From the NCBI RefSeq assembly GCF_001645125.1, contig NZ_LXKA01000287.1, forward strand, positions 16,878 through 80,877: a stretch of DNA of 64,000 bases, written 5' to 3'. The notes under the pieces were generated by a model. That model searched no databases, was not told where the DNA came from, and saw only the letters and a list, made by a program, of their open reading frames with translations. Below are positions 1 to 64,000 of the stretch, piece after piece. Positions within the stretch are counted from its first letter, which is position 1. The number at the start of each line of letters is the position of its first letter. This DNA comes from Paraburkholderia ginsengiterrae. GTDB taxonomy: Bacteria; Pseudomonadota; Gammaproteobacteria; Burkholderiales; Burkholderiaceae. The translations under genes and the position numbers were made by a program.

Positions 1-141
1 ACTGGCGATATCGTTGTGCAGGGTCAGCAGATCGCCGAGATGGGCGACGAGAACAACTCGCGGGTTTCGGTGGGCTTCGAATTGCGCGGCGACGGCAAGC
101 CGGTCGATCCGATGCCGTATCTGCCGCAAGGGCGCGGCTAG
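1..141 (+). CDS. NlpD-like LytM/M23 protein, C-terminal fragment
   Basis: The frame is open from the first base of the window and stops at 139-141, so only the last 46 residues are present. They match the end of a LytM (peptidase M23) fold: a GQQIAEMG strand, then FELRGDGKPVDP and a terminal YLP, as in NlpD/EnvC amidase activators. The fragment closely resembles the C-terminus of the lipoprotein at 41273-42040, so the two are probably paralogues. The metal-binding residues lie upstream of the window, so whether it is catalytic cannot be judged. Confidence 0.8.
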   Translation, partial: TGDIVVQGQQIAEMGDENNSRVSVGFELRGDGKPVDPMPYLPQGRG

Positions 142-344
142 GGCGATAGGGCTGCGGTGCGCTACCGCGCGCCGCGCCCGCCAGGTGATAGCCGTGCAAT
201 TCGCTTGCGGCGGATCGCACGGCTGACTTCCCTTCACGGCCGCTCAACGAGTCGACTCGGCTGCCGGTTCAGATCCGCCGGCAGACGCCGATCAATCTGC
301 TTAGGATTGCTTATGCAATCCGCTGCGGACCCCGGTACAACCGG

Positions 345-743
345 CTACTTCGCTGCCATGCCCCGCAACAGTTGCGACACCTGCCCGTGCAGATGCAGGA
401 TTGCCGGATCGGCCTGCAACAGCGGCAGGTACTGCGGCAGGAAGTTATTGTTCGGCGTATCCGCGGAGAAGAGTCCGGTGACCGCTTCCGCCGCGGCGCA
501 ACGATCCTCGACGTCGGCTTCCTTATCGTCGAGAATTTCGTCGACGCTCGCAATGACCGTCGAGAGCGGCGTGAGCCAGCGGAATGCCGACCCGTTGATC
601 AGCACCTGCAGGAACGCCGCCGGGCTCACCGGGCCGAATTCCTTTTCGTAGACGGCGCGCTCGTGATCGAGAATGGCTTTGTGCAGCGCCAATAGCGGTT
701 TGCGAATGTCCGAGAGGAACTGGGTGCATTGCTGGTCATTCAT
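345..743 (-). CDS. hypothetical protein, 132 aa
   Basis: I do not recognise the family. The start at 743 is preceded by a good ribosome site (AAGGAG, 7 nt upstream), which favours it over a longer reading from 767. The product is acidic and mainly helical-looking, with no signal peptide or membrane segment, so it is probably cytoplasmic. It is monocistronic, with a gap on each side. Codon use matches the surrounding genes. A 164-codon frame on the opposite strand (157-651) covers most of it but has no ribosome site and an arginine-rich shadow composition. Confidence 0.75.
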   Translation of the reverse strand: MNDQQCTQFLSDIRKPLLALHKAILDHERAVYEKEFGPVSPAAFLQVLINGSAFRWLTPLSTVIASVDEILDDKEADVEDRCAAAEAVTGLFSADTPNNNFLPQYLPLLQADPAILHLHGQVSQLLRGMAAK

Positions 744-1189
744 TGTGATGCTCCTTCGGATAATCAAGCCGGGTTAACGCATCATTAGATGGGGCGCGAT
801 AACAATAAATCAAGCATTGACCATGCTAACAACATCGCCTCGCATTCGGTCGACAACATTCATTAAGCGCGCACCGTCAGCCGGCATCGAGTCAATACGC
901 CGACGGTAACGCCACATTTTGGCTCCCTTTTCAACAACGCAACGGGTGTCGTCCCGCATCACAACGCAGGAAGGGCACCCTCCAGGCGTTTTTTCTGAAG
1001 CGCGGCTACAATCGGCCGATCGTCCCCCAACATGTTCGCGTCGTGCGTTATTCGCCGTTTCGGCTGACAGGCAAACCGTATTGCACATTAGTCCCGCTTG
1101 TCGAATAAACGCAGCGGGTCTTTCTATTTTGGTTTGATGTTGCAGTCTAAACAGCCGGATAAACAATAAACCTTACTCGGAACCGCTCA
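744..1189. other. intergenic, no supported gene
   Basis: About 445 bases between two divergent genes. The left half (780-860) is more AT-rich than its surroundings and may hold promoters for both. Frames at 810-1166 (minus) and 919-1137 (plus) have no ribosome site or family resemblance. I see no RNA gene or terminator. Confidence 0.5.
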
Positions 1190-1645
1190 ATGACAACGCT
1201 CAATATCAACGGTCAGACGCATACCGTCGACGCCCCGCCCGACATGCCCCTTCTGTGGGTCTTGCGCGATCTGGTCGGCCTGACCGGGACGAAGTTCGGC
1301 TGCGGCATTGCCCAGTGCGGCGCGTGCACCGTGCATCTCGACGGCGTGGCGGTGCGCTCGTGCGTCTTGCCGGCCGCGGCCGTCGGCGACCGGAAAATCA
1401 CCACGATCGAAGCGGTCGGCAGCACCCCGGCCGGGCAGAAAGTGCAGCAGGCCTGGCGGCAACTGGACGTGGTGCAGTGCGGCTACTGTCAGTCGGGGCA
1501 GGTGATGTCGGCGGCCTCGCTGCTTGCCAGCAATCCCAACCCGACAGACGCGGACATCGACGCGGCCATGGCCGGCAACATCTGCCGCTGCGGGACCTAC
1601 AACCGCATCCGCGCGGCGATCAAGCAAGCCGCGAAGGGGGCCTGA
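1190..1645 (+). CDS. iorA: (2Fe-2S) subunit of a molybdenum hydroxylase (IorA type)
   Basis: A 151-aa electron-transfer subunit of the xanthine dehydrogenase/isoquinoline 1-oxidoreductase class. The plant-type ferredoxin cluster ligands are C38, C43, C46 and C58. The second, helical cluster has C97, C100, C132 and C134 (CGYC and CRC motifs). Length and order are normal for the small subunit. It is the first gene of a three-gene operon: the molybdopterin subunit starts 1 nt after its stop, and a cytochrome c gene follows. Together they should oxidise an aldehyde or N-heterocycle and pass electrons to the respiratory chain. The real substrate cannot be told from sequence. Confidence 0.93.
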
Positions 1646-1646
1646 C

Positions 1647-3890
1647 ATGTCCCAAGGATTGCTCGATGCACAGAATGGCGCACGGCAGCCGTTGCATGGC
1701 GCGGGTGGCGTGTCGCGCCGCACCTTTTTGAAATTCGGCGTGACGGTGGGCGCGGCGGCGGGTGGCGCGTTGCTGCTCGGCTTCAGCATGCCGGCTGCCA
1801 GCCAGGATCAGAAAGCCGGCAAGTCGGTAATCGGTGGCGACGGTGTCGAGACGCCGCAAAGCGGCGTGTTCGCGCCGAACGCATTTGTTCAGATCGATAC
1901 CGCAGGCAAGGTCACGCTCGTGATTCCGAAGGTCGAGATGGGCCAGGGGGTCTATACGTCGATTCCGATGCTGATCGCCGAAGAACTCGAAGTGCCGCTC
2001 GACTCGGTCACGCTCGACCATGCACCGCCAAATGAAAAGCTCTTCATGGACCCGCTGCTCGGCGGCCAGCTCACTGGCGGCTCGACTTCGATCCGCTATG
2101 CGTGGGAGCCGATGCGCCGCGCCGGCGCGACCGCTCGCATCCTGTTGATCAGCGCGGCGGCGCAGCAATGGCAGGTCGATCCGGCAAGCTGCACGGCGCA
2201 GGCCGGGCAGGTGATTCACGCGGCCAGCAACCGCCGCATCGGCTACGGTCAACTGGCGGATGCCGCGTCCCGATTGCCCGCTCCGCAAAACGTCCCACTC
2301 AAGGACCCGAAGGACTTCAAGCTGATCGGCACTGCCGTGAAGCGCCTCGATTCGCCCGAAAAAGTGGACGGCACGGCGATGTTTGGCCTCGACGTGCGGC
2401 TGCCCGGCATGGTCTACGCGGCGATCGCGAATTGCCCGGTGTTCGGCGGCACGCTCGCCAGCGTGGACGACACCAACGCGAAGAAGATTCCCGGTGTGCG
2501 CCAGGTCGTCAAGGTCGACAATGCGGTGGCCGTGATCGGCGATCATACGTGGGCCGCCAAGCGCGGCGTGCAGGCGCTCGACATCAAGTGGAACGAAGGC
2601 GCGGGCGCGAACCTGTCGACGAAGCAGATCGTCGCCGATCTCGCCGACGCGTCGCAGCGCAACGGCGCGGTGGCGCGCAAGGACGGCGACGTCGGCACGG
2701 CGTTCGGCAATGCGAAGACGCGCATCGACGCGGTGTATCAGCAGCCGTTTCTCGCGCACGCCACCATGGAGCCGGTCAACTGCACGGTGCATGTTCGCCC
2801 GGACGGCTGCGACATATGGCTCGGCTCGCAGGTGCCGACGCGCGTGGTGGATGCCGCCGTGGCCGTCACCGGCTTGCCCGCCGAGAAGATCGTGGTGCAC
2901 AACCATCTGCTCGGCGGCGGCTTTGGCCGGCGGCTGGAATTCGACATGGTCACGCAGGCCGTCAAGGTCGCCAAACAGGTGCCGGCGCCGGTGAAGGTGG
3001 TATGGACCCGCGAAGAAGACATTCAGCACGACATGTACCGCCCGTACTACTACGACAAGATCGCCGCGGGGCTCGATGCGAACGGCAAGCCGATCGCGTG
3101 GCAGCATCGGATTGTCGGTTCGTCGATTCTGGCCCGTTTCGCCCCGCCCGCATTCAAGAATGGTTTGGACCCCGATGCAGTGGAAGTGGCCGCGGATCTG
3201 CCGTATGACCTGCCCAATCAGCTGGTCGACTACGTGCGCCAGGAGCCGCACGCGGTGCCCACCGCCTTCTGGCGCGGCGTGGGGCCGACGCGCAGCACTT
3301 TCGTGGTGGAGAGCTTCATCGACGAACTCGCGGCGCAGGCCAAAGTCGATCCGGTCAAATATCGTCAGGATCTGCTCGGCAAAACCCCGCGTGCGCTGAA
3401 CGTGCTCAACACCGCCGCACAGGCCGCGAACTGGGGCAGCGCGCTGCCGAAGGGGCAAGGGCGCGGCGTGTCGGTCATGCACGCGTTCGGCAGCTTCTTT
3501 GCGATCGTCGTCGATGTCGCGGTGGATCAGGGCGAGGTGGCGGTGAAGCGTGTGGTGTGCGCGGTCGACTGCGGCATGACGGTCAATCCGAACACGATCG
3601 AGGCGCAGGTGCAGGGCGGCATCATCTTCGGCATCACGGCGGTGCTCTACAGCGAGATCACGATCAAGGACGGCCGTGTCGAGCAGAACAACTTCACGGA
3701 CTACCGGATGCTGCGAATCGATCAGGCGCCGCCTATCGACGTGCATATCGTGAAGAGCGGCGAGGCGCCCGGCGGCATCGGCGAGCCCGGCACGGCGGCG
3801 CTCGCGCCCGCGGTCACCAACGCAATTTACGCCGCCACCGGCAAGCGGCTGCGGCAATTGCCGGTTGGCAACCAACTGCAAAGCGCTTAA
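1647..3890 (+). CDS. iorB: molybdopterin-binding subunit of a molybdenum hydroxylase (IorB type)
   Basis: A 747-aa catalytic subunit of the xanthine dehydrogenase superfamily in its single-chain, exported form. The ATG at 1647 follows the iorA stop by 1 nt and places a twin-arginine signal SRRTFLKFG at residues 23-31 before a hydrophobic stretch, so export through Tat with cofactor already bound is expected. Conserved cofactor loops are visible (GGGFGRR near residue 428; GGIGEPGTAALAP near the end). An in-frame start exists at 1524 inside iorA but is unlikely. Electrons should flow to the 2Fe-2S subunit and then to the cytochrome c encoded next. Substrate is unknown; aldehydes are plausible. 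Confidence 0.93.
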   Translation: MSQGLLDAQNGARQPLHGAGGVSRRTFLKFGVTVGAAAGGALLLGFSMPAASQDQKAGKSVIGGDGVETPQSGVFAPNAFVQIDTAGKVTLVIPKVEMGQGVYTSIPMLIAEELEVPLDSVTLDHAPPNEKLFMDPLLGGQLTGGSTSIRYAWEPMRRAGATARILLISAAAQQWQVDPASCTAQAGQVIHAASNRRIGYGQLADAASRLPAPQNVPLKDPKDFKLIGTAVKRLDSPEKVDGTAMFGLDVRLPGMVYAAIANCPVFGGTLASVDDTNAKKIPGVRQVVKVDNAVAVIGDHTWAAKRGVQALDIKWNEGAGANLSTKQIVADLADASQRNGAVARKDGDVGTAFGNAKTRIDAVYQQPFLAHATMEPVNCTVHVRPDGCDIWLGSQVPTRVVDAAVAVTGLPAEKIVVHNHLLGGGFGRRLEFDMVTQAVKVAKQVPAPVKVVWTREEDIQHDMYRPYYYDKIAAGLDANGKPIAWQHRIVGSSILARFAPPAFKNGLDPDAVEVAADLPYDLPNQLVDYVRQEPHAVPTAFWRGVGPTRSTFVVESFIDELAAQAKVDPVKYRQDLLGKTPRALNVLNTAAQAANWGSALPKGQGRGVSVMHAFGSFFAIVVDVAVDQGEVAVKRVVCAVDCGMTVNPNTIEAQVQGGIIFGITAVLYSEITIKDGRVEQNNFTDYRMLRIDQAPPIDVHIVKSGEAPGGIGEPGTAALAPAVTNAIYAATGKRLRQLPVGNQLQSA

Positions 3891-3902
3891 CGGGAGCCCG
3901 AC

Positions 3903-5186
3903 ATGAACAGCACACTGAAGGGTTTCGGTGCGGCATTGTGCGTGATGCTGCCGTTGCTCGCGCAGGCTCCGGCGCGGGCGGCCGCGCAGGCAGCCGACCC
4001 GGCGCTGGTGCAACGCGGCGCCTATCTGGCGAAAGCCGGCGATTGCGCGGCCTGTCATACGGCGCCGAAGGGCAAACCGTTCGCGGGTGGCCTGCCGATG
4101 ACCACGCCGATGGGCAAGATCTACACCACCAACATCACGCCCGACCCGCAGACCGGCATCGGCGGTTATACGGAAGAGGACTTCGCGCGGGCGATGCGCG
4201 AAGGCGTGGCGAAAGACGGCCACAACCTCTACCCGGCGATGCCGTATCCGTCGTACGCCAAGGTCAACGACGACGACGTGAAAGCGCTCTACGCGTTTTT
4301 TATGAGCGGCGTGGCGCCGGTGCAGCAAGCGAACCGCGAGCCGGATATCCAGTGGCCGTTGAACATGCGCTGGCCGTTGAAGTTCTGGAACATGGTCTTT
4401 CTGGAGAAGGGCGTCTATCAGGACAAGACGGGCAAAGACGTGGCATGGAATCGCGGCGCCTATCTGATCCAGGGGCTGGGGCACTGCGGTTCGTGCCACA
4501 CGCCGCGTGGCATTGCGTTCCAGGAGAAGGCGCTGGATGAAAGCGGCAGCGCGTTCCTGACCGGTGCCGCGCTCGACGGCTGGTTCGCGGCGAACCTGAC
4601 CGGCGAGCACAACGTTGGCCTCGGCCGCTGGAGCGATCAGGATCTGCAGGCGTTCCTGAAGACCGGCGCGAATCGCCATGCCTCGGCGTTCGGCTCGATG
4701 ACCAGCGTGATCAACAACAGCACGCAGGCCATGAACGACACCGACATCGCGGCCATGTCGACGTACCTGAAGTCGCTGCCGCCGGCAGGCGGCAGCGGTG
4801 CGCCGCCGTATACGTTCGATCCGCAAGCCACCAGGGTGTCGTTGAACCGTCCGGCGAACGATGCCGGTGCGCGCGTGTACACGGCGTATTGCATGCACTG
4901 CCATGGCGTCGACGGACGCGGCTTCGCGCCGATGCTGGCACCGTTGTCCGGGAATCCGAACGTGCTCGAGAAGGACCCGTCGTCGTTGATCAACGTAACG
5001 CTGAACGGCACTGAAGACCTGGTGATTGGCGGCATCCCCGCGCCGTATCCGATGCCGAAGTACGGGCCTGTGCTCAACGACCGGCAGATCGCCGACGTGC
5101 TGACCTTCGTACGGGCCGGATGGAACAACGGCGCGCCGGCGGTGACGGCGGCGGACGTGGCGAAGCTGCGCCAGGCCGCGCGATAA
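3903..5186 (+). CDS. triheme cytochrome c subunit of the dehydrogenase
   Basis: 427 aa with an N-terminal signal peptide (cleavage likely after about residue 28) and three CXXCH haem sites: C48-H52, C195-H199 and C330-H334. This is the layout of the membrane-associated cytochrome subunits of alcohol, gluconate and aldehyde dehydrogenases, which pass electrons to ubiquinone or an oxidase. It lies 12 nt after iorB with a short GGGAG ribosome site, so it is the third gene of the operon. The genes together describe a periplasmic respiratory molybdo-dehydrogenase. Confidence 0.93.
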   Translation: MNSTLKGFGAALCVMLPLLAQAPARAAAQAADPALVQRGAYLAKAGDCAACHTAPKGKPFAGGLPMTTPMGKIYTTNITPDPQTGIGGYTEEDFARAMREGVAKDGHNLYPAMPYPSYAKVNDDDVKALYAFFMSGVAPVQQANREPDIQWPLNMRWPLKFWNMVFLEKGVYQDKTGKDVAWNRGAYLIQGLGHCGSCHTPRGIAFQEKALDESGSAFLTGAALDGWFAANLTGEHNVGLGRWSDQDLQAFLKTGANRHASAFGSMTSVINNSTQAMNDTDIAAMSTYLKSLPPAGGSGAPPYTFDPQATRVSLNRPANDAGARVYTAYCMHCHGVDGRGFAPMLAPLSGNPNVLEKDPSSLINVTLNGTEDLVIGGIPAPYPMPKYGPVLNDRQIADVLTFVRAGWNNGAPAVTAADVAKLRQAAR

Positions 5187-5187
5187 A

Positions 5188-5253
5188 ACGAAGTGCCTGT
5201 GGCCGAAGAAGACCGCTGCCATTGCGGTCTTCTCCGTCCTCCAGGCACTTCGT
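5188..5253. terminator. strong two-storey bidirectional terminator
   Basis: The outer arms ACGAAGTGCCTG (5188-5199) and CAGGCACTTCGT (5242-5253) are perfectly complementary. They enclose an inner hairpin built from AGAAGACCGC and GCGGTCTTCT around a TGCCATT loop. It separates the convergent cytochrome c and glycoside hydrolase genes and is followed by ATTTT on the plus strand. It probably serves both. Confidence 0.85.
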
Positions 5254-5282
5254 ATTTTGCGAATCGCCCGATGCAGGGTTCG

Positions 5283-7565
5283 TTACTGACCGGTATAGCC
5301 CACCGGCACCGTCGAGTTGGATTTGGCTATCGACGCGTTGGTTGAGACCACATACAACGGCGACTCGGTAAGCGTCAGCGGCACCTGGCCGTTGCTATAA
5401 GCCACGGTGGAAGGGTTGCCCATCACGTCGAGTACCGTGACTTTTCCGCTCGTTCCCGGCGCATCGACCTGCAGGGAATAGCTCACGGAATAGCTCTGTG
5501 AGTACGCGCCGTTGATGGGCCACTGCGCGTTGTTATGCGTCCACATCGCCGTGATGACCTTGCCGCCGCCCAATTGCTGGAAAGCGTAGCCGTACACGTA
5601 CAGCGGCAGATTGTTGAGCGGCCCCAGCGTGTTCGTGCCGTCGAGCACATGGGTCATGGCCGCGAATACCATGCCCTCGGGTTTCGGGCTCAGATTGGTC
5701 GCGCTGTACGAGCCTTGACTATCCACGAGGTCGAAGAACGACCCATAGCCCGCCGGCGAACCCGGGAAGTCGGGGCCAAAGAAGAAGGTGGTCATCTGCG
5801 CGCCCTGACCAAGGATGATGATGTGCGCGCGGGCCGCCACCACCGCCTGGGCGTACAGCTGGTTCGCGTTGATGGCCGTTGATCCGTAGCCGATGCCACT
5901 GTCGTAGCTGATCCCCAGCTCGGTCATCCATAGCAGCATATTGGGCTTGCACGACTGCATGGTCGCCCGCAACGCCGCCATCTCATTGTCGAGCGCATTG
6001 GCCGCAGTGGCCGGATCGGCCCCGTCCTGCAACTCAGGCGGATTCGACGGCGTGGTCGGCGCGTTGTAGTAACCATGGGTGGACACACCGTCCAGGTAGT
6101 TGCACAAACCGCTCGACTGATATTGCTGCAGCCAGTTGCCGGTCGCCTGATCGTTGTTGTTGGGGAATGAATTGGCGACGCCCATCACCATGGCCTTGTT
6201 GTCCGTCAGGTGCAGCGCGCCGTAAACCGTCTGATAAAGCTTCACGAAGTTGGCGCTGGGATACACCCAGCCGAGCGACGGCTCCCATGTGACCTGATAG
6301 TAGTTGTAGCGCTGGTTCGGGTAATACTGCGCGCCGATCGACGCCGAGTCGGTGCCCACTTTCTGCATGTAACCCGAGTACTCGGACAGGTTTTTCGGCA
6401 ACGAGTAGCTGTCATTGAACTGACCTGTGGACGAGTCCCACGCCGGGATGCCGTCGAGCCGGATCAGGCGCATGATCTGCGGATTCGCGGCGTAGAACGG
6501 ATCGAGATCGCTGACGTTCGGCGTATAGGTGTTCGGTCCGTTCGGCTCGCCCCAGGACTGCTCGCGGTCGTCGATCGTCCACGAAATGCCGAGGGCAGAG
6601 AGTGCGGGGCCGTTGTCGTTGAAACCCTGCATGCCAAAGCGGTGCTGGTCCGGGTAGCTGTAATTCACCGCGGGGACCACCGAGGGCGCGGGCTCGATCC
6701 CGAACGTCGCGATTCCCGCCGGCCGGGTGCCCGCCGCGGGCAGGCTGCCGCCTGCCTTGGACAGCGACGCGCCCACTGCGAAATAGCCGGCCTGCGTGCC
6801 GCTGCACGACAGTGTGTTCGTCTGGGTGCCGGGTGCGGCCGTGAAACTGTTCCGCGCGACCGTATTGCCCTGGTAATCGGTGATTGTCCAGTTGACGATA
6901 TCGGTGGCGCCGGTTTGGGTGGTGAACACCAGCGTGAACGTCTGGCCGTTCGCGAAGACTCGCAGGCCGTTACTGTCGGTTGCTTCGGCAGTCACTATTC
7001 CGTTGGCGGTGCCACCGCTGGTCGTTGATGGCGACCTGCAGGAAATCGCACTTGGAGTGGGCGTTGGGGTTGGCGTTGGGGTTGGTGTTGGTGTTGGAGT
7101 CGGGGTTGGCGTCGGCGTCGGCGTCGGCGTTGGCGTCGGTGTCGGTGTTGGTGTTGGTGTTGGTGTTGGTGTTGGTGTTGGTGTTGGTGTCGGTGTTGGT
7201 GTTGGTGTTGGTGTTGGAGTCGGCGTAGGCGTAGGCGTAGGCGTAGGCGTAGGCGTAGGCGTAGGCGTAGGCGTAGGCGTCGCCACAGCTGCCCAACAAT
7301 GCTTCGTATACCCAGGTGCCGGATCAACCCCGAATGCACTGACATTGCAGCGCGCGCTGTTGACGAACTGTTTAGTCGTGTACCTCAGTGTGGGGCTCGT
7401 GATGCCAAAGATCACGTTCTCAGTTTTGCCCCTGAACGAGCACGTGCCGCCCTGGTCGGCGCACCAGATGTAAGTCACTCCGCCGATGACCAGATTCGGC
7501 TGTCTGGCTTGTGCAACGCCAGCCAATAACGCAGAAGCCGCTAATGCCAGAGGGGTGATCTTCAT
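5283..7565 (-). CDS. secreted clan-A-type glycoside hydrolase with a Thr-Pro linker
   Basis: 760 aa. A signal peptide (residues 1-20, ending AQA) is followed by a small Cys-rich domain (about 21-92), a run of about 38 Thr-Pro dipeptides (about 95-171), a beta-sandwich-like segment, and a catalytic region from about 285. The catalytic part resembles TIM-barrel clan-A hydrolases of the GH39/GH44 kind: a WEP motif gives a candidate acid/base E428 and TELG a candidate nucleophile E549, 121 residues apart. A C-terminal beta domain follows. It is monocistronic and convergent with the dehydrogenase operon. Substrate is unknown; a plant or microbial polysaccharide fits the linker-domain design. The exact GH family is uncertain. 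Confidence 0.8.
7050..7285. repeat. degenerate hexanucleotide tandem repeat encoding (Thr-Pro)n
   Basis: About 38 copies of a 6-base unit, read on the plus strand as GGNGTN, in blocks by third-base variant: a long GGTGTT block, a GGCGTC block and an uninterrupted GGCGTA block near 7225-7280. It encodes the linker of the hydrolase. The blocky variants suggest repeat expansion by slippage, so linker length probably varies between strains. Every length change by whole units keeps the frame. Confidence 0.9.
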
Positions 7566-8043
7566 TTTTCTTCACTCCGGTGAGCCCTGATGATCTCAAG
7601 CCGGGGGATGCGGCCGTCGATCTGGAGGCCTCTGGAAGGTGCAACCAGGGGAGCCTCACAGCGTTCTGCGAACCCGCGCAATGTCAAAGCAAGCCGAGGT
7701 ACGAACGCGCGTGGACGCAGGTACGTCGAAACAGTGGTTTAAAGCGGGTGTCTGGATCGATGAGAGCGCAGTTCCATCTTTGCGAACTCGGCCGTCGGCA
7801 TCCTCATCAACAGAGGATTGCTAAATTTTTATCCAGATTGCCTGAAGCGGCATTGGCGGATGCAGTCATTCATGCGACCGTCACGTGAAAGACTCTAGCC
7901 GCGACAGACGGGCGCACGGTGCCATTATCAAGTTGAATATCGCCATCGCACGAACTTTTAATTGGTCTAACCGTGCGGGGCGGAATGATGCGACGAATCG
8001 TCATGCGATTCGCCGGGACGTGCAGTAAGCGCGTGAAGAACAC
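7566..8043. other. intergenic, no supported gene
   Basis: About 480 bases upstream of the hydrolase gene and downstream of the transporter operon. It should hold the hydrolase promoter. Frames at 7580-7888 and 7639-7824 lack ribosome sites and recognisable products. A short AT-rich stretch lies near 7820-7840. Confidence 0.5.
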
Positions 8044-8066
8044 GCGGCAAGCGTCGCGCTTGCCGC
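8044..8066 (-). terminator. hairpin after the ABC transport operon
   Basis: GCGGCAAGCG (8044-8053) and CGCTTGCCGC (8057-8066) form a perfect 10-bp stem with a 3-nt loop, 9 bases downstream of the last permease stop. There is only a weak T-rich tail on the minus strand (GTGTTCTTC), so termination is likely but not textbook. Confidence 0.55.
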
Positions 8067-8074
8067 CTGCCTGA

Positions 8075-8731
8075 TCAGCGGTGCTGCCCGACCTTCTGAC
8101 GGCGTTCGAGCACGCGGGCGTACCACGTCAGCGGGAAGCACATGGCGAAGTAAATCATCGCGACCATGCCGTAGATCGGAAAGGGGCGGAACGCGGCGTT
8201 GGTGATCATCGTGCCGGTCTTGGTCAACTCCGTGAAGCCGATGATCGACGCGAGCGCCGTGCTTTTCACCACCTGCACGAGAAAGCCGACCGTCGGCGCC
8301 ACCGCGATTTTCAGCGCCTGCGGCCACACGATATAGCGCAACTGCTGGCCGAACGTCATGCCGAGACTTGCGCCCGCGGCCCACTGGCCGCGTGGCACGG
8401 CCTCGACGCAACCGCGCCAGATGTCGACCAGATACGCGCTCGTGTAGAGCGTCAGGGTAACGGCGGCCGCCACCCACGGCGATACGTCCACGCCGAGCAG
8501 CGGTAAGCCAAAAAACGCGAGAAACAGCTGCATCAGGAGCGGCGTGCCCTGAAACACTTCCACATACAGCACGACGATGCGCCGCAGCCAGGCGATCGGC
8601 GACACGCGCATGGCGAGCAGGATCAGCCCGACGAGGCCTCCGCCGACAAAAGCGATCAACGACAGCAACACCGTCCAGCGGGCGGCGAGCAACAGATTGC
8701 GGGCAATGTCCCACAGCGTGAATTCGACCAT
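8075..8731 (-). CDS. polar amino acid ABC transporter permease (HisM/GlnP family)
   Basis: 218 aa from the ATG at 8731, preceded by a GGAGC ribosome site and 2 nt after the stop of the preceding permease. Several membrane segments are visible. The EAA-type loop for contact with the ATPase is present around the GGCVEAVPRGQWAAG region. It pairs with the permease at 8734-9480 and the binding protein at 9501-10334. No matching GlnQ/HisP-type ATPase is found beside it. Confidence 0.88.
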   Translation of the reverse strand: MVEFTLWDIARNLLLAARWTVLLSLIAFVGGGLVGLILLAMRVSPIAWLRRIVVLYVEVFQGTPLLMQLFLAFFGLPLLGVDVSPWVAAAVTLTLYTSAYLVDIWRGCVEAVPRGQWAAGASLGMTFGQQLRYIVWPQALKIAVAPTVGFLVQVVKSTALASIIGFTELTKTGTMITNAAFRPFPIYGMVAMIYFAMCFPLTWYARVLERRQKVGQHR

Positions 8732-8733
8732 GA

Positions 8734-9480
8734 TCAGCGCTCCGTGGGCAGGGTGCGGGCGGCGCGCCACGCGAGGCGGGTGCGCCATGGGCGCGGCGCG
8801 CTGTCGCTGCCGCGTGTTGCGCGGCCCGCGAACAGGCCGCGTCCGAGCCGGTTGAGGAGTTGCCGTAAGACGATCGACAGCAACAGATACGTTGCGGTAA
8901 TGATCACGTAGCTCTCGAACGAACGGAAGTTGCGCGACTGGATGAAGTTGGCCGCATAGGTGAGGTCAGGGACCGAGATCTGCGAGACCACGGCCGAACC
9001 GAGCATCACGATCAGCACCTGGCTGAGCAGCGCGGGAAACACATTCGCGACCGCCTGCGGCAGCACGACGAAGCGGAACACCTGGCCCTTGTGCAAACCA
9101 AGCGCCTGGGCCGCCTGCACCTGCCCACGCGGAATCGAATCGATGCCGGCGCGCACAATCTCGATCGCGTAGGCGCCGAGATTGACCGTCATGGCGAGAA
9201 TCGCGGCCTGGATTTCGTCGATATGAATGCCGAGGCTCGGCAAGCCGAAGAACACGAAGAACAACTGGACGATGAACGGCGTATTGCGGATCAGCTCCAC
9301 ATAGCTCGCCACCACCCAGCGTGCCCATTTCGGCCCCGCCACCGCCACGCTCGCGCCGGCAATGCCGACGATGCCGCCGAGCGCGGTCGAAACGGCGGTA
9401 AGCCCGAGTGTCACGCCAACGCCGCGCGCCAGCATCCCCGCATAAAGGCCGAAGCCGCTGAAATCAAAGGCATACGTCAT
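8734..9480 (-). CDS. polar amino acid ABC transporter permease (HisQ/GlnP family)
   Basis: 248 aa from the ATG at 9480; an ORF extension to 9534 overlaps the binding-protein gene and is unlikely. Membrane segments alternate with polar loops, and the EAA loop reads RAGIDSIPRGQVQAAQALG, typical of the His/Glu/Gln transporter family. It begins 20 nt after the binding-protein gene and ends 2 nt before the next permease, so the three form one transcript. The substrate is probably an amino acid or opine-like compound. Confidence 0.88.
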   Translation of the reverse strand: MTYAFDFSGFGLYAGMLARGVGVTLGLTAVSTALGGIVGIAGASVAVAGPKWARWVVASYVELIRNTPFIVQLFFVFFGLPSLGIHIDEIQAAILAMTVNLGAYAIEIVRAGIDSIPRGQVQAAQALGLHKGQVFRFVVLPQAVANVFPALLSQVLIVMLGSAVVSQISVPDLTYAANFIQSRNFRSFESYVIITATYLLLSIVLRQLLNRLGRGLFAGRATRGSDSAPRPWRTRLAWRAARTLPTER

Positions 9481-9500
9481 GACGGTCCGCAAAAAAAAGT

Positions 9501-10334
9501 TCAGAGATCGGCCGGTAGCGGCGCGCGCAGCCACTTCTGCGAAATCGCGTTCATGGTGCCGTCCTTGCGGGCCTTGGCAATCGTTTCATCCACCTTCTGC
9601 TTCAGGCGCGGCTCGTTCTTGTTCAAACCGACGTGATCCGGCGAGCTGAACAGCGAGAACTTCTGTTCCGGATCATTCGCGGGATGCCGCGCAAGAATGG
9701 TGGCGCCGACGTCGTTGCCGACGACCATCAACTGTACCTGACCAGAAAGAAACGCCGAAATTGCGCCGTTAGGATCGTCGAAACGTTTGATGGTCGCCGT
9801 GGGCGGCGCGATTTTGCTCACGCTCAGGTCTTCCAGCGTGCCGCGCGCAACGGAAATCGACTTGCCGGCGAGGTCGGCGGCACTCTTCACCGGCAGGGCT
9901 TTCGGACCGAACACGGCGAGGTAATAGGGTGCGTAGGGCTGGGAAAAGTCGATGACTTTTTCGCGTTCCGGCGTCTGGCCGACGGATAGCAGCATGTCGG
10001 CCTTATGGTCGGCGAGATAGGCCATGCGGTTGTCGCCCGTGACCTGCACCAGTTCGACCTTGGCGTTGAGCGCCTTGCCGATCAGATTGGCGACGTCGAT
10101 GTCGTAGCCCATCGGCTTCATGTCCGGGCCGATCGAGCCGAACGGCGGATAGTCCTCGAACACGCCGATGCGCACCGTGCCCGACTTGGCGATGTTGTCG
10201 AGCGCGTCCGCATGCGCGGAGGACGGCAACGCGCACAGCGCGCCGAGGCCGGTGAAGGCGAGCGTCGCCGCGAGCGTGGCGAGGACACCGCGGGCGCGGC
10301 GGGTGTTGGATGAGGCAAGGTGGCGCTGGTTCAT
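9501..10334 (-). CDS. periplasmic amino acid-binding protein (family 3)
   Basis: 277 aa from the ATG at 10334, which has a GAGGAAC ribosome site; longer readings to 10628 run into the ATPase gene. A signal peptide covers about residues 1-43 (ending AHA). The mature part starts with the SBP_bac_3 pattern VRIGVFEDYPPFGSIGP, and the ligand-binding G-Y-D-I-D-V region follows. It captures a polar amino acid for the two downstream permeases. The 65-nt gap after the upstream PotA-like gene is short enough for co-transcription. Confidence 0.9.
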   Translation of the reverse strand: MNQRHLASSNTRRARGVLATLAATLAFTGLGALCALPSSAHADALDNIAKSGTVRIGVFEDYPPFGSIGPDMKPMGYDIDVANLIGKALNAKVELVQVTGDNRMAYLADHKADMLLSVGQTPEREKVIDFSQPYAPYYLAVFGPKALPVKSAADLAGKSISVARGTLEDLSVSKIAPPTATIKRFDDPNGAISAFLSGQVQLMVVGNDVGATILARHPANDPEQKFSLFSSPDHVGLNKNEPRLKQKVDETIAKARKDGTMNAISQKWLRAPLPADL

Positions 10335-10399
10335 GGTCGTTCCTCTGTCGAAAATGCCGCTATTGGAATGGTGTGGTGGCGTAAGTCGGGTGGCGAAAC

Positions 10400-11473
10400 T
10401 CAGTGCGCGGCGCGCGCCGCGATCAGTTTGCACGCGTGCGGTGGCAATTCCGCGAGCACCGGCATGCCGAGCGCGAGCCCGGGTGTTTCGCGCGGCGTGG
10501 TCGCGGCGGTCAGCGTGAACCCGGCGCAATCGATGGTGGCTTCGAGCGAGGCGCCCACGTCGCGAATGAAGGTGACGGTGCCCGTCAGCCGGTTCGGGCC
10601 GGCCGTGTCGGAGGCCGCTTTCACGCACACGTCCTCGGGACGGATCAGGAGGCGGATGTCGCTGCCGGACTCCGGCACGCGCGCCGCTTGCGCGACCGCG
10701 ATACGGCGGCCGCCCGGCAGGCTTACGCCGCCCGCGCCGTCGTAAGTGACCGGCAGGATATTGCCGAGGCCGATGAAGTCGGCCACGAACTCGCTAACCG
10801 GATCGCGATAGATATCGAGCGGCTTGCCGACCTGGGCGATGCGGCCTTTCTCCATCACCACGATCTCGTCGGCCATCGTCATGGCTTCGCGCTGGTCGTG
10901 CGTGACCATGATCGTCGTGATGCCGAGGCGTTGCTGCAGCAGGCGGATTTCAACCTGCATCGCCTCGCGCAGCTTGGCGTCGAGCGCGGAGAGCGGTTCA
11001 TCGAGCAGCAGCAGTTTCGGTTGCGACGCGATCGCGCGCGCGATCGCCACGCGCTGGCGCTGGCCGCCGGAAAGTTGCGTGACCGGCCGGTTCGCCATAT
11101 GCGGCAGCTGGATCAGTTCGAGCAATTCGGCGACGCGGCGGCCTTGCGCTGCCTTGTCCGTTTTGCGCAGTCGCAGCGGATACGCGACGTTCTCCGCCAC
11201 CGTCAAGTGCGGAAACAGCGCGAGCGACTGGAACACCATGCCGAAATCGCGCCGGTTGGCCGGCACGCGTGTGATGTCGCGGTCGGCGAAATGGATGTTG
11301 CCGGAAGTCGGCGTCTCCAGCCCGGCGATCATCCGCAGCAGCGTGGTCTTGCCGCAGCCGGACGGGCCGAGGAAGCACACCAGCTTGCCGTCGGGCACGT
11401 TCAGATCGACGCTGTCGACGGCGTGGGCGGCGCCGAAGCGGCGGGTCACGGCTTGCAAGGTGAGATGGGTCAT
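10400..11473 (-). CDS. PotA-like ABC transporter ATP-binding protein
   Basis: 357 aa from the ATG at 11473. Walker A GPSGCGKTT lies near residues 36-44, the signature LSGGQRQRVA near 135, Walker B LLLLDEPLSALD follows, then a C-terminal TOBE domain (RLLIRPEDVCV). This architecture belongs to the polyamine/Fe/sulfate importers (CUT1-like), not to the short HisP-type ATPases. It should energise the two PotB/C-like permeases upstream. Whether it also serves the amino-acid permeases downstream is an open question. Confidence 0.93.
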   Translation of the reverse strand: MTHLTLQAVTRRFGAAHAVDSVDLNVPDGKLVCFLGPSGCGKTTLLRMIAGLETPTSGNIHFADRDITRVPANRRDFGMVFQSLALFPHLTVAENVAYPLRLRKTDKAAQGRRVAELLELIQLPHMANRPVTQLSGGQRQRVAIARAIASQPKLLLLDEPLSALDAKLREAMQVEIRLLQQRLGITTIMVTHDQREAMTMADEIVVMEKGRIAQVGKPLDIYRDPVSEFVADFIGLGNILPVTYDGAGGVSLPGGRRIAVAQAARVPESGSDIRLLIRPEDVCVKAASDTAGPNRLTGTVTFIRDVGASLEATIDCAGFTLTAATTPRETPGLALGMPVLAELPPHACKLIAARAAH

Positions 11474-11524
11474 CGAATGCTCCAGCAAATGGGTGTCGTG
11501 AACGCGCGTATGCAAAAGATGCGC

Positions 11525-12418
11525 TCAGAGCGCCACGCCTTCGTCGCCGATCAGCTTTTCGAGCAGCCAGATCAGCGCGAAGTCGATCGCGACAATGAAA
11601 ACGGCGAAACAGAACACGGTCGGATCGAGCGACGACACCGTGCGGCTGTAGAGCCATACCGGCAGCGTCATCGTGTCGATGCTGTAGAGAAAGAAGGTCA
11701 CCGTGAACTCGTTGAACGAGACGATGAACGCGAACAGCATGCCGGCCAGAATGCCGGGGCGCATGAGCGGCAGGATCACGTCGACGAGCGCGCGGCCTGG
11801 ACTTGCACCCATCACACACGCGGCTTCCTCGAACTCCGGACCGATCGAGGCGACCGACGCCGCGCAGTTCTTCACGGTAAACGGCAACGCCAGAATCACG
11901 TGCGCGATGATCAGGCGGAACACGCCGAGTTCGACCGGCAGCACGTTGAACACCAGCAGCAGCGACAAGCCGAGCATGACGAGCGGGTAGACGAGCGGCA
12001 ACGCCACCAGTTGTTCGACCGCCGGCTTGCCACGGAAGCGGTAGCGGCTGAGCGCATAGGCGGCGGGCACCGAGACGAGCGTGGCAATCACCATGGTGGA
12101 GAGCGCAACAATCAGACTCGTGCTCAATGCGGCGCCCATCGAGAGCGTGTCGCTTGCGTCCGGTGAGACGAAGCTGTGCCACGCGGCGCGATACCAGTGA
12201 AGGCCGTACGCGTGCGGCGGAAATTCGAGCGTGTCGGCCGCGCTGAACGACATGGTGATCATCGTCAGGATCGGCAGCGCGGCGAGGAACAACACGACCG
12301 CCGCGAGCAGCGCGGTGGCCTTGCCGAGCTGGCCCGGCATCGTGACCGGCCAGCGTTGCGGCGAGGACGAGCGGGGCGGCCGCGACGGCAGGCGCGAGGT
12401 TTGAATGGGCGTACTCAT
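11525..12418 (-). CDS. PotC-like ABC transporter permease
   Basis: 297 aa with about six membrane segments and a binding-protein-dependent permease loop (EEAACVMGASPGRALVDVILP). Its ATG overlaps the stop of the preceding permease by ATGA (12415-12418). It is the second inner-membrane subunit of a spermidine/putrescine-type importer. The N-terminal 30 residues are Ser/Pro/Arg-rich and probably cytoplasmic. Confidence 0.92.
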   Translation of the reverse strand: MSTPIQTSRLPSRPPRSSSPQRWPVTMPGQLGKATALLAAVVLFLAALPILTMITMSFSAADTLEFPPHAYGLHWYRAAWHSFVSPDASDTLSMGAALSTSLIVALSTMVIATLVSVPAAYALSRYRFRGKPAVEQLVALPLVYPLVMLGLSLLLVFNVLPVELGVFRLIIAHVILALPFTVKNCAASVASIGPEFEEAACVMGASPGRALVDVILPLMRPGILAGMLFAFIVSFNEFTVTFFLYSIDTMTLPVWLYSRTVSSLDPTVFCFAVFIVAIDFALIWLLEKLIGDEGVAL

Positions 12419-13368
12419 GCGTGAGGTTCCTCGGCAAGACGCTGCGTACGGCGCACGAGGCGCTGCGACAGCGCCATCACCGTGAGCGTGGCGATCATCA
12501 ACACGACGCCTGATGCGGAGGCCGCCGGCCAGTTGAGCAAGGGCGCCACCTGATCGTGGACCAGCACCGCGAGCATCGGCACGCGGCGTCCGCCGAGCAG
12601 CAGCGGCACGGCGAACGCGCTCGCGTTGTAGGCGAACACCAGCAACGCGCCCGATACCAGGCCGGGCATGGCGAGCGGCAACAGCACGTGGCGCAGGGTT
12701 TGCCAGCGCGTCGCGCCGAGCGTCGCGGCGGCTTCCTCATACGAGCTTGACACCGCGCGCATCGCGCTCGAGAGCGGCAGCACGGCGAGCGGAAACGCCG
12801 TCTGGATCAGACCGAGCAACACGCCATGCTCGCGATACAGCCACATCACCGGACGCTGGACGAGGCCGCTGCCGAGCAGCGCATGATTGAGCAAGCCCGC
12901 CGGCCCGAGAATGATCAGCCAGCCGTAGCCTTGCAGCAGCAGATTGACGAGCAGCGGCAGCAGCACGCCGGCGAGCAATAGCCGCCGCGCGAGCCGCGAC
13001 TTGGTGCGCGCCATGGCCAGCGCGACCGGAATCGCAAGCAGCACCGCGCTGATCATGCTTTGAAACGCGAGCTTCAACGTAAGCCACAACGACTTCATGA
13101 AGTAGCCGTCGAGCAGGTCCGTGTAGTTCTGCAGCGTGAAGCCGTGCCATTCGTTGCCTTGCGCGCCGAAACTCATGCGCAGCACGACCAGCGCCGCCGC
13201 GCCCAGCACGGCGAGAAACAGCAGGATGGGCGCGAGCAGCAGCCACGGACGCGCCTTGGCCATCGCCGTGGCGGGCGGCGCGTCCGGGCCGGGTGTGCGT
13301 GCGTTGTCCGCCGCCGCGCGTGCGCTCGACGGAGCTCGCCGTGAAAAGCGCGCAAGCATCGTACTCAT
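12415..13368 (-). CDS. PotB-like ABC transporter permease
   Basis: 317 aa from the ATG at 13368, which overlaps the stop of the binding-protein gene by ATGA; a longer reading to 13401 is less likely. A cytoplasmic Ala/Arg/Pro-rich tail of about 45 residues precedes the first membrane segment. The EAA loop reads SSSYEEAAATLGATRWQTLRHVLLP in two parts across about residues 200-225. It pairs with the PotC-like protein. Confidence 0.92.
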   Translation of the reverse strand: MSTMLARFSRRAPSSARAAADNARTPGPDAPPATAMAKARPWLLLAPILLFLAVLGAAALVVLRMSFGAQGNEWHGFTLQNYTDLLDGYFMKSLWLTLKLAFQSMISAVLLAIPVALAMARTKSRLARRLLLAGVLLPLLVNLLLQGYGWLIILGPAGLLNHALLGSGLVQRPVMWLYREHGVLLGLIQTAFPLAVLPLSSAMRAVSSSYEEAAATLGATRWQTLRHVLLPLAMPGLVSGALLVFAYNASAFAVPLLLGGRRVPMLAVLVHDQVAPLLNWPAASASGVVLMIATLTVMALSQRLVRRTQRLAEEPHA

Positions 13369-14459
13369 GCCGCGAAGATTTCGGTGTAGCGCTTGATCCA
13401 CGCCGGCTGCACGGCCGCGAGCGCCTTGTCGTCATGCAACACGGCCTTCTCGGCGATCTGCTGCGGGCTCGGCACGAACGCGCGGCTTTCGGCGGGAATC
13501 ACCGCTTTCGAATTGACCGGGCCGTTCAGCACGTCGGCGGCCATGCGGCCCTGCACGCCGGCATCGAGCGAATGATTGATGAAGGCATGGATCAGGTCGC
13601 TGTCGCCCGGATGCGACTTCGGGATGACCGTGAACATCAGCTGCGTGGCGAAGCCTTCCTTCATGCCGTAGGTCACGCCCATCTTGTACTCGGGCTTGCG
13701 GATCTGATCGGGGAAGAAGGCCGGCGAATAGATGCCGCCGATATCGAGCGAACCGGTGCGGAACAGGTCGGCCACCTGGTTCGGGTTCTCGCCGAGCGTC
13801 ATCACGTGATCTTTCAATTCCATCAGCTTCTTGAAGCCCGGCTCGATGTTCTGCTGCGAGCCGCCGTTCATCTTCGCGGCGATGATCGCGAGGTCCACCG
13901 CTTCGGCCCACTCGGGCGGCGGCAGAAAGAGGCGCCCGGCGTATTTGCTGTCCCACAGCGCTTCGTACGAGGACGGCGCGGTCTTGACCGTCGACGTGTT
14001 GTAGATCAATCCGTCCGACCACAGCAGATAGCCGATGCCAAAGCCGTTCGCGCCGGTGCGGTACTGCGGCGCCACGTCTTTCAGGTTCGGCAGCTTGTCC
14101 AGATCGGGCTTCATCAGCAAACCGGCATCGCCGAGGCCCGAGGCCCCGACGCCGGCCAGCGTGATGACGTCGTAGGTGGGACGGTCGCCCGCGGCCTTGA
14201 CCTTGGCGACCATGCCCGAGGTGCCGTCGGCGCGATCGGCGATCACTTTGGCGCCGGTCTTTGCCGTGAACGTGGCGGCGATGTTGCGCAGCGCGGCGGC
14301 GCCGGTGTCGTCCGACCAGGTGAGCAGGCGCAGCGTCTTGCCGCTGAAGTTATGTTCCTGCGCGCGCAGATTGATGAACGGCATCGGCAAAGTGGACGCC
14401 GCGAGTGCCGCACCGATCGTCTTGATGGCCTGCCTTCTACCCCGTTTGATCTCTTGCAT
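13365..14459 (-). CDS. PotD-like periplasmic binding protein
   Basis: 364 aa from the ATG at 14459, with a GAGACC-type ribosome site. The N-terminus KRGRRQAIKTIGAALAAS resembles a twin-arginine-like or Sec signal. The mature protein has the extracellular solute-binding family 1/PotD pattern (TLRLLTWSDDTGAAAL, then GYLLWSDGLIYNT). It is the first gene of the transporter operon, so the order is binding protein, permease, permease, ATPase, then the amino-acid set. The ligand may be a polyamine or a related small cation. Confidence 0.9.
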   Translation of the reverse strand: MQEIKRGRRQAIKTIGAALAASTLPMPFINLRAQEHNFSGKTLRLLTWSDDTGAAALRNIAATFTAKTGAKVIADRADGTSGMVAKVKAAGDRPTYDVITLAGVGASGLGDAGLLMKPDLDKLPNLKDVAPQYRTGANGFGIGYLLWSDGLIYNTSTVKTAPSSYEALWDSKYAGRLFLPPPEWAEAVDLAIIAAKMNGGSQQNIEPGFKKLMELKDHVMTLGENPNQVADLFRTGSLDIGGIYSPAFFPDQIRKPEYKMGVTYGMKEGFATQLMFTVIPKSHPGDSDLIHAFINHSLDAGVQGRMAADVLNGPVNSKAVIPAESRAFVPSPQQIAEKAVLHDDKALAAVQPAWIKRYTEIFAA

Positions 14460-14972
14460 GGCGGTCTCCCATATTGAACGCCTGTTGCCTGCTTGCCGTG
14501 GCGGCAAGCTTTGCCGGATGTGCTGCGTGTGATGCACTCTAGGTTTGCCAAAATCCCCCAACAAACGAAATATGCGCATGGCCGGCATGACGTAATCTCA
14601 TGCATGGGCCCGCGAACGACCTGCGCGGCGGATGCCGGTCAGCCGGCGGGAGTACCGGCACGGTGGCGTATGCGGGTTAACGTCCATGTTTTGCCGGTCG
14701 TCGAAGGGTCGTGGGAGGTATGAGGAAAGCTCGGTTCTGGTGCGGTTGCCGGCGTGTTTGCCCCGCCGTGGTGCGGCGTAGTGCCGACGCAGTGCGGTTT
14801 CGGGCGACGCCATGAGCCGAATGCATGAGCGCCGTCGCGGCTCGCCTCTCGTGCCGCGTTTTCTGATGGCGTATGCTGTCGGCGTGGCAGGTGTATCGGA
14901 AATATGTCAGCGTGTCTGAAGACCTGGGCCGCCATGCCTGCGTAATGATTTTTTCTAATCCCGGATATCCCG
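14460..14972. promoter_or_regulatory. divergent control region of the transporter operon and LysR gene
   Basis: About 510 bases between the divergent PotD-like and LysR genes. LysR proteins usually bind such a region. I see no confident promoter pair or gene. Frames at 14598-14813 and 14639-15094 look like shadows. Confidence 0.45.
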
Positions 14973-15866
14973 ATGCGACGCCTCCCGCCGCTCAACGCGC
15001 TGCAGATTTTCGAAACGGTCGCGCGCCATCGCAGTTTCACGCGCGCAGCCGACCATCTGTGCCTGACCCAGGGCGCGGTCAGCCGGCAAATCATCGCGCT
15101 CGAGGACTACTACAAATTTCCGCTTTTCAAGCGCCACGCCAAAGGATTGACGCTGACCGCCGAGGGGGAATTGCTGCTGCCTGCCGTGAAGGAGAGCTTC
15201 GCGCGAATCGAGGAGATTTCACTGCGTCTCACCCGGCAGCGTACCGATCTCGCGCTGAAGGTGCCGACCTGCGTGATGCGCTGGATGCTGCCGAAGATCA
15301 TGCGCTTTCAGACCGAGTATCCCGAGTTGCACGTGCAGATCACGACGACCTGGCAGCACGACGTCGATTTCCAGCTCGAACCGTTCGACGCGGCGATCAT
15401 CTACGGTTCGTCGCCGGGGGCGGACGTGCAGGCGGTGCCGTTGTTCGAGGAGCGTCTGACGCCGGTGTGCGCGCCCGATCTGCTGAAGGACAAGCCGCTC
15501 GCCAAGGTGGCGGATCTGGCGCGCCATACGCTGCTGCATCCCACGCGCGATCATCGCGACTGGAAGATGTGGCTCGCCAAAGTGAGCGCCGAGGAAGCGG
15601 CGCAAGCGCCGGAGATCGACGCCGGCCACGGCCCGAGCTTCGACACGCTCGACATGGCGACCAATGCCGCGTTACAGGGCTTTGGCGTTGCGATCAGCGA
15701 CCTTGCTCTGATTGACGAAGACGTCGCGGCGAAGCGGCTGGTGCGGCCGTTCGATACGGTGCTCAAGACCGGCTGGCGGTATTACTTCGTGTATCCGGAC
15801 TCGGTTGCGCATCAGCAGAAGCTGAATCTGTTTCGCGACTGGATTGCCGCGCATTGGGAGGAGTAG
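14973..15866 (+). CDS. LysR-family regulator, GcvA type
   Basis: 297 aa. The N-terminal winged helix-turn-helix begins RRLPPLNALQIFETVARHRS and has the recognition helix near residues 30-45. A C-terminal co-inducer domain of the GcvA/AmpR subgroup follows. It is transcribed away from the seven-gene transporter operon and is the obvious candidate for its control. The inducer is unknown. The start has no strong ribosome site. Confidence 0.92.
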   Translation: MRRLPPLNALQIFETVARHRSFTRAADHLCLTQGAVSRQIIALEDYYKFPLFKRHAKGLTLTAEGELLLPAVKESFARIEEISLRLTRQRTDLALKVPTCVMRWMLPKIMRFQTEYPELHVQITTTWQHDVDFQLEPFDAAIIYGSSPGADVQAVPLFEERLTPVCAPDLLKDKPLAKVADLARHTLLHPTRDHRDWKMWLAKVSAEEAAQAPEIDAGHGPSFDTLDMATNAALQGFGVAISDLALIDEDVAAKRLVRPFDTVLKTGWRYYFVYPDSVAHQQKLNLFRDWIAAHWEE

Positions 15867-15868
15867 GG

Positions 15869-15892
15869 CGGGCCGAGCGTGTCATCGGCCCG
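15869..15892. terminator. hairpin between convergent genes
   Basis: CGGGCCGA (15869-15876) and TCGGCCCG (15885-15892) form a perfect 8-bp stem with an 8-nt loop, 3 bases after the LysR stop. No long T run follows on either strand, so the assignment is tentative. Confidence 0.45.
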
Positions 15893-15913
15893 CTCGGGCC
15901 GAATTGATCGTTG

Positions 15914-16204
15914 TTATTGCGCAGCCGGTGACACAGTGCTCGGCGTCGCTAACGTGTTGTGACTCCCGGGAGGGTTGGTGAGGGACGTCGAGCTATTGTT
16001 CGTGGTATTCGGCAAACCCGTGTTAGCTGCCCCGGCGCTCATGCCGCTTTCCGAACTGGTGGCGCCAGGCGTGCCGTAGCCGCTCGTTGGCGCGGCCGGT
16101 GACCTGGTGGTCGGGGTCGCCAGCGTATTGTTGCTCTGTGCATACGCCCCAGCCGACAGCGTGATTGCGGCGATTGCCGCGACTAATGTGCTGGTTGCCT
16201 TCAT
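15914..16204 (-). CDS. small secreted protein with a terminal repeat, 96 aa
   Basis: The ATG at 16204 has an excellent ribosome site (AAGGAGG). A signal peptide (residues 1-22, ending AYA) is followed by a Ser/Thr/Pro/Gly/Asn-rich, probably disordered chain. The motif NTLATPTTRSPAA near the mature N-terminus recurs as NTLATPSTVSPAA at the C-terminus. It has no cysteine and no recognisable domain. It is monocistronic. Function unknown; small exported proteins of this composition are common in Burkholderia. Confidence 0.8.
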   Translation of the reverse strand: MKATSTLVAAIAAITLSAGAYAQSNNTLATPTTRSPAAPTSGYGTPGATSSESGMSAGAANTGLPNTTNNSSTSLTNPPGSHNTLATPSTVSPAAQ

Positions 16205-16450
16205 GACTCGCTCCTCCTTATTGGATTGGAATTGCAACGCAAACGATCCATCGTCCATCAAGTTTATGAAAGCGATTGCGAATAATTAAGCACCTTATTC
16301 GCAAGGATGAATTTCGGTTTTAGAAATAGCCCTTCAGCACGCGCGCATTCCGACGCAACCGGGGAAGCGGATTAATTTCGCTATTGTTTTCGATTTTTGT
16401 CGTGTCCAGCGGAGGCAGAATCGTCACAGACAGAATATGAGGGAGACAAG

Positions 16451-17599
16451 ATGGCATCCATATCGAATCCGTTAGCGCCTTCAAATCTCAAGAAGTCTCT
16501 CAAGCTGGATGCCATCCGGTTTCTCGCGGCTTTCTGGGTTTTGATGTACCACTTTCGACCGCCCGCATTCAAAGAACTGCTGCCGCATCGGCTGGCCTTT
16601 CTGGGCAGCGCATTATGGTCGGGATCGACAGCGCTATTTGCAGGCCCCGCCGCCGTCATCGTTTTCTTTGTCATTTCCGGTTATTGCATTCACAGCGCAT
16701 ATCAAAGGGACGTCACGCTTAAACCGATCAGCTATTACGCGTCCAGATTTGTCCGCATCGGGTTGCCGTTGGTTATCCTGCTGTGCCTCGTCCAACCTCT
16801 GCCCACCGGGCAAAACTATCTCGAGTCCGTGCTGTGGTCGCTCTACTGCGAGATGGTCTATTACGCCGTATATCCGCTCTTGCGCGCGCATTTCCGGTAC
16901 ATCGGCGAAATGATCGTTGGCTGTGCGATTGTCGCCGGCGTGATGGTGGCAGTGGTCCGTCTCATTGGGCACCCGGCATGTCACAGCTGTGTGTACGAGA
17001 CGTATGGCGTTCCGGGTACAGCTTTGCTGTATGCGGCCGGCTGGATTTCCGGTTGCCTGATCGCGGAAACGCAGCGCAACTCGACGCGATTCAACGTTCG
17101 CAGCGCCTATTCGCCGCTCACCATGCTCATCCGTCGCGGCCTTGATATGAGCACGCGGTTCCTCTCGCACCACCTCGTCGCGTTAAGGGTGACCGTTGTT
17201 ATGGCAGGCGCGGCCATCATGATTCTGCTATCCGGGTCGAGTCTCAAACCGGCGTTCGTGCCGCTCGTCACGCCGGACATCACGCTTCCGCTTTTCCAGT
17301 TCCTCGCGGCAATCTGGATCGCGACGGAGACAGTCACGCCTTCCGCGTCGAGCATATGGTCCAAACTCGCTGCCTTGGGCGCATGGTCCTACAGCCTCTA
17401 TCTTTGTCACAAGATGGCGCTCGCACTGCTGGAGATGACGCAATTTGACGCTACGTCCCGATTCGCGTGGTTCGTGCAGGTCGCCCTGGCGTTCGTCATC
17501 AGCTACGCATTTTATCGGCTGGTCGAGAGGCCGTCCCATGGGGTTTCGCAGCGCCTGCGCAAGTACACATCGGACGCCCCGCCCGCGCCCGCTGCGTGA
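16451..17599 (+). CDS. membrane acyltransferase (acyltransferase 3 family)
   Basis: 382 aa from the ATG at 16451 with a GGGAGA ribosome site. It begins with the family motif LDAIRFLAAFWVLMYHFRPP (catalytic-type His near residue 37) and has about ten membrane segments. The C-terminus carries the typical FYRLVERPSH motif. Such enzymes O-acetylate or otherwise acylate cell-surface sugars, lipids or exopolysaccharide. No polysaccharide cluster lies next to it, so the acceptor is unknown. Confidence 0.9.
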   Translation: MASISNPLAPSNLKKSLKLDAIRFLAAFWVLMYHFRPPAFKELLPHRLAFLGSALWSGSTALFAGPAAVIVFFVISGYCIHSAYQRDVTLKPISYYASRFVRIGLPLVILLCLVQPLPTGQNYLESVLWSLYCEMVYYAVYPLLRAHFRYIGEMIVGCAIVAGVMVAVVRLIGHPACHSCVYETYGVPGTALLYAAGWISGCLIAETQRNSTRFNVRSAYSPLTMLIRRGLDMSTRFLSHHLVALRVTVVMAGAAIMILLSGSSLKPAFVPLVTPDITLPLFQFLAAIWIATETVTPSASSIWSKLAALGAWSYSLYLCHKMALALLEMTQFDATSRFAWFVQVALAFVISYAFYRLVERPSHGVSQRLRKYTSDAPPAPAA

Positions 17600-17676
17600 C
17601 GATTTGACTTCCCTAACCCCTGCCATACACTAGATTCGAAGCACGCTACTCGTCGCGGAGTACAAGGAGAACAACC

Positions 17677-18321
17677 ATGACTCCCTGGGAAATCGAAGGC
17701 ACGGAACTCATGACCTGCAATTGCTCATACGGTTGCCCGTGCCAATTCAACGCACTGCCGACTCATGGTTTCTGCGAAGCGATGGGCGCCATATCGATCG
17801 GCAGCGGGTACTACGGCGACGTGCGACTCGACGGCGTCAAGATCGCGGTCGTGTTTCAATGGCCGGGACCGGTCCACGAAGGCAAGGGCAAGTGCCAGCC
17901 GATCGTCGACGAACGCGCCAGCCCGGAGCAACGCGAAGCCATTCTGAAAATCATGACGGGGCAGGACACCGAGCCGTTCGCCACGATGTTCGCCGTGTAC
18001 GCATCGACCCTCGAGCAGGCATTTGATCCGATCTTCACGAAGATCGACTTCGATGTCGATGTCGATGCCCGACGCGGTCGGATTCATGTCGAGGGCGTAT
18101 TCGACGCCGTCGGCGAGCCGATCCGCAATCCGGTGACGGGCGACGAGCATCGCGTTCGAATCGACTTGCCGCACGGTTTCGAATACGAGCTTGCCGAAAT
18201 CGGCTCGGGCACCAGCCGCTCGCAAGGAAACATTGCACTGGACCTCAAGGGCACCTACGCGCAGTTCGCGCGACTGCATCTGAATAACAAAGGACTGGTC
18301 CGGCATCGCGCTGCCGCATGA
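17677..18321 (+). CDS. DUF1326 domain protein
   Basis: 214 aa. It starts with the family pattern WEIEGTELMTCNCSYGCPCQF: four cysteines in the first 25 residues (CNC and CPC), likely a metal or redox site. A good ribosome site (AAGGAG) precedes the ATG. It has no signal peptide. The next gene, DUF2182, overlaps it by ATGA, and these families are usually neighbours. The function is not established; the cysteine pattern and partner suggest metal handling. Confidence 0.88.
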   Translation: MTPWEIEGTELMTCNCSYGCPCQFNALPTHGFCEAMGAISIGSGYYGDVRLDGVKIAVVFQWPGPVHEGKGKCQPIVDERASPEQREAILKIMTGQDTEPFATMFAVYASTLEQAFDPIFTKIDFDVDVDARRGRIHVEGVFDAVGEPIRNPVTGDEHRVRIDLPHGFEYELAEIGSGTSRSQGNIALDLKGTYAQFARLHLNNKGLVRHRAAA

Positions 18322-19109
18322 GCAGCATCGAATCTCTCCTCGGACGCGAGCGCGTCATCACCGCGCTCGGCATCGTCGCGGTCGTCGTGTTCTCGTGGGC
18401 CTACTTGTGGACGGGCGCCGGAGTCGGCATGTCCGCACTCGACATGACGGCCGTCGCGCTGTTCCCGCATCGGTTGGCAGACGGTGGCGGGGAAATGGAT
18501 CCGTCGCTGCTGACCGTGATCCTGATGTGGTGGGTGATGATGATCGCGATGATGACGCCCAGCGCGGCGCCGCTCATCCTGTTGTATCGGCGCGTATTGC
18601 GTCACCACGACGCAATCGAGGCTCGGTCGGCCATTGCGTCGCTGTGTCTGCTGGCCGGTTACCTGATTGCCTGGCTGGCTTTCTCGATCTGCGCGGCGCT
18701 GCTGCAAAAGGGGCTGCAACCGACCGGCCTCATTTCTGAAATGATGCTGTGGTCGAAGAGCGCGCTCCTTTCCGCGATCGTGCTGGCCGCGGCGGGCGTC
18801 TATCAGTTCTCGCCGCTCAAGCGCGCCTGCCTGGCGCAGTGCCGTTCGCCCGTGAATTTCCTTACCGCGCACTGGCGTCCAGGCGTCGCGGGCAGCTTCC
18901 TGCTCGGGATGCGTCATGGCATTTACTGTGTGGGCTGCTGCTGGCTGCTGATGGCGTTGCTGTTTGTCGGCGGCGTCATGAATCTCGTCTGGATCGCCGC
19001 GCTGTCGCTGCTCGTTTTCGTGGAAAAAATCCTGCCCGGCGGTGAAGTTGCCGGCCGCGTGCTGGGTGTTGCGCTGATCGCCTGGGCAGGTGTCACCCTG
19101 CTGGTGTGA
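18318..19109 (+). CDS. DUF2182 integral membrane protein
   Basis: 263 aa, about seven membrane segments. It contains the family signature MWWVMMIAMMTPSAAPLI (Met-rich, near residues 74-91) and a later GMRHGIYCVGCCWLLM segment with Cys and His within the membrane. The Met/Cys/His residues suggest binding of a soft metal ion such as copper, which is inference. It is translationally coupled to the DUF1326 gene. Confidence 0.88.
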   Translation: MSSIESLLGRERVITALGIVAVVVFSWAYLWTGAGVGMSALDMTAVALFPHRLADGGGEMDPSLLTVILMWWVMMIAMMTPSAAPLILLYRRVLRHHDAIEARSAIASLCLLAGYLIAWLAFSICAALLQKGLQPTGLISEMMLWSKSALLSAIVLAAAGVYQFSPLKRACLAQCRSPVNFLTAHWRPGVAGSFLLGMRHGIYCVGCCWLLMALLFVGGVMNLVWIAALSLLVFVEKILPGGEVAGRVLGVALIAWAGVTLLV

Positions 19110-19162
19110 TCGGCTTCACTGTTCTCACGCGGTCATCGAAAAAATTCTGTTGGAGTCTCAGG

Positions 19163-20245
19163 TCAAGGCGCGAACGACAGAAACAGATATGCCGCGAACA
19201 GCGACAGATGCACGGCGCCTTGGAGAATGGTGGTCCGGCCCGAGCTGAGCGTGAGCGTGCCGACTACTAGCGTGAGCATTAGCAGCACGGTTTCCTTGCC
19301 GTCGATCCCGAGCACGAGCGGCTGGCCCGTGTACAGAAACACTGCGGCGACAGTCGGAATGGTCAGGCCGATACTGGCGAGCGCCGAACCGAGCGCGAGA
19401 TTCAGGCTGTTCTGCAGCCGATCGGCACGCGCCGCGCGCACGGCGGCGAGCCCCTCGGGCAGCAGCACCAGCGCGGCGATCACGATACCGACCACGGCTG
19501 GCGGCGCGCCCGCGTTCTGTACCGCGGTTTCGACCACCGGCGAGAGCACCTTGGCGAGCAACACCACGGAGACGAGGCACACCAGCAGCAGGCCACCGGC
19601 GATCACCGCCTCGGTCGCGCTCGGCGGCGCGGCGTGAACGTCTTCATCGGGCACGCCGGCGAGAAAGTAATCGCGATGGCGCACGGTCTGAACGAACACG
19701 AACACGCCGTAGAGCACCAGCGACGACACGCCGGCGAACGCCAGTTGCGACGGCGACAGCATGGGACCCACGTTGGTGGTCGTGTAGTTCGGCATGACCA
19801 GCGTCAGCACGGACAAGGATGCGAGCACCGCCAGCGCCGCAGCCGCGCCACGGCTTTGGAAATCCTGCTCGCGATGCCGGATGCCGCCCACCAGCAGGCA
19901 AATGCCGACAATGCCATTGCAGACGATCATCACGGCGGCGAACACGGTGTCGCGCGCGAGCCCGGCTTTTTCCGGCCCGGACGTCAGCATGACCGAGACG
20001 ATCAACGCGACTTCGATCACGGTGACGGCGATCGCTAGCACCAGCGTGCCGAACGGCTCGCCGACGCGATGCGCGACCACTTCCGCGTGGTGCACCGCCG
20101 TGAAGACGGCCGCGCACAGCGTAAGGCCGACCAGCACCAGCAGGAGCGCGTTGCCCGGCAGGGCGTACGCGGCACCGAGCACGATCCAGGCGACGAACGG
20201 CGCGGCGAGGGTCCAGCGGGGCAAGGCGTTCGCGGTTGAGCTCAT
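19163..20245 (-). CDS. chaA: Ca2+/cation-proton antiporter (CaCA family, ChaA-like)
   Basis: 360 aa with about eleven membrane segments in two inverted halves. The alpha repeats are recognisable: GEPFGTLVLAIAVTVIEVAL near residues 59-78 and LLPEGLAAVRAARADRLQNS with GSALASIGLTIP in the second half. These acidic residues carry Ca2+, Na+ or K+ in exchange for protons. The ATG at 20245 has an AAAGGAAG ribosome site. It is monocistronic. Confidence 0.9.
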   Translation of the reverse strand: MSSTANALPRWTLAAPFVAWIVLGAAYALPGNALLLVLVGLTLCAAVFTAVHHAEVVAHRVGEPFGTLVLAIAVTVIEVALIVSVMLTSGPEKAGLARDTVFAAVMIVCNGIVGICLLVGGIRHREQDFQSRGAAAALAVLASLSVLTLVMPNYTTTNVGPMLSPSQLAFAGVSSLVLYGVFVFVQTVRHRDYFLAGVPDEDVHAAPPSATEAVIAGGLLLVCLVSVVLLAKVLSPVVETAVQNAGAPPAVVGIVIAALVLLPEGLAAVRAARADRLQNSLNLALGSALASIGLTIPTVAAVFLYTGQPLVLGIDGKETVLLMLTLVVGTLTLSSGRTTILQGAVHLSLFAAYLFLSFAP

Positions 20246-20618
20246 GCGGGCTTCCTTTTCATGCGACTATTCGGGTGATCTGGCGGGCAAACAACATGCG
20301 GCGCCGTGCACGTTTGAGCAAGTGCAAATCTTAATGTGTCTTATCAGAATGGCGTTCTAACACATTAAATTATAAAGGATAATTGTAGGCGACCCCGTGT
20401 GTTTCAGTCCGTGAGGACGGGTGACGATCGCGCGGCGTCCGGCAAACGGGTTGCGAACCGCGACTGGCTGTCAGATCGATCAGGTCGCACGGCATTGCGC
20501 GTTCTATGCGCAGCGAATGCGGTGAGTGGCGTGGATTGTGTTGCTTGAACAGCGGGTGATGTGTGCCGGGCAAACGACGGTGCGCCGCGTCAGGCGAACG
20601 GCTGAAATCGGTTCGGAG
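20246..20618. other. intergenic, promoter of chaA-like gene; no supported gene
   Basis: About 370 bases. The part at 20320-20395 is AT-rich and is the likely promoter region. A 90-codon minus frame at 20370-20642 overlaps the hairpin at 20619-20647, has no ribosome site and resembles nothing. Confidence 0.45.
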
Positions 20619-20647
20619 CGCCAATGCCCCGTGACGAGGCATTGGCG
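20619..20647 (-). terminator. hairpin after the BON-domain gene
   Basis: CGCCAATGCC (20619-20628) and GGCATTGGCG (20638-20647) form a perfect 10-bp stem with a 9-nt loop, 8 bases beyond the BON gene stop on the minus strand. There is no clear T run, so it may be a stability element rather than a full terminator. Confidence 0.5.
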
Positions 20648-20655
20648 TTCAACGA

Positions 20656-21015
20656 TTACTGACCGACCGGACGAATCGTCAGGGCGTTCTTGACCGACGT
20701 CACGCCGGCCACGCCTTGCGCTGCCTGCGTAGCGATGTCGACCTGGCTCTGCTCCGGCACGGTGCCGGCCAGCGTCACTGCGCCGCTGCGCGAACGCACA
20801 GTGATATTCGCGACGCTCAGGCCCTTGGTCTTGGACAGTGCGCTACGGACCTTGCGGCCCAAGGCACGGTCGGCTGCCTTGGTCGCTTTGGTCGACGTGG
20901 CCGCCGGCGCTGCCGGAGCCATTGCTGCGGCATCGCTGCTTTGCGCATAAGCCTGGATGGACGCCAGAACGATCAGCGCGCCGCCGATCACTTTGATTGC
21001 CGGGGATGCTTTCAT
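20656..21015 (-). CDS. periplasmic BON-domain protein
   Basis: 119 aa. A signal peptide (1-24, ending AYA) precedes an Ala/Thr linker and one BON domain (about 48-117, with GAVTLAGTVPEQSQ and the closing V-V-NALTI pattern). BON domains of the OsmY/Kbp type bind membranes or ligands and are often stress-induced. A GGAGAGAG ribosome site lies before the ATG. The leader has two hairpins (21049-21112). Confidence 0.88.
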   Translation of the reverse strand: MKASPAIKVIGGALIVLASIQAYAQSSDAAAMAPAAPAATSTKATKAADRALGRKVRSALSKTKGLSVANITVRSRSGAVTLAGTVPEQSQVDIATQAAQGVAGVTSVKNALTIRPVGQ

Positions 21016-21403
21016 TCAACTCTCTCCTGTTGTCATAGCTACAACGACCCTTGGGATGGGGCGGTGTCCCCCAAGGGGATTATTAGCAGGGTGTGCTACC
21101 CCTGCGGGTACAGCGGGATGAAATCGGAATGGAACGATGCTGCGGGTGGTGCGAAAGCTTTCAAGCTGTATGCTGATGCGGCCGGGCCGAAGCCCCCGTG
21201 AGCCGGCAAAGGCTGTGCTGCAAGCCGGAAACACACGATACTCCAATTAGTGCCATGGTGAATGACGCAGTGCACAGAAATGAGGTTTTGGTACAACGAA
21301 TGGGCCGATCGAAACAGGGCGATGGCGCAGTACCACTCGGTGCCGGACTGCCAGGCACGCTTTGCGTCCATTCGCGCTGCACGGTTAAAACACGGACCCA
21401 CCT
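21016..21403. promoter_or_regulatory. leader of the BON gene with two stem-loops
   Basis: Within this gap the minus-strand leader of the BON gene holds two GC-rich stem-loops: CCTTGGG with CCCAAGG (about 21050-21077) and GCAGGG with CCCCTGC (about 21088-21109). They lie 40-100 nt upstream of the start codon. The rest holds the promoter of the divergent glycosylase gene, not resolved. Confidence 0.4.
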
Positions 21404-22045
21404 ATGCACGACGAACCGCTCCCTATTTTGCCACTGCTTCGTGACGAATTGCCACTCGATACCGTCGAGCTCGCGCGCTTCATGATCGGCAAGTACCTCG
21501 TGCACGACCTGCCCGAAGGGCGTATGAGCGGGCGCATCGTAGAGACGGAGGCTTATCCGCTGGGCGATTCGACCAGCCATGCATTCGCCGGCCGCCGGCC
21601 CTATAACGGTTCGATGTTTCTCGCGCCAGGCCATGCCCACGTGCGGCTGACCTACGGATTGTCGTACATGCTCAACATGTCCGCGGAGGCGGAAGAGGTC
21701 GGCGCCGGCATTCTGATCCGGGCGATCGAGCCGCTCGAAGGGCGGCCCCTGATGGAGGCGCGGCGGCCCGGCGTGCCGCTGCGCGATCTCGCGCGCGGAC
21801 CCGGCCGGCTGACCATGGCGCTTGGCATCGGCCCTGCGTTCGACGGCCGAGACCTTTGCGCGGGGCGCGGACTGTGGATCGGTGTCATCGAGCGAGGCGA
21901 AACGCCGGTGGGTGTGACGACACGGATTGGGCTGTCCCGTGAAATGCATCGGCCGCTGCGCTTTTTCGAGCCTGGCAGCACCTTTGTCAGCGGCCCGCGC
22001 AAGCTTTTACAGGGGCCCTCAGCGGGTGCGCGAAAGAAGGCGTGA
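21404..22045 (+). CDS. 3-methyladenine DNA glycosylase (AAG/MPG family)
   Basis: 213 aa, normal for the family. It removes alkylated purines in base excision repair. Visible family motifs are GRIVETEAY (residues about 43-51, with the catalytic-type Glu), [14 protein letters not shown], the YGLSYMLNM strand, and [11 protein letters not shown] near 135. It is cytoplasmic and monocistronic. The start lacks a strong ribosome site, but no other in-frame start fits the family N-terminus better. Confidence 0.93.
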
Positions 22046-22328
22046 ATTTGACCGGCGATAGCGGGCGTCGCGACGAAACACGCTCAGATCAGACGGACGT
22101 CCTGAAACGTTCGCCAGCAAGAATTACGAATCCGACAATTATTACGCAACGTATGCTGCTTGAATGACGCCACGCGGTAACTGCCGGAACATCCTTGCGA
22201 ATTCAGCAATTATGTATCTCGGAATTAAGGGTTTTCCCTCGACGATCCACTGACTAGACTGTGATCAATCGCTTCTCACATGGTGTGGCGGGCGACGCAA
22301 ATAAGATCAGATCTGGAGGGAAATCATC

Positions 22329-22673
22329 ATGAAATCGCTTCTCAAGGCAGTGGCCATTGCAGCGGTGCTCGCCGCACCGATCGCTTCGTTCGCCCAGTCG
22401 AGCCAGGCGCCCGTGACCCGCGCGGAAGTGCGCAACCAGTTGATCCAGCTCGAGCAGGCAGGCTATAACCCGGCAACCACCAACGATACGGATTATCCGG
22501 CCGACATTCAGGCGGCTGAACGCCGCGTGCAGGCGCAAAACCCGGCAGTCGCCCAGACCCAGGAACCGGTCGCCGACACTAGCGGTTATGGCGGTGCGAC
22601 GAGTGGTTCGTCGCAAGCGGGTGGTGTGCTTCAGCCGCAGTCGGGTGCGAAGGCGGTGTATTTCGGTAACTGA
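22329..22673 (+). CDS. DUF4148 periplasmic protein (copy 1)
   Basis: 114 aa. A signal peptide (1-22, ending SFA) is followed by the DUF4148 core VTRAEVRNQLIQLEQAGYNP. After an Ala/Gln-rich helix comes a Gly/Ser tail. The family is largely confined to Burkholderiales and has no known function. A GGAGGG ribosome site precedes the ATG. A second member is at 31387-31656. Confidence 0.88.
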   Translation: MKSLLKAVAIAAVLAAPIASFAQSSQAPVTRAEVRNQLIQLEQAGYNPATTNDTDYPADIQAAERRVQAQNPAVAQTQEPVADTSGYGGATSGSSQAGGVLQPQSGAKAVYFGN

Positions 22674-22847
22674 TCCGCGTCGCCACGCAGCCGGGCTCAG
22701 GTTCGAAGCCGGCCTCGACGACAGGCCGCCGGCGTGGACGAATGCAGCCCGAGGCGGTAGATGCGGCGGTATCGCGCAGCGTCCACCACCTCGGCGATTC
22801 TCAAGACATCAGAATTGAAGGAACCTCCGCTGCCGCAAGGTAGCTTC

Positions 22848-22880
22848 GCCCAACCGTTTGTGACGGATTGGGCTTTTTTT
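22848..22880 (+). terminator. rho-independent terminator
   Basis: GCCCAACCGT pairs with ACGG-A-TTGGGC (one bulged base) around a TTGTG loop, directly followed by seven T (22874-22880). It is 175 bases after the DUF4148 stop. Either the DUF4148 transcript has a long 3' tail or a separate short RNA ends here. Confidence 0.85.
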
Positions 22881-22911
22881 GCGGCCGCGCCGTCGCGGAG
22901 CGCAGCGAGCG

Positions 22912-23355
22912 TCAGGGCCGCTCGCCGTGAATATAGAACTCGAGTTGCTGGATGGTGAATTGCTGTTCGGCGATGATGTTCTTCACCAGGTCGCCGATCG
23001 ACACCATGCCGACCAGCCGGTCATTCTCGATCACCGGCAAGTGCCGCATGCGCCGCTCGGTCATCAGGGCCATGCAGTCTTCGGTGGTCTGATCGGGGCG
23101 GACAAAGCGCACGGCCTTGCTCATGATCTCGCGCACCGGCGTGGCTTTCGACGAACGGTCCATCAGCACGATCTTGCGCGCGTAGTCGCGCTCCGTGACG
23201 ATCCCGGCGATGCTGTCGCCATCGGTGACGACCAGCGCACCGATGCCTTTTTCGGCCATCAGCTTGATCGCCTCGTAGACAGAATCGTCGGCCCCGATAG
23301 TAAAGACGGCGGAGGAATTTGGTTTCGTTTTGAGAAGCTGTGCAACACTTGTCAT
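22912..23355 (-). CDS. CBS-domain pair protein
   Basis: 147 aa made of two CBS domains (about 8-60 and 78-135), with the typical GIGALVVTDGDSIAGIVTERD and VGMVSIGDLV patterns. Stand-alone CBS pairs bind adenine nucleotides or NADH and act as energy or redox sensors. The ATG at 23355 has a GGAG ribosome site. It is monocistronic, so its target cannot be inferred from context. Confidence 0.92.
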   Translation of the reverse strand: MTSVAQLLKTKPNSSAVFTIGADDSVYEAIKLMAEKGIGALVVTDGDSIAGIVTERDYARKIVLMDRSSKATPVREIMSKAVRFVRPDQTTEDCMALMTERRMRHLPVIENDRLVGMVSIGDLVKNIIAEQQFTIQQLEFYIHGERP

Positions 23356-23585
23356 GGAGCGGCTCCGTTTCGCAGTGCAGCACGCCGGCGCGGCGCGCGG
23401 TCGTGGGGGACAGGCGCTTCAAGTATAGGCTTGGCGCGTACCCGTCGTACACCGGGAAAACCTGGAACGCGCGCCAGGTATCAAACAGGGGGCGGTTCCC
23501 GGTCGAGTGCAGGGGCATCCGGGTGCGCAACGCCGATTAGCGGTAAACTCCCAGTCCATACCTTATCCCCGGCTCGCCCGGGTTC

Positions 23586-24260
23586 ATGTCAGCAACACTG
23601 TCCAACGCCATGCTCACGTCTCACGATCCGTCGCCCGCAGCAGACGGCGCAATCAACGGCGAATGCGTCATCCTCGACGCAACCGCCACCCTTCCCACGC
23701 GCTACGGCACGTTCACTTCCTACGTGTTTCGCGTGTGCGAAAGCGGCGCGGAACATCTCGCGCTCGTGATGGGCGACGTCGCCAACAAGTCGTCCGTGCT
23801 GACGCGCCTGCATTCCGAGTGCCTGACGGGCGATGTGCTCGGCTCGTATCGCTGCGACTGCGGCGAGCAGCTCGACCTCGCGTTGCGTTATATCGCCGCT
23901 GAAGGCTGCGGCATCCTGCTGTACCTGCGCGGGCATGAAGGGCGCGGCATTGGCCTGTCGAACAAGATTCGCGCGTATGCGCTGCAGGAGCAGGGGCGCG
24001 ATACCGTCGAGGCCAACCTGGATCTCGGCCTGCCGGACGACTCGCGCGAATACGACTCGGCCGCGGGCATTCTGCGCACGCTGAAGGTCACCTCGGTGCG
24101 CCTGATGAGCAACAATCCGGAGAAGTTCGACACGCTGTCCAAGCACGGCATTCCGGTGTGCGAGCGAGTTGCGCTGGCGATCCCGATGCGCGAAGAAAAC
24201 GAGCGCTATATCCGCACCAAACAGGTGAAGTTCGGCCACTACTTCGACGAAAACGAATAA
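23586..24260 (+). CDS. ribA: GTP cyclohydrolase II
   Basis: 224 aa. It opens GTP to the pyrimidine precursor in the first step of riboflavin synthesis. The zinc site is in [20 protein letters not shown] (the three cysteines), and the nucleotide-binding [10 protein letters not shown] loop follows. The end [15 protein letters not shown] matches the family. It lacks the N-terminal dihydroxybutanone-phosphate synthase domain of the fused RibBA, so it is the single-function form. The start may instead be the ATG at 23610. Confidence 0.95.
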
Positions 24261-24267
24261 CGCACGC

Positions 24268-24310
24268 GCGCCGGCCGCCGTTTGCACAGTCAGCAAACGG
24301 CGGCCGGCGC
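24268..24310 (+). terminator. perfect 18-bp inverted repeat after ribA
   Basis: The arms 24268-24285 and 24293-24310 are exactly complementary over 18 bases, with a 7-nt loop (ACAGTCA). There is no T run directly after; a second hairpin with T tail follows at 24338. Together they look like a tandem terminator, or a transcript-end stability element followed by a terminator. Confidence 0.6.
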
Positions 24311-24337
24311 CGCGGCAGCAGATTCATCAAGCGCTTG

Positions 24338-24360
24338 CGCCCGGAAATGCCGGGCGTTTT
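24338..24360 (+). terminator. rho-independent terminator of ribA
   Basis: CGCCCGG (24338-24344) and CCGGGCG (24350-24356) form a 7-bp stem with an AAATG loop, followed by TTTTGCGTTTT. It closes the ribA transcript. Confidence 0.8.
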
Positions 24361-24394
24361 GCGTTTTATCAGCGCGACGCGCGCTCGCGACCAA

Positions 24395-24607
24395 TCAGAA
24401 CAAACCGAAATCGTCGTTGCTGTCGGGAATCGCGTTCAGCACGTCTTGCAGCCCGCGCCACCCCATCCAGCCCAGCCATCCGGCAAGACTGGCCGCGAGC
24501 AAGGGCCCGCGGCGCCCGCCCGCGCTTACACGCGCAGGCGGCGTACGGCGCGCGTGAGCGGCCTTGTGGGGACGGGGCGTTGCGCGTAGCAAAGGGCAGG
24601 TATGCAT
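24395..24607 (-). CDS. possible small membrane protein, 70 aa
   Basis: The ATG at 24607 has an AAGGAGA ribosome site 6 nt upstream and lies 27 nt after the NmrA-like gene, so it may be the last gene of that transcript. The first 30 residues are Arg/Pro-rich. Residues about 33-52 form one hydrophobic, Trp/Gly-rich segment, and the tail is acidic. I recognise no family. Its ribosome site and spacing argue for it; its short length and arginine-rich start argue against. Confidence 0.5.
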   Translation of the reverse strand: MHTCPLLRATPRPHKAAHARRTPPARVSAGGRRGPLLAASLAGWLGWMGWRGLQDVLNAIPDSNDDFGLF

Positions 24608-24633
24608 AAAGTATCTCCTTGCGCGAGTGCGGT

Positions 24634-25548
24634 TCAGCGCGCCGCTTCGGCAGTCCTGGCAGCCGCGGCCACGCGCGGAAGGATCGCCGCCAACACGTCC
24701 GCCAGCTTCGTCGTACCGAAGCGCCGCTCGCTGCTCTGCGCTTCAACATCGATGCGGCCCGCGTTGTGCGCGTCGTAGAGGTCGGTAATCAGGCGCGCGT
24801 AAAGCTCGCCGAGCCCCGCGCCCTGCAGCATGGCGTTCCATTGGTCGCGCGGCACCTCGCGCGCGACGATCTCGCGCACCGCCAGATCGCCGATGGTGCG
24901 CGCCACGTCCAGCGCGCTGACGCGCTCATCGCCTTCGATGCTGACCACGCGCGGCGAGCCCTGTCGCGCGCCGTCGTCGAGCAGCAGGTCGGCGGCGAGC
25001 AGGCCCACATCCTGAGCGGCCACGGTCGGAAACCGCTTGCTCAACGGATGATGCAGGCTCGGCAGCACGCCGCAGGCAAGCGCGGTCGGCAACGTGCGAG
25101 CCCAGTTATGCATGTGTTCGGCCGCTCGCAGAAACGTCAGCCGCGAGTCGACGGTTTGCAGTTGCGTTTCGAGGTAGTGGAACAGCGTGGTGATGCCCGT
25201 GCCGCTCTCGTGTTCCGCGCCATAGTCGGACAGCGCGAGGACGTGCTGCGGCGGGGCCGCGCGCAGCGCAGCGACGCTTGCGTCGATCATGTGCCGCATC
25301 GCATCGGCAGGGTCGGTGTGCGCATGCGGCACCGGACACAGTAGCTGCACGGCCTGCGCGCCTTCAATGGCCCGAGCCACAGCCGAGGTGTCGAACAGAT
25401 CGGCGACGGCGATCTCGCAGCCGATCCCGGCGAGGAATTCGCCCTGTTTTTCGTTGCGCACCACCGCGCGCACCGTGCGGCCCGCCCGGCGCAACGCCGC
25501 CGCGCTTGCTTTGCCGACATTGCCGGCAGCTCCAAAAATCACGAACAC
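24634..25548 (-). CDS. NmrA-like NAD(P)-binding protein
   Basis: 304 aa, starting at GTG 25548 because an AAGGAG site sits 6 nt before it and the Rossmann motif VFVIFGAAGNVGKASAAALR begins right there. Starts at 25581 or 25761 would add unrelated sequence and are rejected. The family includes redox-sensing and quinone/nitroalkane-related reductases; many members bind NADP but lack activity. It is divergent from the AraC regulator at 25776, a common arrangement for a regulated enzyme and its activator. Confidence 0.88.
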   Translation of the reverse strand: MFVIFGAAGNVGKASAAALRRAGRTVRAVVRNEKQGEFLAGIGCEIAVADLFDTSAVARAIEGAQAVQLLCPVPHAHTDPADAMRHMIDASVAALRAAPPQHVLALSDYGAEHESGTGITTLFHYLETQLQTVDSRLTFLRAAEHMHNWARTLPTALACGVLPSLHHPLSKRFPTVAAQDVGLLAADLLLDDGARQGSPRVVSIEGDERVSALDVARTIGDLAVREIVAREVPRDQWNAMLQGAGLGELYARLITDLYDAHNAGRIDVEAQSSERRFGTTKLADVLAAILPRVAAAARTAEAAR

Positions 25549-25775
25549 GTTGTGCTCCTTGTTGGATCGGTATGGCGTCATCTTAGGGACGCAGCGATCC
25601 GCGAGCGCGCGGATACGGATGGTTCTCCACAGATTCGGATGATTGTTTTCAGGTAGCGCTGCAATAGGGGGGGGCAATACCGGCGTGGAATTTCGTAGAG
25701 TCCAGCAAAGGCGCGAAAAACGCCGCACAATGCACACACGCCATCCACGCTGTGCCGCCATCCACGAGGGAAGTC

Positions 25776-26714
25776 ATGAATGCCGTAACACCGTTGCCGC
25801 AACCGCACAGTGGCTCCCGCATTGCGTTGCGCTCCAGCAAGGGGCTCGGCTGGCGGGGTTTCGGCGCGGAACTGACGACCGTGTCAGCCGGGCTGCACCG
25901 CCTGCCGGCATTCAACTATCACCGGGTCGGCGTGCATGTCGGCGCGCCGGTCAGAGCACGCTGCCTGTGTAACGAGCAGCGCCACTCGCGCCTTCAGGCG
26001 CATGGCGACGCCGATGTGATTCCCGCGGGACTCGACGGCCAGTGGAGCGACGACGAGGCCTGCACGATATTTGGCGTGTGGTTCAGCGAGGACTTCGCGC
26101 TGCGGACCGTCGAGCAACTGGCGCTGAAATCGGCCGACGCGCAACTGCGCCCGCAGTTCCAGATGCGCGACCCGCGTTTTCAGCATCTCGTCTGGGCGTT
26201 GCACGCCGAACTCGAAGCGGACGACGCATCCGATCCGCTCTACGCCGAGAGTCTGTGTACCGCGATGGTGGTGCGCCTGATCGGGGGGGCGCCGGCGCTC
26301 GAGAGCCGGCGGGGCACTCTCGCGCCGAAAATGGCCGCGCGCGTGATCGAGTTTATCGAGGCGCATCTCGACCAGCGTCTCACGCTAAGCGAACTGGCCG
26401 CGCTCGCCGGCTTGAGCGTGCCGCATTTCAAGGTGCTGTTTCGCGAGACGTTCGGCACGCCGGTGCATCAGTACGTGGTGCAGCGCCGGGTGGAGCGCGC
26501 GAAGACTCTGCTGCTGCAGGGCAAGCTGAGCGCAAGCCAGATTGCGCTGGATACCGGCTTCGCGCATCAGAGTCATATGGCCCACTGGATGGGGCGTCTG
26601 TTGGGCGTGACACCGCGCGAACTGATCAAGTCAGGCGCGGTGGCAGATTCGCCGTCAGGCAGCGTTGTCGAACTGGATCCTCGCAATGCGCGCCGCATTG
26701 CAACACCGCAATAA
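25776..26714 (+). CDS. AraC-family transcriptional regulator
   Basis: 312 aa from the ATG at 25776 (GAGGGA ribosome site). The N-terminal ligand domain is followed by the C-terminal double helix-turn-helix (about 210-300): the first around RLTLSELAALAGLSVPHFKV, the second around SQIALDTGFAHQSHMAHWM. It probably controls the divergent NmrA-like gene. The inducer is unknown. Confidence 0.9.
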   Translation: MNAVTPLPQPHSGSRIALRSSKGLGWRGFGAELTTVSAGLHRLPAFNYHRVGVHVGAPVRARCLCNEQRHSRLQAHGDADVIPAGLDGQWSDDEACTIFGVWFSEDFALRTVEQLALKSADAQLRPQFQMRDPRFQHLVWALHAELEADDASDPLYAESLCTAMVVRLIGGAPALESRRGTLAPKMAARVIEFIEAHLDQRLTLSELAALAGLSVPHFKVLFRETFGTPVHQYVVQRRVERAKTLLLQGKLSASQIALDTGFAHQSHMAHWMGRLLGVTPRELIKSGAVADSPSGSVVELDPRNARRIATPQ

Positions 26715-28989
<2,275 letters not shown>

Positions 28990-29016
28990 GTCACCGCGCT
29001 GCGCCCGGTGCGGCGC

Positions 29017-29841
29017 TCAGCCCGGAGCCGCCCCCGTCAACTGCGCATACACGTCGTGCGACAGTTGCAGCAACTGAGCCCGTTCGATCCCGCCTGACAC
29101 CGCATAGCCGAAGTCGCCGTCGATCCAGTAGAACACGTTCACCGGCCCGTCCTGATACAGCTTGAACGCGGTCGTGTTGGCGTTCTGCTTGCGGCGCGAG
29201 ATGCACAGCGTGACGCGTTCGCCGTTCGGTCCGCGATACATGAACTGCGCGGTTGGGCCGTCGGCGCCGGGCAGCAGGCGTCCGCCTGACAGAGCAAAGC
29301 CGCTCTTCGAAAGAATCGGCGGATGAACGTTGGTGCCGAGCCGGTTCGAGAGCCACTGCACGAAATCCTGCTCGTGATCGGCGCGCATACCGGCCGGCCG
29401 GTCAATGGCGGGCATGTAGACCACATGCGCCACCGCCGCCTGGTGCGCGAACATTTCGGTGCTGTCCGCACTGACGGGGCGCGTGGCGGAGTGACTGTCC
29501 GCGGCGGGCGCAATCACGTCCTGTCCCATATGCGTGCCGACGCCAATGCCCACGCCCAGCACCAACGCCGCCGCCATTCCCGCGAACTGCGGCCAGTTCG
29601 CGGCCATGCGCCAGCGGCGCGGCGCGGGCGCCAGCAGGCGCTTGGGCACGGGCTCGCTCAACACGCGGTCGTAGCGCTCGTGGAACATGCTGTTCAGCGA
29701 AAAATAATCGCTGATGCGCGCGGCAAGTTCGGGATTCTGTTCGAGTGCCCGCTCCACATCCGCACGGCGTGCGTCGGACAGCGTGCCGTCCACGTACGCG
29801 TGCAGTTCTTCTTCGCCGATCGGCAAGTGTTGGTCGCTCAT
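29017..29841 (-). CDS. membrane anti-sigma factor
   Basis: 274 aa. The N-terminal sigma-binding region (EEELHAYVDGTLSDARRADVERAL, about 9-33) has the pattern of anti-sigma factors in the RskA/RsrA-like group without the zinc motif. One membrane segment (about 83-105) leads to a periplasmic domain with the pattern RPAGMRADHEQDFVQWLSNRLG. Its ATG overlaps the sigma gene stop (ATGA), so the two are co-translated. It should hold the ECF sigma factor inactive until an envelope or oxidative signal arrives. Confidence 0.88.
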   Translation of the reverse strand: MSDQHLPIGEEELHAYVDGTLSDARRADVERALEQNPELAARISDYFSLNSMFHERYDRVLSEPVPKRLLAPAPRRWRMAANWPQFAGMAAALVLGVGIGVGTHMGQDVIAPAADSHSATRPVSADSTEMFAHQAAVAHVVYMPAIDRPAGMRADHEQDFVQWLSNRLGTNVHPPILSKSGFALSGGRLLPGADGPTAQFMYRGPNGERVTLCISRRKQNANTTAFKLYQDGPVNVFYWIDGDFGYAVSGGIERAQLLQLSHDVYAQLTGAAPG

Positions 29842-30356
29842 CGCACCACCTTTAATTTTGCGCCGGGCTGCGAGCCCGCCATCAATGCCCGAAGCCGCTC
29901 GCGTCCCCGCGACAGGCGCGACATCACCGTGCCGATCGGAATGTTCAGCGCGAGCGCCACGTCGGCATAGCTCATTTCCTCGAGACCCACCAGCAGCACG
30001 ACCTCACGCTGTTCCATGGGCAGGCGCTGCAACGCGTAGTCGAGATCGCGCATTTCCAGCGAGCGGGTCTGCGCGGGCGGCACGGCGAATTCGCTTTCGT
30101 GCACGCTGTCGTCGTCGACCGCCACGTGAATCGCGCGTGCCGAGGCCTTGCGCGCCTGATTGGCAAACACGTTGTGCATGATCGTAAACAGCCACGCGCG
30201 CAGGTCGGTGCCGGGCTGGAACATGCCGGTGCGCCCGAGTGCGCGTTCGAGCGTGTCCTGCACGAGGTCGTCGGCGAGGTCGCGATTGTTGATCAGCGCG
30301 CGGGCATAGCGCCGCAGACGCGGCACGTGCTCCATCAGATCGTCACGGACATCCAT
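29838..30356 (-). CDS. ECF-family RNA polymerase sigma factor
   Basis: 172 aa with regions 2 and 4 only. Region 2 lies about 10-78 (LADDLVQDTLERAL then ARKASA), region 4 about 105-160 (LPMEQREVVLLVGLEEMSYADVALALNIPIGTVMSRLSRGRERL). It is the central gene of the stress module, between two anti-sigma-like genes. Upstream at 30436-30461 lies a copy of the motif repeated before the other units of this module, so it probably activates its own gene. Confidence 0.95.
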   Translation of the reverse strand: MDVRDDLMEHVPRLRRYARALINNRDLADDLVQDTLERALGRTGMFQPGTDLRAWLFTIMHNVFANQARKASARAIHVAVDDDSVHESEFAVPPAQTRSLEMRDLDYALQRLPMEQREVVLLVGLEEMSYADVALALNIPIGTVMSRLSRGRERLRALMAGSQPGAKLKVVR

Positions 30357-30435
30357 TTTTCATCCCAATCGTGGGGCTCGTCGTGTGCACGAGGCGGGCG
30401 CCGGCTGGCGTGGCCAGCCGACGCATTCGAACTGC

Positions 30436-30461
30436 AAACACGCGTAGCTGCATTTTATTCC
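30436..30461 (-). promoter_or_regulatory. predicted ECF promoter of the sigma factor gene
   Basis: On the minus strand GGAATAAA (30461-30454) is followed after 12 bases by GTGTTT (30441-30436). The same spaced motif occurs at three other upstream positions in this module. It lies about 80 bases before the sigma ATG. Confidence 0.65.
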
Positions 30462-30497
30462 CGTGGCTCGCATCAGATCGTGAAATACCGGCGCGGA

Positions 30498-31235
30498 TCA
30501 GCGCGTGGTCAGGGAGTCGGCCGCGCGCATCAGGCCGTGGGCGCGGGCGTCGCCGGCCACCACGAAGCGCTTCAGGCGCGCGCTCCAGAACAGCAGACGA
30601 ATATCGCCGATACGGCGGGCGTACCACTGCGGCTGCGCCCGCCCCCATTGCGCCCCCGCCGAAAGCAGCCCCACCGTCTCGTTGTCCCCGTTCATGTAGA
30701 CAAATTCGTCGATGCGCTGAAGCGGGCCGGGCGACAGCATTTTCCGGTCCACGAGGCGCAGTCCGATCGACGCGAGATTCGGCGCGTCCAGGTCGGCCCG
30801 CGTCGGCGAAGCGGCGGAAAATCCCGCGGCGGCGGTCTCGGCCAGCGCCATGACGGCGGCGTTGTTGAGCGACTGGGCGGACACCTGGGCGGTTGCCAGC
30901 CAGCCGCTTGCCACTGCCAGCGTCAGGGCGAGCGCGGCCAGCGTGTTGACGAGCTTGCGGGTGCGCCGCGTGGCGCCGATCCGGCCGAACGTGCCGCGCC
31001 ATGCACCGGCGCGGCCTGGCGCGGGTTCGTCGGTGGTTTGAAAGGCGGCCTGGACCTGCGCGTTCAGCCTGCCGTAGAACGCCACCCGGCGCGCCTCCGC
31101 CGGATCCTTGCTCAGATACGCGCGCAGAAACTCCGCGCGCTCGGGCATCAGCGTGCCGTCGGCGTAGGCCTGGATGTCAGCTTCGGAAATCGGCGAATCG
31201 GATGGGGTGTCGGTGGTCATGGCGTCGGCTTGCAT
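30498..31235 (-). CDS. second anti-sigma-like membrane protein
   Basis: About 245 aa. An N-terminal segment SEADIQAYADGTLMPERAEFLRAYL parallels the sigma-binding region of the 29017-29841 product; one membrane segment lies about 85-110. The periplasmic part (about 115-240) resembles its counterpart loosely, including a late RRIGDIRLLFWSARLKRFVVAG strand pair. The start is uncertain: ATG 31235 has a GGACA site and lies just after the predicted ECF promoter; ATG 31220 is also possible. ATG 31265 would be inside the promoter. The presence of two such proteins around one sigma factor is unusual. Confidence 0.8.
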   Translation of the reverse strand: MQADAMTTDTPSDSPISEADIQAYADGTLMPERAEFLRAYLSKDPAEARRVAFYGRLNAQVQAAFQTTDEPAPGRAGAWRGTFGRIGATRRTRKLVNTLAALALTLAVASGWLATAQVSAQSLNNAAVMALAETAAAGFSAASPTRADLDAPNLASIGLRLVDRKMLSPGPLQRIDEFVYMNGDNETVGLLSAGAQWGRAQPQWYARRIGDIRLLFWSARLKRFVVAGDARAHGLMRAADSLTTR

Positions 31236-31257
31236 CGGTTGTCCGCTATCGATGTGC

Positions 31258-31283
31258 GAACACACTCAGAGCTCGTTTATTCC
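31258..31283 (-). promoter_or_regulatory. predicted ECF promoter of the second anti-sigma-like gene
   Basis: On the minus strand GGAATAAA (31283-31276) is followed after 12 bases by GTGTTC (31263-31258). Expected transcription start is about 31250, which excludes a start codon at 31265 and fits 31235 or 31220. Confidence 0.65.
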
Positions 31284-31319
31284 CGCTTTCGACTATGTTT
31301 TTGCCGTGGCGCCGACGCA

Positions 31320-31346
31320 GGAATAAAAGCCGCGAACCCGTGGTTC
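31320..31346 (+). promoter_or_regulatory. predicted ECF promoter of the DUF4148 gene
   Basis: GGAATAAA (31320-31327), then 12 bases, then GTGGTTC (31340-31346), 40 bases before the DUF4148 ATG. With the element at 31276-31283 it forms a divergent pair with arms TTTATTCC and GGAATAAA. Confidence 0.6.
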
Positions 31347-31386
31347 TCCCTCATGCAAACCCGCACAAAACTCGCTGGAGTTCTTC

Positions 31387-31656
31387 ATGAAGAAAGTGGC
31401 TATTTCCGCATTGTCCGTCGTGGCGCTCTTTACGTTTGGCGTTTCTTCGAGCGCTTTTGCAGAGGGCAAGACGCGTGCTGAGGTGTACCAGGAATTGATT
31501 CAGGCTGAGCAGAACGGCTTGAATTACGTCACCGATACCTCGTACCCGGATGTCAATCCGATCTTCGCGCAGCAGGTCGCGCAGCACAAGGAAGCGCTCG
31601 CCGCCGAAGCACGGATGGATCACGTCGCGAGCGCGCCGGCGGTCAGCGCCAAGTGA
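31387..31656 (+). CDS. DUF4148 periplasmic protein (copy 2)
   Basis: 89 aa. A signal peptide (1-25, ending AFA) is followed by the DUF4148 core KTRAEVYQELIQAEQNGLNYV and a helical tail. A GGAG site precedes the ATG. It lies between the divergent anti-sigma gene and the peroxidase gene and is preceded by the shared ECF-type motif. This suggests that it belongs to the same stress regulon. Molecular function is unknown. Confidence 0.88.
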   Translation: MKKVAISALSVVALFTFGVSSSAFAEGKTRAEVYQELIQAEQNGLNYVTDTSYPDVNPIFAQQVAQHKEALAAEARMDHVASAPAVSAK

Positions 31657-31706
31657 GGGCCGCGATAACCGGCGCGCCAGGGGAACGGGTGCGCCGGTTA
31701 TCGGAT

Positions 31707-31732
31707 GGAATAGATCGGCGATTGATGTGTTC
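31707..31732 (+). promoter_or_regulatory. predicted ECF promoter of the peroxidase-cytochrome b561 operon
   Basis: GGAATAGA (31707-31714), 12 bases, then GTGTTC (31727-31732); the downstream half is identical to that of the 31258-31283 element. It lies about 50 bases before the peroxidase start codon. Confidence 0.6.
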
Positions 31733-31780
31733 GCCCCTATGTTTGCCCACCAGGCGCATCCATCCGAGAGAGGAGTTGTT

Positions 31781-32872
31781 GTGACCCAACCACCCGTTCC
31801 CCACGCCGCGCCGGTCTGCGTGCCATGCAGACTCGCCGCGATCGGCGCGGCCGTGCTGGCGCTCGCCGGCGGCTTTGCCTACACGGCAGGCTGGCTGACA
31901 CCCGCGCGCCTTACTGCGCCGCGCATCATCGACACGTTCCAGACGGTAGCCGGTCAGCCGCATCCGGGCTACCGGCGCAACCATGCCAAGGGGCTGTGCA
32001 TCGAGGGATATTTCGACAGCAACGGCGCGGGCGCGGCCGTTTCGCGTGCGCTGGTATTCGCGCCCGGCCGCACGCCGGTCACGGGCCGGTTTGCGGTGCC
32101 CGGCGGCAACCCGTCCGCGCCGGATACCAGCACGCCGGTGCGCAGCATGGCGTTGTTGTTCCAGTTGCCCGACGGCGAACAATGGCGCACGGGGATGAAT
32201 TCGGCCCCCGTTTTCGCGGTGCATACCCCGGAGCAGTTTTATCAGCAACTGGTCGCCGCCAAACCCGATCCGGCGACCGGCAAACCGGACCCCGCCAAAC
32301 TCAAGGCGTTTTACGCCGCGAATCCCGAAACCCGGCCGTTCCAGACCTGGGTGAAGGCGCACCCGCCGTCCTCGAGTCTGGCGAATGCCGCGTACTACGG
32401 CATCAACGCGTTCCGCTTTACGGATGCCTCCGGCTCGACGCGCGCGGTGCGCTGGGCGATGGTGCCCGAGACACCTTATGCACCGGTCACCGACGCGGAA
32501 AAGGCCGAAAAGAATTTTCTCGCGGCCGACCTCGATCAGCGCCTGCAAAACGGACCGCTGCGCTGGCATCTGATCCTGACCGTCGCGCAGGCTGGCGACC
32601 CGACCGGCGACGCCACCTTGCAATGGCCCGCCGACCGGCAGCAAATCGACGCGGGCACGCTGGTGATAGAACGCACGACGTCGCAGGAAGACGGCGCCTG
32701 CCGCGACGTCAACTTTGATCCAACGATCCTGCCGGCAGGCATCCGGCCCTCGGACGATCCATTGCTTGCGGCGCGCTCGGCCGCCTATGCACAGTCGTAT
32801 CAGCGCCGCACGCGTGAGGAAGCGCTGCATCCCGCGATTCATCAAGTCCCGTCGACCGGAGATCATTCATGA
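31781..32872 (+). CDS. catalase-related peroxidase (SrpA family)
   Basis: 363 aa from GTG 31781, chosen because AGGAG sits 5 nt before it; the longer reading from 31550 overlaps DUF4148 and is rejected. An N-terminal hydrophobic helix (about 20-38) acts as an exported anchor. The catalase fold follows: the distal-site region KGLCIEGYF-like, then the family segments FAVPGGNPSAPDTSTPVRSM and AYYGINAFRF. It is much shorter than true catalases, as usual for the family, which reduces organic peroxides in the periplasm. The haem donor is likely the cytochrome b561 encoded next (ATGA overlap). Confidence 0.9.
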   Translation: MTQPPVPHAAPVCVPCRLAAIGAAVLALAGGFAYTAGWLTPARLTAPRIIDTFQTVAGQPHPGYRRNHAKGLCIEGYFDSNGAGAAVSRALVFAPGRTPVTGRFAVPGGNPSAPDTSTPVRSMALLFQLPDGEQWRTGMNSAPVFAVHTPEQFYQQLVAAKPDPATGKPDPAKLKAFYAANPETRPFQTWVKAHPPSSSLANAAYYGINAFRFTDASGSTRAVRWAMVPETPYAPVTDAEKAEKNFLAADLDQRLQNGPLRWHLILTVAQAGDPTGDATLQWPADRQQIDAGTLVIERTTSQEDGACRDVNFDPTILPAGIRPSDDPLLAARSAAYAQSYQRRTREEALHPAIHQVPSTGDHS

Positions 32873-33408
32873 CGCCGACGCGTACCCATTTCAGTCCGCT
32901 CGCGCGTCTGCTGCATTGGACGATGGCGCCGCTCATCATCGCGATGCTGTTTATCGGCGTGGGGATGGTGGCGACCGTCTCGCGCGCGCACGACACGCTG
33001 ATTGCGATTCACCGCCCGCTTGGCATTGCACTGCTGCTGTTGGTGCTGCTGCGTGCGGGCGTGCGCCTCACACGCAGCAGCCCGCCGTTGCCTGCGGATA
33101 TGTCCGCGCCGCAGCGCAGGGTGGCCAAGGCCTCGCACCTCGTGCTGTATGCGTTGATGGCGGCGATGCCGTTGATCGGCTGGGGCATGCTGTCTGCAGC
33201 GGGCTATCCGGTCACGCTATACGGTCCGCTGCATTTGCCGCCGATCGCGCCGCATGATGTCCGTCTGTTCGCGCTGCTGCGCGCGTTGCATACGTGGCTC
33301 GCGTTCGCCTTGTTCGCGACGGTCCTGCTGCATCTCGCGGCGGCGCTGTTTCACGGGCTGATCCGCCGCGACGGCGTGTTCTCCAGCATGGCGCGCGGCG
33401 GACGTTAG
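32869..33408 (+). CDS. cytochrome b561
   Basis: 179 aa with four membrane helices and histidines at the helix ends (ARLLHWTMAPL near 14; AIHRPLGIALLLL near 46; ALHTWLAFALFATVLLHLAAALFHGL near 140-165), which bind two b haems. It should deliver electrons from the quinone pool to the periplasmic peroxidase, whose gene it overlaps by ATGA. Confidence 0.92.
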   Translation: MTPTRTHFSPLARLLHWTMAPLIIAMLFIGVGMVATVSRAHDTLIAIHRPLGIALLLLVLLRAGVRLTRSSPPLPADMSAPQRRVAKASHLVLYALMAAMPLIGWGMLSAAGYPVTLYGPLHLPPIAPHDVRLFALLRALHTWLAFALFATVLLHLAAALFHGLIRRDGVFSSMARGGR

Positions 33409-33429
33409 CTCGGGCGTGACGTCTTCACG

Positions 33430-35934
33430 TCACGCCTTGACGCGCGCCGAACGCGGATCGTAAGGCGCTTTCAGATGCACGGTGGCCGGCAGCAGGTCGC
33501 CGGCGACGTCGATCGCGTAGTGGCCGCTCGTCAGATACGCGGCATCCGCCACGCCGTCGGGATTGTTCACGTAGCCCATCGCGACCGGACAGCCGAGCGT
33601 GTGCCCGAATGCCGCCGAGCTCACGAAGCCGACCGGTTTGCCATCGCGCAGAATCGCTTCGCCGCCCCACAGCATGCGGTCGCCGGCGCCGTCGGCGGTC
33701 AGCACGACCATGCGGCGGCGCAGCGGTTCGTCGCGCAGTTTGAGCAGCGCGTCGCGGCCGCGGAACGGGATGTTCTTGTCGAGCTTGCAGGCGAACGTCA
33801 GACCCGCTTCGAACGGATTCGTGTCCGGCGTGAGTTCGCGTCCCCAGGCACGATAGCCTTTCTCGATGCGCAAGGAGTCGATCGCGTAGTAGCCCGCGTT
33901 GACGAGGCCGAACGCTTTGCCCGCAACGTGCAGCGTCTCGTACACGCCAACCGCGAACTCAACCGGCACGTACAGCTCCCAGCCCAGTTCGCCGACATAG
34001 GTGAGGCGGGTGGCGCGCACGGTCGCATAGCCGAGATCGACCTCGCGGCTCTGGCCGAAGGCAAACGCTTCGTTGCTCCAGTCCGCCTTGGACACGCTCT
34101 GCAACAGCTCGCGTGAACGCGGGCCCATCACGGCGAGCACCGCATACTGCCCCGTGACGTCGACGAGCGTGCAGTGCCGGTCGAGCGGAATGGCTTTTTC
34201 GATGGTGTCGAAATCGCGCGTGGTTTGCGCGGTGCCTGTGACGAGCAGATATTGATCGTCGGCGAGACGCGTGAGCGTGAAGTCCGACTCGTAGGTGCCG
34301 CGCTCGTTGAGCATGCCGGTGTAGACGGTGGTGCCGGTGGGCACGTCCACGTCGTTGGCGACGATCTCCTGCAGCACGCTTTGCGCGTCGCGTCCCTTGA
34401 CGAGAAATTTGGAGAACGACGTCATGTCGAACAGCGCCACGCCTTCGCGGCAAGCGCGATGTTCGGCCCCGCTCCAGGGCAGCCAGTTCTGCTGGCCGAA
34501 GGCGTAGTCGATTTTGGCCTCGGCAGGCGAGGGCGCAAAAAAGTTGGCGCGCTCCCAGCCCATCTTGCTGCCGAAACAGGCGCCGTCGTCGCGCAGCAGC
34601 GAATACAGTGGCGAGCGGCGAAACGGCCGTGCGCTGTCGAGCTCACGATTGGGCCACGGCATCGCGTAGTGCAGCCCGAGGGTTTCCTTCACGCGATCGT
34701 GCAGCCACGTGTCGTTACCGTTAAAGCGCGCGAAGCGGCGGATATCGACCGGCCACAGATCCATGGTCGGCTCGCCTGCGACGATCCATTCGGCGAGCGC
34801 CATGCCGGCGCCGCCCGCCGAGGCGATACCCATCGAATTGAAGCCCGCGCCGACGAAAAAGCGCCGCAGCTCGGGCGCTTCGCCGAGCATGAAGTTGTTG
34901 TCGGGCGTGAACGATTCCGGGCCGTTATAGAACTGCCGCACCTGCGCGGTTTCAAGCGCGGGCACGCGTTGCAGCGCATTTTCCATCAGGATTTCGAACT
35001 GATCCCAGTCGTCCGGCAGCAGTTGAAACTCGAAATTCTCCGGGATGCCGTTCATACCCCACGGCTTCGCATCCGGCTCGAAGCCGCCCATCACGAGTCC
35101 GCCCACTTCTTCCTTGAAGTAGATGAAGCCATCCGGGTCGCGCATGACCGGCAGGTCCGGATGCACGCCGGCAATGCGCTCGGTGACGATGTAGTAATGC
35201 TCGGCCGAATGCAGCGGCACCGTGACGCCACACAGGCGCCCGACGGCTTTGGCCCACTGGCCCGCGCAATTCACCACGATGTCCGCGCCGATCGTGCCTT
35301 CTTCGCCGTCCTTGTTGCGCCACGCGAGTCCGCTGACTTCGCGCGCGCCATGCGAACCGCCGGCCTTGCCGTCCTGTGCGGCGCGCGTGTGGATCGCGGT
35401 AACGCGGGTATTTTCGACGATGCGCGCGCCGCGCATGCGGGCGCCGCGCGCGAGGGCCTGGGTCAGGTCGGTGGGATTCGCCTTGCCGTCGCCGGGCAGC
35501 CAGACGGCGCCCAGCAGGTCGTCGGTGCGCATGACCGGCCACAGTTCGCCGGCTTCGCGCGGGCTGATCACGTCGCACGCCACACCGTAGGCGCGCGCGA
35601 CGGCGGCGGTGCGTTTGAGTTGCGTCATCCGCTCGGCCGTGCGCGCCACCGAGAGCGAGCCGCATTGCTTCCAGCCGGTCGCAAGGCCGGTGTCGGCCTC
35701 GAGTTCGGCGTAGAGCGCAGTGGAATAGCGGATCAGTTTCGTCATGCTCTCCTGGGCGCGCAACTGGCCGACGAGCCCGGCTGCATGCCAGGTCGTGCCG
35801 CACGAGAGCTGGCCCTGTTCGAGCAGCACCACGTCGGTCCAACCCAGTTTCGTCAGATGATAGGCAACGGAGCAGCCAATGATCCCGCCACCAATGATGA
35901 CGACGCGGGCATGGGTAGGAATGTGTGTGGACAT
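33430..35934 (-). CDS. dimethylglycine/sarcosine dehydrogenase-like flavoprotein
   Basis: 834 aa. The FAD-binding Rossmann motif VVIIGGGIIGCSVAYHL starts near residue 11. The D-amino-acid-oxidase-type domain runs to about 380, followed by a linker domain and a C-terminal GcvT (aminomethyltransferase, folate-binding) domain from about 430. This layout matches dimethylglycine and sarcosine dehydrogenases, which oxidise N-methyl groups and load them on tetrahydrofolate. It is divergent from a DeoR-type repressor with TGTGG repeats between. The exact N-methyl substrate is not determined. Confidence 0.9.
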   Translation of the reverse strand: MSTHIPTHARVVIIGGGIIGCSVAYHLTKLGWTDVVLLEQGQLSCGTTWHAAGLVGQLRAQESMTKLIRYSTALYAELEADTGLATGWKQCGSLSVARTAERMTQLKRTAAVARAYGVACDVISPREAGELWPVMRTDDLLGAVWLPGDGKANPTDLTQALARGARMRGARIVENTRVTAIHTRAAQDGKAGGSHGAREVSGLAWRNKDGEEGTIGADIVVNCAGQWAKAVGRLCGVTVPLHSAEHYYIVTERIAGVHPDLPVMRDPDGFIYFKEEVGGLVMGGFEPDAKPWGMNGIPENFEFQLLPDDWDQFEILMENALQRVPALETAQVRQFYNGPESFTPDNNFMLGEAPELRRFFVGAGFNSMGIASAGGAGMALAEWIVAGEPTMDLWPVDIRRFARFNGNDTWLHDRVKETLGLHYAMPWPNRELDSARPFRRSPLYSLLRDDGACFGSKMGWERANFFAPSPAEAKIDYAFGQQNWLPWSGAEHRACREGVALFDMTSFSKFLVKGRDAQSVLQEIVANDVDVPTGTTVYTGMLNERGTYESDFTLTRLADDQYLLVTGTAQTTRDFDTIEKAIPLDRHCTLVDVTGQYAVLAVMGPRSRELLQSVSKADWSNEAFAFGQSREVDLGYATVRATRLTYVGELGWELYVPVEFAVGVYETLHVAGKAFGLVNAGYYAIDSLRIEKGYRAWGRELTPDTNPFEAGLTFACKLDKNIPFRGRDALLKLRDEPLRRRMVVLTADGAGDRMLWGGEAILRDGKPVGFVSSAAFGHTLGCPVAMGYVNNPDGVADAAYLTSGHYAIDVAGDLLPATVHLKAPYDPRSARVKA

Positions 35935-36203
35935 GTGTGGGAATGCGTGGAAAAAGTCTCCATAGATTGCCGCAAAAAAACACGAAATGCAACGAGTAGT
36001 GGGTGGTGTTGGAATTGCCGTTGTGTCATGCCGCCGTCACATTGAGGAATGCGTCACCGCGATTTGGCCAAGGTGTGTGGATGATCGCCGGCATCGCAAG
36101 CACTGCCGTGCGAGGTGTGGTTTTGGTTGGAAATGTGTGGCTATTTAACCCGCCGAATCGTGACTTTTGCTAGACTCCGGCCAATCGTCACTCTTCCATT
36201 GCC

Positions 36204-36998
36204 ATGTTCTCCAGCCAGCGCCAAGCCGAGATCCTGCGGCTCGTTCGTGAGCAGCGCACCTGCACGATTACCGATCTGGCCGGCCGTTTCGGCGTGTCGG
36301 ACGAGACCATCCGCCGCAATATCAAGCCGTTGATCGCGGACGGCCTGCTGATCAAGGTCCACGGCGGCATCATGTTGCCCGAGCGTCTCGACGAGCCGCC
36401 GTTCCAGCGGCGCATGGTGTCGAGCCAGGAGGGCAAGCAGGCGATCGGCGCGCGCATCGGCGAACTGGTGCGGGACGGCGATTCGCTGATCCTGGAGGGC
36501 GGCACGACCTGTCTGCACATTGCCCAGGCGCTCGCCGCGCGCTCGCGGCTCACGGTCGTGACCAACTCCATCGAGGTCGCCCGCGTACTGGCGTCGCGCA
36601 ACGGCAACCGGGTATTTATCGCAGGCGGCGAGTTGCGGGCCGACGATTGCGCGGCGGTGGGCGACAGCGCGCTGGCTTTCCTGCGTCAATTCCACGTGCG
36701 CTATGCGATCGTGTCGGTCACCGCGATCGACATGCAGGGCCGGTTCATGGACGCGCTGCCCGCCGACGCGGCGTTTTCGCTGGCGGCCTTCGCGCAGGCC
36801 GAGCGGCGCGTCGTCGCGGCGGATTGCGCGAAGTTCGGGCATAGCGCGCTGGTGCACGCGTTCGGCGCGGAAGGCGTCGATCTGCTGGTGACAGATCAGG
36901 CTCCGGCGCCCGCGCTTCAGCAAGTGTTCGCGGCCGCCGGGCTGGAGCTCATGGTGGGTACGCAGGCGCCGCCACAGCCCATTCCATCCAACGCGTAA
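36204..36998 (+). CDS. DeoR-family transcriptional regulator
   Basis: 264 aa. The N-terminal winged helix-turn-helix (TITDLAGRFGVSDETIRRNI, about 20-40) precedes a phosphosugar-type sensor domain with GGTTCLHIAQAL and VTNSIEVARVLA patterns. It is transcribed away from the dehydrogenase-like gene and is the likely local regulator. DeoR proteins usually sense sugar phosphates; an N-methyl-compound role here is inference from position only. Confidence 0.9.
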   Translation: MFSSQRQAEILRLVREQRTCTITDLAGRFGVSDETIRRNIKPLIADGLLIKVHGGIMLPERLDEPPFQRRMVSSQEGKQAIGARIGELVRDGDSLILEGGTTCLHIAQALAARSRLTVVTNSIEVARVLASRNGNRVFIAGGELRADDCAAVGDSALAFLRQFHVRYAIVSVTAIDMQGRFMDALPADAAFSLAAFAQAERRVVAADCAKFGHSALVHAFGAEGVDLLVTDQAPAPALQQVFAAAGLELMVGTQAPPQPIPSNA

Positions 36999-37121
36999 AA
37001 TGGCCGGTTACCACAGGCATTTGATGCCCGGCCGCCATGCGCCGGCAGACGCGTACCGTCTGCCGAACTGACTCCTTGCCCGGCCGGCTGCCTCCGCAGG
37101 CTTGAATAGGATTGGACGCCG

Positions 37122-40100
37122 ATGTCGTCAGTTTTCTTTGATCGGGAACGGATTGCAGACTGGCTTGGGGACCACACGGTCGCCAAGGCGCACGGGGTTG
37201 GCGCCGTGACTGACTTGAAATGGCAGGGCAACACGCTCAGCGGCAACGTGCAGGGTACGCAGCGGCTTCCCTATAAAACGCGGGTCCGTTTCCGTACCGA
37301 CGGCGGTTCACCCTGGGCGCAGGGCGACTGCTCCTGCCCGGTCGGCGGTAACTGCAAGCACGTGGCCGCGCTGCTGCTCGCCGAACTCGAGTATCACGAC
37401 GAGATGGATCACATCACGCCCGTCGCGATGGACGAGGACGAGCGTGCCGGCGAGTTCCTGCCCCAGCCCATGGCGGACGGGGAATCGCCGCAGGGCGTGC
37501 GGCCCGAACTGGTCAGTTGGCTCGAGCGCTTCCGCGCACGCGCCGAGGCCGCCGATGCGCAAGCCCAGAAAGCGAACTCGCCGCGCACCCAGACGCTCGC
37601 CTACCGGCTGAACTGGTCGGACTTTCACATGCGCCACGAGGTCGTGCTCTACCGCGCGCGCTGCGATGCGCAAGGTGCGATCGTCGAGGTCGACGAGCCG
37701 TGGGGCAATGTGGAAGCCGCGCTGCTCAAGCAGCCGAAGTTCGTCTCCGACGAAGATCTGTCGATCTTGCGCGGCCTGTGGCTTGGCCGTTCCCGCGAAG
37801 ACTTCGGCCAGTTCATCCTGCGCGGCACGAGCGGCGCGGAAATGCTGCAGAAGCTGATCGCCACCGGGCGTCTGTTTGCCGATTTCCAGCCCGCGCCGGG
37901 TCGCGACGGACCGGTCCCGCTGTCGCGCGCGGCCGACCGGCCCGGCCGGATCGAGTGGGAGCCGCTCGCCGACCGGCGCCTGCGGCCGGTGCTGTGCACC
38001 GAGCCGCGCGCCAGTATGGTCCTGCCGACCGAGCCGGTCTGGTACGTGGACGGCGTGGCCAATGAAGCGGGCGTCGTGCAGCTGTCGCTGCCGTTCCAGC
38101 AGTTGCCCGACTACCTCGCCATGCCGCCGATCTCGCTCGCCGAAGCGCCGCTGGTGGCCTCGGTGCTGCGCGAGATCTCGCCCGAACTGCCGCTGCCGCC
38201 CACCCACGACGCGTCCGCGATTCGTGTGATCGACGTCGATCCCGTGCCGGTGCTCACGCTTAACAGCCATGCGCTACCGTCCACGGCGAGGGCGGGATTG
38301 CGCAAGTCGGAGGCGGTCGAGCTGGCCGGCGTGAGTTTCGCCTACGACGGCGTCAGCATCAACGCGGATAGCAGCGTCACGCTGGTGCCGCTCCCTGGCG
38401 GCGACGTAATCCATATTCGCCGCCGCTACGAGGCCGAGAAAAAGCGTCTGCTCGAACTGCGCAAGACCGGCTTGCAGAAAGTGCCGACCAGCCGGGTCTA
38501 CGCCGCGCGGCTGCTGCCCGATACGATGCTGGGGCTGCCCGATGCCGAGGCATGGTCCGCCTTCGTCAACGACGCCGTGCCGGAACTCGTGAGCCACGGC
38601 TGGCGCGTGACGATGGCGCCGGAATTCCGCTACAACGTGATCGAGATCGACGCGATCGAGGGCACCGCGCATCAAGCCGGTGACGGCTGGTTCGATCTGG
38701 AGATGGGCATTCGTATCGGCGAGCGCAACGTGCGGCTCGAACCGCTGCTCGCGGACCTGTTCCGGCGCGACAAGCGCTGGTTGAGCGGCGCGCTCGAAGC
38801 GATTGCCGACGACGAGCCGATCGAGCTGAAGACGGAGGAGAACAAGCGCCTGCGCCTGCGCGCCGACCGGCTGAAACCCGTGGTGCGCGTGCTGGTCGAT
38901 CTGTTCGACGCATTGGGCGGGTCGCTGGCCGTTGGTGTGCCGCTGCGCGTGGCCTCGGTCGACGCCGGCCGGCTGGAAGCGCTGGATGGCACGGGCCGCT
39001 GGCAATTCCGCGGCGAGGAGTCGATCCGCCAGCTGGCGCAGCGTTTGCAAGCAGGCCCAGGCCTGCACGAAGTGCCGGTGCCGCGCGGCCTGAAGGCCGA
39101 ACTGCGGGCCTACCAGCAGCAAGGTCTGAACTGGATGCAGTTTCTGCGCGAGCAGGATCTGGCCGGCGTGCTCGCCGACGACATGGGGCTCGGCAAGACC
39201 GTGCAGACGCTCGCGCATATTCTTGCCGAGAAAGAAGCGGGTCGTTTGAACCGGCCCGCGCTGATCGTGGTGCCGACCACGCTCGTGCACAACTGGCGCG
39301 AGGAAGCGCGCCGCTTTGCGCCCGAACTGAAAGTACTGGTCTTGAACGGCCCGCAGCGCAAGGAGCGTTTCGAGCAGATCGGCGAGCATGAACTGATCCT
39401 GACCACTTACGCGTTGCTGTGGCGCGATCAGAAGGTGCTGGGTGAACATGACTACCACCTGCTGATTCTAGACGAGGCGCAGTACGTCAAGAACGCCAGC
39501 ACCAAAGCCGCACAAGCCATTCGCGGACTGCGCGCGCGGCATCGACTGTGTTTGACGGGCACGCCGCTGGAGAATCATCTCGGCGAACTGTGGTCGCAGT
39601 TCGATTTTCTGCTGCCGGGTTTTCTCGGCAGCCAGAAAGACTTCACGAAACGCTGGCGTCATCCGATCGAGAAGAATGGTGACGGCGTGCGCCGCGCGTT
39701 GCTGGCTCGCCGCATCCGGCCGTTCATGCTGCGCCGTCGCAAGGACGAGGTCGCGAAAGAGTTGCCGGCCAAGACCACCATTGTGTGCTCGGTCGATCTC
39801 GAAGGCGCGCAGCGCGATCTCTACGAAACGGTGCGCACCGCGATGCAGGATAGAGTGCGCGCCGCAGTCAGCGCGCAGGGGCTCGCACGCAGCCATATCA
39901 TCGTACTCGATGCACTGCTGAAGCTGCGCCAGGTCTGCTGCGACCCGCGTCTCGTTCGCACGCTCAAGGCGGGTAGCTCGGCGGACGAGCCGGGTGCTCG
40001 ACACGGGGCGCCGGAGAAGGTGGAGAAGGCTGAGAAGGGCGCGCGCGCGATGCGTTCGGCCAAGCTCGATCTGCTGTTGTCGATGCTGCCGGAACTGATC

Positions 40101-40586
40101 GAGGAAGGGCGCCGCGTGCTGCTGTTCTCGCAGTTCACCGGCATGCTGGCGCTGATCGCAGAAGCGCTCGATGAAGCCGCGATTCCGTATGTGACACTCA
40201 CCGGCGAGACGGGGGATCGGGCCACGCCTGTCGAGCGTTTCCAGCAAGGCGAGGTGCCGCTATTCCTCATCAGCCTGAAGGCGGGCGGCGTGGGCCTGAA
40301 CCTGACCGCCGCCGACACGGTGATTCACTATGACCCGTGGTGGAACCCGGCCGCCGAGAATCAGGCGACCGACCGCGCGCATCGGCTGGGGCAGGACAAG
40401 CCGGTGTTCGTCTACAAGCTGATTGCGGCCGGCAGCATCGAAGAGAAGATCGTGGAACTGCAGGAGCAGAAGGCGGGGCTCGCGGACAGTATTCTCTCCG
40501 AAGACGCAGCCGGCGCCACCAAGTTCTCCGATGACGACCTCGACGCGCTGTTCGCGCCGATGCCGGAGATCGAGGGCGGCAGATAA
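37122..40586 (+). CDS. SWIM-domain SNF2 helicase
   Basis: 1154 aa. An N-terminal SWIM zinc finger (C-S-C-P-V-GG-N-C-K-H, about 68-77) is followed by a large domain of unknown function (about 100-650) and an SNF2/Rad54 ATPase: Walker A DDMGLGKT near 685-692, DEAQ near 783-786, and helicase motif VI QATDRAHRLGQ near 1080-1090. It is a double-stranded DNA translocase of the bacterial HepA/SNF2 type, probably for remodelling protein-DNA complexes. It is monocistronic. Its in vivo target is unknown. Confidence 0.93.
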   Translation: MSSVFFDRERIADWLGDHTVAKAHGVGAVTDLKWQGNTLSGNVQGTQRLPYKTRVRFRTDGGSPWAQGDCSCPVGGNCKHVAALLLAELEYHDEMDHITPVAMDEDERAGEFLPQPMADGESPQGVRPELVSWLERFRARAEAADAQAQKANSPRTQTLAYRLNWSDFHMRHEVVLYRARCDAQGAIVEVDEPWGNVEAALLKQPKFVSDEDLSILRGLWLGRSREDFGQFILRGTSGAEMLQKLIATGRLFADFQPAPGRDGPVPLSRAADRPGRIEWEPLADRRLRPVLCTEPRASMVLPTEPVWYVDGVANEAGVVQLSLPFQQLPDYLAMPPISLAEAPLVASVLREISPELPLPPTHDASAIRVIDVDPVPVLTLNSHALPSTARAGLRKSEAVELAGVSFAYDGVSINADSSVTLVPLPGGDVIHIRRRYEAEKKRLLELRKTGLQKVPTSRVYAARLLPDTMLGLPDAEAWSAFVNDAVPELVSHGWRVTMAPEFRYNVIEIDAIEGTAHQAGDGWFDLEMGIRIGERNVRLEPLLADLFRRDKRWLSGALEAIADDEPIELKTEENKRLRLRADRLKPVVRVLVDLFDALGGSLAVGVPLRVASVDAGRLEALDGTGRWQFRGEESIRQLAQRLQAGPGLHEVPVPRGLKAELRAYQQQGLNWMQFLREQDLAGVLADDMGLGKTVQTLAHILAEKEAGRLNRPALIVVPTTLVHNWREEARRFAPELKVLVLNGPQRKERFEQIGEHELILTTYALLWRDQKVLGEHDYHLLILDEAQYVKNASTKAAQAIRGLRARHRLCLTGTPLENHLGELWSQFDFLLPGFLGSQKDFTKRWRHPIEKNGDGVRRALLARRIRPFMLRRRKDEVAKELPAKTTIVCSVDLEGAQRDLYETVRTAMQDRVRAAVSAQGLARSHIIVLDALLKLRQVCCDPRLVRTLKAGSSADEPGARHGAPEKVEKAEKGARAMRSAKLDLLLSMLPELIEEGRRVLLFSQFTGMLALIAEALDEAAIPYVTLTGETGDRATPVERFQQGEVPLFLISLKAGGVGLNLTAADTVIHYDPWWNPAAENQATDRAHRLGQDKPVFVYKLIAAGSIEEKIVELQEQKAGLADSILSEDAAGATKFSDDDLDALFAPMPEIEGGR

Positions 40587-40646
40587 GCGCGGCAGATTGC
40601 GCCGCGCCGGAGCATGTCCGGCATCCTGAAAAAAACATCTCAAAAC

Positions 40647-40671
40647 GGCTGGCGCGCATGCCGCGCCAGCC
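40647..40671. other. perfect 10-bp hairpin between helicase and His-rich gene
   Basis: GGCTGGCGCG (40647-40656) and CGCGCCAGCC (40662-40671) enclose CATGC. The T-rich tail lies on the minus-strand side (GTTTTGAGATG then T7), so it fits a terminator for a minus transcript that I do not see, or a plus-strand element of the helicase 3' end. Confidence 0.4.
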
Positions 40672-40856
40672 GCCGCTGTGCCTCGATCCGTCGCGCGAAA
40701 ATATCCCCAGATTTGACTGCTTGGTGCGCAAATGCGTGACGAATCGTCAAGGAATGCAGTATTCCTCACGATGCCGTCAACGCTTTCTCCTGACACTCGT
40801 TGAACACGCGACCATGAAAAGGTCAGTCAACGCAGAATGTTAAGGAAATGTCACTC

Positions 40857-41099
40857 ATGAACAAGCAAATTCTCGCTGCCACCGTCGCCGGTCTGTTCTC
40901 GATCGGCGCATTTGCCCAGGCGTCCACGCCGGTCGACGCGCCGGCGCCCGCTGCTGCCACGGAGCAGGCCTCCGCGCCCGCTGCCAAGCATCATCACACG
41001 AAGCATCACAAGCATGCACATCATCACCACGCGGCGTCGGCTGCCGGTGATGCGCAAGCCGCTCCGTCGAATGGCGACGCAGCACCGGTCAAGCCGTAA
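40857..41099 (+). CDS. His-rich exported peptide, 80 aa
   Basis: From ATG 40857 (AAGGAAA site, 9 nt spacing; the ATG at 40848 is too close to it). A signal peptide (1-20, ending AFA) is followed by an Ala/Pro region and a His/Lys block with ten His in about 18 residues (near 45-62), then an Ala/Pro tail. The His cluster should bind Ni2+, Zn2+ or Cu2+ in the periplasm. No metal transporter lies beside it; function is inferred from composition only. Confidence 0.75.
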   Translation: MNKQILAATVAGLFSIGAFAQASTPVDAPAPAAATEQASAPAAKHHHTKHHKHAHHHHAASAAGDAQAAPSNGDAAPVKP

Positions 41100-41272
41100 C
41101 GATCGGCAAGCAAATTGACGCCGCGGGCCGGTGCGTGTCACCGGCCTGTCTGGTAGCCGTCAAGCCGCGAGACGAAAGTTTCGAGAATCGTGTGGCGATC
41201 GATGTCGCGCTCCAGTGCTGGACTCCGTGCCACCAGTTCTGGGTTAATTATTCAGTTATCTTAAATTAATTG

Positions 41273-42040
41273 ATGCTGTCCGGGCTGTTGCTTGCCGCGT
41301 CACTGACTGCTTGCTCGCTGTTCCCGCAAAACCCTTCAAGGGGCGCTTCCGCTGGCGCCGACACAGCCGGCATGCCGCTCGCGTCCGTGCCTGCGCCTGC
41401 TCCGGCTGTCCAGGCCGGCTTCTATCGCGTCAATCCCGGCGATACGCAAATTAGCGTCGCGAAGGCGTTCGGCCGCGAGCCGCCGGCGATATCGCGATGG
41501 AACCATCTGTCGCCCGACGAGGGCCTGCTTGTCGGCCAGGTGCTGCGGGTCGCGCCGCCAACGAAGGCCGGCGACTCGATCACTTCAGGCGCGGCAGCCA
41601 ATACGGCGTCCACTCCGCTCATTGACGCTGATGCGAGCGTCACGAACATGCCAAACGCGTCACCTGCAAGAAAGAGTCGCCTCGCGTGGCCGGTCGACGG
41701 TGCCGTGGCCGCGCCGTTCGTGCCGGGCAGCACGAAGGGAATCGTGCTGGATGGGCACGCCGGCGAGCCGGTGAGGGCGGCGGCGACCGGCCGGGTGGTG
41801 TACGCGGGTAACCAGATCGCGGCCTATGGCGGCCTGATCATCATCAAGCACGACGCGCGTCTGCTGAGCGCCTACGGCAACAACGGCGCGTTGCTCGTCA
41901 AGGAAGGCGCTGTCGTCAAACAAGGCGACGCAATCGCCGAAATGGGCACCGACGATAGCGGCCGGGCGTCGCTGCGCTTCGAGGTGCGTGCCGACGGCAA
42001 ACCTGTCGATCCACTTCAGTACCTTCCGGCCCACCGGTAA
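41273..42040 (+). CDS. NlpD-like LysM-LytM lipoprotein
   Basis: 255 aa. A lipoprotein signal ends in LTAC with lipid-carrying Cys14. A LysM domain (about 49-94, FYRVNPGDTQISVAKAFG) precedes a LytM domain (about 135-252). In the LytM part the first metal His is missing (TKGIVLDGH) and the HxH pair reads LLSAYGNN, as in NlpD/EnvC. It should therefore activate periplasmic amidases at the septum rather than cut peptidoglycan. The fragment at 1-141 is a close relative. An in-frame TAA at 41267 forces a start at 41270 or 41273; there is no clear ribosome site. Confidence 0.85.
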   Translation: MLSGLLLAASLTACSLFPQNPSRGASAGADTAGMPLASVPAPAPAVQAGFYRVNPGDTQISVAKAFGREPPAISRWNHLSPDEGLLVGQVLRVAPPTKAGDSITSGAAANTASTPLIDADASVTNMPNASPARKSRLAWPVDGAVAAPFVPGSTKGIVLDGHAGEPVRAAATGRVVYAGNQIAAYGGLIIIKHDARLLSAYGNNGALLVKEGAVVKQGDAIAEMGTDDSGRASLRFEVRADGKPVDPLQYLPAHR

Positions 42041-42128
42041 CGCGATGCGCTTGCGGCTACGCCGCTGATCCTGATTGAAACGCAAGGCGACGCCTGCCGA
42101 AGGCAGTACGCCGCGCGGCCCGATACTT

Positions 42129-42755
42129 ATGAACTCCTATATAAATTCCATTTCTGGTGCGAAGCGGCGCGTCTCGATCGTCGCTTTGTTTGGTTTAATG
42201 CTGGTGCTGGCTGGATGCGCGCAGCAAAGCGTTGAGCCCGCGTCGCTGAGCGACAGAGGCGCGGTGGCGCGTACCAGTCGGGATACGGCGGCACCGTCGG
42301 CCGACGATGACAGCACGTCGCGTCCGCTGGATGTATCGCGCGGCGAGCCAAAGCCCACACCGCCGGCAGACGATGGCGAGTTGTCGTCCATGGCGGCCTG
42401 TGCATGCGGCAAATCATTCGAACAGACCGGAAGGGCAACCTGGTACGGCAATCTGTTCCACGGCCGCCGCACCGCGAGCGGCGAACGCTACGACATGCAT
42501 GCGTTCACTGCCGCGCATCGCACGTTGCCGCTAGGCGCATGCGTGCGCGTGACGGCGCTCGGCAGCGCGAGGTCGGTGATCGTTCGCATCAACGATCGTG
42601 GCCCATTCGTGCGCGGGCGGATCATCGATCTGTCGTACGCCGCCGCGCAATCGCTCGGTATGGTGGCGGCGGGCAACGCGCAGGTCAAACTCGAACGCAT
42701 TGCACCGCAGCGGCAAGCGTCTGCTGGGCGAGTCTGCAGCGAGCGCGGCACCTGA
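42129..42755 (+). CDS. rlpA: RlpA-like septal lytic transglycosylase lipoprotein
   Basis: 208 aa from ATG 42129; a TTG at 42075 is the alternative. The signal ends in LVLAGC, so Cys30 is lipid-modified. An acidic Ser/Asp-rich linker precedes a double-psi beta-barrel with TGRATWYGNLFHGRRTASGE and the active-site NDRGPFVRGRIIDLS segment. RlpA cleaves peptidoglycan strands lacking stem peptides. It lacks the SPOR domain seen in Pseudomonas RlpA. It follows the NlpD-like gene by 88 bases, linking two septal cell-wall functions. Confidence 0.88.
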   Translation: MNSYINSISGAKRRVSIVALFGLMLVLAGCAQQSVEPASLSDRGAVARTSRDTAAPSADDDSTSRPLDVSRGEPKPTPPADDGELSSMAACACGKSFEQTGRATWYGNLFHGRRTASGERYDMHAFTAAHRTLPLGACVRVTALGSARSVIVRINDRGPFVRGRIIDLSYAAAQSLGMVAAGNAQVKLERIAPQRQASAGRVCSERGT

Positions 42756-43321
42756 CTGGCTGTTAGCGGCGGGCAGTGTCGATTCTGGCGGCCATCGTTC
42801 GACCAAGTCGGGACACGACTCACCGAGCCATTTCAACTGTAACAAAACCTCTGTGTGTGTAAATTGACGATTTCTGACGCGTAAATTCAGACGATTTTTT
42901 ATCGTAGACAGCGCAACGTTTCTAACCGGAATGGACTGCATCGGCCGCAATAAATACCTGGCGGCGAGTTACAAAAGCAGTTCTTTCATCTTGAGTCTGT
43001 TTTTCCTACGGGTTAATTTGAAGTCACTCGTGCGGTTGGATCTCCCCGCGAGCGTGTAGTGTTTTTTGAGCGGCGTTAGCCTCCCGTGTGGGGTGACGCC
43101 GTTTTTTTTGTCCAGGGAATTATCGGCATCCGGCGAATACCTATACAGCGCGTTTTCCTGGCGAGGCAAATCTGCTGAGTGGCAAAGTGGTGGGGATCGA
43201 AGGCAGCGTGACAGCGATGGAGTTCGCGGGTGAGGGCATTGTTCTGCGAGTGGCGGTCAATCGCTGTCTACGGATTCGCAACACGTGTGAGTTTTTCGTG
43301 CGTCCGGGAAATGCGAGAGAC
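42756..43321. other. intergenic region with an orphan terminator
   Basis: About 565 bases, AT-richer than its neighbours. It holds two GACGATTT copies (42867 and 42890 regions), AT-rich stretches and a strong terminator at 43071-43109 more than 300 bases after rlpA. Frames at 42969-43169 and 43141-43365 cross the terminator or the ClC gene and are not supported. A short RNA is possible. Confidence 0.45.
43071..43109 (+). terminator. rho-independent terminator, 316 bases past rlpA
   Basis: CGGCGTTA pairs with TGACGCCG (one G-U pair) and an inner CCTCCC/GGGG stem closes a GTGT loop; eight T follow (43102-43109). The upstream transcript is either a long rlpA tail or an independent RNA. Confidence 0.85.
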
Positions 43322-44671
43322 TCAAGCGCTGGCGCGTTCGGCCTGTTTCGCCAGCACGTCAGCACTGGCGGGCAAGCACGCGGGCTTGGTCAGGCAAGCG
43401 AGAAGAACGGGACTCGCGCGGAACGTCATGACTGAACCGCCCACGGCGACCAGCAACGGATACAGCACGTTGTGATTCGTGTGAGTGAACTCGGCGATGA
43501 GCACCACGGCAGTCAGCGGCATCTGCATGGACGCTGCGAGAAACGCGCCTGCGCCGATCAGTGCGCACGCGCCAGGCGTCACGGTGGGGAAAAAGTGGCT
43601 CCAAACCCCGCCGAGGACTACCGCGAGCAATGCGCCGTTGGTCAGTCCGGGAGTCAGCAAACCGCCTTCCGCACCTGCTCGCAGGCTGGACGCCTCGATT
43701 GCGACCTTCAGCGCGAGCAGCGCCGCGGCGAGTCCGATTGTGAGGTTCCCGCTGAATGAGAGCGCCGCGGCTCCCTTTCCGTTGCCGGCGAGTTGCGGGA
43801 AGACCATGACCAGCGCACCGATGGCCGCGAAGTTCAGGACGGACAGCGCGATAAGGCGAAGACCTCGTGGCGCATTGGCTCGGGCACTGGATGTGAGTTT
43901 GACGAAACCCCAGGCGGCGAGGCCAAAGAGCGGGCCACAGACCGCAGCCCAGATGAGCAGCGGGCCACTCGAGGCAAACACCGGCACAACGTATTGCTGC
44001 TCGTTGCCGAGGCCGCTCCACGCAACCAGCGCCGCAATGGTCGAAGTGATGAACGCCGCAATGAGCGCGCGAGGTGCAAAAGTACCGAGCAGCACTTCCA
44101 GCACGAAGACGGCACCGCCAAGCGGCACGTTGTAGACGGCCGCGAGACCTGCGCCTGCGCCGCATGCGACGAGGATGCGGGAGTCGTCACTCGTCAGACC
44201 CGCGCGGTGCGCGAGGCGGCCGGCAAACAGGGCGCCAATTTCGCGCGGCGCAACTTCGCGACCAAGCGGCGAGCCCAATGCAACCGTCACGATCTGAAGA
44301 AGCGCGTGAACAATCGTGCTTACAAACGGCATGCGCGGGTCCGCGGAACCGACCGCCTTGCGGATGCTGACCAGCGGCCGGCCATAGCGATATAGCACCG
44401 ACCAGCCCACGCCGGCTACCACGCCACAGAAGCTCAGAACAGCCAGCCGATGCAGAGGCGATGCGGCGCTGACTCCCTCGAGGAAGCTCTCGTGTCCAAC
44501 CAGTTGCTCGAGGCTGTAGCCGAATGCGACATGTTGGACAGCATGGAGCAGAAGGGCGAGTGCCATGCCGCCAAGGCCCGCGCCGACGCCTGTCAGTAGC
44601 GTGACGAGGGCAAAGGCCAAGGGTTTGCTGGGTGCGACGGAGGGCTGGCTCGACTTCATGGCGCTACTCAT
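43322..44671 (-). CDS. ClC-family chloride channel/antiporter
   Basis: 449 aa with many membrane helices. The selectivity loop GSPLGREVAPREIG keeps the gating-type Glu in a GREVAP version of the usual GREGP motif. A later GAEGGLLTPGLTNGALL segment and GAGAFLAASMQMPLTAVVLIAEFTH match the family. It has no C-terminal CBS pair. Bacterial members act as Cl-/H+ exchangers in acid response. It is monocistronic. Confidence 0.92.
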   Translation of the reverse strand: MSSAMKSSQPSVAPSKPLAFALVTLLTGVGAGLGGMALALLLHAVQHVAFGYSLEQLVGHESFLEGVSAASPLHRLAVLSFCGVVAGVGWSVLYRYGRPLVSIRKAVGSADPRMPFVSTIVHALLQIVTVALGSPLGREVAPREIGALFAGRLAHRAGLTSDDSRILVACGAGAGLAAVYNVPLGGAVFVLEVLLGTFAPRALIAAFITSTIAALVAWSGLGNEQQYVVPVFASSGPLLIWAAVCGPLFGLAAWGFVKLTSSARANAPRGLRLIALSVLNFAAIGALVMVFPQLAGNGKGAAALSFSGNLTIGLAAALLALKVAIEASSLRAGAEGGLLTPGLTNGALLAVVLGGVWSHFFPTVTPGACALIGAGAFLAASMQMPLTAVVLIAEFTHTNHNVLYPLLVAVGGSVMTFRASPVLLACLTKPACLPASADVLAKQAERASA

Positions 44672-45553
44672 GACTCATGCGTTAAGGGATTACCCGAATG
44701 ATAGACTTGTCGATGTATGCGTTGGATGACATATTTCAATCGTTTAATGAGTACGCTGCATATGTTGGGTCGTCGGCGGCAATCCCCGTAGGCCGATCTT
44801 GTTGGACCAAGGTCGAATACAGCCGCCGGCAGGCGATCGCTATCAGGTGAAAAAATTCGGCGAAAATCATTACGCCAGGTTCGGGGTGTTGCAACGCGAT
44901 AACGCACGTTGCTGTCACGTCGATTGATCCGATCGATGTTTCAAGTTATTGTTTTTTTTGTTGATTTGTGGCGTTCATCTGTTTAAACCTATATCCGCGC
45001 CTGCAGTATCAAATCGATTTAACAATGTTTAAACGATTTATTTTGAGACTGTTTCTATACTGAGTCGCAAATTGTCAAATCGTCGTTTCCCGAACGCGGG
45101 CGCGGCCAGCAGAAGACAACGGCGAACGGGGCCAACTACCGCGCGAGTGAGACCAACCGATCCGAACGGCAAACCCGGCGGATCGACACCCATAGCCGAG
45201 GCGGCCCAAGGCCGCCCGGGAATATGTGGCAGGCAACACCGAATCGAAGAGCCCGGCCTGATTGCGGGTTAATCGAATCCGGAAAAGAATTCCGGGAAAG
45301 AAACAGTCGTTTTTCGATTATGATGATCTGTTCCTTCAATAACCGGTGCAGATAAAGCGAACAATGCGCACCAATTTTGAGATGGCGCGGCCGCTGGACA
45401 GAGCGGGGGGCAAGGCGAAGGACCATTAGTCGGACAATGTGCGGCCTGAGAGAAACACGGGAGCCGGATCGTCGGTGCGAACACCGCCATCCCCGGTATC
45501 TGCCGGTTATCCGGCCACAAGTTACGAAGGACGATGTCGCGTTGCGGGGTGTT
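44672..45553. promoter_or_regulatory. long AT-rich intergenic region with paired GTTTAAAC sites
   Basis: About 880 bases without a supported gene, the longest such gap here. The middle (44940-45080) is strikingly AT-rich with T8 at 44952-44959. Two GTTTAAAC palindromes occur at 44981-44988 and 45027-45034. An ORF at 45136-45426 (minus) has no ribosome site. The region should hold promoters of the ClC gene and of the two-component operon. Confidence 0.5.
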
Positions 45554-46291
45554 ATGAGAATTGCTGTTCTGGATGACGATTCGGCCCAGGCCGACCTTGT
45601 TTGCCAAACGCTGTCGGCGGCAGGCCATATTTGTCACGCATTCGTTGCGGGTCGCGAGCTCGTGCGGCAATTGCGGCGTCAGACTTTCGATCTGCTGGTG
45701 CTCGACGGGAACGTCCCCGATATGTCGGGTGAGGAAGTGCTGCGCTGGGTACGGCAGAGTCTCTCCGAGCGTCTGCCGGTGCTGTTCATGACGAGCCGCG
45801 GCCGCGAAACCGACATCACGTCGATTCTCAACACCGGCGCGGACGACTATGTGGTCAAGCCGGTTTCCTCCGCGGTGCTGCTGGCGCGCGTCGGCTCGCT
45901 GCTGCGTCGCGCGTATCACCTCAAGCCGGCGGCGGCAAAAGAAGTTTTCGGCGAAATCGAATTCGATCTGAGCGCCAAGCACGTAGTCGTGCGCGGCACG
46001 ACGGTTGCCGTCACGCAGAAGGAGTTCGAGCTCGCGTTGCTGCTGTTCCAGCATCTAAGCCGGCCGTTGTCGCGCGCTCATATTCTCGACGTGATCTGGA
46101 AGCAGGCCACCGATATTCCATCGCGCACCATGGACACGCACGTCTCGATGCTGCGCAGCAAGCTCGGCCTGCGGCCGGAGCACGGCTACCGTCTGACGCC
46201 GATTTACGGCTACGGCTACCGGCTGGAGCGGATCGAGTCCGCCACGCCGCCGGCTATGGCCGACGAGCGCCCTGAAGCGGGGGATGCGTGA
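45554..46291 (+). CDS. OmpR-type response regulator
   Basis: 245 aa from ATG 45554. The receiver domain begins MRIAVLDDDS; the acidic pocket D7-D9 and phosphorylation site D51 (VLDGNVPD) are present, and K near 104 (YVVKPVSS) completes it. The DNA-binding winged helix (about 140-230) ends with the TPIYGYGYRLE motif. Its partner kinase is the CHASE2 protein two genes downstream. The stop overlaps the next start (GTGA). Confidence 0.93.
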   Translation: MRIAVLDDDSAQADLVCQTLSAAGHICHAFVAGRELVRQLRRQTFDLLVLDGNVPDMSGEEVLRWVRQSLSERLPVLFMTSRGRETDITSILNTGADDYVVKPVSSAVLLARVGSLLRRAYHLKPAAAKEVFGEIEFDLSAKHVVVRGTTVAVTQKEFELALLLFQHLSRPLSRAHILDVIWKQATDIPSRTMDTHVSMLRSKLGLRPEHGYRLTPIYGYGYRLERIESATPPAMADERPEAGDA

Positions 46292-47739
46292 CGCTTTCCC
46301 TCAGTGTGGCGGTGCGCGGCTGCGCATCGCCGGGCCGCCGCACGGGCGCGTGGCTGGCGGCGGCGAGCCTGATCGCCATGGCCTGCTTCGGCCCGGCAGC
46401 GGCGCATGCACAAACGTCGCGTGGATCGAAGGCGCGCGCGAAGGTGCCGCCCCCGGTGTACGTTTCCTATGTGACTCACGAAGGCGATACGTTGTACGAC
46501 ATCGCCGGGCGCTATATGCGCGACCCGGATGACTGGGCCTTGCTGAGCCGCCTCAATCATGTGCCCGCGCCGCGCCGCATGCCCGCCGGCATCGCCTTGC
46601 GTCTGCCGGCGGACAGGCTCAAACAGGACCAGGAATCGGCGAGTGTGCTCGCAACCAGCGGACCGGCCGAGCATGCTTTCGGCAACCATCCGTTTCTTCC
46701 GCTCACGCAAGGGGCGACGCTCGGCGAGGGCGACCGCATCCGCACCGGGGACAACGGCTTTGTGACGCTGGGGCTGCCCGACGGCTCGCACGTTACGGTG
46801 TCGCAGAACGCCACGCTGGATATCGACAAGCTGCGGCGCACCGCGCTGACCGGCAGCGGCGACCGCGTACTCCAACTGCGCCGTGGCGAAGTCGATAGCC
46901 AGGTCACGCATGCGACCAAAAAGGATGACCGCTTCCAGATCCGCTCGCCGTCGGTTGTCGCGGGCGTGCGCGGCACGCGGTTCAAGGTTGCCTATGACGG
47001 CGATGAGCGCACCACCGCGGTGGAAGTGCTGGACGGCGCGGTCGGCGTCGACCCGGCCGAGCGCGGCGGGCAGGCCTCGGCGCCGTTGCCCGGTGTGCCG
47101 TTGCAGGCATCCGCGCAGCTCGTCAAGGCGCGCTACGGCAGCGTCACACGGGCAGACGGTCCGATCGGCGGACCTGTCGAGCTGTTGCCCGCACCGGCGC
47201 TCACGCAACCGGCCAAAGTGCAGGACGGCAAGACAGTCGCGTTCGACCTCGTGCCGGCCGCGCACGCTGTGGCCTACCGCGTGCAGATTGCGCGCGACGC
47301 CGACCAGCTCGACCTGATCCGCGATCTGCGTGTGAAGGAGCCCCGCGCCGATTTCGGCGAACTGGCCGACGGCACCTATTTCGTACGCATCGCCGCGATC
47401 GACGCCAATGGGCTCGAAGGTCTGCCGCAGGTCTACGCTTTCGACCGGCGCCAGCTTGGGCTGGACGCATCGGCAGGGCCGCGGGCCGGCAGCCACGATT
47501 ATGAATTCCGCTGGTTCGTCAGCCGCGACGCGGCCGGGACACGTTTTCGCTTCGTGCTTGCCGCGACGGCCGATCTGCGTCATCCGCTCGTGGACCGAAC
47601 CGATCTGACGGGCGGTCAACTGGTCGTGAGCGATCTGCCGGCCGGCGTGTACTACTGGACGGTTGTCGCCGAGCAGTTCGAAAACGGCCGCTTCTATGAG
47701 AAGAGCAGTGCGGTCCGCTCGTTTACGCTGGCGCGCTGA
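46288..47739 (+). CDS. LysM-FecR periplasmic protein
   Basis: 483 aa from GTG 46288, which overlaps the regulator stop by 4 nt. A signal peptide (about 1-42, ending AHA) is followed by a LysM domain (about 55-105, THEGDTLYDIAGRYM) and a FecR domain (about 145-240, GDRIRTGDNGFVTLGLPDG then VVAGVRGTRFKVAYDG). The C-terminal third has two fibronectin-like repeats. Secreted FecR proteins beside CHASE2 kinases are a recurrent arrangement; the protein may present a cell-wall signal to the sensor. This role is inference. Confidence 0.9.
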   Translation: MTLSLSVAVRGCASPGRRTGAWLAAASLIAMACFGPAAAHAQTSRGSKARAKVPPPVYVSYVTHEGDTLYDIAGRYMRDPDDWALLSRLNHVPAPRRMPAGIALRLPADRLKQDQESASVLATSGPAEHAFGNHPFLPLTQGATLGEGDRIRTGDNGFVTLGLPDGSHVTVSQNATLDIDKLRRTALTGSGDRVLQLRRGEVDSQVTHATKKDDRFQIRSPSVVAGVRGTRFKVAYDGDERTTAVEVLDGAVGVDPAERGGQASAPLPGVPLQASAQLVKARYGSVTRADGPIGGPVELLPAPALTQPAKVQDGKTVAFDLVPAAHAVAYRVQIARDADQLDLIRDLRVKEPRADFGELADGTYFVRIAAIDANGLEGLPQVYAFDRRQLGLDASAGPRAGSHDYEFRWFVSRDAAGTRFRFVLAATADLRHPLVDRTDLTGGQLVVSDLPAGVYYWTVVAEQFENGRFYEKSSAVRSFTLAR

Positions 47740-47805
47740 CGCTGGTAGATTCACGGGACCGACCCGTTCACCAACCTGCTCCCTGGTTCGAGACCTAACC
47801 ACGCC

Positions 47806-50307
47806 TTGCCGATTCCACCTACGCGTCTGAGTCTGGACCCGCGCGCCCGTCTCGGCCGGCGCGCCGGCCGGCGCTTTCTGATCGAATGGGTGGGCATCGG
47901 CTGCCTCGGCATCGTGGTGATTCTGCTCAGTTCGCTCGGCCGCCTGAGCGCGAGCGTCGATCACCTCGTCTATGACCGCTTCCTGAGCCTGCACGCACCG
48001 CCTCTGCTGCGCGACATCGTGGTGCTCGAAATCGACAACGCCAGCATTGCACAACTCGGCCGCTGGCCTTGGCCGCGCAGTGTCCACGCGAAGCTGCTGG
48101 AACAGATCGCGAAAGCAAAGCCCGCCGCCGTGATTTACGACGTGCTGTTTACCGAAGCGAATCCGGAAGACGCCCAGCTTGCCCGCGCCGTCGCGCTGAG
48201 TCCAACCTATCTGCCGGTGCTCCTGACGCCGCCGGACAGCGGCGGCCGCCGTACCGTGGTCGAACCGGCGGGGCCGCTCGCGCATGCGGCGGTCGGGCTC
48301 GGCCACATCAATCTCGAAGTGGACAGCGACGGCATCGTGCGCAGCGTCGCGCAATTCGAGGGCGACGCGGATTCGCGCTGGCCGCAACTGATGGTGCCGG
48401 TCGCCCAGGCCGTCGAACGTGGTGCGCTGCGCCTGGACGATGGACCACCCCGGCGAACGTTGAGCGAGGCGGCAGCGGCTAGCGCCACGAGCGTTCACGG
48501 CGACGACGGCGGCGAAGGGCGCTTCCTGATCCCGTTCGGTGCGAACGCGCAGAACTATCCGAAGCTGAGCTTTGCACGCGTGCTTGCCGGCGACGTGCCG
48601 CCGGACCAGTTGCGCGGCCGCATCGTGCTGATCGGTGTGACGGCATCGGGCCTGTACGACCGTTTTGCCACGCCGGTATCCGGCGAACTCGGCCCATTGC
48701 CTGGCGTGTACATCCACGCGAACGTGCTCGATACGCTCGTCACCGGCCGCGAGATCGCACCGGCCGAGCCGTGGGTGCTGTTCGCGGTGTCGCTGGCGCC
48801 GCTCGCCGCGCTGCTGGCCGGTTTCCTCGTGCTGTCGCCGCGCCGCTCGTTGCTGCTGACCGGGGCACTCTGCGTGCTCGCGGCATGCGGCAGCGCCGCC
48901 TTGCTGTACGGCGCGCGGCTGTGGATGTCGCCGGTGCCGGCGATGCTCGGCGTGGTGGTCGTGTATCCGATCTGGAACTGGCGGCGCCTCGAAATGACGC
49001 TGGCCTATCTGCGCAAGGAACTGCAGAGCCTCGCCGACGAACCCCATCTGTTGCCCGAAACGCCGTCGCGCGGCCGTGAATTCGGCGGCGACGTGCTGGA
49101 GCAGCACATGGCGCTGATGGCGCAGGCCGCGCAGCGCGTGCAGGACATGAAGCGCTTCGTGTGGGACAGCCTCGACAGCGTGCCCGAGCCGATTCTCGTC
49201 AGCGACGTGCGCGGCGTCGTGCTGATCGCCAATCACGCGGCCCAGGCGCATTTCGCGCTGCTCGGCGCGCCGCTGCCCGAAGGCCGGCCGATGCAGACCG
49301 TGCTGGGCGGTCTGACGCTCGTTAAAACCATCGACCATCACGCGGCCTCGGACGCCGAGAACAATCAGTTCGCGCACGCCCACTGGCCGGCGCTGCTCGA
49401 TCCGGCGCGCCACGAATTTACCGCGCTGATGGAGCACGGCGTCGAGGTGCGCGACGCCAACGAGCGCGACCACCTGCTGCGCTACGCGAACTGCACCAAC
49501 GCGCAGGGCGAGACGACCGGCTGGATCGCGGGCCTCGTCGACGTGTCGGCTTTGCATGCGGCCGAGCGTCAGCGGGAAGACGCGCTGCGGCTGCTGTCGC
49601 ACGATATGCGCTCGCCGCAGGCATCGATTCTGGCGCTAGTGGAGATCGAGCGCGCCCGCTGCGAGCCGGTGCTCGCGAGCGCGTTGCTGGAGCGCATCGC
49701 GCGTTACGCGCAACGGGCGCTTACGCTGGCCGACGATTTCGTGCAACTGGCGCGCGCCGAGTCGCAGGCCTATGTGCTCGAACCCGTGAGCTTGACCGAA
49801 TTGATGATCGATGCCAGCGATGAAGTCTGGCCGCAGGCGCACGCCAAACGCATCACGCTGCACACGGAGTCCGGCGGCGAAGCCGACGACGGCCACTGGA
49901 TCAGCGCCGACCGTTCATTGATGACGCGCGCGCTCGTCAACATTCTGAACAATGCGGTCAAGTACAGTCCGCCGGATACGCAGATCTCGTGCAGCCTGGC
50001 GAGTCTGACGCCGAAGAACGCGCCGGGCGCGGCGCGGCGTGTGTCGTGCACGATACGCGATCAAGGCTATGGCATTCCCAAGGAGAAGCAGGCGGGCCTG
50101 TTCGAGCGCTTCCGGCGTTTTCACGAGACGGAGCGTCCGGAAGTCGGCGGCGCGGGGCTGGGCATGGCGTTCGTCAAGACCGTCGTGACGCGTCATGGCG
50201 GCGATGTCGCGGTGGTCAGCGAGCCCGGCGAGGGCACGGCCTTGACGATCTGCTTGCCGGCACTGGACGATGCGCAATCCGGCGACGCCGCCACGCTGCA
50301 CATGTAA
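47806..50307 (+). CDS. CHASE2 sensor histidine kinase
   Basis: 833 aa. A first membrane helix (about 27-47) precedes a periplasmic CHASE2 domain (about 50-320, with LRDIVVLEIDNASIAQLGRW), then three membrane helices (about 322-395), a PAS-like region (about 450-560), a HisKA domain with phospho-acceptor H599 in LLSHDMRSPQ, and a HATPase domain (N-box near 706, G boxes GYGIPKEKQ and GGAGLGMAFVK). The start is uncertain: TTG 47806 has no good ribosome site. It should phosphorylate the regulator at 45554-46291. Confidence 0.9.
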   Translation: MPIPPTRLSLDPRARLGRRAGRRFLIEWVGIGCLGIVVILLSSLGRLSASVDHLVYDRFLSLHAPPLLRDIVVLEIDNASIAQLGRWPWPRSVHAKLLEQIAKAKPAAVIYDVLFTEANPEDAQLARAVALSPTYLPVLLTPPDSGGRRTVVEPAGPLAHAAVGLGHINLEVDSDGIVRSVAQFEGDADSRWPQLMVPVAQAVERGALRLDDGPPRRTLSEAAAASATSVHGDDGGEGRFLIPFGANAQNYPKLSFARVLAGDVPPDQLRGRIVLIGVTASGLYDRFATPVSGELGPLPGVYIHANVLDTLVTGREIAPAEPWVLFAVSLAPLAALLAGFLVLSPRRSLLLTGALCVLAACGSAALLYGARLWMSPVPAMLGVVVVYPIWNWRRLEMTLAYLRKELQSLADEPHLLPETPSRGREFGGDVLEQHMALMAQAAQRVQDMKRFVWDSLDSVPEPILVSDVRGVVLIANHAAQAHFALLGAPLPEGRPMQTVLGGLTLVKTIDHHAASDAENNQFAHAHWPALLDPARHEFTALMEHGVEVRDANERDHLLRYANCTNAQGETTGWIAGLVDVSALHAAERQREDALRLLSHDMRSPQASILALVEIERARCEPVLASALLERIARYAQRALTLADDFVQLARAESQAYVLEPVSLTELMIDASDEVWPQAHAKRITLHTESGGEADDGHWISADRSLMTRALVNILNNAVKYSPPDTQISCSLASLTPKNAPGAARRVSCTIRDQGYGIPKEKQAGLFERFRRFHETERPEVGGAGLGMAFVKTVVTRHGGDVAVVSEPGEGTALTICLPALDDAQSGDAATLHM

Positions 50308-50342
50308 GGCGCAACGGCTACGCAACTTATCAAAGCGAGAAG

Positions 50343-50942
50343 ATGGTGAAAGCGATTCTGATCTGTGCCGCGCTGGCCGCGGCGAGTCTCACCGGTTGCG
50401 CAGGCTTGAGTGCCGACGTGCATACCGCGCATCCGTCGGCCACGCTGTCGGGCGAACGGACCTATGCGATCGCGCGGATGCCGTCGCAGGAGGAAAACGC
50501 GGATCATCCGCCGTTCGAAAGCGTGTTGCGCGACGAGCTGGCGAAGCAGGGCTTCGGCGAGGCAGCGGGGCAGCCCGCGCACTATCTGCTCTCGGTTGCC
50601 TATGAAACGCGGCCGGCGAGCGTTGGCGTCGGTGCGAAGGATTGCGCGCCGACCGACTGCGTGCGGCCGCCCGACGCACCGTTTTCGCTATTCGGCGGAC
50701 GTGCGTACCAGCATGCGCTGACGCTGCGGTTTTTCGAGCGCGCGAGCGGACAGGAAGTCTACAAGGTGAGCGCGGTCAGCAGCGATCGTGACGCGGATCC
50801 GCTGCATGCCATGCCGGCGCTCGTGAAAAGCGCCCTGGCGAAGTTTCCCTTCGACGCACCACCCGACTGGCGCGTGAAACTGCGCGCTGACGGGACGAGC
50901 GGCGTGCCGGGCGTGGTGTCGGTCAAGCCTCTTCAACCGTAG
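50343..50942 (+). CDS. DUF4136-type lipoprotein
   Basis: 199 aa. The signal ends SLTGC, giving lipid-anchored Cys19. The body has the DUF4136 pattern: a TYAIARMP strand early, then a central LSVAYETRP strand and C-terminal VKSALAKFPFDAP. Two extra cysteines (CAPTDC) may form a disulfide. It follows the kinase by 35 bases and probably belongs to the same operon as an envelope component. Function unknown. Confidence 0.8.
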   Translation: MVKAILICAALAAASLTGCAGLSADVHTAHPSATLSGERTYAIARMPSQEENADHPPFESVLRDELAKQGFGEAAGQPAHYLLSVAYETRPASVGVGAKDCAPTDCVRPPDAPFSLFGGRAYQHALTLRFFERASGQEVYKVSAVSSDRDADPLHAMPALVKSALAKFPFDAPPDWRVKLRADGTSGVPGVVSVKPLQP

Positions 50943-50966
50943 TGCGCTGACGTTGGCGTGCTGTAA

Positions 50967-51626
50967 TTAGCGCGGCGGGTCGGTGTCGTCCGGCCAGCGG
51001 TTTTCGAACACGCAGTCGGCGAGCGGCATGCGGGCCGCCCAGCGTTCGGTTTCCAGCATCGGTTCGCTATAAAACTGGTCGACGTGGCCCAGGCACAGAA
51101 TCGCCACCGGCCGCGCGCCTTCGGGCATGTGCAGCAACCGGCGCACCGCGTCGACGTCGAACAGCGACACCCAGCCCATGCCGAGGCCTTCGGCGCGCGC
51201 AGCCAGCCACAGATTCTGGATCGCGCACGCCACCGACGCGAGATCCATCTCCGGCAAGGTGCGGCGGCCGAAGATGTGGCGCTCGCGCCCGTCCATCAGC
51301 GCCATCACGAGCAGCTCGCTGCATTCCAGCATGCCTTCCACTTTCAGCTTCATGAACTCTTCGCGGCGTTTGCCGAGCGCGTCGGCGGTGGCGAGGCGTT
51401 CGTTCTCCACCGTGGCATGCAGGGCCGTGCGCAGCGCGGGATCGGTAATGCGCGCAATCCGCCACGGCTGCATGAAGCCGACGCTCGGCGCGTGATGCGC
51501 GGCGTCGAGCAGGCGCTGCAGCACGGCAGGATCGACCGGATCGCGCACGAAGTGGCGCATGTCGCGGCGTTCGTAAATCGCGCGGTAGACGGCTTCGCGC
51601 TCGGAATCGTTAAAAGGCTTCGCCAT
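50967..51626 (-). CDS. bluB: 5,6-dimethylbenzimidazole synthase
   Basis: 219 aa, nitroreductase-like fold. BluB breaks down reduced FMN with oxygen to make the lower ligand of B12. It begins with the family pattern YRAIYERRDMRHFVRDPVD and has the FMN-binding HAPSVGFMQPWR (about 45-56). It is the last gene of the leftward cobalamin operon and overlaps cobB by 17 nt. Its presence shows the cell can make DMB itself under aerobic conditions. Confidence 0.93.
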   Translation of the reverse strand: MAKPFNDSEREAVYRAIYERRDMRHFVRDPVDPAVLQRLLDAAHHAPSVGFMQPWRIARITDPALRTALHATVENERLATADALGKRREEFMKLKVEGMLECSELLVMALMDGRERHIFGRRTLPEMDLASVACAIQNLWLAARAEGLGMGWVSLFDVDAVRRLLHMPEGARPVAILCLGHVDQFYSEPMLETERWAARMPLADCVFENRWPDDTDPPR

Positions 51627-52908
51627 GGAACAGGGCGGCCGTGAAGGCCGGGTTGGAGGGCCAGTAAGCGTGCATATAGCTTGCCACGATCGACCCGGAG
51701 CGGTACACGGCTTCGCCGGGGGCGTCGCTTTGCGGTCGGGTGGCCGAACGCCACGGCTTAAGCGAGGTGTTCAGCTTCGAGTAATGAAACGTGTGGCCGG
51801 TCATGGGTCCGTGCAGGCTGTCGATCTGCTGCATGCCGAGCGCGGTGAAGCGCGTTTGCATGGTTGCGTGGCCGGGCAGCAGGCCGAGCATCGGCGTGCT
51901 GACGCCCTGCGTGTCGGTGAGTTCATCGAGCAGGTAGAGCATGCCGCCGCATTCGGCGACGACGGGCTTGCCGGCAGCCGCGTGCGCGCGGATGCCGGCA
52001 GCGCTGCGCGTGTTGCCGGCGAGCGCCGCCGCGTGCAGTTCCGGGTAGCCGCCTGGCAGGTACAGGGCATCGGTCTGTTCGGGCAGTGCGTCGTCGGCGA
52101 GCGGCGAGAAGTAGCGGATCTGCGCGCCCATGCTTTCCAGCAGCGCGACGTTGGCCGGATAGATGAAAGAAAACGCGGCATCGCGTGCGATGGCGATGTG
52201 CTTGCCTTCCAGCAGGCGCGGCAACACGCCGGGCGCGGGGGCGCCGAACTCGACCGGCGGCGGCAGTTCGGCCAGCGCGGTATGAGCGAGCGTATCGGCG
52301 GCGCGATCGAGACGTGCGTCGAGATCGGCGATTTCAGCCGCCTGATGCAAACCGAGGTGGCGATCGGGCAACGCGATTTCATCGACCGCGGCGATATGGC
52401 CGCACCAGCGCAGGGCGGATGGCAACGCATCTTCGAGCATCTGTGCATGACGTGCCGAGCCGACGCGGTTCGCGAGCACGCCATAAAACGGCACCTGCGG
52501 ACGGAATTGTGCGAGACCGAAGGCAATCGCGCCGAAGGTCTGCGCCATCGCCTTGGCCGAGATCACGGCAAGCACCGGCACGCCGAACACGGTGGCGAGA
52601 TCGGCGCTGCTCGGCGTGCCGTCGAACAGGCCCATCACGCCTTCGATCAGGATCAGATCGGCTTCGGCCGCCGCCTGGGCGAGCAACGTGCGGCAGTCGG
52701 TTTCACCGACCATCCACAAATCGAGCGAGAGGACCGGCGCGCCGCTCGCTCGCGCGAGAATCATCGGGTCGAGAAAATCCGGCCCGGTCTTGAAGACGCG
52801 CACGCGCCGCCCAAGCCGCCGATGGTAGCGCGCGAGTCCCGCGGTGATCGTGGTCTTGCCTTGACCCGAAGCCGGTGCGCTAATGAACAGGGCGGGGCAC
52901 GCGGACAT
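51610..52908 (-). CDS. cobB: cobyrinic acid a,c-diamide synthase
   Basis: 432 aa, of CobB/CbiA type: ATP- and glutamine-dependent amidation of the a and c side chains. The N-terminal dethiobiotin-synthase-like domain has P-loop SGQGKTTITAGLARY (about 14-28). The C-terminal glutamine amidotransferase domain shows GGYPELHAAAL and the catalytic Cys in VVAECGGMLYL. It starts 3 nt after cobO. Confidence 0.94.
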   Translation of the reverse strand: MSACPALFISAPASGQGKTTITAGLARYHRRLGRRVRVFKTGPDFLDPMILARASGAPVLSLDLWMVGETDCRTLLAQAAAEADLILIEGVMGLFDGTPSSADLATVFGVPVLAVISAKAMAQTFGAIAFGLAQFRPQVPFYGVLANRVGSARHAQMLEDALPSALRWCGHIAAVDEIALPDRHLGLHQAAEIADLDARLDRAADTLAHTALAELPPPVEFGAPAPGVLPRLLEGKHIAIARDAAFSFIYPANVALLESMGAQIRYFSPLADDALPEQTDALYLPGGYPELHAAALAGNTRSAAGIRAHAAAGKPVVAECGGMLYLLDELTDTQGVSTPMLGLLPGHATMQTRFTALGMQQIDSLHGPMTGHTFHYSKLNTSLKPWRSATRPQSDAPGEAVYRSGSIVASYMHAYWPSNPAFTAALFHGEAF

Positions 52909-52911
52909 CGC

Positions 52912-53514
52912 TCAGAACTCCACGCCGCGCTGCGCTTTCACGCCTTGCTCGCGATACGGGTGCTTGACGATGCGCATCTCGGTAACGAGGTCGGCGGCTT
53001 CGATCAGCGCATCCGGCGCGTGACGGCCGGTCACCACCACATGCAGCATGGGCGCGCGCGCGGTCAGCACGGAGAGGACTTCGTCGAGCGGCAGGTATTC
53101 GTATTTGAGCACCGTGTTCAGCTCGTCGAGGATCACCATCTGATACTCGCCGCTTTCGATCATGCGGCGCGCCTCGTTCCAGCCCTTGCGCGCGGTGGCC
53201 ATGTCGGCCTCGCGGTTCTGTGTATTCCAGGTGTAGCCGTCGCCCATCGTGACGAAATCGCAATTGGCGATCGCGCCGAGAAAGTCGCGCTCCGACGTAT
53301 GCAGCGCACCCTTGATGAACTGCACGACACCCAGACGCATACCGTGCCCGAGCACGCGCACGGCCATGCCGAACGCGGCGGTGGACTTGCCCTTGCCGGT
53401 GCCGGTGTTGACGATCAGCAGACCTTTTTCGACGGTGGCGCTGGCCTGTTTCTTCTCATGGCCTTCGCGCCGGCGCTCGGTCATGCGTTGATGCGATTCT
53501 GGGTCGGTCTTCAT
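52912..53514 (-). CDS. cobO: cob(I)yrinic acid a,c-diamide adenosyltransferase
   Basis: 200 aa, CobO/BtuR/CobA type. P-loop TGTGKGKSTAAFG (about 36-48) binds ATP; the family segments RVLGHGMRLGVVQFIKG and VVITGRHAP-like VVVTGRHAPDALIEAADLVTEM follow. It attaches the adenosyl upper ligand to cobalt. Start overlaps the cobE stop (ATGA). Confidence 0.94.
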   Translation of the reverse strand: MKTDPESHQRMTERRREGHEKKQASATVEKGLLIVNTGTGKGKSTAAFGMAVRVLGHGMRLGVVQFIKGALHTSERDFLGAIANCDFVTMGDGYTWNTQNREADMATARKGWNEARRMIESGEYQMVILDELNTVLKYEYLPLDEVLSVLTARAPMLHVVVTGRHAPDALIEAADLVTEMRIVKHPYREQGVKAQRGVEF

Positions 53515-54029
53515 GGAAGGTCCTGTTCTTGAGATGTGTGGGGGGCGGGTTGGCGTCCGGTGTGGGCGCGGGTCGAGGCGATCGCCACGGTGACGCCCGC
53601 ATGAATGGTTTTGCGCACAAGCAACCGGGCGCGTGGCGCGGCGGGTGTCGGTGTTGCATCGAGCGCATTTGCTAGGCGCGTCGCGACACGCTCGCGAGGC
53701 GCGGCTGAATCCGCCGCGGCGGCTGCGGCAAGCAATGCGCAGGGCTCGCAGACGCCGTCCACGCCCAGATGTTCGCGCGCGGCCGTCGATGGCTCGGTGA
53801 TCGCGGTAACGGGTATTGCCGCCAGCTGCTCAGTGCTGAAGAATGTCAGCGGCAACGCGTGGCGCGCGCAGAATTCGAGTAGGCCCGCCTCGTGGGCTTT
53901 GCTATCGACGGAGGCAACCGTCAGGATTTCATCGAATCCATGCGCGCCAAGCGCGGCGCGCACCGCCGCTTCGATCTGGTCGGCTGGGCTGTGCAACCGG
54001 CAACCAATGCCGACGCTCAACGTTCTCAT
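53511..54029 (-). CDS. cobE: cobalamin biosynthesis protein CobE/CbiG C-terminal type
   Basis: 172 aa from ATG 54029, which overlaps the cobA stop (ATGA). The pattern VGIGCRLHSPADQIEAAVRAAL near the start and VASVDSKAHEAGLLEF near 45-60 match CobE and the C-terminal part of CbiG, which acts in ring contraction. No N-terminal CbiG part is present. The last 50 residues are Ala/Pro/Arg-rich and divergent. Confidence 0.88.
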   Translation of the reverse strand: MRTLSVGIGCRLHSPADQIEAAVRAALGAHGFDEILTVASVDSKAHEAGLLEFCARHALPLTFFSTEQLAAIPVTAITEPSTAAREHLGVDGVCEPCALLAAAAAADSAAPRERVATRLANALDATPTPAAPRARLLVRKTIHAGVTVAIASTRAHTGRQPAPHTSQEQDLP

Positions 54030-54817
54030 CGTGCAACCGTTTCGTTGTTTGCCGAGCCGCTCGCGTCGTCGGCGGCGCGCGCCAGCGCGAGCGACGCCAC
54101 TTCGCCGATCACCACGATCGCCGGCGAGCCGAGCCCGGCGCGCGCTACCGCATCGGCGAACTCGCCCAGCCGCGCGAGCGCATGGCGCTGCTCGGGGCGC
54201 GTGGCGGATTCGATCGCCGCGCATGGCGTCGCGGCGCTCATGCCGGCCGCGAGCAACGCGCTGACAATATCGTTGAGCCGTCGCATGCCCATGTAGATCA
54301 CGAGCGTCATGCGTGTGGCGACGAGCGCGGCCCAATCCGGTTCGCCGTTGCCGGCGGAGTGTCCGGTGACGAACACCACGCCCTGCGAATGTTCGCGATG
54401 CGTGACCGGAATGCCGATTGCCGCCGGCGCCGCGATCCCCGCCGTGACGCCGTTGATGATTTCCACTTCGATGCCCGCCGCCTGCAACGCCTGCTGTTCT
54501 TCACCACCGCGGCCGAACACGAACGGATCGCCGCCTTTGAGCCGCGCGACGCTGCGTCCGGCCTTCACATGCTCCAGCATCTGCGCGACGATGCCGGCCT
54601 GCGGCGTGGACGGATGGCCACCGCGTTTGCCGACGTGCACGACCAGCGCATCGGCGCGCGCGAATTGCAGAACGTCGGGATTCACCAGATCGTCGACCAG
54701 CACCACATCGGCTTGTGCCAATGCGCGGGTCGCCTTGAGCGTCATGAGTTCGACATCGCCGGGGCCGGCGCCGATCAGCCAGGCGCGGGTCATCGCGGCG
54801 TGCATGGCATGCGCCAT
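54026..54817 (-). CDS. cobA: uroporphyrinogen-III C-methyltransferase
   Basis: About 263 aa. The SAM-dependent methyltransferase motifs GAGPGDVELMTLKA and GDPFVFGRGGEE are clear, followed by INGVTAGIAAPAAIGIP. It makes precorrin-2 from uroporphyrinogen III and is the single-domain CobA form, not the fused CysG. It is the first gene of the leftward operon, behind a cobalamin riboswitch. The start is uncertain: ATG 54817, ATG 54793, or GTG 54940 are all in frame, with no strong ribosome site. Confidence 0.92.
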   Translation of the reverse strand: MAHAMHAAMTRAWLIGAGPGDVELMTLKATRALAQADVVLVDDLVNPDVLQFARADALVVHVGKRGGHPSTPQAGIVAQMLEHVKAGRSVARLKGGDPFVFGRGGEEQQALQAAGIEVEIINGVTAGIAAPAAIGIPVTHREHSQGVVFVTGHSAGNGEPDWAALVATRMTLVIYMGMRRLNDIVSALLAAGMSAATPCAAIESATRPEQRHALARLGEFADAVARAGLGSPAIVVIGEVASLALARAADDASGSANNETVAR

Positions 54818-55005
54818 GTCGTGACAGGCGGGAGGAGGCGCGCGAAGCGGCGCCCGGCGGCGGACTTTGAGGTCATGCGTTGCTACGGATTCAGGCACGG
54901 CGAGACGCGCAACACGTGATGGCTCCTTGCTCGGGAACACTTCAACGCAGGCACTACGCCGTGCTTCAGCGCCTTCACATCCGTCCCTCGCGGATTCCGG
55001 CAGCC

Positions 55006-55026
55006 GGCGGCGTGACGATTGCCGCC
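55006..55026 (-). promoter_or_regulatory. hairpin in the expression platform of the leftward riboswitch
   Basis: GGCGGC (55006-55011) pairs with GCCGCC (55021-55026) around a 9-nt loop, 10 bases downstream of the B12 box on the minus strand. No T run follows, so control would act on translation or by Rho. Confidence 0.4.
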
Positions 55027-55034
55027 TCCGCGTC

Positions 55035-55245
55035 TGGCCGGTATCCGGGCTGGCGGCCTCATGCGCTTTGCCTTCCCGTCCGGATCCTTTGTGATCCGCT
55101 GGACAGTGGCATCGAAAAAACGCATGCGCGGCGCACGCAAACTCAACATGGCACCGCTGGTCGCTTACCGTTGCGGGGACAGCACAGGTTAAGCGCGCGA
55201 CGCGCTGCCTGTTTCCCGTTTAACTGCACACGCGAACGCATGTGC
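55035..55245 (-). promoter_or_regulatory. cobalamin riboswitch upstream of cobA operon
   Basis: Read on the minus strand: an AAACGGGAAACAGG 5' element (near 55220-55207), the GCTGTCCCCGCAACGGTAAGCG core (in two parts, 55182-55161) and the B12 box AGCCCGGATACCGGCC (55052-55037). These are the conserved AdoCbl aptamer elements in the right order. It should lower expression of cobA-cobE-cobO-cobB-bluB when B12 is plentiful. Confidence 0.9.
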
Positions 55246-55264
55246 GGGCACCAAACGCGTGCAT

Positions 55265-55293
55265 ACGATAGCACACGGAGGCCCGCCCGATAA
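55265..55293 (-). promoter_or_regulatory. possible sigma-70 promoter for the leftward riboswitch RNA
   Basis: On the minus strand TTATCG (55293-55288) and TATCGT (55270-55265) are separated by 17 bases. Both hexamers differ from consensus at two or more bases, so it is a moderate candidate only. Confidence 0.4.
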
Positions 55294-55314
55294 GCGCGGG
55301 CGGCTTGCGTTTCC

Positions 55315-55343
55315 TTGACGGCGCGGGGCCGCGGGCCTACACT
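55315..55343 (+). promoter_or_regulatory. sigma-70 promoter for the rightward riboswitch RNA
   Basis: TTGACG (55315-55320), 17 bases, TACACT (55338-55343). Start of transcription is expected near 55350, just upstream of the aptamer. Confidence 0.75.
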
Positions 55344-55370
55344 CGCACGCACTTTTGGTGCTCGTGTGCG

Positions 55371-55601
55371 CGCTCGTGCGCATGCAGTTAAACGGGAAAC
55401 AGGAGGCCCACCTGCTCTGGATCGGGTCAACCTGTGCTGCCCCCGCAACGGTAAGCGAAAAGTGGCGCCTGGTTGGTTTTCGGGCGCCGCGGAGCCGGCT
55501 TCGATGTCCACGCGCAAGGCCGCGTCGGCATATCACCACTGGGCGAGAAACCACTCGCCCGGGAAGGGGAAGCGGCGCTTTCGCCAGCCCGGATACCGGC
55601 C
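55371..55601 (+). promoter_or_regulatory. cobalamin riboswitch upstream of cobW operon
   Basis: AAACGGGAAACAGG (about 55389-55402), the CTGCCCCCGCAACGGTAAGCG core (in two parts, about 55437-55457) and B12 box AGCCCGGATACCGGCC (55586-55601). It shares long identical segments with the minus-strand riboswitch, in opposite orientation. A perfect 9-bp hairpin follows at 55616-55642 (GAACGCCGC/GCGGCGTTC), without a T run. It should repress cobW-cobN and the chelatase genes in B12 excess. Confidence 0.92.
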
Positions 55602-55707
55602 AGAACATGCAGGACGAACGCCGCGGGGATGCGGCGGCGCGTTCATGACCCCAGTTCCGCTTGCCGCTTTCCGATTGTCGCGGCAACGCCTACGGATGGA
55701 CCTCACG

Positions 55708-56799
55708 ATGCACACTCCCATGCGCAAGATCCCCGTCACCATCGTCACGGGCTTTCTCGGCAGCGGCAAGACCACGCTGCTGCGGCACATTCTTCAACAT
55801 GCGGGCGGCAAGCGCATCGCGGTAATCGTCAACGAGTTCGGCGAACTCGGCATCGACGGAGAAATCCTCAAGGGCTGCGGTATCGGCTGCGATGAAAACG
55901 GCGTCGAAACCGAAGGCCAATTGTATGAACTCGCGAACGGGTGCCTGTGCTGCACCGTGCAGGAAGAATTCTTCCCGGTGATGGAAAAACTCGTGGAGCG
56001 CCGCGATCAGATCGATCACGTGCTGATCGAGACGTCGGGCCTCGCGTTGCCCAAACCGCTGGTGCAGGCGTTCAACTGGCCGCAGATCAAGAACAGCTTT
56101 ACCGTCGATGCCGTGGTGACCGTGGTGGACGGTCCGGCCGCCGCGAGCGGCCAGTTCGCCGACAATCCGGTCGCCGTCGACGCACAGCGCAAGGCCGATC
56201 CGAATCTCGATCACGAGTCGCCGCTGCATGAGCTGTTCGAAGACCAGCTGTCCGCGGCCGATCTGGTGATTCTGAACAAGACGGATCTGCTCGACGAGGC
56301 GCAGCAAGGCGCGGTGGAAGCGGTGATCCGCGAAGAAATTCCGCCGCAAGTGAAGATCGTGCGCGCGCACATGGGCCAGCTCGATCTGCACACGTTGCTG
56401 GGCCTCGAAGCCGCCTCGGAAGACACGATCCACCTGCGCCACGACCACCACGGTTCCGCGGACGACGCCGATCACCATCACGACGAATTCGATTCCGTGG
56501 TCGTCGAGGCCAGCGCGCCGTCGCGCGAAGCGGTGATTGGCGCGCTACAGGCGCTGGTCGAAACGAACACGATTTACCGCGTGAAGGGTTTTGCCGCGCT
56601 GCCGGGCGCGCCGATGCGTCTGGTGATTCAGGGCGTGGGCCGCCGCTTCGACAGCTACTTCGACCGGCGCTGGCAGGCCGGTGAAGGTGGCACGAGCCGC
56701 TTCGTGCTGATCGGCGAGGATCTCGATCAGGCCGCGCTGCAGCGTGCGTTCGACGCGGCGCTTGGCCTGCCGTCGAGCGCCGAAGCGCAACAGGCGTAA
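55708..56799 (+). CDS. cobW: CobW GTPase, cobalt chaperone
   Basis: 363 aa from ATG 55708; ATG 55696 is also possible. P-loop [11 protein letters not shown] (about 14-24), the CXCC metal motif in [13 protein letters not shown] (about 80), and NKTD (about 192) for guanine binding. A His/Asp-rich loop [20 protein letters not shown] (about 234-253) and the C-terminal CobW domain follow. It delivers cobalt to the CobN chelatase encoded 6 nt downstream. Confidence 0.95.
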
Positions 56800-56805
56800 G
56801 CGTTC

Positions 56806-59800
56806 ATGCATCTGCTGCGCACCACGCCGGGCGGGTTTGTCGACGATACGCAAGGCGTGATCCGTATCGATCAGCAGCCCGCCGATATCGTGGTGCTCAG
56901 CTCCGCCGATACCACGCTGTCGCTGCTCGCGAGCGTATTTCCGCGCCTGGGCGACGGCTTTCCGAGCGTGCGGCTCGCGAATGTGACTTATCTGCGGCAA
57001 CCGGCGTCCGTCGATTTCTATGTCGAAGACGTCTTGCAGCATGCCCGCGTGGTGGTGGTTGATCATCTCGGCGGCGAGGCGTACTGGCCGTACGGCATCG
57101 AGCAGGTCGTGGCACTCGCCGAGCGCAAGCAGCAGACACTCGCGATGTTCTCCGGCGATCTGCAGGAAGATCCCAACCTGCTCGCGCGCAGCACGGCCGA
57201 TGCCGATCTGTGCCATCAACTGTGGCGCTATCTGCGCGAAGGCGGTCCGCAGAATGCGGAGGCGTTCCTGCGCTGTATCGCGTATCGCGCGCTGGGCTGG
57301 GGGCGCGAGCCAGCGCCGCCGCGCGCGTTGCCTGCCGCGACGCTCTACCATCCCGAGCGCGAACTGCCGACCGTGGCCGACTGGCAGGCACGCTGGCGCG
57401 CCGGCGCGCCGGTCGCGGCGATTCTGTTCTACAAGGCGCACCTGCAGGCGGCGAACACGGCCGTGTTCGATGCGCTTATCGAGGCGCTCGAGTCGCAAGG
57501 GTTGAATGCGCTGCCGATCGCGATTACCTCGCTGAAAGACGCGATGAGCCGCGATGTCGTGCAATCGCTCTGTGCGCAGCACGATGTCGCGCTGGTGCTG
57601 AATACGACGGCGTTCGCCGCGTCCGCGATCGACGACCCCGAGCCGCTCGCGCTCGCCGGCGATGCGCCCGTGTTCCAGGTGATCCTGAGCGGCGGCAATC
57701 GCGAGGACTGGGCGAAGGACAATCACGGCCTCAATTCGCGCGATATCGCGATGCATATCGCGCTGCCGGAAGTGGACGGCCGCATCATCACGCGGGCGAT
57801 CAGCTTCAAGGGGCTCGCGTATCGTTGCCCGCATACCCAGGTCGATGTGGTGCGTTATCAGCCGGACCTCGAACGGGTCGGCTTTCTCGCCGAACTGAGC
57901 CGGCGCTGGTGCCGTCTGCGCACGCTCGATAACGCGGAGAAGAAAGTCGCGCTGATTCTCGCCAACTATCCGATGAGCGAAGGGCGCATCGGCAATGGCG
58001 TGGGGCTCGACACGCCGGCCTCGGTGGTCGGCATTCTGTCGATGCTGCGCGACGAGGGTTATCGTCTCGCCGAGTTGCCCGCGCACGGCGACGCGCTGCT
58101 GAAGAAACTGACCGAAGGCGTGACCAACGATCCAGTCGTACGCGATCTGCGCCCCGCGCTGCAAAGCCTCGCGCTCGACGACTATCTCGTGCACTTCAAC
58201 GCGTTGCCCGGCGAAGCACGGCAGGCCTTGAACGCGCGATGGGGCGCGCCCGAGCAGGACCCGACGTTGCGGCGCGGCCGTTTCATGATCGCCGGCTGGC
58301 GCTGCGGACAGGTGTTCGTCGGCATTCAACCGTCGCGGTCCCGCGAGCAGGGCGACTACGCGAGCTATCACGACGCCGAACTCGTGCCGCCGCATGCGTA
58401 TCTGGCGTTCTATTTCTGGCTGCGTCACCAGTTTGGCATTGACGCGGTCGTCCATGTCGGCAAGCACGGCAATCTGGAATGGCTGCCGGGCAAGAGCGTT
58501 GCGTTGAGCGATGCGTGCTGGCCCGATCTGATTCTCGGGCCGATGCCGCATCTGTATCCGTTCATCGTCAACGATCCCGGCGAGGGAAGCCAGGCGAAGC
58601 GTCGCGCGCAGGCCGTCATCATCGATCATCTGATGCCACCGCTCACGCGCGCCGAGAGCTATGGGCCGTTGCAGGACCTCGAGCGCCAGGTCGACGAATA
58701 CTATGAAGCGCTGATGGTCGACCCGCGCCGCTCGAAGCTGTTGCGCAGCACGATTCTGGCGACCATCGTCGAACACCGGCTGCATGAGGAGCTGAGTCTC
58801 GCGAAGCCGAACAGGACGGATGACGAAGACGCGCTGCTCACGCGAGTCGATGCGTGGCTGTGCGAGCTGAAGGAAGCGCAGATTCGCGATGGCCTGCATA
58901 CGTTCGGACAATCGCCCGCGGGTGTGCAGCGGCGCGATACGTTGCTCGCGTTGGGACGTTTTCCGATTGGTGATGGGAAAGGCGGCAAGGCTGGTTTGAT
59001 CGACGCGTTGGCGCGCGATCTGCGGCTGGATCATCTGTTCGATCCGCTCAGCGTGGATTGGGCTGCGGCGTGGGACGGTCCGCGCCCGGATGTGCTGCAA
59101 CAGGTGAGCGATGCGTCGTGGCGGCACTGCGGCGATACGCGTGAGCGTCTGGAACTGCTGGCGGCCGAGATGTTGCGCGGCGTGTGCGGCGATCAGTTGG
59201 GTGTGGCGTCAATACCGCTTGCCGTAGATCTGCCGCAAGCCCACCAGGTGATCGAGCGTCTGCGCAACGACGTGCTGCCGCGCCTCGACGCTTGCGGCCC
59301 GCAGGAAATGCATCATCTGAAGCGCGGTCTCGAAGGGCGGTTCGTGCCGTCGGGACCGAGCGGTTCGCCGTCGCGCGGACGGCCCGATGTGCTGCCGACC
59401 GGCCGCAACTTCTATTCGGTCGACACGCGTGCGATTCCCACGCAAGCCGCCTGGTCGCTTGGGTTGAAATCCGCCCAGCAGTTGATCGAACGGCATCTGC
59501 AGGAACACGGCGATTATCCGCGTGCCATCGGCCTGTCAGTTTGGGGCACAGCGACGATGCGCACCGGCGGCGACGATATCGCCCAGGCACTCGCGCTACT
59601 GGGCGTGCGGCCGAAGTGGGCGCCTGGCAGCCATCGTGTGACCGATTTCGAAATCATGCCGATCGAGGCCTTCGACCGGCCGCGTATCGACGTGACGTTG
59701 CGCGTGTCCGGCTTCTTTCGCGATGCCTTTGCCAACGTGATGCATCTGTTCGACGCCGCCGTGCAGGCAGTCGCGGAACTCGACGAACCGGAAGAACTGA

Positions 59801-60609
59801 ATCCACTGCGCGCGCGCGTGCTGCGCGAGCGCGAAGCGCTCGTCGCGCGCGGCATGGATGCCGTTGAAGCGCGCAAGCGCGCCGGCTGGCGTGTGTTCAG
59901 CGCGCGTCCCGGCGCCTATGGCGCGGGTCTGCAGGACATGATCGACTCGCAACAATGGCAGACCGACGCCGATCTCGCCAACGCGTATCAGGCGTGGGGC
60001 GGCTACGCATACACGCAGAAGAGCGCGGGCGAGGAAGCGCGCCACGCGTTCGGCACGCGCCTCGCGGCGATGGACGTGGTGCTGCAGAACCAGGACAACC
60101 GCGAGCACGACCTGCTCGATTCGAACGACTACTACCAGTTCCAGGGCGGCATGGTCGCCGCGGTGCGGCATCTGGCCGGCGCGCAACCTAGCGTCTATCA
60201 CGCCGACCACAGCAATCCGGCCGCGCCGCGCGTGCGCACGCTGCACGAGGAGATCGCGCGCGTGATCCGCTCGCGCGTGGTCAATCCGAAATGGCTCGAT
60301 GGCGTGAAACGGCACGGTTACAAGGGGGCGGCGGAAATCGCCGCGACCGTCGATTACCTGTACGGTTACGACGCGACCGCGCGCGTGATTGCGGATCATC
60401 AATACGCGCTCGTCACCGATGCCTATCTGAACGACGCCGATACCCGCGAGTTCCTGCAGCGGCACAACCCGCACGCGTTGCATTCGATTTGCGAGCGTCT
60501 GCTCGAAGCCATGCAGCGCGGTTTGTGGCAGGCGCCCGGCGATTATCGCGCGCAGGTTGAACAGCATCTGCTCGCGAATGAGCAGCAGATCGAAGGGACG
60601 CAAACATGA
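56806..60609 (+). CDS. cobN: cobaltochelatase subunit CobN
   Basis: 1267 aa, normal length. The large subunit binds hydrogenobyrinic acid a,c-diamide and inserts cobalt in the aerobic pathway. Conserved blocks are visible: HVGKHGNLEWLPGKSVALSD near 547-566, the GPMPHLYPFIVNDPGEGSQAKRRAQA stretch, and a C-terminal SNDYYQFQGGM segment near 1105. It follows cobW by 6 bases and overlaps the next gene by 4 (ATGA). Confidence 0.95.
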   Translation: MHLLRTTPGGFVDDTQGVIRIDQQPADIVVLSSADTTLSLLASVFPRLGDGFPSVRLANVTYLRQPASVDFYVEDVLQHARVVVVDHLGGEAYWPYGIEQVVALAERKQQTLAMFSGDLQEDPNLLARSTADADLCHQLWRYLREGGPQNAEAFLRCIAYRALGWGREPAPPRALPAATLYHPERELPTVADWQARWRAGAPVAAILFYKAHLQAANTAVFDALIEALESQGLNALPIAITSLKDAMSRDVVQSLCAQHDVALVLNTTAFAASAIDDPEPLALAGDAPVFQVILSGGNREDWAKDNHGLNSRDIAMHIALPEVDGRIITRAISFKGLAYRCPHTQVDVVRYQPDLERVGFLAELSRRWCRLRTLDNAEKKVALILANYPMSEGRIGNGVGLDTPASVVGILSMLRDEGYRLAELPAHGDALLKKLTEGVTNDPVVRDLRPALQSLALDDYLVHFNALPGEARQALNARWGAPEQDPTLRRGRFMIAGWRCGQVFVGIQPSRSREQGDYASYHDAELVPPHAYLAFYFWLRHQFGIDAVVHVGKHGNLEWLPGKSVALSDACWPDLILGPMPHLYPFIVNDPGEGSQAKRRAQAVIIDHLMPPLTRAESYGPLQDLERQVDEYYEALMVDPRRSKLLRSTILATIVEHRLHEELSLAKPNRTDDEDALLTRVDAWLCELKEAQIRDGLHTFGQSPAGVQRRDTLLALGRFPIGDGKGGKAGLIDALARDLRLDHLFDPLSVDWAAAWDGPRPDVLQQVSDASWRHCGDTRERLELLAAEMLRGVCGDQLGVASIPLAVDLPQAHQVIERLRNDVLPRLDACGPQEMHHLKRGLEGRFVPSGPSGSPSRGRPDVLPTGRNFYSVDTRAIPTQAAWSLGLKSAQQLIERHLQEHGDYPRAIGLSVWGTATMRTGGDDIAQALALLGVRPKWAPGSHRVTDFEIMPIEAFDRPRIDVTLRVSGFFRDAFANVMHLFDAAVQAVAELDEPEELNPLRARVLREREALVARGMDAVEARKRAGWRVFSARPGAYGAGLQDMIDSQQWQTDADLANAYQAWGGYAYTQKSAGEEARHAFGTRLAAMDVVLQNQDNREHDLLDSNDYYQFQGGMVAAVRHLAGAQPSVYHADHSNPAAPRVRTLHEEIARVIRSRVVNPKWLDGVKRHGYKGAAEIAATVDYLYGYDATARVIADHQYALVTDAYLNDADTREFLQRHNPHALHSICERLLEAMQRGLWQAPGDYRAQVEQHLLANEQQIEGTQT

Positions 60610-61694
60610 ATGCAGCGACGGATGTGACAACCTTGGCGACAACTCCACGGCTGGCTTTCCCCTTTGCCGCGCTGATCGGCCAGGCGCCGTTGCAGCAGGC
60701 GCTGCTGTTGGCCGCGATCGATCCGGGGCTGGGCGGCGTGCTGGTGGCCGGGCCGCGCGGCACGGCCAAGTCCACGGCGGCGCGCGCGCTCGCCGAGTTG
60801 CTGCCGCAGGGGCAACTGGTGAATCTGCCGCTCGGTGCGAGCGAAGACCGGCTGATCGGCACGCTCGATATCGAAACCGTGCTGCGCGATGGATCGGTGC
60901 GTTTTTCGCCGGGCCTGCTTGCGAAAGCGCATGGCGGCGTGCTGTATGTGGACGAGGTCAACCTGTTGCCCGATGCGCTCGTCGATGCCTTGCTCGACGC
61001 GGCGGCGAGCGGCGTGAATACCGTCGAACGCGATGGCGTTTCGCATAGCCACGAAGCGAGCTTCGTGCTGATCGGCACGATGAATCCTGAAGAGGGTGAG
61101 TTGCGCCCGCAATTGATCGACCGCTTCGGTTTGATGGTCGAGTTGCAGAACTGTTTCGAAGCCGGCGTGCGTGAGGAGATCGTGAAGGCACGGCTCGCGT
61201 TCGATCTCGATCCGCGGGGTTTTCGCGCGGGGTACGCGCAGCAGCAGGCGGAGTACGTCGAGCGGATTCGCGCGGCGCGGGCGACGCTGCCGCAGCTTTC
61301 GTTCGATGCCGCCGTGCACGCACGTGTCAGCGCGCTGTGCATCGGCGCGGCCGTGGATGGATTGCGCGCCGATCTCGTGTTGCTGCGCGCGGCGCGGGCG
61401 CTGGCGGCGCTCGAGCAGGTGGCTGTGGTGACGCCCGAGCATGTGGATCGGGTCGCGGAGACGGTGCTGGTTCATCGGCGGCGTCATCATGAAGAGCCGG
61501 CGGGCGGTGCGCCGGGTGAGCGCGGGGATTCGCGGCAGGCGTCCTCCGGCAGGGACCTTGCGGGCTCGGACCGGGAAGATCGCGTGCCTTCGTCTACCGC
61601 AAGCGGCGAGAACGACTGGGGCTATCTGGCGCCCGAGCCGGCTGCAGCCAAACACGTCAAGAGCGTCGTGCCGCTTGACGCAAAAAAACACTGA
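60606..61694 (+). CDS. ChlI/BchI-like AAA+ chelatase subunit
   Basis: 362 aa. Walker A GPRGTAKSTAARALAELLP (about 45-63), Walker B GGVLYVDEVNLLPDALVDALLDA (about 110-132), and sensor motif GTMNPEEGELRPQLIDRFGL. This is the magnesium-chelatase I-subunit family, here in a cobalt-chelatase operon beside cobN, so it likely takes the place of CobS. The last 65 residues after VHRRRHHEEP are a Gly/Ser/Asp-rich tail with little conservation to the family. Confidence 0.92.
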   Translation: MNAATDVTTLATTPRLAFPFAALIGQAPLQQALLLAAIDPGLGGVLVAGPRGTAKSTAARALAELLPQGQLVNLPLGASEDRLIGTLDIETVLRDGSVRFSPGLLAKAHGGVLYVDEVNLLPDALVDALLDAAASGVNTVERDGVSHSHEASFVLIGTMNPEEGELRPQLIDRFGLMVELQNCFEAGVREEIVKARLAFDLDPRGFRAGYAQQQAEYVERIRAARATLPQLSFDAAVHARVSALCIGAAVDGLRADLVLLRAARALAALEQVAVVTPEHVDRVAETVLVHRRRHHEEPAGGAPGERGDSRQASSGRDLAGSDREDRVPSSTASGENDWGYLAPEPAAAKHVKSVVPLDAKKH

Positions 61695-61774
61695 GCCATC
61701 GGAAGGGCGCCGCCGCTGACTCGCGCAGCGGTTTTCGATGGCGGCAAGGTGCGGGTGCAAGTCAGCGTCACCGC

Positions 61775-62365
61775 TTGCAGGGTGCGCCGGGCAAGCGCAT
61801 CGCGTGGCCGCAGACGCTCGCCGCGATGCGCCAGGACGTGTTGCGCGCCGAGCACTTGCGCTTCGTGCGCGCGGCGCCGCGCGGCGGCGTGCTCCATTGC
61901 TTCGTGCTCGATTGTTCTGGTTCGATGCTGGCCGGGCAGCGCCTCTCGCTCGCCAAGGGGCTGTTGATCGCCTTGTTCGATCGCGCCAGCGCCGCGCGAG
62001 CCGAGGCGGCGCTGGTCTGCTTTGGCGGCGCCGGTGCGGATGTGCGCTTCGGCCCTGCTGTGCCGCGCTGGTGGAACGAGCGGTGGCTCAGGCCCGTCGA
62101 AGGCGGGGGCGGCACGCCGCTGGCCGCCGGCGTTCGGCGCGCCGCGCAGCTGCTGGAGCGCAGTGCGCGCCGCAAGCCCGCGCAGCAGCGCTGGCTGTGG
62201 ATTCTGACCGATGGCCGGACGCGTGACGTGCCCGCGCGTCCGCCTGGCGTGGATGAGGTCGTGTTCGTCGATTTTGAGCGGGAGACGATACGGCTCGGCC
62301 GCTGCGAAACGCTGGCGGCCGCGTGGGGTGCGCGGCGTCTGACGCCGGAAGAACTGATCGGCTGA
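61775..62365 (+). CDS. ChlD-like VWA chelatase subunit, start unclear
   Basis: 196 aa counted from TTG 61775. The von Willebrand A domain carries the metal site D-x-S-G-S in CFVLDCSGSMLAGQRLSLAKG (two parts, about 43-63) and the late LWILTDGRTRDVP. It should act as the CobT-like partner of the AAA+ subunit. The frame stays open upstream to a TGA at 61676-61678, and the protein-like stretch just before the TTG (QRHR) joins smoothly to LQGAPGKRIAWP, typical of this family. No ATG or GTG exists in that frame upstream. ATG 61738 is in the +1 frame. Either a TTG or CTG start or an N-terminal lesion is involved. Confidence 0.8.
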   Translation: MQGAPGKRIAWPQTLAAMRQDVLRAEHLRFVRAAPRGGVLHCFVLDCSGSMLAGQRLSLAKGLLIALFDRASAARAEAALVCFGGAGADVRFGPAVPRWWNERWLRPVEGGGGTPLAAGVRRAAQLLERSARRKPAQQRWLWILTDGRTRDVPARPPGVDEVVFVDFERETIRLGRCETLAAAWGARRLTPEELIG

Positions 62366-62402
62366 GCGGCGCGCCGGCGTTCCTGCGCCGGTATTCCGGT
62401 GC

Positions 62403-63341
62403 TTATTTCAGGCCGGTCGGCCAATACATCACGTCGTCCTGGCGGTCGAACACGTAGACTTTCATCGCCATCTGCTGCGCGGCGTCGAGTTGATCGAGTT
62501 CGAGGCCATGAGTCGAAGGCTCGCCCGGCGCGCTGCCTTTCTGCACATTGCGGATCACCGCCGTGGTTTCGATCATGGTATCGAGATCTGCTGATTTCAG
62601 ACGGAACGCGATTCGCAACCGTTCGCCGACCGCGCCCAGCGTCCACGACGCCGCTAGCGACATGCCGAGTGCGCTGATGCCCTTCGCGAGGCCAAGACCT
62701 TCATACGATTCCCCGCTTTCGCCGATGCCGAAACGCACCGGGAGGTGCGCGCGGACCCGGATCGACTTGCGTTCGCGCAGGCGGCGGATCACGCCGGGCT
62801 TCGACAGCACGACGTAGTCGAATGGTGCGCGGCAGACTGCTTCGACTGTGCAGACGAAACGGAACACGGCCTGGCTGGCGATGGCGACGATTTCGATATT
62901 TTCGCCGATGCCTAACTGGAGCAGGCGGCCCTCATGTAGCGGCGGGGTGACGAAGAGCGAGTGATTCGGAGCGAATCCGATGATGCGGCATGGATGCATG
63001 GGCGCGCCGCTGCCGAGTTGCGAACGTATGCCGATCAACGCACCGATTTCCAGGTGCATGTCCTTGAGGGTGAACTGGGCGTTTGGATCCGCTTGGGGTT
63101 CCGACGCGGGCGGCGGTTGCGTGGACGTATCCGCCAGGTCGCCGCGCTGCGGCTGGAAGTGCGCAAACAGAAACGAGCGTTCGTCCGTGGTCGCCAGGAT
63201 CGCGCCGTTGTGGAACAGGAGCGTGCCGTCGGCGTCGACGATCGGCCAGCCAAGCGGCGTGCCTACCGGCACCGCGTCCAGGTTCAGCGTTGGCGCGGCG
63301 CGTGAGGCTTCCTCGATATGGTCCTCGACTGGATTATCCAT
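62403..63341 (-). CDS. PilZ-domain (YcgR-like) protein
   Basis: 312 aa. An N-terminal YcgR-N-like beta domain (about 90-180) is followed by a PilZ domain (about 182-300) opening with RRLRERKSIRVRAHLPVRF, the arginine motif that binds cyclic di-GMP. The second motif reads KGISALGMS where DxSxxG is usual, so the Asp is replaced by Gly. It may act as a flagellar or surface-adhesion brake. No flagellar genes are near; it is monocistronic and convergent with the chelatase operon. Confidence 0.82.
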   Translation of the reverse strand: MDNPVEDHIEEASRAAPTLNLDAVPVGTPLGWPIVDADGTLLFHNGAILATTDERSFLFAHFQPQRGDLADTSTQPPPASEPQADPNAQFTLKDMHLEIGALIGIRSQLGSGAPMHPCRIIGFAPNHSLFVTPPLHEGRLLQLGIGENIEIVAIASQAVFRFVCTVEAVCRAPFDYVVLSKPGVIRRLRERKSIRVRAHLPVRFGIGESGESYEGLGLAKGISALGMSLAASWTLGAVGERLRIAFRLKSADLDTMIETTAVIRNVQKGSAPGEPSTHGLELDQLDAAQQMAMKVYVFDRQDDVMYWPTGLK

Positions 63342-63684
63342 GCTCTCAGGTTTTATATGTGACGGGATATCCTGGTTGACGGCGAGGGAGGGGGAAACTT
63401 TAGTTTTTTGGATGTTCGGCTTACCATTTTTCTATGTCTTTTCTGTAGCGCGCGGGATTTGTCGTCCATGCCGGATGTGTCGCGTAGCGGTGGCTATATA
63501 TAGGCGGGTTGTTCAGCGCCCCGTTGGCTGCTTAAAGAAGTAGCAGTAAGCGGTGTCTACGGTGTCGGGGTGTGATGTGCTCAGGAGTCGCGCATTAAAT
63601 CGGATAACTAATCAATTTGGTGGCGTGATCGCGGCGATCTGTTCGGCGCTTCTTCGCCTTCTGAAAAATATTGTGCGAAGGGGG
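63342..63684. other. intergenic, nothing recognised
   Basis: About 340 bases between the PilZ-type gene and the rRNA promoter. A/T-rich stretches near 63395-63435 and 63661-63670 may include the PilZ gene promoter and an UP element of the rRNA promoter. I see no gene. Confidence 0.5.
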
Positions 63685-63713
63685 TTGACGACATGTCGGC
63701 CGATCTCCATAAT
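63685..63713 (+). promoter_or_regulatory. rrn P1: rRNA operon promoter (P1 type)
   Basis: TTGACG (63685-63690) and CATAAT (63708-63713) separated by 17 bases, with an A/T-rich UP-like stretch just upstream (GAAAAATATT). Strong promoter in front of the rRNA leader. Confidence 0.85.
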
Positions 63714-64000
63714 CTCGTTTCTCTGCTGCTGATGCAGCGACGCAGAACGAAGCGGTGCCGGGGTAGTTGAAGTGCGGTGCCGGTTCGGTGGTGAATGCGT
63801 AATCGATCTTTAAAAATTAACAGCCGATAAGTGTGGGCGCTTGATGCGCGACGCGCTGCCGGGTCTTTCGGGATCGGGCAGGAAGCGAAAGTATCAAGTC
63901 TCACACAGTAATGAAAGGAAGGTTTTTTTGTCTTCGGACAGATTAATCATTCGTCAGTACGTTGAGTGAGCGACCGGTTGGTAACACAACCGAAAACAGT
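63714..64000 (+). ncRNA. 16S rRNA leader (5' part of an rrn operon, partial)
   Basis: Downstream of the promoter, a boxA-like antitermination element (GATCTTTAAAAATT, 63805-63818) is followed by ACAGCCGATAAGTGTGGGCG, a leader known from Burkholderia rRNA operons. A processing stem (CTTGAT with ATCAAG) and further leader sequence follow to the edge. The 16S 5' end (beginning near GAACTGAAGAGTTTG) is not reached, so the gene itself lies just outside. Confidence 0.88.

Follow-up and report, generated by a model that had tools for sequence, protein, structure and literature searches.

Around a gene for an ECF sigma factor in Paraburkholderia ginsengiterrae, four copies of a spaced motif beginning with GGAATA are found within 1.3 kb. 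The question raised by this locus is whether the copies are promoters read by the sigma factor encoded among them, as the first-pass annotation had proposed, and which genes would then be controlled. The window, i.e. the whole analysed stretch of 64,000 nucleotides, carries on its minus strand the ECF26-like sigma factor gene (29838..30356; 172 aa, with Sigma70_r2 and r4 Pfam matches), whose stop overlaps by 4 bases the start of anti-sigma gene 1 (29017..29841; 274 aa). The product of the latter is predicted to consist of an N-terminal anti-sigma domain, one hydrophobic TM-like stretch and a periplasmic domain. Anti-sigma gene 2 (30498..31235, minus strand) encodes 245 aa when read from ATG 31235, also with one hydrophobic stretch, and its open reading frame opens further upstream, at GTG 31265.

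On the plus strand follow a gene for a small DUF4148 protein (31387..31656; 89 aa, PF13663), with a signal-like N-terminus, hydrophobic at residues 1-25, and a gene for a catalase-family protein (31781..32872; start GTG 31781), with a hydrophobic stretch at residues 9-36, either anchor or signal. The latter gene overlaps by 4 bases a cytochrome b561 gene (32869..33408; PF01292, 103.5 bits; four hydrophobic stretches). The PF00199 score of the catalase-family protein (90.3 bits, against a curated cut-off of 25) places it, as judged from its sequence, in the catalase superfamily. Lipase-like and lipase chaperone genes adjoin the block (26745-28989); the exact motif is absent there.

The positions and strands of the four copies were as first annotated, and each copy is oriented towards the next gene, with 48-105 bases between the first base of GGAATA and the start codon. 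Putative promoter P1 (30434..30461, minus; GGAATA-N16-GTTTGC) precedes sigma and anti-sigma 1, at 105 bases from the sigma start; P2 (31256..31283, minus; GGAATA-N16-GTTCGC), likewise putative, precedes anti-sigma 2 by 48 bases, if ATG 31235 is the start, and contains the upstream GTG 31265. The putative P3 (31320..31348, plus; GGAATA-N17-GTTCTC) lies 67 bases before DUF4148, and the putative P4 (31707..31734, plus; GGAATA-N16-GTTCGC) lies 74 bases before GTG 31781 of the catalase-b561 pair. The pattern GGAATARA-N12-GTG has 4 exact matches in the 64 kb window, against a mean of 0.00 in 100 dinucleotide shuffles. When the whole assembly (8,533,041 bases in 393 contigs) was scanned, 9 copies were found, of which this 1.3 kb stretch holds 4; the reversed pattern was found once. 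By taking as background the rate of the other 5 genome copies, the probability of four copies in 1.3 kb is about 1e-14.

Conservation was evaluated by searching 150 genomes, drawn from the family, with the sigma factor. Among the matches listed, own genome excluded, 43 reached at least 60% identity, and 40 of these loci, from 39 genomes, were used. Each was scanned for GGAATA followed by GTT at 16 or 17 bases, a copy being assigned to a gene when located on its coding strand, up to 350 bases upstream. In the 423 kb scanned 104 copies were detected, 86 of which were assigned to the four genes, while the reversed sequences contained 0. The motif was found upstream of sigma in 30/40 loci, of anti-sigma 2 in 27/27 homologues, of DUF4148 in 12 out of 17 and of catalase in 10 out of 13. 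Relatives retain the copies of the block ahead of these four genes, despite varying gene order and content.

The same loci define the second half of the motif. GTT follows at 16 or 17 bases after 104 of the 181 GGAATA sequences in these loci, and 62 of the 104 copies read GTT[ACT]GC. The motif of relatives is GGAATA, 16-17 bases and GTT (most often GTTYGC). The first-pass annotation had described an identical spacing to GTG in all copies. This holds within the window, but relatives keep GTT, not GTG; since the conserved element is GTT, it was taken as the -10, and GTG was ruled out as a part of it. Measured from GGAATA to GTT, the spacer has 17 bases in the DUF4148 copy, as in 12/12 DUF4148 copies found in relatives, and 16 in the copies of sigma, anti-sigma 2 and catalase. 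In close relatives an extra motif copy, facing the DUF4148 copy, is located before anti-sigma 2 (L043 6725, L044 6664, L045 4018, L046 3968), where the window has one.

Ten loci have no copy adjoining the sigma gene. In 9 of them anti-sigma 2, preceded by a copy of its own, is located upstream of sigma, and a single operon is thus suggested; L078 has neither. Three of the 13 catalases have no copy: those of L054 and L056 are located behind anti-sigma 1, that of L046 behind DUF4148, in each case on the same strand, and may therefore be co-transcribed with these genes. Among the five DUF4148 genes with no copy, those of L057 and L059 are more than 3 kb away from sigma.

Motifs of this kind are described for a known class of sigma factors. 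Mapped promoters of the Sinorhizobium meliloti ECF26 factors RpoE1, RpoE4 and RpoE6 contain GGAATA with GTC or GTT, and the cross-species ECF26 consensus is given as -35 GGAATA, -10 GT (PMC6180224); a -35 GGAAT and a -10 CGTC, with a spacing differing by one base, are reported elsewhere (PMC6527743). The four window copies and those of relatives are of this promoter type. The window sigma is 43.3% identical, over 90% of the query, to RpoE6 from the pSymA record, the sole ECF26 reference used, which was identified as RpoE6 because three of the four published rpoE6-region promoter sequences were found in the record. In a tree of 57 sequences (RpoE6 and 56 of the 109 collected sigmas) the window lineage forms one group (91/78), and RpoE6 joins a neighboring group on a long branch. 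A downstream gene for a membrane anti-sigma, another ECF26 hallmark, is seen in anti-sigma 1, with its N-terminal anti-sigma domain, predicted TM-like helix and predicted periplasmic domain, the TM part being modelled without confidence.

A PhyR_sigma2 Pfam match was the reason for considering an ECF15 or EcfG general stress sigma factor. Promoters of that class have a GGAAC-type -35; the -35 here is GGAATA. S. meliloti RpoE5 is an example with a GGAAC-type -35 (PMC6180224). Among 9 neighbor genes, Pfam detected no NepR or PhyR partner above cut-off; weak, short NepR matches were observed in 12 of 20 anti-sigma 1 proteins (residues 57-70 in that of the window; best E 0.0057).

The reading of the block as an ECF sigma regulon is supported by the genome scan, the conservation in relatives and the published ECF26 promoter, and the sigma factor would be expected to bind these sites. 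From P1 alone we infer that it may activate its own promoter; not all members of the ECF26 study do so, as RpoE3 does not activate its own promoter (PMC6180224).

The genome scan for placement bias, proposed as a check in the first-pass annotation, was also carried out with the refined pattern GGAATAN{16,17}GTTHKC. Matches are few and grouped, here and round a second, 84% identical sigma factor: out of 14 in the genome, 4 are in this block, 4 fall within 10 kb on contig C46 and 6 elsewhere, while the reversed pattern gave 5. Over 40 genomes belonging to the genus, this one among them, 371 matches were counted against 90 for the reversed pattern. The second sigma gene (locus L040, G000:C46:56000-75500; 11676-12191, minus) has no recognisable anti-sigma beside it, and no promoter was found in the approximately 600 bases before it, allowing one mismatch in GGAATA and GTT or GTC at 15-18 bases. 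Neighboring genes encode DUF4148 proteins and hydrolases, together with a solute-binding protein, a beta-propeller protein and a molybdopterin oxidoreductase of the sulfite-oxidase family. DUF4148 has 35 matches in the genome; of the 30 that were inspected, 3 are directly preceded by copies, one in the window and two on C46, and one more, on C347, by a GTTTAC variant. The six remaining matches, on C1, C78 (twice), C111, C245 and C361, are putative as promoters, and those of C1 and C111 fall inside gcvT-like and AMP-binding ORFs. One of the C78 matches (L089, G000:C78:56021-56049, minus) is located about 60 bases before another cytochrome b561 gene; the genus has two further genomes, G165 and G175, in which matches with a spacer similar to that of L089 were seen. 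On these data a candidate regulon would extend past the window locus, and the anti-sigma 2 gene would be a candidate target like the other genes.

The second sigma factor introduces an alternative, namely that another ECF26-type sigma of the cell also reads these promoters, or is even their main reader. It is identical to the window sigma at residues 49-70, which hold region 2.4, has few changes in the region 4 helix-turn-helix and is surrounded by more motif copies; furthermore, S. meliloti RpoE1 and RpoE4 share targets (PMC6180224). Yet, among the matches listed, a second sigma of at least 60% identity was found in only 3 of the 39 relative genomes (G009, G047 and G017), although the motifs are kept, and the copy upstream of a third sigma of this genome (L041, on C339) has a different -10, GTTATTT. 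This alternative is possible, though on balance doubtful, and the sigma factor encoded in the block is preferred as the reader. L041, L097-L100 and L102-L106 represent a further ECF26-like lineage, with GGAATA, a 17-base spacer and GTT -10 elements 285-558 bases before sigma; in sigma paralogues within one genome the -35 is therefore the same, and the differences lie further downstream.

A catalase-b561 pair was also found next to a sigma factor of another lineage, located apart from the window group in the tree. The L101 sigma is 43% identical to that of the window and divergent from such a pair. A scan of named genomes with this protein detected at least 151 relatives, and 78 distinct loci were kept among the matches listed. 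Catalase is present in 46 of the 78 fetched, always divergent from sigma, in Burkholderia, Achromobacter, Bordetella, Luteimonas, Luteibacter, Pseudomonas and Xanthomonas. Sigma and catalase are each preceded by GGAATA-N16-GTC in every one of the 46, and b561 was found in 45. In the other 32 loci, where sigma is at most 43% identical, neither catalase nor motif copies were found. In the 6.9 Mb genome G011, the pattern GGAATA-N16-GTCYNAC matches twice, at the sigma and catalase promoters, and once when reversed.

The -10 triplet follows the catalase-linked sigma lineage. The nearest upstream -10 is GTT for 40 of 42 sigma factors of the window lineage and GTC for none (no element was found for L040 and L078), against GTC in 47/47 of the other lineage. 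Region 2.4 contains M60 H61 N62 and N66 Q67 in the window lineage, versus mostly L, Y, R, D and G in the GTC one. This agreement of triplet and region 2.4 with sigma lineage is a correlation between sequences, and over the whole sigma tree the -10 departs from it: L115 (GTT, no catalase found) groups within the GTC lineage and L107, which has GTC, does not; both are on long branches.

These observations also bear on a different interpretation, by which the repeats are operator sites for a transcription factor and not promoters. Equally spaced repeats before several genes could be operators; the copies are, however, bipartite, asymmetric and directional, and lie 48-105 bases before start codons, like mapped ECF26 promoters, with a spacer varying by one base and a -10 half which differs between the two catalase-linked sigma lineages. 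Operators are accordingly very improbable here, and the copies are further discussed as promoters.

One member of the GTC lineage has been studied. In the Burkholderia cenocepacia locus L118 the two published ecfB primers are found at a distance of 454 bases, the same as in J2315, and the sigma of L118 was thereby identified as EcfB, i.e. BCAL3478. This gene and the divergent catalase gene BCAL3477 have highly similar expression; after 15, 30 and 60 min of H2O2, qPCR gave a non-significant change, 5.5 and 16.6 fold for BCAL3478 and 1.7, 6.5 and 23.1 fold for BCAL3477, with microarray values of 3.4 and 2.7, respectively, and neither was significantly changed by NaOCl (PMC2830190). Little H2O2 is left after 15 min and BCAL3477 rises when only traces remain, from which the authors concluded that it is triggered indirectly and does not directly neutralise exogenous H2O2 (PMC2830190). 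Given this late rise, a delayed envelope signal would fit a membrane anti-sigma, by analogy. In the BCAL1105-BCAL1107 cluster, the b561 gene BCAL1106 shows the same late rise and is also induced by NaOCl (PMC2830190). In the related genome G011 the promoter pattern of this lineage has no third match.

The window differs from these systems also in having two anti-sigma genes, whose products are, from sequence comparison, diverged paralogues. The match of anti-sigma 2 to the anti-sigma 1 profile covers the N-terminal domain, the membrane part and the periplasmic domain. At E 0.001, anti-sigma 1 detects in the genome only itself, the anti-sigma of the third sigma (C339) and anti-sigma 2, while anti-sigma 2 detects only itself and anti-sigma 1. 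With 26 anti-sigma 2 proteins Pfam gave only weak matches; Foldseek, with a threshold of E 0.001, detected nothing similar to anti-sigma 2, and a sequence search of solved structures gave no significant match for anti-sigma 1. The periplasmic domains predicted for the two proteins are similar to the RseB/MucB C-terminal domain, with 9-19% identity, a resemblance of fold in models for which the unrelated 1vr8 scores alike. Compared with the sigma-E/AlgU systems, where RseB/MucB belongs, the window domain is part of the anti-sigma, as if an RseB/MucB-like sensor were fused to it. Neither anti-sigma has an invariant or near-invariant cysteine (C213 of anti-sigma 1 is present in 17/20), which makes a two-cysteine or zinc switch inside them unlikely.

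Alternatively, anti-sigma 2 might have lost sigma binding, and act either by itself as a periplasmic sensor or together with anti-sigma 1. The profile match across all three parts argues against such a loss, as does gene position: of the 27 loci with anti-sigma 2, 25 have it upstream of sigma and on the sigma strand (it is divergent in L075 and L077). We regard the loss as a possibility of limited weight.

Taken together, the data are best explained, with good though not full confidence, by ECF26 promoters, a sigma held at the membrane, a periplasmic signal and an output of catalase-b561, DUF4148 and anti-sigma 2. The four motifs would be promoters, with -35 GGAATA and -10 GTT, of the ECF26-type sigma encoded among them. 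In the resting state, anti-sigma 1, encoded immediately downstream by the overlapping gene, would keep the sigma at the inner membrane, probably together with its paralogue anti-sigma 2. The sigma would be freed by a signal acting on the periplasmic domains of the anti-sigmas; our best guess for this periplasmic signal is a delayed effect of oxidative damage on the envelope, and not H2O2 as such. The freed sigma would transcribe its own operon, anti-sigma 2, the gene for the presumably secreted DUF4148 protein and catalase-b561, and cytochrome b561 could feed electrons to the membrane-anchored catalase-family protein, should this be an active enzyme. In this circuit, found in many relatives of Burkholderia, a single regulator would very probably activate its own gene and those for two brake-like proteins and a membrane catalase.

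The kind of regulator is already known, and the system appears, by its sequences, to be a variant ECF26-like form, in which the targets are catalase-b561 and DUF4148 and the same promoter also precedes a second, diverged anti-sigma gene. The S. meliloti pairs RpoE1-EcfR1, RpoE4-EcfR4 and RpoE6-EcfR6 share with it the -35 GGAATA, the -10 GTT or GTC and a downstream membrane anti-sigma with a periplasmic domain, RpoE6 being 43% identical. In the published account of these pairs, targets are different (among them sulfite oxidation genes and one for a serine protease) and there is one anti-sigma per sigma, whereas the window adds catalase-b561, DUF4148 and the second anti-sigma gene; RpoE1 and RpoE4 respond to sulfite. 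EcfB and BCAL3477 are alike in the sigma located beside the same catalase family, b561, GGAATA-type promoters and, there, co-induction after H2O2, but belong to another lineage (about 43% identity between the window sigma and L101, a close homologue of EcfB), with -10 GTC and the catalase divergent from sigma. In the 46 EcfB-type loci there was no DUF4148 match, and anti-sigma 2 matches were only weak and fell on the single anti-sigma gene.

EcfB has been called PrtI-like, with a linked anti-sigma gene, after PrtI/PrtR of Pseudomonas (PMC2194791). PrtI, likened here by description, is tied to temperature-dependent proteases in the same source, and there is no protease among the window genes scanned. 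Two further candidates were set aside: Pseudomonas syringae PSPTO_1043, of RpoE/ChrR type with the motif TGATCC-N16-CGTA (PMC5507510), and Bradyrhizobium japonicum EcfQ/EcfF, in which EcfQ belongs to class 33 and for which the available text does not contain 'GGAAT' (PMC3420878). Nothing bearing on the circuit was found in Rhodius 2013 (PMC3817407), and nothing decisive about it in the accessible portions of PMC10880074, PMC8103513, PMC11139773 and PMC5749847. Within the literature covered, which includes few subscription papers, no paper links catalase-b561 to ECF26, or DUF4148 to a sigma factor.

A wider arrangement can be imagined, which we put forward as speculative and rather unlikely as a whole. 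The two sigmas and two anti-sigmas might form one ECF26 network over two loci, in which the C46 sigma is held in trans by the window pair, and the two diverged RseB-like domains combine two envelope signals of oxidative damage before the membrane catalase is made; catalase-b561 would have been taken over by two ECF26 lineages, each with its own -10.

The results define a candidate regulon for an ECF26 lineage of the Burkholderia family, and control by envelope signalling would now be expected for cell-envelope catalase-b561 pairs. Two ECF26 lineages apparently serving the same enzyme pair with GTT or GTC would constitute a natural experiment on -10 choice by ECF sigma factors, and a simple form of doubled negative feedback would be provided by an anti-sigma gene that is duplicated and preceded by the promoter type of its sigma.
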